A stretch of DNA of 42,904 nucleotides, taken from assembly GCF_030692605.1 (NCBI RefSeq), contig NZ_JAUYUD010000072.1:1-42904 (forward strand), written 5' to 3'. This DNA comes from Lutibacter sp. (GTDB lineage Bacteria > Bacteroidota > Bacteroidia > Flavobacteriales > Flavobacteriaceae). Each line of letters opens with the position of its first letter. Within the stretch, counting starts at the first letter, position 1. Positions 1 through 42,904 of this stretch are shown here, piece after piece. The translations under genes were made by a program, and so were the position numbers. The notes beneath the pieces were generated by a model. The model was not told where the DNA came from and ran no database searches. It saw only the letters and a list, made by a program, of their open reading frames with translations.

Positions 1-90
1 GATGTAAGCTTTTGACTTATTTTCGTTTAAAAGTGTCTCAATTTGCACTCTTTCTTTGTGAGTAAGCCGACTATTCTTTTTACGTATCAT
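1..90 (-). CDS. IS30-family transposase, N-terminal fragment cut by window edge
   Basis: Reading leftward from the ATG at 88-90 gives 30 codons that stay open to the window edge. The peptide begins MIRKKNSRLTHKERVQIETL, followed by LLNENKSKAY. The pattern LTxxERxxIExLLxExKS is the start of the N-terminal helix-turn-helix of IS30-family transposases. The catalytic DDE core would lie outside the window, so intactness cannot be judged. The element ends close to the 3' end of ric, whose stop codon is at 127-129, and a perfect palindrome at 93-118 sits between them. The family call rests only on this short N-terminal match. Confidence 0.7.
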   Translation of the reverse strand, partial: MIRKKNSRLTHKERVQIETLLNENKSKAYI

Positions 91-92
91 AT

Positions 93-118
93 AACAAATC
101 TATAAATTTAGATTTGTT
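93..118. other. Perfect 10-bp-arm palindrome between ric and the IS30-like gene
   Basis: AACAAATCTA at 93-102 is repeated inverted as TAGATTTGTT at 109-118 around a 6-bp AT spacer. It lies 2 bp upstream of the transposase start codon and 8 bp beyond the ric stop codon. It could be part of the IS terminal region, a transposase operator, or a weak 3' hairpin for the nor-ric transcript. It is not GC-rich and has no convincing U tract, so I do not call it a terminator. Confidence 0.5.
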
Positions 119-126
119 GCGTTAAG

Positions 127-840
127 TTATTGAGTACAGGTTTTTAAAATTTTTGGAAGAAATACGTGGGTATTAAAATGTATGTATTTTTGAAGTTGAT
201 GATCTAATTCATGCAATTTTTGATATAAAAATCGATAGGAATTGCAAGCGCCCTCTGGAACTAAATAATGGGACGATAAATTTGAAATTTCTTTAAAAGT
301 ATCGCTCACCAATTGGTGAGCAATTTCACTCTTTTTTACGGTCCTTTTCACAATTTCTATTTGATTCTCTGAAATGTCAGCTGAAATATTATCTAAAGTC
401 AATATTTTTTCAATAGTAGGAAATAATGTGTTATTCGAATTTTTAAGCATTTCAAGTACAACAATTTCAATTCCTTTTATTAATACATTAATTTCGATAA
501 CTTCCGGATTTTCCAATCCATGTACTTCGGCAACTTTAGCCGAAATTGGTGTAATTTGAGAAACATTTTCATCCAAATAATTATGATATTCTTCTTTAAC
601 TTTTTCAATCAAAGAACTAATATCCATATCTTTTAAATTGTATTCTCCTCCTATTTTTATATTAATAGTTTCAATTTCTTGCATTAGCATTTCAAAATCA
701 ACTTTATTTTCTTTGCATGCAGCTTCTAAGGTCATATTCCCACCACAACAGAAATCAATTTTATACTTGCTAAATACGTGATCTGACCCTAACTTATTTG
801 ATACAATTTCTGCAATTGTATTCTCTTTGGTAATATTCAT
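127..840 (-). CDS. ric: RIC/ScdA/YtfE-like iron-sulfur cluster repair protein with reduced metal-ligand set
   Basis: This 237-aa protein matches the RIC family (YtfE/ScdA/NorA), di-iron proteins that help restore iron centres damaged by NO or oxidative stress. The N-terminal ScdA_N domain (about 1-60) carries the diagnostic FCCGG motif with C31 and C32. The rest is a helical hemerythrin-like domain. By eye, the histidines at H86, H107, H175 and H221 correspond to conserved ones. The helix that usually has HxxxE before LFP (here about 130-141) has neither His nor Glu at those positions, and the last helix lacks the Glu after H221, so the di-iron site may be incomplete or altered. It is the last gene of the nor operon, 11 bp after norD, which fits a role in nitrosative stress. 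The family call is firm; metal content and activity are uncertain. Confidence 0.85.
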   Translation of the reverse strand: MNITKENTIAEIVSNKLGSDHVFSKYKIDFCCGGNMTLEAACKENKVDFEMLMQEIETINIKIGGEYNLKDMDISSLIEKVKEEYHNYLDENVSQITPISAKVAEVHGLENPEVIEINVLIKGIEIVVLEMLKNSNNTLFPTIEKILTLDNISADISENQIEIVKRTVKKSEIAHQLVSDTFKEISNLSSHYLVPEGACNSYRFLYQKLHELDHQLQKYIHFNTHVFLPKILKTCTQ

Positions 841-851
841 AATTTTAAATT

Positions 852-2621
852 TTATGATTGGTGTTTAATTTTTTCATACAATTGAACCATCGATTTTAAT
901 AATTCAACTGGTGTTGTTAATATTTGATAATGGTTTTGTCCAAACATTTGAGGTAAATAGTATTTTGCTTGTGCCTCAATTGCTAAGGCATATGAATTTA
1001 TTTGACGTTCATTTAGCTCTCTAAGAGCTTGTTTAACATCATTTACACCGTATTTTCCCTCATATTTATCGTAGTCATTTGGTTTTCCATCGGATAATAA
1101 AATAACCCATTTATTTTTAGTGTTTCGCTTGTTTAACATAGCTCCAGAATGGCGTAAAGCAGCGCCAATTCTAGTATAACCGTTCGGTTCAATGGCACCT
1201 ACTTTAAATTTAGCTTTATTCCAATCTTCGTCAAAATCTTTAATGGTGATATACGAAGAATGATTTCTGGTTTTTGAATAAAAACAATCGATAGAAAAAT
1301 CAATATTAAATTCATTTAAAATTTCACCAAACAAAATAGAGACTTGCTTTTCAACATCAATTACTCTGTTTCCAGCAGCGTAACCATCAGTAGATAAACT
1401 AATATCTAACAACAATAAAATAGACAAATCCTTTTCTTTTTTCCTTTTTGAAATGTATATATTTTCAGAAGGTGTATGCCCGGAATGTACATCAACAAAT
1501 AAATCGGTTATCGCATCAATATCGAACTCCTCCCCCTGTGGTTGCCTTCTTTGTTGTTGGTACTTATTATTTACAGTAGTCAACATTTTACGCAAGCCCA
1601 TTAATGTTGAAGCATTTTCCTTCAAGGTTTTTTTAAAATATGCAACATCAGTTTTTAATAAGGATTTCGGATAAACTTTACAAAAATCTTGTTTATATAG
1701 GCGTTTTGTATAATCCCATTCATCGTATTTAAGATAAAATCCTTTACTATCAATTTCTGCACTTTCAGAAACTGTAGTATTTTCAATAAAATCGGCTTGA
1801 TATACAGAATGTGCTGTATCATCAACACGAACCGTATATTTCATGTTAATTTCTTCCAACGCATTTGAATGGTCATCTAATTCATCATCACCATCAAAAT
1901 CTCTAAAATTTCCTCCAAATTCTTCAGCAGTTTCTACTTTTTCAAATTGATGTTGTAACACTGCATCTTCTTGTTGTTTTACATCAATCTGAACCGAAAT
2001 TATTTCTTCTACAGCTTTTGATTTTAAAATGGTTTTTGGTTTTTCTTCGTCAGCTTTTTTTACTTTATCAGTAAAATTATTCAGGCTATTTTCTAAATCT
2101 TCCTCTGGGTTATTTCGCATCCATTTTCCATAAATAAATGAAAAATCAGCCAATGATTCGTCTTTCACTTTTGAAGAGTAAAAAGTTTTAAAATTGGTAT
2201 AATATTTTTCTGTAATTGGAAACTGTTCAAATAACGAATCCAATATTTCTTTTGAGGTTTCTTCTGCTTTTTGTTGCGATTCTAGTAATTCATGTTCTTG
2301 GTTGTCGTTCCAATTCAAATTCAAATTTTTTTGAACTGACAAATACAATACTCGGAATAAATAGTACGCTATATTTTCATCGGACGAAGGAAAATCAGTG
2401 AATTTTACAGGTAAAAAGAAATTATTGTTTTTGAAACCACCTTCTCGCTCAGCTTCATATATTTCGATAGACTCACCGGTAATTGCACGTGCTAAAATGG
2501 TTAAACGAGGTTTCAAGTCCTCCAAACTTACAGCATACTCCAAAGCTTCTTCCTTCTTTAATCGTCTTCGTTTAAAGTAGTAAGCTAGTTTAGTAAATAG
2601 ATATTCATCTGGTTCGAACAT
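852..2621 (-). CDS. norD: NorD-type von Willebrand factor A protein for nitric oxide reductase activation
   Basis: This 589-aa protein has a long charged N-terminal part and a C-terminal vWA domain (about 400-589) with a clear MIDAS metal site: DISLS at 406-410, a later Thr in GYTRIG, and an Asp in LLSDGKPND. That layout is typical of NorD. NorD works with the MoxR-type ATPase NorQ to activate cytochrome-c-dependent NO reductase, probably by helping insert the non-haem iron. It lies between norQ and ric on the same strand, with ric starting 11 bp downstream. The middle (about 180-260) is rich in Asp, Glu and Lys and probably flexible. The 88-bp gap before it holds a short 7-bp tandem repeat. 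The assignment rests on the MIDAS motif together with the norCBQ context. Confidence 0.9.
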   Translation of the reverse strand: MFEPDEYLFTKLAYYFKRRRLKKEEALEYAVSLEDLKPRLTILARAITGESIEIYEAEREGGFKNNNFFLPVKFTDFPSSDENIAYYLFRVLYLSVQKNLNLNWNDNQEHELLESQQKAEETSKEILDSLFEQFPITEKYYTNFKTFYSSKVKDESLADFSFIYGKWMRNNPEEDLENSLNNFTDKVKKADEEKPKTILKSKAVEEIISVQIDVKQQEDAVLQHQFEKVETAEEFGGNFRDFDGDDELDDHSNALEEINMKYTVRVDDTAHSVYQADFIENTTVSESAEIDSKGFYLKYDEWDYTKRLYKQDFCKVYPKSLLKTDVAYFKKTLKENASTLMGLRKMLTTVNNKYQQQRRQPQGEEFDIDAITDLFVDVHSGHTPSENIYISKRKKEKDLSILLLLDISLSTDGYAAGNRVIDVEKQVSILFGEILNEFNIDFSIDCFYSKTRNHSSYITIKDFDEDWNKAKFKVGAIEPNGYTRIGAALRHSGAMLNKRNTKNKWVILLSDGKPNDYDKYEGKYGVNDVKQALRELNERQINSYALAIEAQAKYYLPQMFGQNHYQILTTPVELLKSMVQLYEKIKHQS

Positions 2622-2623
2622 TG

Positions 2624-2657
2624 TTTCAGTTTTCAGTTTTCAGTCACAGTTTTCAGT
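2624..2657. repeat. TTTCAGT heptamer repeats just upstream of norD
   Basis: TTTCAGT occurs three times in tandem (2624-2630, 2631-2637, 2638-2644) and once more at 2651-2657. On the norD coding strand this reads ACTGAAA units ending 2 bp before the ATG at 2619-2621. Further partial units (AACTG, ACTGAA) follow toward norQ. The tract occupies the norD ribosome-binding region, so a change in copy number would change spacing there rather than the reading frame. Confidence 0.75.
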
Positions 2658-2709
2658 CTTTAATAAAGCAGAATTACCTGCTAACTGGAACTGTTAACTG
2701 AATACTTTT

Positions 2710-3489
2710 TTAAATCATTAGGTTACACAAATCTTTTAAGGCTTCAACAATCTCTAAATCATCTGTTAATGGTTCTACAATTGCAACTTCAACAGATAAT
2801 CGTTTTGCTAAACCACTATGAATTAATTTTGCTGCATCTACTAATAATCGGGTTGAAACTGTTTCTGTTAATCCGAGCTCAGTTAAGTTTCTAATTTTTG
2901 TTGCGATGTTTACTAATTTTTTAGCAATACCGTCTTCAATTCCAGTTTCATTTACTAAAATTTCAGTTTCAATTTTAGCTTCTGGATAAGCAAAAGAGGT
3001 TGCAATAAAACGTTGTCGAGTTGAGGGTTTTAATTCTTTAAATCCCTTTTGGTACCCTGGATTAAATGAAGCAACCAACATAAAATCGGCATGTGCTTTT
3101 ACAGTTTCTCCTAACTTATCAATAAACAATTCTCGCCGGTGATCTGTAAGCGAATGAATTGCCACAATTACGTCGGGTCTAGCTTCAGCAATTTCATCTA
3201 AATAAATAATAGCACCTGTTTTAAGAGCAACGGTTAATGGTCCATCCATCCAAATAGTTTCAGCTCCTTTAATGATAAACCTACCTATCAAATCAGTCGA
3301 AGATGTTTCTTCATGACAACTAATAGTAATTAACTTTTTATCTAATTTATGCGCCATAAACTCAATAAATCTAGATTTTCCCGTACCAGTAGGTCCTTTT
3401 AATAAAAATGGAATTTTATTTTTATAGGCATGTTCAAATACTTCAACTTCTTTACCAATTTGATGATAATAAGGTAATGGGTTTTTCAT
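2710..3489 (-). CDS. norQ: NorQ, MoxR-class AAA+ ATPase
   Basis: This 259-aa AAA+ protein has Walker A GPTGTGKS at 32-39 and Walker B ending IIYLDE at 94-99, followed by the sensor region VASFNPGYQKG and an arginine-rich STRQRF segment. This matches the CbbQ/NirQ/NorQ branch of the MoxR family. NorQ acts with NorD as a chaperone-like complex that activates the NorCB reductase in the membrane. The gene lies between norB (140 bp upstream, with a hairpin in the gap) and norD (88 bp downstream). The length is normal for NorQ. CbbQ is excluded by context, since no RuBisCO gene is present. The start chosen is the ATG at 3487-3489, giving the usual short lead before the AAA+ core. Confidence 0.92.
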   Translation of the reverse strand: MKNPLPYYHQIGKEVEVFEHAYKNKIPFLLKGPTGTGKSRFIEFMAHKLDKKLITISCHEETSSTDLIGRFIIKGAETIWMDGPLTVALKTGAIIYLDEIAEARPDVIVAIHSLTDHRRELFIDKLGETVKAHADFMLVASFNPGYQKGFKELKPSTRQRFIATSFAYPEAKIETEILVNETGIEDGIAKKLVNIATKIRNLTELGLTETVSTRLLVDAAKLIHSGLAKRLSVEVAIVEPLTDDLEIVEALKDLCNLMI

Positions 3490-3518
3490 GTGATTTCAAT
3501 ATTTAGATTACAAAATAG

Positions 3519-3580
3519 AAAAACCAGAGTCATTGATTTTGAGTGAACAGTATATTGCTGACTAACAATCTTAACTCTGG
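3519..3580 (-). terminator. Hairpin with U run between norB and norQ (possible partial terminator)
   Basis: Read leftward, CCAGAGT (3574-3580) pairs with ACTCTGG (3524-3530), and an inner ATTG/CAAT can extend the stem. A TTTTT run (3519-3523) follows directly. The loop is long, about 35 nt after inner pairing. The hairpin lies inside the 140-bp norB-norQ gap. It could end part of the transcripts after norB, giving more NorCB than NorQD, or it could stabilise the norCB 3' end. Its efficiency is unknown. Confidence 0.5.
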
Positions 3581-3629
3581 CCTATTTTTAAAAAACTACT
3601 TTAATTATATTTTAAAAAATTAAAAAAAT

Positions 3630-4967
3630 TTAATCATTAATTCCTAATGCTTCATCTGTTGGTTTACCGTGTTTATAAAAATCGACAATATAAAGTGCAA
3701 TTCCTGTTGTAAAAACCAAAGCACATAATACTAGAACCACAAAATGGATACTAATTTCATTTTGAACTGCCATAAAATCCATTTTAAATTTACGCTCTAG
3801 ATAAACTTGGGCAACACCTGCTACTCCAAATGCAACAGTCATACCAACCATTCCAACATTTGACAACCAAAAAGCTGCTCGACCTATTGAACTATCATAC
3901 ATTTTTCTACCTGTCATGTTTGGTAAACTATAACTTATAATTGCCAAAACAATCATTCCGTATGCTCCCCAAAATGCTAAATGTCCGTGCATTGCAGTTA
4001 CTAAAGTTCCGTGGGTATAAATATTTGTTTGCGGTAATGTATGAGCAAATCCTAATAAACCTGCACCTACAAATGATACAATTGCAGCTCCTAAAGTCCA
4101 ATAAAGTGCCAATTTGTTTGGGTGTTTTTTCTCCCCTTTTCTGTACATATTTACTGCAAATAATGCCATTGCTAAAAATGCTAAAGGCTCTAAAGCTGAG
4201 AAGATTCCTCCAACTATAATCCAAATTTTATTTACTCCAATGTAATAATAGTGATGACCCGTTCCTAAAACTCCTGATAAGAAGGTTAAACCAACAATTA
4301 CATATAACCATTTTTCAATAACTTCTCTATCAACTCCAGTTAATTTAATTAATAAGAACGATAAAATACCACCCATAATTAATTCCCAAACACCTTCAAC
4401 CCATAAATGAACAACCCACCAACGGAAAAATGAATCTGTAACTTGACTGTCGAATTGCAACATTCCTGGCAAGTATAATAATGCCGCAAACAAAAGTCCC
4501 ATGGAAAGTACTAAAGCCGTAGTTGTTTGGCGCTTTCCTTTAAAAAGAGTTACTAAAATTAATCCTAGAAATAATAATACGTTAGCAACAACTAAATAAT
4601 CTAAAGGACGTGGAATTTCTAAAAATTTACGACCTTCCCAAATATTAAAATGAAATCCAACAATTGCTGCAACACCAACAAGTGCCAAACTAATTAATTG
4701 AACATATGCCAATTTAACACTTACTAATTCTTTTTGTGCTTCTTCTGGTATTATATAGTAAGCTGCACCCATAAAACCAGACAACAACCATACTACTAAT
4801 AAGTTTGTATGAACCGCTCTTGCAGTGTTAAAAGGTATAAATTCATGTAAATTGTCGAAACCTATTCGGGCAAAACCCATTACAAATCCATAAACAATTT
4901 GTAAAACTAATAGCAGCATTGAAAGTGCAAAAAACCAATAAGCTACTTTTTGTGATTTATATTTCAT
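3630..4967 (-). CDS. norB: Nitric oxide reductase catalytic subunit NorB (cNOR type)
   Basis: This 445-aa polytopic membrane protein of the haem-copper oxidase superfamily has the features of cytochrome-c-dependent NO reductase. H53 (in AVHTN) and H329 (in HGHLAFWGAY) fit the low-spin haem b ligands, and H327 fits the haem b3 ligand. H187 (in VVHLWVEG) with E191, and H238/H239 (in GTGHHYYYIG), fit the non-haem FeB site. E195 and E260 match conserved acidic residues. It reduces 2 NO to N2O using electrons from NorC. There is no N-terminal quinol-oxidase-type extension, so this is not qNor. It follows norC after an unusual 100-bp gap containing a duplicated copy of its own start region. The ATG at 4965-4967 is supported by the matching MKYKSQKVAYWFF start and normal length. 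Confidence 0.97.
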   Translation of the reverse strand: MKYKSQKVAYWFFALSMLLLVLQIVYGFVMGFARIGFDNLHEFIPFNTARAVHTNLLVVWLLSGFMGAAYYIIPEEAQKELVSVKLAYVQLISLALVGVAAIVGFHFNIWEGRKFLEIPRPLDYLVVANVLLFLGLILVTLFKGKRQTTTALVLSMGLLFAALLYLPGMLQFDSQVTDSFFRWWVVHLWVEGVWELIMGGILSFLLIKLTGVDREVIEKWLYVIVGLTFLSGVLGTGHHYYYIGVNKIWIIVGGIFSALEPLAFLAMALFAVNMYRKGEKKHPNKLALYWTLGAAIVSFVGAGLLGFAHTLPQTNIYTHGTLVTAMHGHLAFWGAYGMIVLAIISYSLPNMTGRKMYDSSIGRAAFWLSNVGMVGMTVAFGVAGVAQVYLERKFKMDFMAVQNEISIHFVVLVLCALVFTTGIALYIVDFYKHGKPTDEALGIND

Positions 4968-5078
4968 AATGTTATTTTTTATTTGTTTTTATTGGTCATT
5001 ATCAATAGCTTACAATCATTTTTGTCTTAATGAAAATTTGTTTTTAGCTATTTCATAATGTTATTTTTTATTTGTTTT
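4960..5078. repeat. 30-bp perfect direct repeat duplicating the norC-norB junction
   Basis: Positions 4960-4989 and 5049-5078 are identical over 30 bp, with an 89-bp period and 59 bp of unique sequence between. One copy contains the norB start codon and its upstream bases. The other contains the norC stop codon, followed by the same upstream bases and a decoy ATG that reads Met-Lys-stop (5048-5056). Removing one period would leave norB starting 11 nt after the norC stop, which looks like the ancestral junction. Confidence 0.85.
4992..5005 (-). promoter_or_regulatory. Fnr-box-like dyad upstream of norB (weak)
   Basis: On the minus strand this reads TTGATAATGACCAA, matching the Fnr/Crp-type consensus TTGAT-N4-ATCAA at 9 of 10 defined positions. 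It lies in the 59-bp unique insert between norC and norB, about 25-38 bp before the norB ATG. No -7 box sits at the spacing seen for norC and ccsBA, so activation from here is doubtful. It may be chance or a remnant. Confidence 0.3.
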
Positions 5079-5529
5079 GTTTATCTTTTGCTAATGGTGA
5101 AACAACTCTATCAAATCCATTTAAATCAATCTTTCCAATCCATTTAAAAAATTCAACAACATCAGCTGCTTCTTGCTCCGACATATTATATGCTACCATT
5201 TTTCTTCCATTTGGCTGCCAAGGGCCTTCTGACATTAAAATACTTTTGATGACATCTTCACCATTGCCATCATATTTAATGTTTAATCGATCAACAACTT
5301 TTGTTAATTCTGGCGCGTAATAGGCACCTTCTCCCAATATTGTATGACATCCCATACAATTGTTAGACTCCCAAATAGCCTTCCCTCGGATGGCAGATTC
5401 TGTAAGATCTTTGTGATTTGTTTGATCTACTCCTTCTGATAAAGAATACACTGTGAGCCCTATAAAAATAAGAAAGGTTACTAATGTCCCACCCAGAAAG
5501 AAAGCTCGTGCTTGTTTTTTAGATAACAT
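5068..5529 (-). CDS. norC: Nitric oxide reductase cytochrome c subunit NorC
   Basis: This 153-aa protein has one N-terminal membrane anchor (about 10-30) and then a periplasmic class I cytochrome c domain with the haem-binding motif CMGCH at 58-62. The segment GEGAYYAPEL right after it is typical of NorC. A conserved Met in the NGRKMVAYNM region is a candidate axial ligand. NorC passes electrons to NorB. It is the first gene of the norC-norB-norQ-norD-ric unit and has its own promoter region upstream. Covalent haem attachment would require a cytochrome c maturation system; the CcsBA protein encoded at 7906-11043 can supply this. Confidence 0.96.
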   Translation of the reverse strand: MLSKKQARAFFLGGTLVTFLIFIGLTVYSLSEGVDQTNHKDLTESAIRGKAIWESNNCMGCHTILGEGAYYAPELTKVVDRLNIKYDGNGEDVIKSILMSEGPWQPNGRKMVAYNMSEQEAADVVEFFKWIGKIDLNGFDRVVSPLAKDKQNK

Positions 5530-5596
5530 ATTTTGAAAATTTATTGGTTAATTAATTTCATTAATAATAAAAGACCTTTTTATCTTTTATTATATG

Positions 5597-5639
5597 CAAA
5601 GATAATAATACTCAAATAATATTTTACTGATAAATATCA
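5597..5639 (-). promoter_or_regulatory. norC promoter with Crp/Fnr-type operator
   Basis: On the minus strand a -7 element TATCTTTG lies at 5597-5604. The perfect dyad TGATATTTATCA (arms TGATA/TATCA, matching TGAT-N4-ATCA) lies at 5628-5639. The centres are exactly 33 bp apart, which puts the dyad near -40 relative to the start expected for a Bacteroidota promoter, the position of class II Crp/Fnr activators. No TTG -33 element is evident, as expected for an activator-dependent promoter. The leader to the norC ATG is about 60 nt. Confidence 0.6.
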
Positions 5640-5666
5640 TTGTGAAGAAAAAAAAATGATTAATTG

Positions 5667-6113
5667 TTAAGATTCAAGGGATTTTAATGTTAATACCTGC
5701 TTTTTTTCATCAACTTCTTTAGCGAATTCAAGAATACTTTTGTCTCTAAATTTACCTAAAATGCTATTTTTAAACGGTTCAACAATAAAATGAACTGGGC
5801 AAGGATTTAACCCATCACATTCTGACAAACCTAAAAAACATTCATTCAATCTATTTAATCCATCAATATTTTCAATAATATCACAAACAGTTTTATCGCC
5901 ATTCTTTTTTGTTAAAAAAAAACCGCCCGTTGGACCTTTTGTTGAAGAAATAATTTTACCCCGAACCAACTGTTGAAATAATTTTGCCAAAAATGGGCTT
6001 GGAACCTCCAATGTTGATGCTATATCTTTTACACTTAATTTTTTGTCCTTACTAGAATTAGTTGCTAAATACAGTGTTGCTAAAATTGCATATTTACTGG
6101 CACGTGATAACAT
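5667..6113 (-). CDS. Rrf2-family Fe-S transcriptional regulator (NsrR/IscR-like)
   Basis: This 148-aa protein starts MLSRASKYAILATLYLA, the standard Rrf2 opening, followed by a winged helix (VKDIASTLEVPSPFLAKLFQQL) and the wing STKGPTGGFFL. A cysteine set C92, C99 and C105 (spacing CX6CX5C) fits Fe-S cluster binding, as in NsrR and IscR. NsrR senses NO and represses NO-detoxification genes. The position directly upstream of norC and downstream of tnaA makes an NsrR-like role likely, but sequence alone does not separate NsrR from other cluster-sensing Rrf2 proteins. The gene has its own promoter, with a tandem repeat that overlaps its start codon and suggests autoregulation. Confidence 0.85.
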   Translation of the reverse strand: MLSRASKYAILATLYLATNSSKDKKLSVKDIASTLEVPSPFLAKLFQQLVRGKIISSTKGPTGGFFLTKKNGDKTVCDIIENIDGLNRLNECFLGLSECDGLNPCPVHFIVEPFKNSILGKFRDKSILEFAKEVDEKKQVLTLKSLES

Positions 6114-6149
6114 TATTTATACATAAATTAAATTATTTATACAAAAATA
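6112..6149 (-). promoter_or_regulatory. Promoter and putative operator of the Rrf2 regulator gene
   Basis: On the minus strand a -7 box TATTTTTG lies at 6142-6149. Between it and the start codon (6111-6113) there is a 12-bp perfect direct repeat, ATTATTTATACA on the plus strand, at 6112-6123 and 6132-6143, with a 20-bp period (two helical turns). The same DNA contains the dyad ATAAATTAAATTATTTAT at 6123-6140. A protein bound here would cover the transcription start, so negative autoregulation is plausible. AT-richness raises the risk of chance matches. Confidence 0.5.
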
Positions 6150-6170
6150 TCAAAAAAAGACCAATAAGTA

Positions 6171-7547
6171 TTATATTTTTTCAAATTTAACAGTAAAATG
6201 CCTCATTATTGGAGCTTCATCCACAATTTTATAGCCCGATTTAGCATCTTCCCTAGTATCAAAAATATTTTTTAAGGTTGCTGCAATATAATCCATATGG
6301 TTATTTGTGTATGTTCTTCTTGGAATTGCCAATCTAACTAATTCTAATTCAGGAAATCTATTTTTTCTAGTAAATGGATCTCTATCAGCTAAAACAGTAC
6401 CAATTTCGACCCCTCTTATTCCTCCTACAACATACAATTCCAAAGCTAAAGCCTGAGCTCTATATTCTTCCCTTGGTATAGTCGGTACGAATTTATTTGC
6501 GTCTAAATAGATGGCATGCCCTCCAAAAGGTTGTTGTACAGGAACTCCATAATCAACCAATTTTTGACCTAAATAGGCAACTTGCTCAACCCTACTTTCC
6601 AAATAATCAAATTCTGTAGACTCGTTTAACCCCACTGCTAAAGCTCCCATGTCTCTTCCATTCATCCCTCCATAGGTAATAAAACCTTCATACATTATAT
6701 TAAATACAGTCGCATGCTTAAAAACATCTTCATTGTTAAGTGCTATAAAACCACCCATATTTACTAATCCATCCTTTTTAGCACTCATAGTCATTCCATC
6801 ACCATACGAAAAAACCTCTTTAACAATTTCCTTAATGGTTTTATGTGCATATCCTACCTCTCTCTTCTTAATAAAATAGGCGTTTTCAGAAAAACGAGCT
6901 GCATCAAAGTACAATGGAATTCCGTAGTTTTTACACAATTGAGAAACCTCTTTAGTGTTTTGGACAGAAACAGGTTGTCCCCCAGCACTATTGCAAGTAA
7001 TGGTTAAAATAACCAAAGGAATTTTTTCTTTCGGATATTTTTTAAAAACATTTTCAAGTTTTTCAAGATCAATATTTCCTTTAAATGGATGTATAACCGA
7101 AGTGTCAAAAGCCTCATCAATGGTACAATCAACAGCAGTTGCTTTTCTAAATTCAATATGCCCTTTGGTTGTATCAAAATGTGAATTTCCTGGCACTACA
7201 TCACCTTCTTTAATTAATGCAGAAAAAAGAACATTCTCTGCTGCTCGACCTTGATGGGTTGGAAGAAAATATTTAAATCCTGTAATTTTTTTAACTGTTT
7301 TTCTAAGTTTTAAAAATGATGATGACCCAGCATAACTTTCATCACCAATCATCATTTCTGCCCATTGTTGGTCACTCATTGCACCAGTTCCAGAATCCGT
7401 TAATAAATCAATATAAACTTTGTTTGATGCTAAATTAAATAAGTTATAATTTGCTTTTTTTATCCATTTTAAACGATCCTCTTTGGTGGATCTATTAATT
7501 GATTCAACCATTTTAATTTTATATGGTTCAGCGTATGGTAATTCCAT
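6171..7547 (-). CDS. tnaA: Tryptophanase (tryptophan indole-lyase)
   Basis: This 458-aa PLP enzyme of the beta-eliminating lyase family converts L-tryptophan to indole, pyruvate and ammonia. The PLP lysine lies in MSAKKDGLVNMGG. The close alternative is tyrosine phenol-lyase, and discriminating residues favour tryptophanase. The C-terminal motif is MRHFT (His as in TnaA, not Phe as in tyrosine phenol-lyase), the segment GIRGVEIG matches TnaA GIRAVEIG where the lyase has an Arg, and NSAGGQPVS has the TnaA-type NS. Length is normal. The gene is 57 bp upstream of the Rrf2 gene on the same strand. I found no TnaC-like leader peptide with a Trp codon upstream. Indole production by this cell is an inference. 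Confidence 0.95.
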   Translation of the reverse strand: MELPYAEPYKIKMVESINRSTKEDRLKWIKKANYNLFNLASNKVYIDLLTDSGTGAMSDQQWAEMMIGDESYAGSSSFLKLRKTVKKITGFKYFLPTHQGRAAENVLFSALIKEGDVVPGNSHFDTTKGHIEFRKATAVDCTIDEAFDTSVIHPFKGNIDLEKLENVFKKYPKEKIPLVILTITCNSAGGQPVSVQNTKEVSQLCKNYGIPLYFDAARFSENAYFIKKREVGYAHKTIKEIVKEVFSYGDGMTMSAKKDGLVNMGGFIALNNEDVFKHATVFNIMYEGFITYGGMNGRDMGALAVGLNESTEFDYLESRVEQVAYLGQKLVDYGVPVQQPFGGHAIYLDANKFVPTIPREEYRAQALALELYVVGGIRGVEIGTVLADRDPFTRKNRFPELELVRLAIPRRTYTNNHMDYIAATLKNIFDTREDAKSGYKIVDEAPIMRHFTVKFEKI

Positions 7548-7703
7548 AAAATAATATTTAGTACGTTAAATAAATTGTGTAAAATCTTTTTGAAATTGAT
7601 AGATAATCTACTTAATAAAGCATTCAGGTCGCTTTATATAAAGTGAAATCTTAAAATATTCTTTAAACCTATTTAGATTATTCAATTCTTAGCTATTTGA
7701 CTA

Positions 7704-7711
7704 CAAAAATA
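7704..7711 (-). promoter_or_regulatory. Candidate -7 box of tnaA
   Basis: TATTTTTG on the minus strand fits the Bacteroidota -7 consensus TAnnTTTG and would give a leader of about 150 nt before tnaA. No TTG is seen at the usual -33 distance. The leader contains a short palindrome, CTTTATATAAAG at 7632-7643, and no open reading frame with tryptophan codons. Confidence 0.4.
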
Positions 7712-7763
7712 CATTTTTTTTAAAATAAACATTAAAAACACCCTCTATTTTATCATTTTATTA

Positions 7764-7806
7764 TGACAATAATCATAGTGTGTAATAAAAGTTACTTTTA
7801 TCTTTG
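7764..7806 (+). promoter_or_regulatory. ccsBA promoter with Crp/Fnr-type operator
   Basis: A -7 box TATCTTTG lies at 7799-7806, identical to the norC box. The dyad TGACAATAATCA at 7764-7775 (TGAY-N4-ATCA, with outer arms TATGA/TCATA perfect) is centred exactly 33 bp upstream of it, the same spacing as at norC. No TTG -33 element is visible. A second TAnnTTTG match, TATTTTTG, lies nearer the gene at 7868-7875 and could be an alternative promoter. This 358-bp divergent region holds no gene. Confidence 0.5.
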
Positions 7807-7905
7807 TCAATAAATTCAACAAAATTGAATCATTATTTTTAGGTGTGATAATTAAGTCAATTATACCTATTTTTGCATTTCATTTTAATTTTAAACTTAT
7901 TTTAG

Positions 7906-10900
7906 ATGAACAAATTTTTTTCGCTTATTTATTCAACAAGAGTAACGGCTGTCTTATTTTTAGTTTTTGCAACTTCAATGGGTGTTGCAACTTTTATTGA
8001 AAATGATTATGGAACTGAAACCGCAAAAGTTTTGGTTTATAATGCATGGTGGTTTGAAGCAATTATGGTGGTTTTTGCTATTAATTTTTTTGGAAATATT
8101 TTTAAATATAAATTATATAGAAAGGAAAAGCTTGTTGTTCTAGCATTTCATTTAGCCTTTTTATTCATAATAATTGGAGCCGGGATTACACGTTACATTA
8201 GTTTCGAAGGTATTATGCCAATTCAAGAAGGTGCTGTTAGCGACACTTTTTTAACAGAAAAAAGCTTTATCAGTATTGTTGTAAACGATGGAAAAGAACA
8301 AAAAACACCTTTTCATAAAGAAATTTTATTAAGCGCTCTTGGGTCTAATAATTACCAATATAAAACAGATTTTAAAGGAACTGACGTATCTGTAAAATTA
8401 AAAAGTTATATACCAAATGTTCAAGAAATTTTCGAACTAGATTCGGTAACTCCAGCGTCTCCAGACAGTAAGGATTTTTTACTTATTGTAGAATCAAGTG
8501 GTGGTGGAAGACACAATCACTATATTCAAAAAGGAAGTTCAGATGACGTACATGGGGTTTTGGTTGGGTTTGATTCTCCAAATATCAATGCAATAGACTT
8601 TAAGACATCTAATGGTAAAATAACCATTAAATCTCAAATTGAAGGAAACTTTTACAGAATGGCTGATAATTTTGAAGGAATTATTGCAAAAGATTCTGTT
8701 CAAGATTTTTCTTTGTTAGCGGTACATTCAATTGCTGGCATTCAGTTTGTAGTGCCTCAAGGACCTGTAAAAGGAAGCTATAAAACCATTTCAGGAAATA
8801 AAGACGAATCGTCTTTATCTCAATTAGTTTTTGATGTAGTTGTTGGTGACCAAACTAAAGAAATAAAATTATATGGCGAAAAATTTGCAATGCAAGCTCC
8901 TACTGAATTTACAGTTGGAAACCTTAATTTTAGAATGAGTTATGGTGCTATGCAAATGCAATTACCTTTTAGCATTAAATTAAACGATTTTATTTTAGAT
9001 AAATATCCAGGATCTGAAAGCGCTATGTCCTATGCAAGTGAAGTAACCGTTATTGCTCCCGATGAAACATTTGATTTTAGAATTTTTATGAATAATATTT
9101 TAAACTATAAAGGTTACAAATTCTTTCAATCTAGTTATAACATTACAGATGAATATGAAGAAACACACTTGTCTGTAAATCACGATTACTGGGGAACTTT
9201 AATAACTTATATCGGTTACTTTATGTTGTATGCAGGTCTTATTTTAATTCTTTTTATGAAAAATACGCGTTTCGACTTTTTGAGAAAATCATTACGAAAA
9301 AATAAATCTATAAAAAAAGGTGTAACTGTTATAGCATTATTATTTATTTCTTCATTGAGCTTTGCTCAAGACCACAGTCATGCAATTACAAAAGCAGAAA
9401 TAGACTCGGTACTAATCGCCAATAAAATTGATGAAATTCATACTGAAAAATTTGCTAAATTAATAATTCAAGATGATGGAGGAAGGATGAAGCCAATTCA
9501 TACTTATGCATCTGAATTACTAAGAAAAGTTAGTAAAAATGATTCTTTTGAAGATATGAATGCTACTCAAGTGTTTTTATCTATTCAACAAAATCCAAGA
9601 ATATGGTTTCAAATTCCTATCATTTATATTGAAAAAGGAAATAGTAAATTAAGAGATATTATTGGCATTTCTCAAGATGCTAAATATGCAGCTTTATCAA
9701 ATTTCTTTAGCGATGAAGGAATTTACAAATTAGCTGAAATTCAGCAAGAGGCTCAAAAAAGCAACATTAAAAGTAAGTATGAAAAAGATATTATTAATGT
9801 TGATAGAAGAGTGAACTTGTTGTATTCTGCAATAGTTGGTGATATTTTAAGAATTTTTCCTATTCCAAATGATATAAATAATAAATGGGTTTCTCATAAT
9901 AATATAGAAAATGCTCATTTTAAAGGTGAAGATTCTCTATTTGTAAAACAAATATTGCCAATTTATTTACAAACCTTGTATGATTCTAAAACATCTAAAA
10001 ATTATGACGATTCTAATGAAATTTTAGGAGGTATCGTAAATTTTCAAAAAAAATATGGTAGTGCTGTTTATCCAAAAGATCATAAAATTGATTTAGAAAT
10101 TGCCTACAATAAATACGATGTATTTAGAAAACTATTTAGTTACTACATGTACATAGGAACACTGATGTTTCTATTTGTTATTATTCAAATTTTTAAAGAC
10201 AATAAGTTAATCAACTACCTGATAAAAGGAAGCATTGCAATAATTATTGTTTTATTCTTATTGCACACAGGAGGTTTAATTGCTCGTTGGATTGTTAGTG
10301 GCCACGCTCCTTGGAGTAACGCTTATGAGTCTATGATTTATGTTGGATGGGCTACCATGTTATTCGGTTTAATTTTTGGAAGAAAGTCTTCTATGACTAT
10401 TGCCGCAACTGCATTTTTAACTTCATTTATTTTAATGGTGGCACATTGGAACTGGATGGATCCAGAAATTGCAAGTTTAGTTCCTGTATTAAATTCGTAC
10501 TGGTTAATGATTCACGTTTCCATTATTGTGGCAAGTTATGGACCTTTTGCCCTTGCAATGATTTTAGGTTTAATTTCCTTATTCTTAATGGCATTAACCA
10601 CTAAATCTAACAAAGCAAAAGTATCAAGCCTTATTAAAGAATTAACAATAATTAACGAAATGGCTATAACTGTTGGTTTAGTTTTACTTGTTATTGGAAA
10701 TTTTTTAGGTGGCCAATGGGCTAATGAAAGTTGGGGTCGTTATTGGGGTTGGGATCCAAAAGAAACTTGGGCATTAATTAGTATTATGATTTATGCATTT
10801 GTACTTCATATGCGTTTAGTGCCAGGATTAAGAAGCAGATTTACATTTAATTTATTCTCGATAGCGGCATTTGCATCCATTTTAATGACATACTTTGGTG

Positions 10901-11043
10901 TTAATTTTTACCTTTCAGGCTTACACTCTTATGCAAGTGGAGATAAGGTAATTACACCTACATTTATATTTTATGCAATTGGTTTTGTAGCCGTATTATC
11001 GGTGTTTGCTTTTATTAAATTCAAAAAATATTATCAAAAATAA
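7906..11043 (+). CDS. ccsBA: CcsBA-type fused cytochrome c biogenesis protein (ResB-CcsA)
   Basis: This 1045-aa fusion belongs to cytochrome c maturation system II, which exports haem and attaches it to CxxCH motifs outside the cytoplasmic membrane. The N-terminal ResB/Ccs1-like half has TM helices near 9-27, 38-58 and 68-88, a large periplasmic domain, and another TM near 430-450. A hydrophobic stretch ending SSLSFAQ (about 470-486) starts a second periplasmic region (about 490-735). The C-terminal CcsA half is polytopic and has the haem-handling WWD motif (WGRYWGWDPKETW, about 945-957) with conserved His residues nearby. This long fused form is usual in Bacteroidota. It is divergent from tnaA and its promoter resembles that of norC, consistent with supplying haem attachment for NorC among others. 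Confidence 0.93.
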   Translation: MNKFFSLIYSTRVTAVLFLVFATSMGVATFIENDYGTETAKVLVYNAWWFEAIMVVFAINFFGNIFKYKLYRKEKLVVLAFHLAFLFIIIGAGITRYISFEGIMPIQEGAVSDTFLTEKSFISIVVNDGKEQKTPFHKEILLSALGSNNYQYKTDFKGTDVSVKLKSYIPNVQEIFELDSVTPASPDSKDFLLIVESSGGGRHNHYIQKGSSDDVHGVLVGFDSPNINAIDFKTSNGKITIKSQIEGNFYRMADNFEGIIAKDSVQDFSLLAVHSIAGIQFVVPQGPVKGSYKTISGNKDESSLSQLVFDVVVGDQTKEIKLYGEKFAMQAPTEFTVGNLNFRMSYGAMQMQLPFSIKLNDFILDKYPGSESAMSYASEVTVIAPDETFDFRIFMNNILNYKGYKFFQSSYNITDEYEETHLSVNHDYWGTLITYIGYFMLYAGLILILFMKNTRFDFLRKSLRKNKSIKKGVTVIALLFISSLSFAQDHSHAITKAEIDSVLIANKIDEIHTEKFAKLIIQDDGGRMKPIHTYASELLRKVSKNDSFEDMNATQVFLSIQQNPRIWFQIPIIYIEKGNSKLRDIIGISQDAKYAALSNFFSDEGIYKLAEIQQEAQKSNIKSKYEKDIINVDRRVNLLYSAIVGDILRIFPIPNDINNKWVSHNNIENAHFKGEDSLFVKQILPIYLQTLYDSKTSKNYDDSNEILGGIVNFQKKYGSAVYPKDHKIDLEIAYNKYDVFRKLFSYYMYIGTLMFLFVIIQIFKDNKLINYLIKGSIAIIIVLFLLHTGGLIARWIVSGHAPWSNAYESMIYVGWATMLFGLIFGRKSSMTIAATAFLTSFILMVAHWNWMDPEIASLVPVLNSYWLMIHVSIIVASYGPFALAMILGLISLFLMALTTKSNKAKVSSLIKELTIINEMAITVGLVLLVIGNFLGGQWANESWGRYWGWDPKETWALISIMIYAFVLHMRLVPGLRSRFTFNLFSIAAFASILMTYFGVNFYLSGLHSYASGDKVITPTFIFYAIGFVAVLSVFAFIKFKKYYQK

Positions 11044-11045
11044 AA

Positions 11046-11081
11046 TTTATGAATGCAAAAATGTAACTTTGCATTCATAAA
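11046..11081 (+). promoter_or_regulatory. 14-bp inverted repeat carrying a -7 box between ccsBA and the next gene
   Basis: TTTATGAATGCAAA (11046-11059) and TTTGCATTCATAAA (11068-11081) are a perfect inverted repeat around an 8-nt spacer, followed by an A run. The spacer and second arm contain TAACTTTG (11064-11071), a match to the -7 consensus, 20 bp before the next start codon. The element could be a 3' hairpin for ccsBA, a promoter-operator for the downstream gene, or both. Confidence 0.5.
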
Positions 11082-11091
11082 AAAATAAACA

Positions 11092-11607
11092 ATGTTTAAT
11101 AAATATATAAAATTGGTAATTGCTGCGGCAATTGTTGTGTGGTCTGTTTTTCAATTTATGGATAAAGAAATAATGAACGGTATTTCATTAATTTTTTTAT
11201 CAGGTATTTTTGTTTTGTTCTATTTTAAAAATGAATTTTTGTTGTTGGCTTTTCTTCAATTAAGAAAACAAAATTTTGCTGGAGCAACCAAATGGCTATC
11301 ATATATAAAAAATCCAAGTAGTGCCTTAATAAAAAAACAAGAAGGTTATTTCAATTTTTTGCATGGTATTCTGGTTTCTCAAACCAATATAACACAAGCA
11401 GAAAAATTCTTTAAAAAGGCATTAAGTTTAGGGTTGAATATGAAACATGACGAAGCCATGGCTAAGTTACAACTTGCTGGAATAGCAATGACCAAAAGAA
11501 GAAAAAGGGAAGCTACACTTTTAATGAATGAAGCTAAAAAATTAGACACTCAAAACATGTTGGCTGAGCAAATAAAAATGTTAAAACAACAAATGAAAAA
11601 AATCTAA
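11092..11607 (+). CDS. Membrane-anchored TPR-like protein, function unknown
   Basis: This 171-aa protein has two N-terminal membrane helices (about 6-24 and 30-53), then a basic, helical cytosolic part. Residues about 85-165 look like TPR units: hydrophobic residues spaced as in helix-turn-helix pairs, with AEKFFKKALSLGL and REATLLMNEAKKLD typical of the second helix of a TPR. The C-terminus is Lys- and Met-rich. Similar two-TM plus TPR proteins are common in Flavobacteriaceae without a defined role. It follows ccsBA by 48 bp, but a promoter-like -7 box lies between, so co-transcription is uncertain. It ends at a bidirectional terminator. Confidence 0.7.
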   Translation: MFNKYIKLVIAAAIVVWSVFQFMDKEIMNGISLIFLSGIFVLFYFKNEFLLLAFLQLRKQNFAGATKWLSYIKNPSSALIKKQEGYFNFLHGILVSQTNITQAEKFFKKALSLGLNMKHDEAMAKLQLAGIAMTKRRKREATLLMNEAKKLDTQNMLAEQIKMLKQQMKKI

Positions 11608-11634
11608 ATATTTTTTTTGTAATATATAAAAAAC

Positions 11635-11657
11635 GCAACTTGAAAGTTGCTTTTTTT
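11635..11657. terminator. Bidirectional intrinsic terminator
   Basis: GCAACT (11635-11640), loop TGAA, AGTTGC (11645-11650) form a 6-bp stem, with A residues before and seven T residues after. It serves the TPR-like gene on the plus strand and the convergent LysM gene on the minus strand, whose stop codon overlaps the T run. Confidence 0.85.
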
Positions 11658-13449
11658 AGTTTACAACCATTGGTACAAGCTCCTTATTATACTGAATAAT
11701 AAAAACAGCCGAGTTTTCAAAACTTCCAGATTCTTTTTTATCGTACTTAAAAACCGAAGAAATTCTAACCGATTTCCCTGCTAACAAACCTTCTTTTACT
11801 GTTGGAGCGCTCGCAGCCCGAACAATAGCATCATAGGTAATATCGAACCCTCTAATAGCATATTTGGAAGGCATTACATGATTTTTTGTAATGTATTTTT
11901 CAAAAAATACTTTTGTATTCTTATCATCTGTATATAAATAATCAGCCGAAGGATAGGTGAAGTTTAATTTACCCAATAAATTATTGTCTACATTATCGAA
12001 ATTACTTCCTTTATTTAGGGTAATTAAATTCACAGTTAATTTATCCCAAACACCTTTTAAGGCATTTAAAGTTGAAGCCGTTGTTATATTGTCTTCAGAT
12101 ATTAAAAATACCCAATTATCTTTATTATGACTTAATTTTTCGGTTATTCTATTTGCATTAATATATCCGTTTTCTGGTTTAATTACTGAAACCAATCCAT
12201 TTGAATTAAATTCTTTTAACTTTCCTACAATTTTCCATAAATCTCTTTGAGATTCTTCTTTACCATCATTAATAACAATTATAGTTTCTCCTTTATAACT
12301 TCTTTTCAAAAAAGCCAATAATTTTACCTCTAAAATATCCAGATCAGGTGCTGATTTTACTAAGTTATCATCCGAAAGCAAATCTTGTTTTTTAGAGAAA
12401 AACGGAGCAATAATAGGTACTCTAACATTTTTAGATAACCAATGTGCATTTTCAAAAAATAAGGGACCAATAATAACATCTGCTTCATTCAAATTATGAT
12501 TAGCCATTTGCTGTTGTAATTTTCTAGTTGAATTTTCTGAATCTAAATACTTCACATTAATTCGTAGCCCTTTTTGTTTTAATGAATCAATCGCAATTTC
12601 AGCTCCTAAATGAAAATCTGTTGCAATGGATAATAATGAATTCTGATTATTAAACTGAACTCTTTTAATTGAATCGTTCAATGTACTAATATTATAAGGC
12701 AACAAGAGTACCAAATCAATTGTTTTATTGAAATTTATTTTTTCTATAAATTGACCTTTTACATTTACATTATTATCGCCATTTATTATACGTTTCGGAA
12801 AACCACTTGATACTACAACCGAATCTAACGGCTTTGAAGATTTAATTTTAAGCTCCATTCCCAATTTTAAACCTTCTTCCAACGAAGGATTTAAAGCTTT
12901 TAAATCCTCTGCTGTAACCCCAAACCTTTTTGTTAAATTATATACCGTATCATCTTTTACAACTATATAATTAATAATTACATTTGTATTTGGTTTAAGA
13001 ATATTTAATTCCATTCCCAACTGTAATAGATCTTTTAACTGTTTGCCTTCTTTAACCCCTTCGATAAAAACGGCATTGTTTTCTAATAAATCTAATTCGG
13101 TAATTCCAAATCGTTTGGTTAAATTATAAACAGTATCATCCTTAACAACAATATATTTAAATGTATTTAATGGAGTCGAAATTTTATGTGTAGAAGTAGT
13201 TTCATTGTCCTTTGCCTCAAACTTTCCAAAATTTTTATTTGGAATAATAATAGTAGTCCCAACACTAGGATTTCTGCTCACATCGGGGTTTAAATTTAGC
13301 AAATCTCGTGTAGACAAATCATTCTCTTTTGCAATGCTTTTAATAGTTTCGCCTTGCTTAACAATATAAGAAATGTATTTTTTTTGTTGTGCTAATGCTA
13401 TAGAACATAACATTAACAAACAAATTAATAAGGTGTTTATTTTTTTCAT
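11656..13449 (-). CDS. Exported protein with three LysM repeats and a periplasmic-binding-like domain
   Basis: This 597-aa protein begins with a signal peptide (1-20, ending CSIALA|QQ). Three LysM peptidoglycan-binding modules follow at about 27-71, 98-151 and 160-203. The second and third share the identical 17-residue segment YIVVKDDTVYNLTKRFG, pointing to a recent internal duplication. From about 243 to the end the sequence resembles a type I periplasmic-binding fold (LVLLLPYN, DVIIGPLF, VPIIAPFFSK, later ISEDN and YAIRGFDITYDA), as in amino acid ABC transporter receptors and the cell-wall regulator LpoA. No transporter genes lie nearby, so a role at the cell wall is more likely than solute uptake. 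It lies upstream of no gene and downstream of guaA by 24 bp, perhaps co-transcribed. Confidence 0.85.
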   Translation of the reverse strand: MKKINTLLICLLMLCSIALAQQKKYISYIVKQGETIKSIAKENDLSTRDLLNLNPDVSRNPSVGTTIIIPNKNFGKFEAKDNETTSTHKISTPLNTFKYIVVKDDTVYNLTKRFGITELDLLENNAVFIEGVKEGKQLKDLLQLGMELNILKPNTNVIINYIVVKDDTVYNLTKRFGVTAEDLKALNPSLEEGLKLGMELKIKSSKPLDSVVVSSGFPKRIINGDNNVNVKGQFIEKINFNKTIDLVLLLPYNISTLNDSIKRVQFNNQNSLLSIATDFHLGAEIAIDSLKQKGLRINVKYLDSENSTRKLQQQMANHNLNEADVIIGPLFFENAHWLSKNVRVPIIAPFFSKKQDLLSDDNLVKSAPDLDILEVKLLAFLKRSYKGETIIVINDGKEESQRDLWKIVGKLKEFNSNGLVSVIKPENGYINANRITEKLSHNKDNWVFLISEDNITTASTLNALKGVWDKLTVNLITLNKGSNFDNVDNNLLGKLNFTYPSADYLYTDDKNTKVFFEKYITKNHVMPSKYAIRGFDITYDAIVRAASAPTVKEGLLAGKSVRISSVFKYDKKESGSFENSAVFIIQYNKELVPMVVN

Positions 13450-13473
13450 AAATTGAAATTATTCAATATTTAT

Positions 13474-15006
13474 TTACTCCCATTCAATAGTTGCAGGTGG
13501 TTTTGAACTAATGTCATATACTACTCTATTAACGCCTTTTACATTATTTATTATAGTATTAGATATCTTTTGTAAAAATTCATACGGCAAATTTACCCAA
13601 TCGGCAGTCATCCCATCAGTAGATTCTACGGCACGTAAAACAACTGCTTTTTCATACGTTCTTTCGTCACCCATCACTCCTACTGAATTAACTGGTAATA
13701 ACATTGCTCCTGCTTGCCAAACTTTATCATACAAACCTGCTTCTTTTAATCCGTTTATAAAAATAGCATCTACTTCTTGTAACATTCTTACCTTTTCTTC
13801 AGTAATATCTCCTAAAATTCTAATTCCTAATCCAGGACCTGGGAATGGATGTCTTCCTAAAAGCTCTGCATCAATTCCTAATGAAGCCCCCACTCTACGA
13901 ACTTCATCTTTAAATAACATTTTTAAAGGTTCTACTATTTTCAACTTCATAAAATCCGGTAATCCACCAACATTATGATGTGATTTTATAGTAGCTGAAG
14001 GTCCTCCAGACACAGAAACCGACTCAATTACATCAGGGTAAATAGTGCCTTGTCCAAGCCATTTTACACCTTCTAATAAATGTGCTTCATCATCAAAAAC
14101 ATCGATAAACGTTTTTCCAATCGCTTTTCTTTTTTCTTCTGGATCTGTTTTTCCTTCCAAAGCTTTCAAAAAACGTGCCGAAGCATCAACACCTTTAACA
14201 TTTAAGCCCATTCCATAATATTGTTCCAAAACACTTTCAAACTCATTTTTTCGTAATAATCCATTATTTACAAAAATGCAATATAAATTTTTACCTATAG
14301 CTTTACTTAATAATGTGGCAGCAACAGTTGAATCTACACCTCCAGAAAGTCCCAAAACAACCTTATCGTCACCTAATTTCTTTTTTAATTTTTTAACTGT
14401 TGAATCAACAAAAGAATCTGGAGTCCAAGTTTGCTCGATTTTTGCAATTTTTACTAAAAAGTTTTCCAATATCTTCAACCCATCTGAGGTATGATACACT
14501 TCTGGATGAAACTGAATTCCATAAGTTACTTCATTTTTAATTTTAAAGGCAGCATTTTTAACGTCGTGAGTACTTCCAATTAATTCAAACTCTTGAGGTA
14601 AATCAACAATGGTATCGCTATGGCTCATCCAAACTTGGCTTCCGAGTTCAACACCTTCAAAAAATAATTCATCCTTTTTAACAAATGACAAATTTGCCCT
14701 TCCATATTCTCTTGTATTTGAAGAAGCCACTTTTCCGCCATAATTATGTGCTAAATATTGTGCGCCAAAACAAACGCCCAATAAAGGTATTTTTCCTTTT
14801 ATTAATGTTAAATCAGGACTTGGAGCGTCTCCATTTCTAACCGAGAATGGACTTCCAGATAAAATAACTGTTCCAAAATTTGACACGTTAAAATTTTTAC
14901 TATTGAAAGGGAAAATCTCACAATATATATTGAGTTCTCTAACCCTTCGCGCAATTAACTGAGTGTATTGCGACCCGAAATCTAAAATAAGTACCTTATG
15001 TTGCAT
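13474..15006 (-). CDS. guaA: GMP synthase (glutamine-hydrolysing)
   Basis: This 510-aa enzyme aminates XMP to GMP using glutamine and ATP. The class I glutaminase domain (1-190) has the nucleophile C79 in [11 protein letters not shown] and the His-Glu pair in [10 protein letters not shown]. The ATP pyrophosphatase domain has the P-loop GLSGGVDST, and the C-terminal dimerisation domain ends [10 protein letters not shown], the standard end of GuaA. I chose the ATG at 15004-15006 ([20 protein letters not shown]). A longer reading would need a TTG two codons upstream and would run into the promoter element. The -7 box lies only 3 bp before this ATG, so the mRNA may be leaderless. Confidence 0.97.
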
Positions 15007-15009
15007 CCG

Positions 15010-15017
15010 CAAAAATA
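15010..15017 (-). promoter_or_regulatory. -7 box directly preceding guaA start codon
   Basis: TATTTTTG on the minus strand matches TAnnTTTG. Only three bases (CGG) separate it from the guaA ATG, so transcription would start at or next to the start codon. A clear TTG -33 element is not seen. Confidence 0.4.
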
Positions 15018-17274
<2,257 letters not shown>

Positions 17275-17300
17275 CCGCTAAAATTCAACTCAAAATAACA

Positions 17301-17332
17301 AAAAAAAGATTGATTTTTTCAGTCTTTTTTTT
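17301..17332 (+). terminator. Intrinsic terminator of gyrB
   Basis: AGATTGA (17307-17313) pairs with TCAGTCT (17319-17325) with one G-U pair, between an A run and eight T residues. It lies 26 bp after the gyrB stop codon. Confidence 0.75.
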
Positions 17333-17345
17333 GTTTAATATTTAC

Positions 17346-17353
17346 TATATTTG
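17346..17353 (+). promoter_or_regulatory. -7 box of the DUF6588 gene
   Basis: TATATTTG fits TAnnTTTG and lies 20 bp before the ATG at 17374. It argues against the upstream in-frame TTG at 17356 as the start. Confidence 0.5.
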
Positions 17354-17373
17354 ATTTGCTAAAAACTAAATTT

Positions 17374-18402
17374 ATGAAAAAAATTGTATTAATGCTCATC
17401 GTGTTAGCCTTTAACTTTAATTTGAAAGCTCAAGATGGACTTGAAGCTATTTTATTAGCTGGTGTTCAGGATGCAAACAAACTAACAGAAGCCTATATGA
17501 ATCCAGCAATGAAAGGGTTAATTTATGGCATGAATAGTGGCTGGTACCATACCGCAAAAGCACATAAAAAATTTGGATTCGATATTTCAATAGGATTAAA
17601 CGCGTCAATAGTGCCTTCTAAAGACGAATTTTTTAAATTTGCTGACCTTGGCTTATCTTCTTCAACAACTTCAACATCTGTAATTGGCGCAACGGTGGCT
17701 GGTTCGAATAGCTTAGAAGCACCCATTGAAATCAAAGCGGTTGTGGAAGGTCAACAAGTAACGGCTAATTTTACAATGCCGGCAGGAGTAAAAGAAGATC
17801 TACCTTTAAATGCAGTTCCTACGCCGTCTGTTCAGTTTAGTCTTGGATTACCAAAACAATTTGATGTAATGATTCGTTTGGTTCCAGAAGTTGGTTCTAA
17901 TGATGTTAAGGGTAATTTATTAGGTCTGGGACTTAAAAAAGAAATAACCAATTGGTTTGGTGTTTTTGAAAAAACACCACTGCACATTTCATTGCTTGGC
18001 GCATATACATCGATGGATGTGAATTACAATATTCAGAATGACAGTTCAATTTCTGGTTCTAATCAAGAAGCTACATTTAATTTATCGTCATATACCGTTC
18101 AGGCTATTGCATCATTGAATTTCCCTATTATTAATTTTTATGGTGGTATTGGATATGCCGCTGGAACTTCAGAATTTAAAATGAAAGGAACCTATGATTT
18201 AGAATATAATACTGGTTTACCGTCTCCAAATGATAAAAAAGTTAAAACTGTAACGGATCCTGTAAATTTAGATTTTGAAGCAAGTGGAATAAGAGCTACT
18301 GTTGGTGCCAGATTGAGTTTAGGTTTCTTTAAAATTTTTGCAGATTACACGGTTCAAGAATACAATACCATTAGCGGAGGCTTCGCCTTTAGTTTTAGGT
18401 AA
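17374..18402 (+). CDS. DUF6588-family exported protein, outer-membrane barrel type
   Basis: This 342-aa protein begins MKKIVLMLIVLAFNFNLKAQ, a signal peptide cut after KAQ. The opening DGLEAILLAGVQDANKLTEAY with the later NPAMKGLIYGMNSGWYHTAK is the signature I recognise for the Bacteroidota family DUF6588. The rest alternates hydrophobic and polar residues in beta-strand-like runs (for example SLLGAYTSMDVNYNI and IRATVGARLSLGFFKIFADYTV) and ends in FSFR, an aromatic C-terminus of outer-membrane beta-barrels. The biochemical role is unknown. The chosen ATG starts the signal peptide. It is a single gene with its own promoter and a strong terminator. Confidence 0.8.
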   Translation: MKKIVLMLIVLAFNFNLKAQDGLEAILLAGVQDANKLTEAYMNPAMKGLIYGMNSGWYHTAKAHKKFGFDISIGLNASIVPSKDEFFKFADLGLSSSTTSTSVIGATVAGSNSLEAPIEIKAVVEGQQVTANFTMPAGVKEDLPLNAVPTPSVQFSLGLPKQFDVMIRLVPEVGSNDVKGNLLGLGLKKEITNWFGVFEKTPLHISLLGAYTSMDVNYNIQNDSSISGSNQEATFNLSSYTVQAIASLNFPIINFYGGIGYAAGTSEFKMKGTYDLEYNTGLPSPNDKKVKTVTDPVNLDFEASGIRATVGARLSLGFFKIFADYTVQEYNTISGGFAFSFR

Positions 18403-18428
18403 TAGTCATAAAATATAGTTATAAAATT

Positions 18429-18463
18429 AAAAAAAAGGGATCCTTCGGGAGCCCCTTTTTTTT
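18429..18463 (+). terminator. Strong intrinsic terminator with UUCG loop
   Basis: The A run and GGG pair with CCC and the T run, and TCC-TTCG-GGA closes the hairpin with a stable UUCG tetraloop; one A-G mismatch interrupts the stem. It lies about 27 bp after the DUF6588 stop codon. Confidence 0.9.
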
Positions 18464-18498
18464 GTACAAAAGTTACCTAGTATCTCTAATTATTATTG

Positions 18499-18506
18499 TA
18501 TTTTTG
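18499..18506 (+). promoter_or_regulatory. -7 box of mdh
   Basis: TATTTTTG fits TAnnTTTG and would give a leader of about 45 nt before the mdh ATG at 18555. Confidence 0.45.
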
Positions 18507-18554
18507 AGTTTCAGAAATTTTTAACAAAACAAAACATTTAAAAAATATTTAAAA

Positions 18555-19475
18555 ATGAAAGTAACAATTGTAGGCGCTGGTGCTGTAGGTGCAAGTTGCG
18601 CGGAGTACATAGCAATTAAGGATTTTACATCAGAAGTAGTATTAATTGATATTAAGGAAGGATTTGCAGAAGGAAAAGCAATGGATCTTATGCAAACAGC
18701 TTCTTTAATGGGTTTTGACACCCAAATTACTGGTGTAACAAATGATTACTCAAAAACAGCAGGAAGCAATGTTGCTGTAATTACAAGTGGAATTCCTAGA
18801 AAACCAGGAATGACACGTGAAGAATTAATTGGAATTAATGCTGGAATTGTAAAATCTGTTGTAGCAAGTTTGGTTCAACATTCTCCTAACGTTATTATTA
18901 TTGTTGTAAGCAATCCAATGGATACAATGGCTTATTTAGCGCATAAATCATCTGGATTACCTAGACACCGTATTATAGGAATGGGTGGCGCTTTAGATAG
19001 TGCACGTTTCAAATATAGATTAGCGGAAGCATTGGGTTGTCCTCAATCTGACGTTGAGGGTATGGTTATAGCTGGGCATAGTGACACTGGTATGTTGCCT
19101 TTAACACGTTTAGCTGCTAGAAATAGTGTTCCTGTAGCTCAATTATTATCAAAAGAACGTATTGAACAAGTTGCTGAAGAAACTAAAGTTGGCGGTGCAA
19201 CCTTAACTAAATTATTAGGTACTAGCGCTTGGTATGCGCCAGGAGCTGCGGTTTCTTCAATGGTTCAGGCAATTGCTTGTGATACTAAAAAAATGTTCCC
19301 ATGTTCGGCCCTATTAGAAGGTGAATATGGATTAAGCGACATTTCAATTGGCGTTCCTTGTATTATTGGTAAAAACGGAATAGAAAAAATTGTAGAAATT
19401 GAATTATCAGCTGATGAAAAAGCTAAATTTATGGAAAGTGCTGAAGGTGTTAGAGTTGTAAATGATTTATTATAA
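18555..19475 (+). CDS. mdh: Malate dehydrogenase (LDH-like type)
   Basis: This 306-aa NAD-dependent dehydrogenase interconverts malate and oxaloacetate in the TCA cycle. The Rossmann nucleotide site is VGAGAVGASCAEY near the N-terminus. The substrate loop reads SGIPRKPGMTREEL, with Arg at the position that selects malate rather than lactate. The catalytic His is in IAGHSDTGMLP, and VVSNPMDTMAYL carries a conserved Asn. The dimer or tetramer LDH-like form of about 310 aa is standard in Bacteroidota. It stands alone, between the DUF6588 terminator and a MITE-like repeat that may provide its 3' hairpin. Confidence 0.96.
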   Translation: MKVTIVGAGAVGASCAEYIAIKDFTSEVVLIDIKEGFAEGKAMDLMQTASLMGFDTQITGVTNDYSKTAGSNVAVITSGIPRKPGMTREELIGINAGIVKSVVASLVQHSPNVIIIVVSNPMDTMAYLAHKSSGLPRHRIIGMGGALDSARFKYRLAEALGCPQSDVEGMVIAGHSDTGMLPLTRLAARNSVPVAQLLSKERIEQVAEETKVGGATLTKLLGTSAWYAPGAAVSSMVQAIACDTKKMFPCSALLEGEYGLSDISIGVPCIIGKNGIEKIVEIELSADEKAKFMESAEGVRVVNDLL

Positions 19476-19498
19476 TTCAAATTTAAAATTTCACATAG

Positions 19499-19640
19499 AA
19501 AAGAGGCTGTTTAAAAAGAATTGAAAACCGTCATTACGAACATAGTGAAGTAATCTTTTTCTGAATACCAGAATAGATATTATAGATTGCTTCGTTCCTC
19601 GCAATGAACGTGAAAAGATACTTTTTAGACAGTCTCTTTT
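19499..19640. repeat. MITE-like 142-bp imperfect palindrome
   Basis: The outer 20 bp (AAAAGAGGCTGTTTAAAAAG at 19499-19518) recur inverted at 19621-19640 with two mismatches. Inside, two degenerate inverted copies of a CATTGCGAGGAACGAAGCAATC-like unit face each other (about 19530-19556 and 19583-19611). Such units are common interspersed repeats in Flavobacteriaceae genomes. There is no ORF. It sits between mdh and alkB and could act as a bidirectional 3' hairpin. Confidence 0.8.
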
Positions 19641-19679
19641 TCATTTTTTAATGTATATTTAACTTCTTAATATGCATTT

Positions 19680-20726
19680 ATGTCCAAATTAAAATATTTA
19701 AGTGTCTTCATACTTGCTGGAACTGTTTATGTTTCGTTTACAAATTATGGTATTTGGACTTATTTACCTTTATTATTTTCCTTTAGCTTCATCCCTATAT
19801 TAGAATTAGTATTCAAACCCAGCACTAAAAATTTCACTAAAGAAGAACAACTAAAATTAAAAAATGATTCTTTTTTTGATTTCGTTTTATATGCAGTTGT
19901 TTTGGTTCAGGTAGGTTTTTTAATCTTTTTTTTATTCACCATACAACAGTCTGTTTCAAATTTTGAATTTATAGGAAGAATTTTATCATTTGGTGTGCTT
20001 TGCGGTATTTTCGGAATTAACGTGGGTCATGAATTAGGACATAGAAAAAATAGATTTCAACAATTTTTAGGTGAAATTTTATTATTAACTTCATTAGAAA
20101 CTCATTTTTTACCCTATCATAATAGCGGACATCATTATAATGTTGCAACACCAAAAGACCCAGCAACTGCTAGAAAAGGCGAATGGTTATTTTTATTCTG
20201 GTTTCGTTCTCAAATTGGAAGTTACATGCAAGCTTGGGAAATTGAAACAAAACGTTTAAAAAATAAAAGCAACCATTTTTTTTCTTTCAACAACCGAATG
20301 CTAAATTACACCATTGCGCAACTGTTACTAATAGCTGGAATTTATTATTATTTTAATTTTAGCACCATGATTGCTTTTATAGGTGCAGCTATTTTTGGAA
20401 TTATTATGTTAGAAACCGTTAATTATATAGAACATTATGGTTTGCTTAGAAAAATAAATGTAAACGGAAAGTACGAGCGTGTGTTACCACAACATTCTTG
20501 GAATTCTAATCATCTTGTTGGAAGAACTATATTATTTGAATTATCTAGGCATTCAGACCACCATTTTAAAGCAAGTAAACATTATCAACTTCTTGACTCA
20601 ACGCCCAACAGTCCACAAATGATTACGGGTTACCCTGGAATGATGTTGTTAGCATTGATACCTCCATTATGGTTTAAAATAGTACACAAACAGTTGGAGC
20701 AATTTCAACGTGATTTAACTCCTTAA
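19680..20726 (+). CDS. alkB: AlkB-type membrane alkane 1-monooxygenase
   Basis: This 348-aa integral membrane non-haem di-iron hydroxylase carries the AlkB histidine motifs in order: HELGHR at 117-122, HNSGHH at 147-152 (followed by NVATPKDPATA), NYIEHYG at 248-254 and RHSDHH at 290-295. Six or so hydrophobic helices fit the family. AlkB hydroxylates the terminal carbon of medium-chain alkanes with O2 and electrons from rubredoxin. No rubredoxin or rubredoxin reductase gene is adjacent, so electron donors would be encoded elsewhere and the true substrate is not known. It follows the MITE-like repeat by 39 bp and has no close partner downstream. Confidence 0.92.
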   Translation: MSKLKYLSVFILAGTVYVSFTNYGIWTYLPLLFSFSFIPILELVFKPSTKNFTKEEQLKLKNDSFFDFVLYAVVLVQVGFLIFFLFTIQQSVSNFEFIGRILSFGVLCGIFGINVGHELGHRKNRFQQFLGEILLLTSLETHFLPYHNSGHHYNVATPKDPATARKGEWLFLFWFRSQIGSYMQAWEIETKRLKNKSNHFFSFNNRMLNYTIAQLLLIAGIYYYFNFSTMIAFIGAAIFGIIMLETVNYIEHYGLLRKINVNGKYERVLPQHSWNSNHLVGRTILFELSRHSDHHFKASKHYQLLDSTPNSPQMITGYPGMMLLALIPPLWFKIVHKQLEQFQRDLTP

Positions 20727-20817
20727 CCTTGGTTTACTTTGTAATTATTTTGAACTAAAAATGTAGTATTTTTACAAAACAATAGTATTAAACACATTAG
20801 TATTAGCTAACAATTTG

Positions 20818-21153
20818 ATGAAAACAATAGACTTTATAGACATACAATTAAAAGAATATATAGAAAGTATTCGCCCGCCAGAAGAAGTAAGGGATCAAGT
20901 TGATATCTGGTATTTGTATAAAAATAACGTTGTTGAAATTTTTGAAATTAGACCAAAATGGGATGATAAAAAAGTGTCGCAACATTTTCCAATTGCAAGA
21001 GCTAAGTTTGTAAAGTCTAATGATGTTTGGAAAATTTATTGGCTTTCGGGCAACAATAAATGGTTACCATATACGCCAAAGCCAATAGTTGGTAAACTGT
21101 ATGAGTTTATAGAGCTGATAAAAAAAGACAAATCTGGTTGTTTTTGGGGTTAA
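20818..21153 (+). CDS. DUF3024-like small protein
   Basis: This 111-aa soluble protein resembles DUF3024: RPPEEVRDQVDIWYLYKNN, then FEIRPKWDD, IARAKFVKSNDVWKIYW and NNKWLPYTPKP. The family has no defined activity. It starts at the ATG at 20818; an in-frame TTG one codon earlier is less likely. It ends 59 bp before the restriction-modification gene on the same strand. Proteins of this family are often scattered through accessory regions, but a link to restriction is only positional here. Confidence 0.7.
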   Translation: MKTIDFIDIQLKEYIESIRPPEEVRDQVDIWYLYKNNVVEIFEIRPKWDDKKVSQHFPIARAKFVKSNDVWKIYWLSGNNKWLPYTPKPIVGKLYEFIELIKKDKSGCFWG

Positions 21154-21212
21154 AATCTTAAATTTAGAACTTGTAAATTTGCTAATACTAAAATTGCTAA
21201 TAAAAAGATGAA

Positions 21213-23936
21213 ATGGCATTAAGCTGGAACGAAATTAAAGACCGCGCATTAAAATTTACCAATGAATGGGCTAACGAAAAGAAAGAACGCGCAGAAAAAG
21301 ATAGTTTTTGGAACGATTTTTTTGATGTTTTTGGAATTTCCAGAAGGCGTGTTGCTACCTTTGAAGAACCTGTAAAAAAACTAAACAATCAGCAAGGGTT
21401 TATAGATCTTTTTTGGAAAGGAACCTTGTTGGTTGAACATAAATCGAAAGGAAAAAACCTAGATACTGCTTTTACACAAGCTACCGATTATTTTCACGGA
21501 ATTAAAGAATACGAATTGCCAAAATACATTTTAGTATCTGATTTTGAGCGTTTTAAATTATACGATTTAGATGAAAACCTTGAAATTGAATTTCATATTA
21601 AAGACTTTTATAAAAATGTAAAGCAATTTGGCTTTATTGCTGGTTATCAAAAAAGAACATTTCAAGAAGAAGATCCTGTAAACATACAAGCAGCCGAATT
21701 AATGGGAAAACTGCACGACCATTTAGAAGAATTTGGTTATACAGGACATTATTTAGAAGTGTATTTGGTGCGACTTCTTTTTATTTTATTTGCCGATGAT
21801 ACCAGCATTTTTGAAAAAGACACTTTTAAAGAATATATAGACCAAAAAACCAATGAAGATGGTAGCGATTTAGGTGCTTTATTGGCACAATTTTTTCAAA
21901 TTTTAAATACACCAAAAGAGCAACGACTTAGAAATTTAGACGAACATTTAAGTCAGTTTCCGTATGTAAATGGTAAATTATTTGAAGAACAATTGCCAAT
22001 TGCTGCTTTTAACACCAAAATGCGTAGCATTTTATTAGAAGCTTCAAAATTAAATTGGGGTAAAATTTCGCCTGCTATATTTGGTTCGTTGTTTCAAAGT
22101 GTGATGAATCCTGAAGAACGTAGAAACTTAGGCGCGCATTATACTTCCGAAAAAAATATTTTTAAATTAATAAAACCTTTGTTTTTAGATGAACTACGAG
22201 CAGAGTTCGACAAAGTAAAATCCAACTCAAACAAACTAAAAGAATTTCATCACAAATTATCTACCTTAAAATTTTTAGACCCAGCGTGTGGTAGCGGAAA
22301 TTTTTTAATTATTACCTACCGAGAATTGCGCTTGTTAGAACTGGATATTTTAAGAGAACAGTTTAAGTTTGGCGAACAAGTTTTAGATGTTTCAAGTATT
22401 TTATGGTTAGATGTAGACCAGTTTTATGGCATTGAGTACGATGAGTTTGCCACTAAAATTGCCGAAGTTGCGATGTGGCTAATAGACCACCAAATGAATA
22501 TGCGCATCTCAGAAGAATTTGGGCACTATTTTGTGCGCTTACCATTAAAAAAAGCAGCTAAAATTGTACATGGCAACTCCTTACGAATTCCTTGGGAAAA
22601 CGTAGTGCCAAAAAACGAACTTTCGTATATTATTGGAAATCCCCCTTTTTACGGAAAATCTTTGCAAACAAAGGAGCAAAAAGAAGATATGAACTTGGTT
22701 TTTGGCAAGGTTAAAGGTGCAGGAGTTTTAGATTATGTTGCAGCGTGGTATTATAAAGCGGCTAACTATATTACGAAATCGCCTATTAAAGTTGCTTTTG
22801 TTTCAACCAATTCTATAACACAAGGTGAACAAACTGGGATTTTATGGAATGAATTATTAAACACATTTAAAATTAAAATACATTTTGCGCATAACACATT
22901 TAGTTGGACAAATGAGGCGCGAGGAAAAGCTGCTGTACATTGTGTAATTATAGGTTTTGCAAATTTTGACACAAAAAATAAAATGCTGTTTGAATATGAT
23001 GACATTAAAGGAGAACCTCATGTAAAAACTGTAAAAAACATTAACCCTTATTTGGTTGAAGCAAATGATTTGATTATTGCTAAAAGAAGACAACCAATTT
23101 GCAATGTTTCTACTATTTCATTTGGAAGTATGCCAAATGATGGAGGTAATTTTTTATTTTCTGATGAAGAAAAAGATGCTTTTTTAGTGTTAGAGCCAGA
23201 TGCAGTAAACTTTTTTAAACCGTTGGTAAGTGCTCACGAATTTTTAAATGGAAAAAACCGTTGGTGTTTATGGTTAACAACTATTAAACCAAATGAATTA
23301 AGAGCTTTAAGTGAAGTACAAAAAAGAGTTGAAAATGTAAAAACACTTCGATTAAATAGTAGCAGAGCCGCAACTCAAAAATTAGCTGCATTCCCAACAT
23401 TGTTTGGCGAAATTAGACAACCAAAATCTAATTATGTTTTAATTCCTTTACATTCTTCAGAAAACAGAAAATACATACCAATGGGGTTTTTTGATGAAGG
23501 TTATATTGCAAATAATTCTACCAGTGTAATTGCAAACGCAACATTGTTTGAGTTTGGTGTGCTTCATTCTGAAATGCATATGGTTTGGGTAAAATATATT
23601 TGTGGAAGAATAAAAAGCGATTATCGATATTCAAATGAAATGGTTTACAACAATTATCCTTGGCCATTAGAATTAAGCGAGAAAAACCAACAACAAGTAA
23701 CAGAAAAAGCACAAAAAGTGTTGGATGTAAGAGCAGAATTTAAAGAGAGCAGTTTGGCAGATTTATACGATCCATTAACAATGCCACCAAAATTGGTAAA
23801 AGCACACCAAGCATTAGACAAAGCAGTAGATTTATGTTACCGCCCACAAGCGTTTACTACAGAAAATGCCCGAATTGAGTTTTTATTTGAGTTATACAAT
23901 ACCTACACAGCACCGTTGTTAACTAAAAAAAAGTAA
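21213..23936 (+). CDS. MmeI-like single-chain type II restriction-modification enzyme
   Basis: This 907-aa protein combines nuclease and adenine methyltransferase in one chain. The N-terminal nuclease-like domain has D65 and the pair E75-H-K77 (GFIDLFWKGTLLVEHKSKG), fitting the PD-(D/E)xK core of MmeI. A helical spacer follows. The methyltransferase has SAM motif I LDPACGSGNFL at about 355-365 and catalytic motif IV NPPFYG at about 475-480 (an N6-adenine type). Target recognition is expected at about 600-830 and a helical C-terminal domain follows. MmeI-type enzymes methylate one strand for protection and cut at a distance, and need no separate S or R subunit. All motifs look intact, so it may be active. 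The target sequence cannot be read from the protein by eye. Confidence 0.88.
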   Translation: MALSWNEIKDRALKFTNEWANEKKERAEKDSFWNDFFDVFGISRRRVATFEEPVKKLNNQQGFIDLFWKGTLLVEHKSKGKNLDTAFTQATDYFHGIKEYELPKYILVSDFERFKLYDLDENLEIEFHIKDFYKNVKQFGFIAGYQKRTFQEEDPVNIQAAELMGKLHDHLEEFGYTGHYLEVYLVRLLFILFADDTSIFEKDTFKEYIDQKTNEDGSDLGALLAQFFQILNTPKEQRLRNLDEHLSQFPYVNGKLFEEQLPIAAFNTKMRSILLEASKLNWGKISPAIFGSLFQSVMNPEERRNLGAHYTSEKNIFKLIKPLFLDELRAEFDKVKSNSNKLKEFHHKLSTLKFLDPACGSGNFLIITYRELRLLELDILREQFKFGEQVLDVSSILWLDVDQFYGIEYDEFATKIAEVAMWLIDHQMNMRISEEFGHYFVRLPLKKAAKIVHGNSLRIPWENVVPKNELSYIIGNPPFYGKSLQTKEQKEDMNLVFGKVKGAGVLDYVAAWYYKAANYITKSPIKVAFVSTNSITQGEQTGILWNELLNTFKIKIHFAHNTFSWTNEARGKAAVHCVIIGFANFDTKNKMLFEYDDIKGEPHVKTVKNINPYLVEANDLIIAKRRQPICNVSTISFGSMPNDGGNFLFSDEEKDAFLVLEPDAVNFFKPLVSAHEFLNGKNRWCLWLTTIKPNELRALSEVQKRVENVKTLRLNSSRAATQKLAAFPTLFGEIRQPKSNYVLIPLHSSENRKYIPMGFFDEGYIANNSTSVIANATLFEFGVLHSEMHMVWVKYICGRIKSDYRYSNEMVYNNYPWPLELSEKNQQQVTEKAQKVLDVRAEFKESSLADLYDPLTMPPKLVKAHQALDKAVDLCYRPQAFTTENARIEFLFELYNTYTAPLLTKKK

Positions 23937-24012
23937 AATTACGCAAACCAATAGTTGAAATTAAATGCTAAAAACACAAATTGCATAAACCCTTTTAACG
24001 CATTTATTACTT

Positions 24013-24486
24013 ATGAGTGAAAAAAGTATGACTTTCCGAAGAGCAACAAAAAATGATGTTCCATGTATCGTAAAAATGTTAGCAAATGACAATTTGGGCA
24101 ACTTAAGGGAAAAGTACCAGAATCCTTTGCCTGAAAGTTATTACACGGCTTTTGAAATTATTAATTCAGACCCAAATCAGGAATTAATGGTGCTAGAAAA
24201 CGAAAACGATCTCGAAATTATAGGTACTTTTCAACTTACTTTTATTCCGTATTTGAGTTATCAAGGCAAATTAAGGGCACAAATTGAGAATGTATTTGTA
24301 CGGCAAGACTTAACAGGACAAGGAATTGGAAAAAAAATATTTGCTTGGGTAATTGAAAGAGCAAAAGAGCGAAATGCACATTTATTACAATTAACCAGCG
24401 ATAAAAAAAGAGCCAACGCCATTAAATTTTATGAAGATTTGGGTTTTAAAACTTCCCACGAAGGAATGAAATTACATTTTAAATAA
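24013..24486 (+). CDS. GNAT-family N-acetyltransferase
   Basis: This 157-aa protein has the GNAT acetyl-CoA fold: N-terminal FRRATKNDVPCIVKML, strand 4 AQIENVFVRQDLTG, the pyrophosphate-binding loop QGIGKK (the Q/RxxGxG/A motif) and the C-terminal ANAIKFYEDLGFK segment. It transfers an acetyl group from acetyl-CoA to an unknown amine. It starts 76 bp after the restriction-modification gene and ends at a terminator shared with fhs on the opposite strand. GNAT proteins next to restriction genes are seen occasionally, but no functional link is shown here. Confidence 0.85.
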   Translation: MSEKSMTFRRATKNDVPCIVKMLANDNLGNLREKYQNPLPESYYTAFEIINSDPNQELMVLENENDLEIIGTFQLTFIPYLSYQGKLRAQIENVFVRQDLTGQGIGKKIFAWVIERAKERNAHLLQLTSDKKRANAIKFYEDLGFKTSHEGMKLHFK

Positions 24487-24520
24487 AAAAGGTTTGCCCT
24501 TATTTGAGCAAACCTTTTTA
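24485..24520. terminator. Bidirectional intrinsic terminator
   Basis: GGTTTGC (24491-24497) and GCAAACC (24508-24514) form a perfect stem, extended by flanking A and T runs on both sides. It serves the GNAT gene and the convergent fhs gene. Confidence 0.9.
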
Positions 24521-24552
24521 AAATCAATCTTCTAAAATTTATTTCAAAACAA

Positions 24553-26229
24553 TTACGACAAACCAAAAATTACACCATTATTATCAATTGTCATTCCTTC
24601 AGAAGCAGGTGCCGCCGGCAATCCAGGCATACGCATCATCTGCCCCAAAATTGGGATTATAAATTTAGCACCAGCTGATATTTCAATTTCACGTACTGTT
24701 ACTACAAAGTTTTTAGGGCGCCCGATTAAAAATTCATTGTCTGAAAATGATTTTTGTGTTTTTGCCATACAAATAGCAAAATCGTTGAAACCTAACCGTT
24801 CAATTCGTTTTAAATTTAACTTGGCTTGTTTGTCAAAATCTACACTATCAGCACCATAAATTTTTTTGGCAATAATTTCAATTTTATCTTTCACAGGCAT
24901 ATTCCAATCATACAATGGTTTAAAGTGCGATGCATTTGACTCAACCACAGCAACCACAGCTTTTGCCAATTGTTTGGTGCCGTCACCTCCTTTTGCCCAA
25001 TTGTTAGATACAACTGCCTTTACACCAATTGATTTACACTTTTGAATCACAAAATTAATTTCTTCATACGTATCAGATGTAAAAGTGTTGATAGCAACAA
25101 CAGGTTCTATATTAAATTTTCTAATGTTTTCAATGTGTTTTTCCAAATTGCAAAAACCAGCTTCAACAAAAGCGCTATTTGGCGTGTTAATCTCGTCAGT
25201 TTTAGCGCCGCCATGATGGCGTAATGCTTTAATTGTTGCCACTAAAACAACTGCTTTAGGATTTAATTTTGCAGCAACACATTTTATATTTAAAAACTTC
25301 TCAGCGCCTAAATCGGCTCCAAAACCAGCTTCAGTAACCACATAATTTGACAAAGACAATCCCATTTTAGTTGCAATTATGGTATTGGTACCTTGAGCAA
25401 TATTAGCAAAAGGACCTCCATGAATAATTGCTGGATTTTCTTCTAAAGTTTGTACTAAATTAGGCAGAATAGCATCTTTCAGTAAAATTGCCATTGCATT
25501 TTCTGCCTTTAAATCGCGAGCAAAAACAGGTTTTTTATCAAATGTAAATCCAATTAAAATATCGCCCAGTCTGTTTTTCAAATCTTCAAAATCGGTTGCC
25601 ATACAAAGTATTGCCATAACTTCTGATGCTGGAGTTATATTAAACCCGTCTTCACGTGGAATACCGTTTGCAGTTCCGCCCAAACCTATGGTAATTTTAC
25701 GAAGCGAGCGATCATTCATATCGATAACTCGTTTCCAAAGAATGGTTCTTGAATCTAAATTTAAATTACAGCATTGACTTTGTAAATTATTATCAATTAG
25801 GGCTGCCAATAAATTATTTGCTTTTTCAACGGCGTTAAAATCACCTGTAAAATGAAGATTTATATCTTCCATTGGCACAACCTGAGAATAACCACCACCC
25901 GCTGCACCACCTTTAATTCCAAAAACAGGGCCTAAAGATGGTTCACGTAAAACAACCATAGCTTGTTTCCCAATTTTATTTAAACCTTCAGTTAAGCCAA
26001 TAGAAACGGTTGTTTTTCCTTCACCTGCAGGTGTTGGAGTCATGGCGGTAACTAAAATTAAATTATTGTTTTTTATTTTTTCTTCATCTATTAAACTTAA
26101 TGGAAGTTTTGCTTTGTATTTGCCATACATTTCAAGATCATCCTCATCAATTCCCAACTTTGCTGCAATAAGTTTTATATGTTTTAATTCTTTTCCTTGA
26201 GCAATTTCAATATCAGTTAAAAAATTCAT
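24553..26229 (-). CDS. fhs: Formate-tetrahydrofolate ligase
   Basis: This 558-aa enzyme (formyltetrahydrofolate synthetase) makes 10-formyl-THF from formate, THF and ATP for one-carbon metabolism. The ATP-binding P-loop is TPTPAGEGKTT near residue 63-73. The folate-binding region has GIKGGAAGGGYSQVVPMEDINLHFTGD split around conserved Gly-rich turns, and the C-terminal PILGQMMRMPGLPAAP is diagnostic. Length matches the family (about 555 aa). It stands alone, convergent with the GNAT gene and divergent from secDF with a 167-bp gap. I see no riboswitch in its leader. Confidence 0.97.
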   Translation of the reverse strand: MNFLTDIEIAQGKELKHIKLIAAKLGIDEDDLEMYGKYKAKLPLSLIDEEKIKNNNLILVTAMTPTPAGEGKTTVSIGLTEGLNKIGKQAMVVLREPSLGPVFGIKGGAAGGGYSQVVPMEDINLHFTGDFNAVEKANNLLAALIDNNLQSQCCNLNLDSRTILWKRVIDMNDRSLRKITIGLGGTANGIPREDGFNITPASEVMAILCMATDFEDLKNRLGDILIGFTFDKKPVFARDLKAENAMAILLKDAILPNLVQTLEENPAIIHGGPFANIAQGTNTIIATKMGLSLSNYVVTEAGFGADLGAEKFLNIKCVAAKLNPKAVVLVATIKALRHHGGAKTDEINTPNSAFVEAGFCNLEKHIENIRKFNIEPVVAINTFTSDTYEEINFVIQKCKSIGVKAVVSNNWAKGGDGTKQLAKAVVAVVESNASHFKPLYDWNMPVKDKIEIIAKKIYGADSVDFDKQAKLNLKRIERLGFNDFAICMAKTQKSFSDNEFLIGRPKNFVVTVREIEISAGAKFIIPILGQMMRMPGLPAAPASEGMTIDNNGVIFGLS

Positions 26230-26328
26230 TATAATTTAGATTTTAAGGGGTAAATATAAGAAAATAGCCTTTATTTTTTAACACAATTAAATAAGACCTT
26301 CATTGTTAAGATAAAAAGGCAAAAAGAA

Positions 26329-26359
26329 TTGTTAGTTCCTATTTGAAATTATATATTTG
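26329..26359 (+). promoter_or_regulatory. secDF promoter
   Basis: A TTG -33 element at 26329-26331 and a TATATTTG -7 box at 26352-26359, separated by 20 bp, match the Bacteroidota housekeeping promoter (TTG, about 19 bp, TAnnTTTG). It leaves a leader of roughly 35 nt. Confidence 0.7.
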
Positions 26360-26396
26360 CACGTTTATTAAAAAATAAATTTTAAATTAATTTAAC

Positions 26397-29387
26397 ATGC
26401 AAAATAAAGGACTTATAAAACTTTTTGCCATCCTGTTTGGATTAGTGAGTTTATATCAATTATCATTCACTTGGTTTACGTCTGGTGTAGAGGAAAAAGC
26501 AAAAATATATGCCGAAGCGAGGTCAAATGACGGTAGAGAAATTGCACAATTAGAAAGAGCATATTTAGACTCTATTGCTAACAAACCTGTTATAGATTTA
26601 GGTTTCACTAGTTTTAATTATTCTGAAATTAAAAGTAAGGAACTAAACTTAGGATTAGACCTTAAAGGAGGAATCAATGCTATTTTACAAGTTTCTGTTA
26701 GAGATATTTTGATAAAATTAGCAAACGACTCTAAAAACCCTACTTTTAATGAAGCATTAGCAAAAGCTACTGAACGTTCTAAAAGTAGTGATGATACTTA
26801 TTTGAATTTATTTTTCGAAGAATTTGAAAAACTAAGTAAAGGAAAAATAAAATTAAGCGACCCAAGTATTTTTGGAAATAAGGCTTTACGTGAAAAAATT
26901 AATTTTCAATTAACAAATGCACAAGTAAAGCCAATTATTGAAGAAGAAATTTCTGGTTCAATTAGTACTGCTTTTGAAGTATTAAGAAGTCGTATTGATA
27001 AATTTGGTGTTACACAACCTAACATTCAACGTATTGGTAACTCTGGTCGTATTTTAATTGAATTACCTGGAGCTAAGGATATTGACCGTGTTAAAAATTT
27101 ATTACAAAGCACTGCTGAATTACAGTTTTGGGAAGTTTATTCAAACCAAGAAACTGCCAATTTCTTTTTTGCAGCAAACACTGTTGTTGAAAATTATTTA
27201 AAAGCAACTGGATCGAAAGAAACGACTGCAAAATCAGATAATATAGATGATTTATTAGGTAAAGTTTCAGATTCAGTAACTCCAAAACAAGTTAAAAATT
27301 TATTTTCAGTTTTAACTCCTAGTGTACCACAAAATGAAAACATGGTGTCTTCTATTATTGGAACTGCTAAAGTTTCTGATACTGCTAAGGTAAATGAATA
27401 CTTGAGAATGACTGAAGTTAGACATGAGTTATCTGCTGAAATGAAATTTGCCAAATTTTTATGGGACGCAAAAACTTTTAGTGCAACTTTAACTGAAACA
27501 CAGGAAGAAGTGGCAATGATTAATCTATATGGTATAAAATCTAATAGAGAAGATGTTGCTCCAATTGAAGGTGACGTAATTGATGATTCAAGTCAAGAAT
27601 TTGGACAAACTGGAAAACCTGAGGTTAGTATGACAATGAATGCTTCTGGAACAAGATTATGGGCAAAAATGACTACTGAAAATGTAGGTAAATTTGTTGC
27701 CGTTGTTTTAGATGATTATGTTTATACAGCACCTTCTGTAAATACATCAATTACCAATGGTAGAACTTCTATTTCAGGAGGAAGCATGACCGTTGCTGAA
27801 GCTCAAGATATTGCAAACGTTTTAAAAGCAGGTAAATTACCTGCGGCGGCTCACATTATTCAATCTGAAGTTGTTGGGCCATCGTTAGGTCAACAAGCAA
27901 TAGATGCTAGTATAAAATCTTTTGCATTGGCATTATTAATTGTGTTTATATGGATGGCATTTTATTATGGAAAAGCTGGTGGTATAGCAGATATTGCTTT
28001 AATTGTTAACCTACTTTTCATTTTTGGAATTCTAACTTCGTTTGGAGCCGTACTTACTCTGCCAGGTATTGCAGGTATTATATTAACCATTGGTATGGCC
28101 GTGGATGCAAACGTAATTATATACGAACGTATTAAGGAAGAATTAAAAGGAGGCAAAGGATTAAAACAATCTATTGTTTATGGTTTTAGTTATGACGGTG
28201 CATTTTCTGCAATATTAGATGCAAACGTTACTTCACTTCTTACCGGTATTATTTTATATGTATTTGGAACTGGACCTGTAAAAGGATTTGCTTATACTTT
28301 TATTATAGGTATTATAACTTCTTTATTTACAGCAATATTTATTACAAGGTTATTAATTGATTGGTACGCTGGAAAAGGAAAACTTTTCACATTTGATACC
28401 AGTATTACTAAAAATTGGTTTAACAATTTTAAAATTGATTTCTTAAAACTTAGAAAAATAGCATACGTATTTTCAACTGTAATAATTATTATCAGTATCG
28501 TTTCATTATTTACTAATAAATTAAATTATGGGGTAGATTTTGTAGGTGGTAGATCATACGTTGTTAAGTTTGATAAAGCTATGAACGCTACTGACGTTTC
28601 AGTTTCTTTAAAAGATGTTTTTGGTGATATGCCAGAAGTTAAAACTTATGGAGAAGTTAGTCAGTTAAAAATTACAACTAAATATAAGATTGAAGAAGAA
28701 GGAAATCATATTGATGATGAGGTTCAGGGATTATTATTTAAAGGGTTAAAATCGTACATACCAAGTGGTGTAACCTTTGAAGAATTTAAACCTGGTTATG
28801 GTGGAGATAGACCTGCTGGTATTATGAGTTCTATGAAAGTTGAACCAACTATTGCAGATGATATTAAAACTGCTGCAGGATGGGCCGTTTTAGGTTCCTT
28901 ATTTGTAATTTTCTTATATATATTATTACGATTCAAAAAATGGCAATATAGTTTTGGTGCTGTTGTTTCATTATTTCATGATGTTTTGGTTGTGTTTGGA
29001 GTGTTCTCATTATTTTATAAGGTTTTACCATTCGATATGGAAATTGGACAGACTTTTATTGCGGCAATTTTAACTGTTTTGGGTTATTCCATAAATGATA
29101 CCGTAATTGTATTTGATAGAATTCGTGAATTCTCAAAAACACATAGTACTTGGCCTTTTGCAAAAGTCATCAATACAGGTTTAAATAGCACTATGGGTAG
29201 AACTATAAATACATCGTTAACTACTTTATTAGTGTTAGTTGCTATTTTCTTATTTGGTGGAGATTCTATTAAAGGATTTATGTTTGCATTAATTGTAGGT
29301 ATTGGTGTAGGAACATACTCATCTTGGTTTATTGCATCACCAATTTTATATGACACCGTTAAAAAATTTGACAAAAAGACCAAATAA
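26397..29387 (+). CDS. secDF: SecD-SecF fused protein translocase subunit
   Basis: This 996-aa fusion drives late steps of Sec-dependent export using the proton gradient. The SecD half (1 to about 680) has an N-terminal TM helix, LGLDLKGGINAILQV (SecD motif D1), a large periplasmic domain, and a TM block with GIAGIILTIGMAVDANVIIYERI. The SecF half (about 690-996) has LNYGVDFVGGRSYVVKF and GYSINDTVIVFDRIRE. Twelve TM helices are expected. Fused SecDF is standard in Flavobacteriaceae. It has a good promoter 5' and a perfect terminator 3', so it is a single-gene unit. Confidence 0.97.
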   Translation: MQNKGLIKLFAILFGLVSLYQLSFTWFTSGVEEKAKIYAEARSNDGREIAQLERAYLDSIANKPVIDLGFTSFNYSEIKSKELNLGLDLKGGINAILQVSVRDILIKLANDSKNPTFNEALAKATERSKSSDDTYLNLFFEEFEKLSKGKIKLSDPSIFGNKALREKINFQLTNAQVKPIIEEEISGSISTAFEVLRSRIDKFGVTQPNIQRIGNSGRILIELPGAKDIDRVKNLLQSTAELQFWEVYSNQETANFFFAANTVVENYLKATGSKETTAKSDNIDDLLGKVSDSVTPKQVKNLFSVLTPSVPQNENMVSSIIGTAKVSDTAKVNEYLRMTEVRHELSAEMKFAKFLWDAKTFSATLTETQEEVAMINLYGIKSNREDVAPIEGDVIDDSSQEFGQTGKPEVSMTMNASGTRLWAKMTTENVGKFVAVVLDDYVYTAPSVNTSITNGRTSISGGSMTVAEAQDIANVLKAGKLPAAAHIIQSEVVGPSLGQQAIDASIKSFALALLIVFIWMAFYYGKAGGIADIALIVNLLFIFGILTSFGAVLTLPGIAGIILTIGMAVDANVIIYERIKEELKGGKGLKQSIVYGFSYDGAFSAILDANVTSLLTGIILYVFGTGPVKGFAYTFIIGIITSLFTAIFITRLLIDWYAGKGKLFTFDTSITKNWFNNFKIDFLKLRKIAYVFSTVIIIISIVSLFTNKLNYGVDFVGGRSYVVKFDKAMNATDVSVSLKDVFGDMPEVKTYGEVSQLKITTKYKIEEEGNHIDDEVQGLLFKGLKSYIPSGVTFEEFKPGYGGDRPAGIMSSMKVEPTIADDIKTAAGWAVLGSLFVIFLYILLRFKKWQYSFGAVVSLFHDVLVVFGVFSLFYKVLPFDMEIGQTFIAAILTVLGYSINDTVIVFDRIREFSKTHSTWPFAKVINTGLNSTMGRTINTSLTTLLVLVAIFLFGGDSIKGFMFALIVGIGVGTYSSWFIASPILYDTVKKFDKKTK

Positions 29388-29408
29388 ATAAAATTAAATT
29401 AACTATTA

Positions 29409-29439
29409 AAAACCGTTTTGAGATTTCAAAACGGTTTTT
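29409..29439 (+). terminator. Intrinsic terminator of secDF
   Basis: AAAACCGTTTTGA (29409-29421) and TCAAAACGGTTTT (29426-29438) form a perfect 13-bp stem with a GATT loop, ending in T residues. Confidence 0.92.
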
Positions 29440-29519
29440 GTATTTCAAATTACCAAATAAATTAAACAATACAATCTGATTTAATATTTAGATTATTAAA
29501 TTAGCCAAAAAGAGGAAAA

Positions 29520-30635
29520 ATGAGCATTATTAAACTACACGACAAACTTTTTAAAAAGTACATTTCTAAAGATCAAATTGCAGAGGCAGTAACCCAATTG
29601 GTAAAACAAGTTGCAAAAGATTGTAAAAATGAAACCCCCATATTTATAGGTATATTGAACGGCTCATTTGTGTTTGTGGCCGATTTTGTTCGTAAATATA
29701 AATTTAATTGTGAAGTTTCTTTTGTGAAATTGGCATCCTATAATGGTACTAATTCTACAGGCAAAATAAAACAATTGGTTGGGTTAAATGAAAATCTAGA
29801 AGGACGAACTGTAGTTATATTAGAAGATATAATTGATACCGGAAACACGCTTCAAGAAATTTATGATATCTTTAAAGATAAAAAATTAAAACAACTTAAA
29901 ATTGCCACATTATTCTTTAAACCAGATGTATTTAAAAAAGAATTACCTATAGATTATATTGGTTTATCCATACCCGATGAATTTATTGTTGGATATGGCT
30001 TAGATTATGATGGACTAGGACGAAATCTTGCAAATATTTACCAACTTACAGCAAAACCTACAGTTAAAAATATACTTCTATTTGGTCCTCCAGGTGTTGG
30101 TAAAGGAACACAGGCCGATATGTTAAAAGAAAAATACCATCTTGTTCATATTTCAACTGGCGATGTTTTTAGAAAACACATAAAAAATGAAACAAAACTT
30201 GGAATTTTAGCAAAATCATATATTGACAAAGGAAATTTAGTACCTGATGACGTAACCATTAAAATGTTAAAATCTGTTGTTAATAAAGTTCCTCATACTA
30301 ATGGAATTATTTTTGATGGATTTCCACGTACAAAAGCTCAGGCTATTGCTCTTGATGAATTTCTAGAAGAAAGGGGTGAAACTATTGACGGAATGATAAC
30401 CATTGAAGTTCCTACAAGTCTATTAATTGCTCGACTACTAGAGCGTGGTAAAACTAGTGGTAGATCCGATGATCAAGATGAAAATAAAATATTAAATCGT
30501 TTCAACGAATATTATACAAAAACTGAAATTTTAAAAGATTATTACCAATCTCAAAATAAATATTTTGGTATAGATGGTGTTGGAGAGATTGAAGAAATTA
30601 CAAAACGTTTAAGCGACGTTTTTGAAAAACTATAA
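29520..30635 (+). CDS. adk: Phosphoribosyltransferase-adenylate kinase fusion
   Basis: This 371-aa protein joins two purine enzymes. Residues 1-178 are a hypoxanthine phosphoribosyltransferase-like domain with the PRPP motif [13 protein letters not shown] (98-110) and [11 protein letters not shown]. Residues about 182-371 are adenylate kinase with the P-loop [10 protein letters not shown] (189-198), the AMP-binding segment [18 protein letters not shown], and a short LID without the zinc cysteines. The first domain would salvage hypoxanthine or guanine to IMP or GMP; the second equilibrates AMP, ADP and ATP. I recall this fusion from other Flavobacteriaceae. There is no internal stop or frameshift. 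obg starts 2 bp after its stop, so the two form an operon. Confidence 0.93.
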
Positions 30636-30637
30636 AG

Positions 30638-31630
30638 ATGACTGAAGGAAATTTTGTTGATTATATTAAAGTTTATGCTTCCTCTGGAAAAGGAGGTAAA
30701 GGTTCTACTCACTTGCATCGTGAAAAATACGTTGCTAAGGGAGGTCCTGATGGTGGAGATGGTGGACGTGGAGGTCATGTAATAGTTAGAGCAAACTCAC
30801 AATTATGGACATTATTTTCATTAAAATTTAAAAAACATTTTAGAGCTGAACATGGTGGTGACGGAGGAAAACAATGCAGCACTGGAAAAGATGGTGAAGA
30901 TGTGTATGTAGAAGTACCTTTTGGTACCATTATAAAAAATGCTGATACTAATGAAGTGCTTTTTGAAATTACCCCAGAAAATCCAGAACAAATTTTAATT
31001 GAAGGCGGTATGGGTGGTAGAGGAAACCACCATTTTAAAACCTCAACAAATCAAACACCACGTTTTTCTCAACCTGGAATAGATGCCATTGATGGATGGT
31101 TTCAATTAGAACTAAAATTGCTCGCCGATGTTGGTTTAGTTGGTTTCCCAAATGCAGGTAAATCTACCTTGCTTTCTGTGGTAACTTCGGCAAAACCAAA
31201 AATTGCCGATTATGCTTTCACAACGTTAAAACCAAATTTAGGAATTGTTGAGTACCGCGATTTTCAAACTTTTGTAATGGCTGATATTCCTGGAATAATT
31301 GAAGGAGCAGCCGAAGGAAAAGGATTAGGTCATCGTTTTTTAAGACATATTGAGCGAAATTCAACGTTATTATTTATGATTCCTGCCGATTCAAAAAATA
31401 TTATTGAAGAGTACGCAATTTTACTAAACGAACTGAAACAACATAATCCAGAACTTTTAGATAAACGAAGATTATTAGCGGTTTCTAAAAGTGACATGTT
31501 AGATGAAGAACTTAAAACTGAACTTAAAAAAGAATTGCCTAAAGGAATAGAAACCTTATTTATTTCATCCGTAGCTCAGCAAGGATTGGTAGAATTAAAA
31601 GATACGCTCTGGAAAATGCTTAATGAATAA
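30638..31630 (+). CDS. obg: GTPase Obg
   Basis: This 330-aa GTPase has the glycine-rich Obg fold at 1-160 ([45 protein letters not shown]) and a G domain with G1 [11 protein letters not shown], the switch region [14 protein letters not shown] and G3 DIPGIIEGA. The G4 position reads SKSD rather than the canonical NKxD, a variation I associate with Bacteroidota Obg. There is no C-terminal extension. Obg acts in large-subunit ribosome assembly and stress control. It is co-transcribed with adk, starting 2 bp after that gene. Confidence 0.95.
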
Positions 31631-31680
31631 AATGAATGCATCTAACCATTAAATACATTCACAATTTACTTTAAAAAATT

Positions 31681-32154
31681 CTAATTTTTAATAATAATTG
31701 GAAGTGTAAATTCAGTTGCCACTGGCACATCGCGCTTAATTGCCGGTTCTAATTTAGGAAGTTTTTGCAAACTAATTCTCAAAATACTATCGAACTTAGG
31801 TACTAATTGTTTGGTGGTTGAATCCATTTTTATGCTAGACAACTTGGTGAACCCATTTACATCTACAATTAATTTCACAAAAACAGTATCGTTTATCTCT
31901 TGATTAATCAATAATTCATATTCTTGAAATAGTGCATAAATATAAGACGACATTTCAATTTGAAAACAAATGCCTTGCTTTTCTCTAGACGGAATTTCTT
32001 TACATTTTGGAAAAACAGGTAACGCATCTACCTTACTAAAATCTATAACAGTATCAACAACTTGCACCACTTCTTTTTTAGTATATTTTTCAATATAAGT
32101 GCAGGATGTAATCAACAAAAAACAGCTTATTAAACTAAAAAATCGCTTCAACAT
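31681..32154 (-). CDS. TonB C-terminal-like lipoprotein
   Basis: This 157-aa protein has a lipoprotein signal, LLITSC, with the lipidated Cys at residue 18. It continues with PVFPKCKEIPSREKQGICF, resembling the PxFPGCE linker seen before TonB C-terminal domains in Bacteroidota, then DTVFVKLIVDVNGFTKLSSIK and LPKLEPAIKRDVPVATEFTLPI, which match the strand-helix-strand pattern of that domain. It lacks the N-terminal TM anchor and the Pro-rich arm of a true energy transducer, so it probably does not act with ExbBD. It is convergent with obg. Confidence 0.65.
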   Translation of the reverse strand: MLKRFFSLISCFLLITSCTYIEKYTKKEVVQVVDTVIDFSKVDALPVFPKCKEIPSREKQGICFQIEMSSYIYALFQEYELLINQEINDTVFVKLIVDVNGFTKLSSIKMDSTTKQLVPKFDSILRISLQKLPKLEPAIKRDVPVATEFTLPIIIKN

Positions 32155-32303
32155 TGTATAAAATTAATAAGGTGAAAATACAACATTTTATGGGAAGCAA
32201 CAATTTATTTTATTTAAGCAAAATAATTACTTCATTATTATTTATTCTATAATAATTATGAGAAATGAATTATCTTTCTATGTTGAAAATTAAGTTTTAA
32301 TTT

Positions 32304-32810
32304 ATGGATATTATTCTATTAATAATAGGTTTTTTATTAATAATAACGGGGTTAGTAGGTTCATTTTTACCCGTTTTACCTGGGCCATTAGCAAGTTGGT
32401 TTGGTTTGTTATTGTTATATTTAACTAAAATAATTCCAATGGATTATTGGTTTTTAGGCATCACCCTTGCAATTACCATTTTTATAACTATAATCGATAA
32501 TTTTATTCCTGCCATTGGCACAAAAAAATTTGGTGGCAGTAATTTTGGAATTACTGGTTCAATAATAGGAATGCTTTTTGGGATGATATTATTAGGCCCG
32601 ATTGGCCTCATAGTTGGTCCATTTATTGGCGCATTTATTGGGGAATTAATAAATGATAGTAACAATGTGAATAAAGCATTAAAAGCCGCAATTGGATCAT
32701 TTATTGGTTTTTTATCATCAACCTTTTTAAAATTTCTAACTTCTTTAGTATTTACAGGATTGTTTATTTCAAAATTTTGGGAATATAAAAATGTATTTTT
32801 TAGCTTTTAA
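32304..32810 (+). CDS. DUF456-family membrane protein
   Basis: This 168-aa, very hydrophobic protein has about four to five TM helices. The motif GSFLPVLPGPLASWFGLL near the N-terminus and the glycine-rich GMILLGPIGLIVGPFIGAFI are the marks of DUF456. Family members are small inner-membrane proteins without a known activity. It starts at the ATG at 32304 and is transcribed alone. Its 3' side faces a small RNA transcribed on the opposite strand. Confidence 0.85.
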   Translation: MDIILLIIGFLLIITGLVGSFLPVLPGPLASWFGLLLLYLTKIIPMDYWFLGITLAITIFITIIDNFIPAIGTKKFGGSNFGITGSIIGMLFGMILLGPIGLIVGPFIGAFIGELINDSNNVNKALKAAIGSFIGFLSSTFLKFLTSLVFTGLFISKFWEYKNVFFSF

Positions 32811-32899
32811 TTAAAAAAGATTATTTTCTGTTCATCACAAAAAAAGAGTGAAAATATAATTCTTTTAAAAGAATTTCCAGTTTAAAAAATAGGGGGAAT

Positions 32900-32978
32900 A
32901 AAAAAAGCCTCCCGGTATTCGGGATGCTTTCCATTGGTTTAAAAAACCGCGATGTATAAAAACATCGTTCAACACAAC
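32900..32978 (-). ncRNA. Probable small RNA with three hairpins
   Basis: A leftward unit of about 80 nt has its own promoter (next entry) and no credible ORF. Reading on the minus strand it folds into hairpin 1 (CGATGT/ACATCG, 32967-32950), hairpin 2 (GGTTT/AAACC, 32948-32936) and a terminator, AGCATCCCG-AATAC-CGGGAGGCT (32928-32906) with one mismatch, followed by seven U residues. The compact layout resembles structured RNAs described only in Bacteroidota, such as Flavo-1, but I cannot confirm membership. It lies between DUF456 and lysS, on the strand opposite to both. The precise 5' end is estimated from the -7 box. Confidence 0.6.
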
Positions 32979-32981
32979 ATA

Positions 32982-33008
32982 CAAATATAATAATTTTTCT
33001 ATAAACAA
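32982..33008 (-). promoter_or_regulatory. Promoter of the small RNA
   Basis: On the minus strand TTG (33006-33008) and TATATTTG (32982-32989) are separated by 16 bp, slightly short but close to the Bacteroidota -33/-7 pattern. The predicted start is about 4 nt downstream of the box, near 32978. Confidence 0.55.
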
Positions 33009-33058
33009 ATTAAGTTTCACTTTTTCATTCATTATTATATATTTTTCTGAATTGATTG

Positions 33059-33066
33059 TATCTTTG
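33059..33066 (+). promoter_or_regulatory. -7 box of lysS
   Basis: TATCTTTG matches TAnnTTTG and lies 27 bp before the lysS ATG at 33094. It overlaps the longer in-frame reading from a TTG at 33052, which argues against that start. Confidence 0.55.
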
Positions 33067-33093
33067 CAATCCATTAATTTAAATTACAACAGC

Positions 33094-34794
33094 ATGCAAT
33101 TAACTCCTCTTGAAATTATTAGAAGGGAATCTTTACAAAAACTACGCGAGCTAGGTATCAATCCTTATCCTCCAGAAGAATTTAAAACTACTACTTCCAT
33201 TAAGCAAATTATATCAAATTTTGAAGAATTTGAAGGTAAAGAGGTTATTTTAGCTGGAAGAATGATGAGCCGTAGAATTATGGGAAAAGCTTCTTTTGCT
33301 GAATTAAAAGATGCAAGTGGCAGAATGCAAATTTACATTAACAGAGATGAAATTTGTAGTGATGAAGAGGCTGTAATGTACAATACTGTATTCAAAAAAT
33401 TATTGGATATGGGCGATATTATTGGAATTAGAGGAACTGTTTTTAAAACAAATGTTGGAGAAGAATCTGTTAAAGTTAAAGAATTAACTGTTTTATCTAA
33501 AAGTTTACGTCCATTACCAGTTGTTAAAACAGATGCGGATGGAAAAATTCATGACGCTTTTTCGGACGCCGAATTACGCTACCGTCAACGTTATGTAGAT
33601 TTAATTGTAAACGATACTGTAAAAGAAACTTTTATAAAAAGAACCAAAATTACAACATCAATCCGTGAGTTTTTTAATGAACGTGGCTATTTAGAAGTTG
33701 AAACACCAATTTTACAACCAATTCCAGGTGGTGCGGCAGCTCGCCCTTTTAAAACACATCACAATGCGTTAGACATGCCTTTGTACTTGCGTATCGCAAA
33801 TGAATTATATCTAAAACGATTAATTGTTGGTGGTTTTGATGCTGTTTATGAATTTGCCAAAGACTTTAGAAATGAAGGAATGGACAGAACGCATAATCCA
33901 GAATTTACGGTGATGGAATTATATGTTGCATACAAAGATTATAATTGGATGATGAATATGACCGAAGAATTATTAGAAAAAGTAGCATTAGACTCTAATG
34001 GAACCACCGAAATGAAAATTGGAAAAAATGATGTTAGTTTTAAAGCACCATATCCAAGAGTGCCAATATTAGAGGCAATTAGAATTCACACTGGTTTTGA
34101 TGTTGCTGGAATGAACGACATCCAATTAAAAGAAGTTTGTAAAAAAGTTGGAGTTGAAGTTGATGAAACAATGGGTGTTGGTAAATTAATTGATGAATTA
34201 TTTGGTTCAAAATGTGAACACCACTACATTCAACCAACCTTTATTATCGATTATCCAAAAGAAATGAGTCCGCTAACCAAAAAACACCGAACGAATCCTG
34301 ATTTAACAGAGCGTTTTGAATTAATGGTAAACGGGAAAGAATTAGCCAATGCGTATTCTGAATTAAACGACCCTATTGAACAACGCGAACGCTTTGAAGA
34401 TCAATTAAAACTATCTGAAAAAGGTGATGATGAAGCCATGTTTATTGATCAAGATTTTATTAGAGCCTTGGAATATGGAATGCCTCCAACTTCAGGAATT
34501 GGGATTGGAATTGATCGTTTGGTTATGTTCATGACCAATAATAGTTCTATTCAAGAAGTATTATTTTTTCCTCAAATGAAACCTGAGAAAAAAGCACCAT
34601 CAGTTGAATTAAATGATGACGAAAAAGTTTTATTGGAATTGTTAAAAGCCACCACTCCAATTTTACTAAACAACTTAAAAATAAAAAGTGGTTTCAGTAA
34701 TAAAAAATGGGACAAAACCTTGAAAGGTATTACAAAGCATAATCTGGCGAAAGTTAACGCTACTGATGCAGGTTTGTTTGTTGAGGTAGTTTAA
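33094..34794 (+). CDS. lysS: Lysyl-tRNA synthetase, class II
   Basis: This 566-aa enzyme charges tRNA-Lys. The N-terminal OB-fold anticodon-binding domain (about 50-170) has LAGRMMSRRIMGKASFAEL. The class II core has motif 1 (FFNERGYLEVETPIL with the following PGGAAARPF), motif 2 (FRNEGMDRTHNPEFTVME) and motif 3 (GIGIGIDRLVMFM). A C-terminal extension of about 65 aa after motif 3 is usual in Bacteroidota LysRS. I chose the ATG at 33094 (MQLTPLEIIRRESLQKL). It is followed by a repeat and a terminator. Confidence 0.96.
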   Translation: MQLTPLEIIRRESLQKLRELGINPYPPEEFKTTTSIKQIISNFEEFEGKEVILAGRMMSRRIMGKASFAELKDASGRMQIYINRDEICSDEEAVMYNTVFKKLLDMGDIIGIRGTVFKTNVGEESVKVKELTVLSKSLRPLPVVKTDADGKIHDAFSDAELRYRQRYVDLIVNDTVKETFIKRTKITTSIREFFNERGYLEVETPILQPIPGGAAARPFKTHHNALDMPLYLRIANELYLKRLIVGGFDAVYEFAKDFRNEGMDRTHNPEFTVMELYVAYKDYNWMMNMTEELLEKVALDSNGTTEMKIGKNDVSFKAPYPRVPILEAIRIHTGFDVAGMNDIQLKEVCKKVGVEVDETMGVGKLIDELFGSKCEHHYIQPTFIIDYPKEMSPLTKKHRTNPDLTERFELMVNGKELANAYSELNDPIEQRERFEDQLKLSEKGDDEAMFIDQDFIRALEYGMPPTSGIGIGIDRLVMFMTNNSSIQEVLFFPQMKPEKKAPSVELNDDEKVLLELLKATTPILLNNLKIKSGFSNKKWDKTLKGITKHNLAKVNATDAGLFVEVV

Positions 34795-34805
34795 ATAAAA
34801 ACATC

Positions 34806-34826
34806 ATGCTGAACTTGTTTCAGCAT
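34806..34826. repeat. Short palindromic repeat after lysS
   Basis: ATGCTGAA-CTTGT-TTCAGCAT is a perfect 8-bp-arm inverted repeat. The unit with its CATCTCATCA-like flank is a familiar interspersed palindrome in Flavobacteriaceae. It precedes the lysS terminator by 14 bp. Confidence 0.65.
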
Positions 34827-34840
34827 CTCATCATATCATT

Positions 34841-34872
34841 AAGGGAGTTGCAGCAATGCAGTTCCTTTTTTT
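34841..34872 (+). terminator. lysS terminator
   Basis: AAGGGAGTTGCA and TGCAGTTCCTT form an imperfect hairpin followed by T residues. Its GGGA...GTTCCTTTTTTT frame resembles the terminators at 35480, 37836 and 38961. The 190 bp from here to the next gene contain no other feature I can support. Confidence 0.75.
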
Positions 34873-35062
34873 ATACATTTTAATTTAAAAATATTATAAT
34901 CAATAGATGACTTTAACTATTTTTACATAACTTTATTAAGTTAAATGTTTTTCCATCTTAAGTGGAGTTAAACCTACTTATTTAACTTCATTTATTATAC
35001 CCACCAACTCCATTTTTAAGAGATTTTCTAATTAATATTAACTTAATTAATAAATTTAAATC

Positions 35063-35458
35063 ATGGAAAAAAAACAAAAAGCTATTCAAGTTTATGCAAT
35101 CATCATTTGCATAATTTCAGTTATTACCATTCTTATTTCTTTGTCAAGTTTAGTATCAGCGCTAATTGATCGAGGCGACCCATTATACGCTAACAATTAT
35201 GAATTGAATTTAACTTCTTTCGAAAATTTCAAAATGGAAATTCTTAAGTCAACACAAAAAGATCAAGCGTATATTCCTAACGACCAAACATTGCACAAAA
35301 TGTATGAAGATGCAAAAGCCGACAAAATTAATTTAACAAAACACCAAACACATCGCACCATTGTTGTAAGTAGTTTAATAACATTCTTCTGTATCATTCT
35401 ATTTGGAACACATTGGTGGATTATTAAGAAAATAAGTAAGGAACAACTTAAAAACTAA
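35063..35458 (+). CDS. Small two-TM protein, function unknown
   Basis: I do not recognise this 131-aa protein. It has a basic N-terminus (MEKKQK), a TM helix at about 10-35, an extracytoplasmic segment of about 65 aa rich in Asp, Lys and Asn, and a second TM helix at about 98-119 (TIVVSSLITFFCIILFGTHW), ending in a Lys-rich tail. Both termini would be cytoplasmic. It has no cysteine or histidine cluster. It has its own terminator, 22 bp after the stop codon, so it is probably a single transcript. A short inverted pair, AGTTAA/TTAACT, lies upstream at about 34967-34990. Confidence 0.65.
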   Translation: MEKKQKAIQVYAIIICIISVITILISLSSLVSALIDRGDPLYANNYELNLTSFENFKMEILKSTQKDQAYIPNDQTLHKMYEDAKADKINLTKHQTHRTIVVSSLITFFCIILFGTHWWIIKKISKEQLKN

Positions 35459-35479
35459 GTTCTGTAAAAAGACTTTACT

Positions 35480-35510
35480 AAGGAATTACTTAATTGTAGT
35501 TCCTTTTTTT
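35480..35510 (+). terminator. Intrinsic terminator
   Basis: AAGGAATTAC and GTAGTTCCTT pair (one G-U) around a short loop, followed by seven T residues. Confidence 0.85.
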
Positions 35511-35609
35511 GTTATTACAGATGTATACTAACCATTTAATTTAATTTATTAAATTTAACCAGTTAAAATACTCAACTTATTACAATAAAATATAAAACCA
35601 TAGCTATCT

Positions 35610-37790
35610 ATGAAACTCATCTATGTTACATTACTCCTATTTATAACCACATGTTCCAATCCTCAAACCCAAGAACAAAAAGATCAAGATCGTTGGGAAT
35701 CAATTGCTACTAATGTTGAAATTATTCGTGATGATTTTGGTGTTCCTCATATTTATGGTAAAACTGATGCCGATGCCGTATTTGGATTACTCTATGCGCA
35801 GTGTGAAGATGATTTCAACCGGGTTGAACAAAATTATATTTGGGCTATTGGAAGATTAGCAGAAGTTGAAGGAGAGGAAGCCTTGTACAGCGATCTTAGA
35901 GCTCGATTATTTATGACCAAGGAAGAAGCAATCGCTAATTATGAAAAAAGTCCTGAATGGCTTAAAAAACTTTGTAATGCTTTTGCCGATGGAATTAACT
36001 ATTACCTATTTACCCATCCCGAAGTAAAGCCAAAACTAATAACTCATTTCGAACCTTGGATGCCTATGTATTTTAGTGAAGGTTCTATTGGAGGGGATAT
36101 TGAAAACATTTCAACCCAAAAAATTAAAGAGTTTTACCAAGATAGCTCATCTCAAAAATTTAGTGCGATTCATAATGGTTTAATTCGTTTAAGTGATAAT
36201 GAACCTCTAGGTTCAAACGGATTTGCCATTTCAGGAAAATTAACAAAATCTGGTAACGCTATGCTACTTATTAATCCGCATACCTCCTTCTTTTTTAGAG
36301 GTGAAGTTCATGTAGTTAGTGAAGAAGGCCTTAATGCGTACGGCGCTGTAACTTGGGGACAATTTTTTGTTTATCAAGGATTTAATGAAAAAACTGGATG
36401 GATGCACACCTCAACAGATATCGATTTTATGGATGAATATATTGAAACCATTTCCGAATCTAAAACTGGATTAACCTATACTTATGGAATGGAACAAAGA
36501 CCTGTAAAAACCTTTGAAGTTTTACTAAAATATTCAAATAATGGAGAATTAAAAGACAAGAAATTTACTGCATATAGAACTCATCACGGCCCAATTACTC
36601 AATCAGTTGATGGCAAATGGGTAGCAACCGCAATGATGTGGGATCCTGTAAATGCACTTATTCAATCATTTACGCGAACTAAACTTAACAATCATAACGA
36701 GTTTAATACAATGATGAATATTAGAACCAATTCCTCTAACAATACAGTTTATGCCGATGCCGACGGAACAATTGCTTATTATCATGGCAATTTTATACCA
36801 AAACGAGATGGAATTTTCGATTTCACCAAACCACTTGATGGTAGTAATCCAGCTACCGATTGGAAGGGACTTCATACCGTAAATGAATTAATTACATTAA
36901 CCAATCCAGCTAATGGATGGATTCAAAATTGTAACTCTACACCTTTTACAAGTGCAGGAAAATTTAGCCCAAAGGTTGAAGATTATCCAAAATACATGTC
37001 AAGAAATGAAGAGAACTTTCGAGGTATTCATACAGTTCGTTTATTAGAAAAATCTAAAGAGTTAACTATAGATAAATTAATAGAACTTGCTTATGATCCA
37101 TATTTACCAGCTTTTGAAGTATTAATACCTGGTTTAATTGAAGCATATGATAAAACTTCAAAAGCTGACAAATCATTAAAAATACCAATTGATGTACTCA
37201 GAAAATGGGATTTTGCTACAGCAAAAGAATCTGTAGCAATGTCTATGGCACATTTTTACATTATGGAATATTTACAAAATGGTGTAAAGCCAAATGGTTT
37301 AAATAATTTAGAGCTTGTACAATATTTTGGAACATCATCTCCTTTAACAGAACGATTAGAAATATTTAAACAAACTATTGATAAATTGACTGCAGATTTT
37401 GGAACTTGGGACACGCCTTGGGGAGAAATTAACCGTTATCAACGCATTAATGGCGCTATTCAACAACCTTTTAATGATAGTTTGCCAAGTATTCCAATTG
37501 ATATGGCTTCAAGTAAATGGGGTGCGTTGGCTTCGTTTGGCGCAAAATCATACAATACAAAACGAATTTACGGAACTTCAGGAAATAGTTTTGTAGCAGT
37601 TGTTGAATTTGGTAAAACAGTGAAGGCAAAAACAATGCTTGCTGGCGGTCAAAGTGGCAATCCAACCTCTCCTCATTTTGCAGATCAATCTCAACGATAT
37701 GCCGATGTTCAATTCAAAGAAGTAGCATATTATAGAAAAGATGTAGAAAAAAGGGCTAAATCTACCTATCATCCAGGTAAAAAAAAATAA
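35610..37790 (+). CDS. Penicillin acylase family amidohydrolase, exported
   Basis: This 726-aa Ntn hydrolase precursor begins with a signal sequence with a lipobox-like FITTC (Cys15, with an unusual Thr before it). The alpha chain contains the family motif DDFGVPHIYGKTDADAVFGL (41-60) and YAQCEDDFNRVEQN. Self-cleavage is expected before S202 in PLGSNGFAI, making Ser202 the N-terminal nucleophile of the beta chain. NPHTSFFFRG follows and later an Asn in NSSNNTVYAD fits the oxyanion site. The family splits amide bonds in penicillins, N-acyl-homoserine lactones and other acyl amides, and substrate cannot be assigned here. It has its own terminator. Confidence 0.88.
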   Translation: MKLIYVTLLLFITTCSNPQTQEQKDQDRWESIATNVEIIRDDFGVPHIYGKTDADAVFGLLYAQCEDDFNRVEQNYIWAIGRLAEVEGEEALYSDLRARLFMTKEEAIANYEKSPEWLKKLCNAFADGINYYLFTHPEVKPKLITHFEPWMPMYFSEGSIGGDIENISTQKIKEFYQDSSSQKFSAIHNGLIRLSDNEPLGSNGFAISGKLTKSGNAMLLINPHTSFFFRGEVHVVSEEGLNAYGAVTWGQFFVYQGFNEKTGWMHTSTDIDFMDEYIETISESKTGLTYTYGMEQRPVKTFEVLLKYSNNGELKDKKFTAYRTHHGPITQSVDGKWVATAMMWDPVNALIQSFTRTKLNNHNEFNTMMNIRTNSSNNTVYADADGTIAYYHGNFIPKRDGIFDFTKPLDGSNPATDWKGLHTVNELITLTNPANGWIQNCNSTPFTSAGKFSPKVEDYPKYMSRNEENFRGIHTVRLLEKSKELTIDKLIELAYDPYLPAFEVLIPGLIEAYDKTSKADKSLKIPIDVLRKWDFATAKESVAMSMAHFYIMEYLQNGVKPNGLNNLELVQYFGTSSPLTERLEIFKQTIDKLTADFGTWDTPWGEINRYQRINGAIQQPFNDSLPSIPIDMASSKWGALASFGAKSYNTKRIYGTSGNSFVAVVEFGKTVKAKTMLAGGQSGNPTSPHFADQSQRYADVQFKEVAYYRKDVEKRAKSTYHPGKKK

Positions 37791-37835
37791 AATATTGAAT
37801 GTGATTTAAAATTTTAAAATCAAATTATAACATTG

Positions 37836-37870
37836 AAAAAAGGGAATTACTTATTTGTAGTTCCTTTTTT
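37836..37870 (+). terminator. Intrinsic terminator
   Basis: AAAAAAGGGAATTAC and GTAGTTCCTTTTTT pair around a short loop. It is nearly identical to the hairpin at 35480. Confidence 0.85.
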
Positions 37871-38130
37871 ATTTTAGATTAAAAATTTTTCAATTTGAAG
37901 TACGATATATTATTTAATTCATATTGAGACTCTTAGATTTTTATGTAAAATTTATATTAAAATAAATTTTACTATATTTGATTACCTACTAACTGAACTA
38001 AATCTTAAATAATAAGGTTTTGGCCTTTTCTATTTATTATATTTTTTAACTCCATAAAATTTTTAACTTTTAAATATGCTGTACAATTAATTATTGTATA
38101 GCTGACTATTAACTAAATAAATTTTTTATT
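37871..38130. other. Intergenic region upstream of an exported protein gene
   Basis: This 260-bp AT-rich region (340 bp with the preceding terminator) holds no ORF. Its one clear element is a 25-bp palindrome at 38078-38102, described separately. TATATTTG at 37973-37980 fits the -7 consensus, but it would give a long leader of about 145 nt. Confidence 0.45.
38078..38102. promoter_or_regulatory. 25-bp palindrome upstream of gene at 38131
   Basis: Core TACAAT-TAATT-ATTGTA is perfect and flanked by GCT and AGC with one G-T pair, giving 10-bp arms. It ends 28 bp before the start codon. It could be an operator or a 5'-UTR hairpin. Confidence 0.45.
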
Positions 38131-38898
38131 ATGATTAAAAAATCGATTTCAATTATGACATTGCTTGCTATGGTATTTGGTACTTTCCTAAGCGTAGAAG
38201 CACAAGACAAAGATTATGTTATGTGGGAAAGCATAACAATTACTCCTGATAATACCAAACTTAAAATTCTAGGAGAAAATATGCGAAAGCACAATCAAAC
38301 TTATCATAATGCAGGGCCTTATAAAGCATATGTATATAATATTTCAACAGGTCCAAATGTTGGACAAATAGCATGGGAAATGGGTCCATTAACCTATTCA
38401 CATCTAGATGGGAGACCTTCGAGTAAAGCCCATGACGATGACTGGAGGGATAATATTATGCCATATGTTAAAAAAATGTCTAATGGTGAATATTGGAAAA
38501 AAGACAAAGAGTTATCAAATACAGATATGTTAGACCCCAACTCAGTATCACATCCATTGCTATATATTAGATATTTTGAGGTTGTTAAAGATGAAGGACA
38601 CAATGTCAATAGTCTATTCACTCAGGTGAGTAAAACCTTAAAGGCTATGGATGGTGATAATCCTTGGAGTGTTTATTACAATGAATTTCGTCAAGGTGAT
38701 TTAGGAAGGCATATTGCAACAGTTAGTCCTTATAAAAATTGGGCTGAATTAGACAAAGATAATAATTTTAAAGATGTTTTTATAAAAGTTAATGGAAAGG
38801 ATTCTTGGGAACCATTTTTAGAAAATATGAATGATTCATTTTCAAATTCGTGGGATGAAATTTGGACATTTAACCCAACCCTAAGCGGCCATAAATAA
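38131..38898 (+). CDS. Exported protein of unknown function, possibly two ferredoxin-like (dimeric barrel) repeats
   Basis: I do not recognise this 255-aa protein. It has a signal peptide (1-25, cut after VEAQ). The mature part seems to have two halves with similar spacing: YVMWESITITPDN, a helix, GPYKAYVYN and GQIAWEMGPL in the first (about 29-120), and LLYIRYFEVVKDE, a helix, NPWSVYYNEFRQGD and RHIATVSPYKNWAEL in the second (about 148-245). Each starts with a strand and a helix followed by aromatic strands, as in dimeric alpha/beta-barrel proteins. This is an inference from pattern only. Trp and Tyr are abundant. It is a single gene with its own terminator. Confidence 0.6.
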   Translation: MIKKSISIMTLLAMVFGTFLSVEAQDKDYVMWESITITPDNTKLKILGENMRKHNQTYHNAGPYKAYVYNISTGPNVGQIAWEMGPLTYSHLDGRPSSKAHDDDWRDNIMPYVKKMSNGEYWKKDKELSNTDMLDPNSVSHPLLYIRYFEVVKDEGHNVNSLFTQVSKTLKAMDGDNPWSVYYNEFRQGDLGRHIATVSPYKNWAELDKDNNFKDVFIKVNGKDSWEPFLENMNDSFSNSWDEIWTFNPTLSGHK

Positions 38899-38960
38899 TT
38901 TTTAATTTTAATAGTAGGTAAATTATTTTTGGCTGAATTAAATTCGAAATAATACATTTT

Positions 38961-38996
38961 AAAGAAGGAATTACATCTTTGTAGTTCCTTCTTTTT
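38961..38996 (+). terminator. Intrinsic terminator
   Basis: GAAGGAATTAC and GTAGTTCCTTC form a long stem around ATCTTT, followed by T residues. It is homologous to the hairpins at 35480 and 37836. Confidence 0.88.
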
Positions 38997-39079
38997 ATGT
39001 TTTTTACTTCTATTTTAAATTGGTATTTTATAATGATTCTAAACTAGAATTTATTAAAAAATAATTGCGTTAAAATAGT

Positions 39080-39087
39080 TAAATTTG
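39080..39087 (+). promoter_or_regulatory. Candidate -7 box of the M3 peptidase gene
   Basis: TAAATTTG fits TAnnTTTG and lies 37 bp before the ATG at 39125. No TTG lies at the usual -33 distance. Confidence 0.35.
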
Positions 39088-39124
39088 ACTCATACTTTAA
39101 TGCTCAAATTTAATTTTCAACAAC

Positions 39125-41278
39125 ATGAACAACTATTTAAAAACAACTACAGCAAAAGTAATATTTGCTTTTTGTATGGTTATGATATCGATAAGCAACT
39201 ACGGACAAACAAATGAAACAATGGAAAACAACAATATTTTATTGAAAGAATGGACCGGACCATACGGTGGTGTTCCCGCATTTGATAAAATGAACATTGC
39301 AGATGTTAAATCTGCCTTAGAAGAAGGAATGAGACTAAATCTTTTGGACATTGAAGCAATTACAAAAAATCTAAGCGCTCCTACATTTGAAAACACAATT
39401 GTTCCGATGGAAAAAGCTGGAAAAGAGCTTACTCTAGTTTTTACTTATTATGGTATTTTAGGAGGCAATTTGTCATCTCCAGAATTTAGAAAAATTCAAG
39501 GAGAAATGGCTCCAATATTATCAGAATTTAGTTCAAAAATATCTCAAAACAAAGAACTATTTCAACGTATAAAAACAGTTTTCGACAATTCTTTAAAAAC
39601 ACCATTAGAAGCTGATCAACAGCGCGTTGTTCAACTAACTTATGAAGGTTTCGCTATGAACGGCGCCGAATTAGATGAAGTAAAAAAAGCACGTTATGCT
39701 GAAATAAATAAAGAACTTTCAACTTTATATACTAATTTTTCAAACAACATTTTGGCAGATGAAGAAAACTATGTAATATACCTTACTAAAGACCAATTAG
39801 GTGGTTTATCTGAATCTATGATAAAATCTGCTGCAAAAACAGCTTCTGACAAGGGGCAAGAAGGAAAGTATGCCATTACAAATACACGATCATCAATGGA
39901 TCCTTTTTTAACCTATTCAACCGAAAGAGCTTTAAGAGAAAAAGTTTGGAAAACCTATTACTCTCGAGGAGATAATGGAGATCAATTTGATAATAACCAA
40001 AACATTGTTAACATTTTAAAATTAAGAAAAGAACGGGTAGGCCTATTAGGTTTCGATAATTATGCCGATTGGCGTTTACAAAATAGAATGGCAAAAAATC
40101 CTGAAAACGCCATGCAATTAATGAATGCAGTTTGGCCGGCAGCCATTGCCAGAGTTAAAGAAGAAGTTACCGACATGCAAGCTATTGCCAATGCTAACAA
40201 CCACAACATAACTATTGAACCTTGGGACTATAGGTATTATGCAGAAAAAGTTAGAAAACAAAAATATGATTTAGATTCTGATGAAGTAAAACAATACCTT
40301 CAACTAGATAAATTAACACAAGCGCTATTTTTTGTTGCTGGTGAGTTATTCAACTATAATTTTAAACCAGTTCCTGAAGGTTCGGTCCCTGTATTTCAAG
40401 AAGATGTTAAAGTTTGGGAAGTTACCAACAAAACCACAGGAGAGAATATTGGATTATGGTATTTAGACCCTTATTCTCGTCAAGGTAAGAGATCTGGGGC
40501 TTGGGCAAATACTTACAGAAGCTATTCAACTTTTGATGGCAAAAAAAATGTACTGGCTTCTAATAATTCAAACTTTGTTAAACCTGCTCCAGGTGAGCCT
40601 GTTTTAGTTTCTTGGGACGATGCAACCACTTTTTTGCATGAATTTGGACATGCCCTTCATTTCTTTTCAGCAGAAGTAAAATATCCCACTTTAAATGGTG
40701 GTGTTAGAGATTATACAGAGTTTCAATCTCAAGTATTAGAACGTTGGTTATCTACAGACAAGGTTATTAATCAGTTTTTAGTACATCATAAAACTGGAAA
40801 ACCAATGCCTAAAGAACTAATTGCAAAAATTAAACAAGCCGCTACCTTTAATCAAGGGTTTTCTACTACAGAATATTTGGCTTCAGCAATAATGGATATG
40901 AAATTTCATATGGCAGATCCATCAAACATAGATGCAGATTCTTTTGAAAGAGAAACTTTAACATCAATGAATATGCCTAAAGAAGTTGTTATGAGACATA
41001 GAACGCCTCATTTTGGCCATGTGTTTTCGGGTGAAGGATATGCAACCGCTTATTATGGATATATGTGGGCTGATGTGTTAACTGCTGATACTGCAGAAGC
41101 ATTTGAAGAAGCTCCTGGTGGTTTTTATGATAAAGAATTGGCTGCTAAAATGATTAAATATTTATTTGCTCCACGGAATTCTACAGACCCTGCAGAAGCA
41201 TATAGAAATTTTAGAGGACGTGATGCAAATATTGAAGCATTAATGAGAGATCGTGGTTTTCCAATACCAAAAAAATAA
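39125..41278 (+). CDS. dcp: M3-family metallopeptidase (peptidyl-dipeptidase Dcp-like), exported
   Basis: This 717-aa zinc peptidase begins with a signal peptide (about 1-27, ending SNYGQ). The zinc motif HEFGHALH has H505, E506 and H509, and a downstream Glu in the DYTEFQSQVLERW segment completes the M3 site. The segment LPLLEWTG-like opening (LLKEWTGPYGGVPAFDKM) and the C-terminal FSGEGYATAYYGYMWADVL are typical of Dcp rather than PepF. Dcp removes dipeptides from peptide C-termini. A signal peptide implies action in the periplasm, whereas E. coli Dcp is soluble, so peptide scavenging is likely. It is a single gene with a terminator. Confidence 0.9.
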   Translation: MNNYLKTTTAKVIFAFCMVMISISNYGQTNETMENNNILLKEWTGPYGGVPAFDKMNIADVKSALEEGMRLNLLDIEAITKNLSAPTFENTIVPMEKAGKELTLVFTYYGILGGNLSSPEFRKIQGEMAPILSEFSSKISQNKELFQRIKTVFDNSLKTPLEADQQRVVQLTYEGFAMNGAELDEVKKARYAEINKELSTLYTNFSNNILADEENYVIYLTKDQLGGLSESMIKSAAKTASDKGQEGKYAITNTRSSMDPFLTYSTERALREKVWKTYYSRGDNGDQFDNNQNIVNILKLRKERVGLLGFDNYADWRLQNRMAKNPENAMQLMNAVWPAAIARVKEEVTDMQAIANANNHNITIEPWDYRYYAEKVRKQKYDLDSDEVKQYLQLDKLTQALFFVAGELFNYNFKPVPEGSVPVFQEDVKVWEVTNKTTGENIGLWYLDPYSRQGKRSGAWANTYRSYSTFDGKKNVLASNNSNFVKPAPGEPVLVSWDDATTFLHEFGHALHFFSAEVKYPTLNGGVRDYTEFQSQVLERWLSTDKVINQFLVHHKTGKPMPKELIAKIKQAATFNQGFSTTEYLASAIMDMKFHMADPSNIDADSFERETLTSMNMPKEVVMRHRTPHFGHVFSGEGYATAYYGYMWADVLTADTAEAFEEAPGGFYDKELAAKMIKYLFAPRNSTDPAEAYRNFRGRDANIEALMRDRGFPIPKK

Positions 41279-41291
41279 AAAAAAATAAAAT

Positions 41292-41330
41292 AGGCTGTCT
41301 GGATACTTATTGTTCATACAGCCTTTTTTT
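41292..41330 (+). terminator. Intrinsic terminator of the M3 peptidase gene
   Basis: GGCTGT (41293-41298) and ACAGCC (41318-41323) form the stem with a long loop, followed by seven T residues. Confidence 0.75.
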
Positions 41331-41466
41331 AATTAAAACAATCCAAATAAACTAATTAATTCTAATAAACACAACTTCGATTTATTTTATTAAAATTAAA
41401 ATAAATTGCCTGAAAATCATTAACTTCGGTAGTCAAAATTAGCAGTTTAATTTAAACTTTTAAGCC

Positions 41467-42759
41467 ATGATAAATCAAGTGTCATTTTCAACGAAAAAAT
41501 CATTATATCGTACAGTTCTCTTATTTTTTCTAATTATAATGTTTCAAAATTACAGCTATGCTAAAAATGTAATTTTAAATGATACTATTGGAGTGCAAAG
41601 AGTTAAAGGATTGGTAGTAGATAGTAAAACTAAAACTCCACTGGTTTTCGCTTCAATTTCTGTAAACGGCACCAATATTAGTACCGTAACAAATTCTAAT
41701 GGAGAATTTACATTAAAAGTTCCTAAAAAATATCAAAATGAATTAATCACATTTTCTTTTTTAGGGTATACCAGTAAGGTGCTAATTTTTAAAGATTTAA
41801 AAAATGAATCTATCATTAAATTAGAAACCTACATAGAAGAACTTGAAGAAATAAAGATTACGGTTAAAGATGCAAAATCTTTAATTCTTGAAGTTTTAAA
41901 ACGAAAAGGTAGTAATTACTTGAATGAATTAACCTCGATGACAGCATTCTATAGAGAAACTATTAAAAAAAGAAGAGCTTACATATCACTTTCCGAGGCG
42001 GTTTTGGAAATTAATAAACAACCATACACTTCAGTTAAAAATGATGCTTTAATGCTGTACAAGTCTCGTAAAAGCACCGATTATGATAAATTGGACACTA
42101 TTGCATTTAAATTAAAAGGAGGTCCAATTAGCACCTTAAATTTAGATATAATTAAAAATCCTAACACTTTTTTTACGGAAGAAATGTTGGAAGTTTTTGA
42201 CTTTAGTTTTGCATCACCTACCAAAATAGATAACCGACCAATATATGTTGTAAATTTTAAACAAAAAAAAGAAATAGAAGATCCACAATATTACGGAGAA
42301 CTGTATATTGATGCTCAAGCACTTACACTTATAAATGCTAAATTTCATCTTAACCTAGACGATGTTGTAAAAGCAAGTAAATTATTTATTGTAAAAAAGC
42401 CTAACGATGCCGATGTTTCTGCAATTGAGGCCAGTTATCAAGTAGATTATGTAGTAAAAAATGGAAAATGGCATTATAGTTATAGTAGAATTCAATTAGG
42501 CTTTAAAATAAATTGGAGTAAAAAATTATTCAATACAGTGTATTACACCACAAGCGAAATGGCAATTACAGATTGGGAAATAATAGATAATTCTGAATTA
42601 ATAAAACCAAAAGATCGAATGCGATCTTCTATTATTATGAGTGACGAAGCCTCTGGATTTAGCGACCCTGATTTTTGGGGTACATATAACATTATTGAAC
42701 CTGAGAAACCTATTGAAACAGCCATTAAAAAAATTCAAAAACAACTAAAAAAGAATTAA
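41467..42759 (+). CDS. CarboxypepD_reg-like exported protein
   Basis: This 430-aa protein has an N-terminal hydrophobic signal (about 15-32, FFLIIMFQNYSYA), then a CarboxypepD_reg-like beta-sandwich at about 45-125 (VKGLVVDSKTKTPLVFASI, NSNGEFTLKVP, ITFSFLGYTSKVL). The remainder (about 130-430) begins with a LILEVLKRKGSNY helix and TAFYRETIKKRRAYISLSEAVLEI, which I know from a common Bacteroidota family of carboxypeptidase-like regulatory domain proteins of unknown role. It lacks a plug and a 22-strand barrel, so it is not a TonB-dependent receptor. It is the last complete gene before the right-end transposase. Confidence 0.8.
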   Translation: MINQVSFSTKKSLYRTVLLFFLIIMFQNYSYAKNVILNDTIGVQRVKGLVVDSKTKTPLVFASISVNGTNISTVTNSNGEFTLKVPKKYQNELITFSFLGYTSKVLIFKDLKNESIIKLETYIEELEEIKITVKDAKSLILEVLKRKGSNYLNELTSMTAFYRETIKKRRAYISLSEAVLEINKQPYTSVKNDALMLYKSRKSTDYDKLDTIAFKLKGGPISTLNLDIIKNPNTFFTEEMLEVFDFSFASPTKIDNRPIYVVNFKQKKEIEDPQYYGELYIDAQALTLINAKFHLNLDDVVKASKLFIVKKPNDADVSAIEASYQVDYVVKNGKWHYSYSRIQLGFKINWSKKLFNTVYYTTSEMAITDWEIIDNSELIKPKDRMRSSIIMSDEASGFSDPDFWGTYNIIEPEKPIETAIKKIQKQLKKN

Positions 42760-42804
42760 TTAAAATTGATTGTCCGTAATTACCCATAATTAATAAAAAA
42801 GCGT

Positions 42805-42812
42805 TATATTTG
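42805..42812 (+). promoter_or_regulatory. -7 box of the right-end transposase
   Basis: TATATTTG fits TAnnTTTG and lies 12 bp before the transposase ATG. The element's terminal inverted repeat should lie between 42760 and this box, but cannot be delimited without the other end. Confidence 0.4.
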
Positions 42813-42824
42813 ATAAAAAAAACG

Positions 42825-42904
42825 ATGAATTTATTCAGTTTTACAGCAAATTTTGGGAGCGAGGAATCTTGTAGGCTTCATTTTAAAGAAGAAAGAGACA
42901 AAAT
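42825..42904 (+). CDS. IS1595-family transposase, N-terminal fragment cut by window edge
   Basis: The ATG at 42825-42827 opens 26 codons to the window edge. The peptide MNLFSFTANFGSEESCRLHF then KEERDK matches the start of IS1595-type (ISXO2-like) transposases, where F..x.FxxEESCxxHFxxxR precedes the zinc-ribbon. The zinc ribbon and catalytic core lie beyond the window. The call is based on this short N-terminus only. Confidence 0.75.
   Translation, partial: MNLFSFTANFGSEESCRLHFKEERDK

Follow-up and report, generated by a model that had tools for sequence, protein, structure and literature searches.

The promoters of norC and ccsBA share one architecture, a Crp/Fnr-type dyad set at a fixed distance from a Bacteroidota –7 box, and we consider it quite likely that both genes belong to a low-oxygen regulon of the FNR type in the Flavobacteriaceae. 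The case for this regulon is built on sequence pattern, enrichment, spacing, conservation, and co-occurrence with regulators, from which we infer binding, activation, repression, the sensing of oxygen or NO, and the identity of the acting regulator.

Architecture of the norC and ccsBA promoters

The window, by which we mean the whole analyzed stretch of 42,904 nucleotides of Lutibacter DNA, contains a set of NO reductase genes on the minus strand: norC for the cytochrome c subunit (5068–5529, Pfam PF00034), norB for a COX1-family subunit (3630–4967), norQ for a CbbQ/NirQ/NorQ ATPase (2710–3489), and a norD-like gene for a von Willebrand domain protein (852–2621), with a gene for a ScdA_N (RIC-like) protein (127–840) next after norD. 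A gene for an Rrf2-family regulator, whose translation has three clustered cysteines (ECFLGLSECDGLNPC), is located at 5667–6113 on the same strand, and ccsBA, encoding a fused ResB/CcsA cytochrome c synthetase (PF05140 and PF01578), is located at 7906–11043 on the plus strand. All products were assigned with Pfam, and the gene names norC, norB, norQ, norD, ccsBA, and Rrf2 agree with the matches obtained.

Upstream of norC, a dyad (TGATATTTATCA, 5639–5628, minus strand) precedes a –7 box (TATCTTTG, 5604–5597, minus strand), with a predicted transcription start near 5592. Upstream of ccsBA, a dyad (TGACAATAATCA, 7764–7775, plus strand) precedes the same box (TATCTTTG, 7799–7806, plus strand), with a predicted start near 7811; we refer to this promoter as P1. 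Both dyads have the form TGAY-N4-ATCA and both boxes the form TAnnTTTG. The distance from dyad center to box center is 33.0 bp at norC and at ccsBA alike, which bears out the shared arrangement described in an earlier, sequence-only reading of this DNA. Class II Crp/Fnr activators are positioned at –41.5. According to PMC9723704, the –7 box of the flavobacterium F. psychrophilum spans –12 to –5. Given this placement and the 33-bp distance between centers, each dyad center is predicted at –41.5, which would fit the class II geometry proposed in that reading.

The window has no more than three copies of TGAY-N4-[AG]TCA, at 5628, at 7764, and at 27584–27595, and TAnnTTTG strings number 86 on both strands (46 plus, 40 minus). 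Since there are just three dyads, no further box has one 33 bp upstream. The previous statement that the boxes of tnaA, rrf2, guaA, gyrB, and lysS are without a dyad at this offset is covered by this result for all strings other than the two at norC and ccsBA, these five boxes having been included in the whole-window screen rather than located singly. The two pairs of dyad and box observed in the window compare with a mean of 0.007 in 300 first-order Markov copies of it, two of which held at least one pair.

Recurrence of the pattern in the genome and the family

A scan of the own genome, along the lines suggested in the sequence-only reading, gave 12 sites with the dyad 33 bp from the box, frequently at respiratory genes, versus none in the reversed control. 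When the gap was varied from N10 to N36 (27 gaps, 25 matches in total in the own genome), N23 gave 12 matches, N22 four, and N24 three, with the remaining 24 gaps together giving six; the reversed control yielded seven matches over all gaps. Such a sharp peak at N23 agrees with the fixed spacing expected across a class II Crp/Fnr regulon. Ten of the 19 sites with gaps N22 to N24 lie upstream of respiratory, ferredoxin-linked, or iron-uptake genes, namely norC, ccsBA, ccoN, a gene for a ccoI-type ATPase, nuoA, nqrA, a Fer4/NrfD fusion, two POR_N oxidoreductases, and feoAB. Because the genome contains up to 19 such promoters, with norC and ccsBA two among them, the notion that these genes form a pair of their own was rejected. 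Among the 12 exact sites, the base before TGA is A in nine and T in one. One of these 12 dyads (L011), situated before a Crp-type gene, doubles as the stem of a terminator-like hairpin. Nine PF13545 (Crp/Fnr) proteins are encoded in the genome, and the type of regulator anticipated in the sequence-only reading is thus present.

In 199 genomes of the family, we found 889 matches versus 19 in the control, with at least one match in 175 genomes. Five of 30 family sites fetched are upstream of hemN, and further sites are upstream of genes for Usp, pyruvate formate-lyase, cytochrome c, and COX1; one of the 30 (L045) is inside a long open reading frame. The 30 sites are followed by 27 open reading frames; a family-library search with 18 of them gave matches for 14 and, at the cut-off used, none for four (L035, L043, L057, and L060). 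The shared element, which recurs at approximately twenty genes of the genome and family-wide, is probably a switch that turns genes on at low oxygen. Among the open-access search results inspected, we saw none that described an FNR regulon for the Flavobacteriaceae.

Conservation at norC and ccsBA

Of 80 named relatives, 71 have a dyad ahead of norC, compared with 1.2 expected from mononucleotide shuffles, although the relatives are not independent. The exact box is found at 33 bp in 35 of the 80 and at 32 bp in eight; nine have no dyad, and 35 have no exact box at 32 to 34 bp. In a smaller set of 25 scored norC upstream regions, to which locus L144 contributed no score, the dyad is absent from seven, one of which (L130) probably owes this to a wrong choice of strand; the exact box at 33 bp is present in only seven.

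All 30 genus promoters scored for ccsBA have a dyad within 260 bp, and in 21 a dyad is followed 31 to 35 bp on by an exact box. Among 30 ccsBA loci scored out of the 199 genomes, with the strand of one (L161) probably chosen wrongly, the dyad and box at 33 bp occur together just at the two genus loci, and the dyad outside the genus amounts to two weak cases. By these sequence comparisons, the dyad of norC occurs widely among Flavobacteriaceae and that of ccsBA is a feature of the genus.

The genus ccsBA also seems, from sequence and comparison within the genus, to have two promoters. The possible proximal promoter, P2, has a –7 box (TATTTTTG) at 7868–7875 on the plus strand, preceded at 7855–7866 by what comparison with relatives suggests is a decayed copy of the dyad. 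The corresponding dyad in 28 of the 30 genus promoters adjoins the P2 box, approximately 55 bp ahead of the start. P1 would be activated from the dyad at –41.5 and P2 repressed by the dyad abutting its box, resulting in a promoter swap; the species of the window has lost the P2 dyad.

Candidate regulators

The main candidate reader of the dyad is an FNR orthologue encoded near cbb3 genes (G000:C106:6041–6727). Its recognition helix reads TATESAIR, and it has cysteines at positions 4, 7, 53, and 106. Among the 30 best-matching orthologues, taken from 169 matched genomes, these four cysteines are present in all 30 and a dyad is present in the own promoter in 28, the latter suggesting self-control. 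The helix residues T180, E181, and R185 fit the specificity rule for CRP/FNR residues 180, 181, and 185 as given in the relevant part of PMC1274295, in that a TGA-type half-site goes with E181 and R185 and without R180. TATES.IR is present in all five orthologues inspected for it; since an [EQ]..IR filter had been used to select the orthologue set, helix conservation within it is no independent test. Of the four FNR cysteines (equivalents of 20, 23, 29, and 122), three are present. The score for NCBIfam NF008365 (FNR), 96 bits, is below the cut-off of 228, yet this is the best-scoring model for the protein.

A close FNR is encoded in 131 of the 199 genomes and a response-regulator/CRP fusion in 99; the first look for FNR scored at most 14 to 15 candidates per genome, and some orthologues may have been missed. 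Genomes with both proteins have on average 7.08 matches (n = 62), those with FNR only 3.75 (n = 69), those with the fusion only 4.57 (n = 37), and those with neither 0.71 (n = 31). Matches are absent from six of the 131 genomes with a close FNR and from one of the 37 with the fusion only, and between one and four are nonetheless present in 14 of the 31 genomes that lack both regulators. The near absence of the dyad where both are missing points to two candidate readers, with the fusions, which have a similar helix, likely sharing the dyad with FNR. The idea that one regulator switches on both NO reductase and the heme-attachment machinery is partly supported: the pattern is enriched and often falls at respiratory genes, and the dyad is tied to both the FNR orthologue and the fusions.

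Other Crp/Fnr proteins were set aside as readers by their helix residues: L005 and L006 have R180 and V181, and L007 and L009 have R180 and E181 (CRP-like). PgRsp of Porphyromonas was also set aside, being described in PMC6955866 as heme binding and nearest to CooA. A Crp/Fnr homologue of Flavobacteriales is assigned to MalR by similarity in the corresponding section of PMC8510549.

A second palindrome at norC

A second palindrome (AAAGATAAAAAGGTCTTT, 5570–5587, minus strand), a candidate Rrf2/NsrR-type operator, is located just downstream of the predicted norC start. A degenerate form of it, written after inspection of the sequences of the norC relatives, is present in 69 of 80 of them versus 1.5 expected. 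The palindrome is also found at nirK in another genus; the four nirK and norC cases are examples chosen after the palindrome had been noticed rather than a count, with nirK identified by a curated model in one (L292) and the other three, as well as a porin (L296), named by eye. A homologue of the Rrf2 protein was found in 35 of the 80 norC loci. The Rrf2 protein of the window has the three clustered cysteines of NsrR (C-x6-C-x5-C); it scored 27.5 bits against NCBIfam NsrR (cut-off, 182) and passes only the Rrf2 superfamily cut-off (84.3 versus 73.3). It is a candidate reader of the palindrome, which may supply NO-specific control at norC. The palindrome does not mark a wider regulon in the own genome, with three matches at up to two mismatches versus eight in the reversed control, and a role as an RNA element only was rejected, given that it is upstream of the –7 box in some relatives.

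Proposed mechanism and alternative explanations

We propose that a dimer of the Crp/Fnr family would bind TGAY-N4-RTCA centered at –41.5 and contact RNA polymerase held at the TAnnTTTG –7 box in the manner of class II activators, standing in for the absent upstream contact. Cysteines 4, 7, 53, and 106 of the FNR orthologue could hold an oxygen-labile Fe-S cluster, and the protein would regulate its own gene through the dyad in its promoter. Response-regulator/CRP fusions would read the same dyad. At norC, the palindrome around +14, perhaps read by the neighboring Rrf2 protein, would add an NO-specific gate. Taken together, these steps describe a family-wide low-oxygen regulon with two different sensors, FNR with a rearranged set of cysteines (C4, C7, C53, C106) and the two-component fusion, for a single dyad fixed rigidly at –41.5; norC and nirK would have a dedicated Rrf2 palindrome superimposed on it, and the genus ccsBA would swap a dyad-repressed for a dyad-activated promoter. 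We regard this joint reading as tentative, with a chance of being right in all its parts that we place slightly short of even.

The main reader at norC and ccsBA might instead be a two-component form of FNR, the response-regulator/CRP fusion, rather than the cysteine-bearing protein. We regard this as rather unlikely, although several observations speak for it. The fusion-only genomes, which lack a close FNR, keep the average of matches given above. In at least seven genomes (G024, G033, G109, G114, G138, G157, and G181), an exact dyad and box at 33 bp follow the matched region of the fusion gene by 9 to 46 bp in the same orientation, the next gene in G114 being that for Usp; in the own genome, a dyad that lacks an exact box lies between the fusion gene (L002) and a Usp-like gene. 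The norC dyad is also kept in both FNR-minus genomes that have norC. Among scored norC genomes with the dyad, however, nine have FNR without a detected fusion and two the fusion without FNR, and the fusion is the rarer of the two proteins in the family.

That the dyad is read by an NO-sensing regulator of the DNR/NnrR type, with NO as the shared signal, appears improbable. It would suit the presence of norC among the targets and the related dyad (TTGACnnnnGTCAA) that, in the part of PMC1274295 on these proteins, is used by HcpR1-type regulators of nitrogen-oxide genes. Most of the targets named nevertheless have general respiratory, redox, or low-oxygen functions (cbb3, feoAB, nuo, nqr, hemN, and PFL) rather than functions in NO metabolism, and the separate palindrome at norC and nirK is a better candidate than the shared dyad for NO-specific control. 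Chance similarity of the two promoters might be suspected for a short motif in DNA with a G+C content of 31%; the window, genome, spacing, and family counts and the conservation of the norC dyad led us to reject it, short of a single unrecognized bias behind all of these counts, and its probability is negligible. The low-oxygen regulon remains our preferred explanation.

Oxygen control of genes seems little described in Bacteroidota, whose core promoter is unlike that of the E. coli kind. The outcome of our analysis is a testable map, which gives a site together with its position and probable targets, two candidates for its reader, and a further operator at denitrification genes. The results also suggest that promoters of the TAnnTTTG type support class II activation from –41.5 and that FNR can have a rearranged set of Fe-S ligands.

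Comparison with known systems

HcpR of Bacteroides and Porphyromonas is likewise a Crp/Fnr-family protein of the same phylum, linked to nitrogen-oxide stress genes in PMC1274295 (see also PMC12750200). According to the HcpR part of PMC1274295, the HcpR2 motif is GTAACnnnnGTTAC, the predicted regulon in most Bacteroides is hcp only, and HcpR is without the FNR cysteines, unlike the FNR orthologue described here.

The Rrf2 protein resembles NsrR in its three clustered cysteines, its location beside nor genes, and a palindrome over the promoter region. The NsrR box is 23 bp, and the palindrome here, approximately AAGAY-N6-RTCTT (16 bp), is shorter.

The FNR orthologue belongs by sequence to the same family as the [4Fe-4S] FNR proteins (E. 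coli; PDB codes 9qlt, 5cvr, and 5e44, the last from Aliivibrio fischeri). In alignments with PDB 9qlt and with an E. coli FNR sequence, the NH2-terminal CxxC and the equivalent of Cys122 align, whereas the third NH2-terminal cysteine, C29, is replaced by asparagine in the own orthologue, and an additional barrel cysteine, Cys53, is invariant in the 30 best-matching orthologues from 169 matched genomes.

Class II FNR/CRP promoters of E. coli have a dyad of the TTGAT-N4-ATCAA kind at –41.5 and no –35 contact, and E. coli FNR targets include cytochrome oxidase, hemN, PFL, and feo. The promoters described here have the same kind of dyad, the same predicted position, and the same kinds of target, but their core promoter is the Bacteroidota TAnnTTTG and their half-site is mostly ATGAY instead of TTGAT.

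Promoter architecture of norC and ccsBA

The sequence-only reading had assigned norC and ccsBA a common promoter architecture of the Crp/Fnr type, and this assignment held. On the minus strand, the norC dyad (TGATATTTATCA, 5639–5628) precedes a -7 box (TATCTTTG, 5604–5597); on the plus strand, the ccsBA dyad (TGACAATAATCA, 7764–7775) precedes the same box (TATCTTTG, 7799–7806), with a distance between centers of 33.0 bp at both. The window contains 86 TAnnTTTG strings, and TGAY-N4-[AG]TCA occurs at three places only. Two dyad-box pairs with this spacing were observed, compared with a mean of 0.007 in first-order Markov copies of the window, at least one pair being present in 2 of 300 copies. 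Gene names in the window were consistent with Pfam.

At class II promoters, CRP and FNR bind at -41.5. Given that the sigma-A -7 box TAnnTTTG of Flavobacterium psychrophilum occupies -12 to -5 in the available text of PMC9723704, the box centers here would lie at -8.5 and the dyad centers at -41.5. Transcription is predicted to start near 5592 for norC and near 7811 for ccsBA, and the class II reading of these promoters is well supported by their sequences.

Distribution of the pattern

A scan of the assembly of the same organism (3.12 Mb, 126 contigs), which the earlier reading had proposed as a check, detected the exact architecture 12 times and the reversed control not at all, and at every site a forward open reading frame (ORF) begins no more than 330 bp from the box. 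When the gap between dyad and box was varied from 10 to 36 bases, 12 matches were found at 23, four at 22, and three at 24, compared with six for the remaining 24 gaps together and seven for the reversed control over all gaps. Respiratory, ferredoxin-linked, or iron-uptake genes follow 10 of the 19 sites with gaps of 22 to 24: norC, ccsBA, ccoN (COX1), nuoA, nqrA, a cation-ATPase gene of the ccoI kind (matched by its metal-binding domain alone), a Fer4/NrfD fusion, two POR_N oxidoreductases (one preceded by a ferredoxin gene), and feoA-feoB. The other nine genes encode PEPCK, an AlaDh/PNT protein, a glyoxalase-fold protein, a carboxyl transferase, an OmpP1/FadL porin, a TonB-C protein, a sulfate permease, one protein that matched no Pfam family at 1e-8, and a Crp-type protein. 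Upstream of this Crp-type gene (L011, G000:C41:6504-6546), the dyad, which may be accidental, also forms the stem of a hairpin resembling a terminator.

Among 199 genomes of Flavobacteriaceae, drawn evenly so that 198 genera were represented by close to one genome each, 889 exact matches were found, compared with 19 for the reversed control; at least one match was present in 175 genomes and a control match in 18. When 296 genomes were drawn from across the phylum, the pattern was present in all 30 members of the family (188 matches; control, 1), 5 of 6 other genomes of the order (15 matches; control, 0), 27 of 37 further genomes of the class (55 matches; control, 1), and 40 of 223 of the remainder (the total tally of 102 minus the other groups; control, 6). 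One genome outside the class (G494, family f46) had 20 matches and no control match, far above the other genomes in that part of the draw.

An ORF of at least 80 amino acids lay within 400 bp at 27 of 30 family sites fetched, and no such ORF was found within that distance at the other three (L045, L054, and L059), the L045 site falling within a long ORF. Family searches with 18 of the 27 downstream ORFs identified hemN by a curated model in five cases and, in nine, MlaE, phosphate acetyltransferase (397 bits, below the cut-off of 418, the ORF being incomplete at the locus end), a thioredoxin family, Usp, pyruvate formate-lyase, a pyridine nucleotide oxidoreductase, cytochrome c, COX1, and citrate synthase; no family match was obtained for the remaining four of the 18.

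Conservation at norC and a second palindrome

The family sample included 26 genomes with norC, 25 of which were scored, with the dyad in 18 and an exact box at 33 bp in seven. We also collected 80 norC loci whose genomes are named, including 23 with the title Lutibacter, assumed to be the genus of the window. The dyad lay within 220 bp of the norC start in 71 of the 80, compared with 1.2 expected from shuffles, and an exact box followed at 33 bp in 35, at 32 bp in eight, and at 34 bp in one. The gene order tnaA, rrf2, norC was kept in many of these loci (L212–L291; tnaA in 30 and rrf2 in 35).

A second palindrome, approximately WTAAAAGAY-N6-RTCTTTTAW, was present in 69 of the 80 loci, compared with 1.5 expected, its center most often 54 bp after that of the dyad. 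In the window it occupies 5570–5587 (minus strand, about +14), and the genome has one exact copy. In five genomes of genus g111 (perhaps Flavobacterium, of the same family; loci L292–L297), this palindrome occupies the interval from the dyad to the -7 box. The gene downstream is nirK-like in G430 (a copper nitrite reductase by a curated model) and in G396, G508, and G446 (by eye); it is norC in G426, and a further copy in G508 precedes a porin-like gene. Given this placement at nirK and norC, we interpret the palindrome as a promoter element, at the DNA level, of denitrification genes, perhaps an NO-responsive operator. Since 35 of the 80 loci have an Rrf2 gene no more than 3.1 kb from norC (within 1.3 kb in 34 of these), the Rrf2 protein encoded in the window would be the first candidate to read it.

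Two putative promoters of ccsBA

A relative of ccsBA was detected in all 199 family genomes. Among the 30 best-matching ccsBA loci, a dyad exactly 33 bp from a box was found only in the window species and one other member of the genus; one locus (L174) has the dyad at 34 bp and another (L173) a dyad without a box. Within the genus, a match was obtained in 37 genomes, and each of the 30 promoters examined among them carries a dyad within 260 bp; an exact box lies 31 to 35 bp beyond it in 21. In 28 of the 30 (L184–L211), a dyad is situated about 55 bp before the start, with a box 11 bp beyond that is exact in 15 and imperfect in 13. These two spacings suggest two promoters, a distal P1 and a proximal P2, which one regulator would activate and repress, respectively. 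In the window species, P1 and the P2 box (7868–7875, plus strand) are retained, and the P2 dyad (7855–7866, plus strand) is decayed or lost. From the distribution of ccsBA sites in genus and family, control of ccsBA by the dyad system looks genuine within this genus, though of recent origin or prone to loss, and that of norC looks older.

Candidate regulators

The genome encodes nine PF13545 proteins, so that Crp/Fnr genes are present. CRP positions 180 and 181 track half-site bases, according to the available text of PMC1274295, and by this rule we judged the TGAY half-site to fit the helices of four: an FNR-like protein encoded near cbb3 genes, two response-regulator/CRP fusions, and a protein encoded beside a moaA-like gene. 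Cys 4, 7, 53, and 106 of the FNR-like protein are conserved in all 30 of the orthologues that match it best, and Cys 59 in 28; the dyad is present in the promoter of fnr itself in 28, with an exact box 19 to 21 bp beyond in 11 of the 30, a position that would be expected to give repression. The FNR-like gene (L001, G000:C106) is divergent from a ccoI-type ATPase gene, with one dyad between them, 32 bp from the ATPase-side box and 20 bp from the fnr-side box. The fusion proteins (L002 and L003) have a recognition helix similar to that of the FNR-like protein, and an exact dyad-box pair with the 33-bp spacing directly follows the fusion gene in at least seven relatives (G024, G033, G109, G114, G138, G157, and G181).

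We scored the same 199 genomes for a close FNR (E at most 1e-50) and for the fusion (E at most 1e-30). Mean pattern matches were 7.08 with both (n = 62; no genome without a match), 3.75 with FNR only (n = 69; six without), 4.57 with the fusion only (n = 37; one without), and 0.71 with neither (n = 31; 17 without), each regulator-bearing group differing from the last with p at most 1.3e-9 (one-sided Mann-Whitney, genomes taken as independent). Given these differences, the dyad is probably read by both FNR and the fusion, neither of which explains the residual matches that persist in genomes lacking both. At norC, the dyad was present in seven genomes with both regulators, nine with FNR only, and two with the fusion only, and absent in six, all with FNR (24 scored, 2 further unscored). 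FNR would be the more economical candidate reader of norC.

Comparison with known systems

On sequence evidence, the correct observation at norC and ccsBA leads to what is a putative family-wide regulon of the FNR type with class II geometry, for which the activator is a candidate and the signal and transcriptional effect are predicted. Among the open-access papers listed by the literature searches, none described an FNR regulon for Flavobacteriaceae. As far as the available text of PMC1274295 describes them, HcpR proteins of Bacteroides and Porphyromonas have motifs other than this dyad. Of the four ligands in known FNR proteins, three are matched in alignments by Cys 4, 7, and 106 of the FNR-like protein, and the position of the fourth, C29, is taken by asparagine. 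Oxygen limitation raises the cbb3 oxidase and heme synthesis enzymes in F. psychrophilum, according to the accessible part of PMC9723704, and the presence of ccoN and hemN among the candidate targets agrees with that response.
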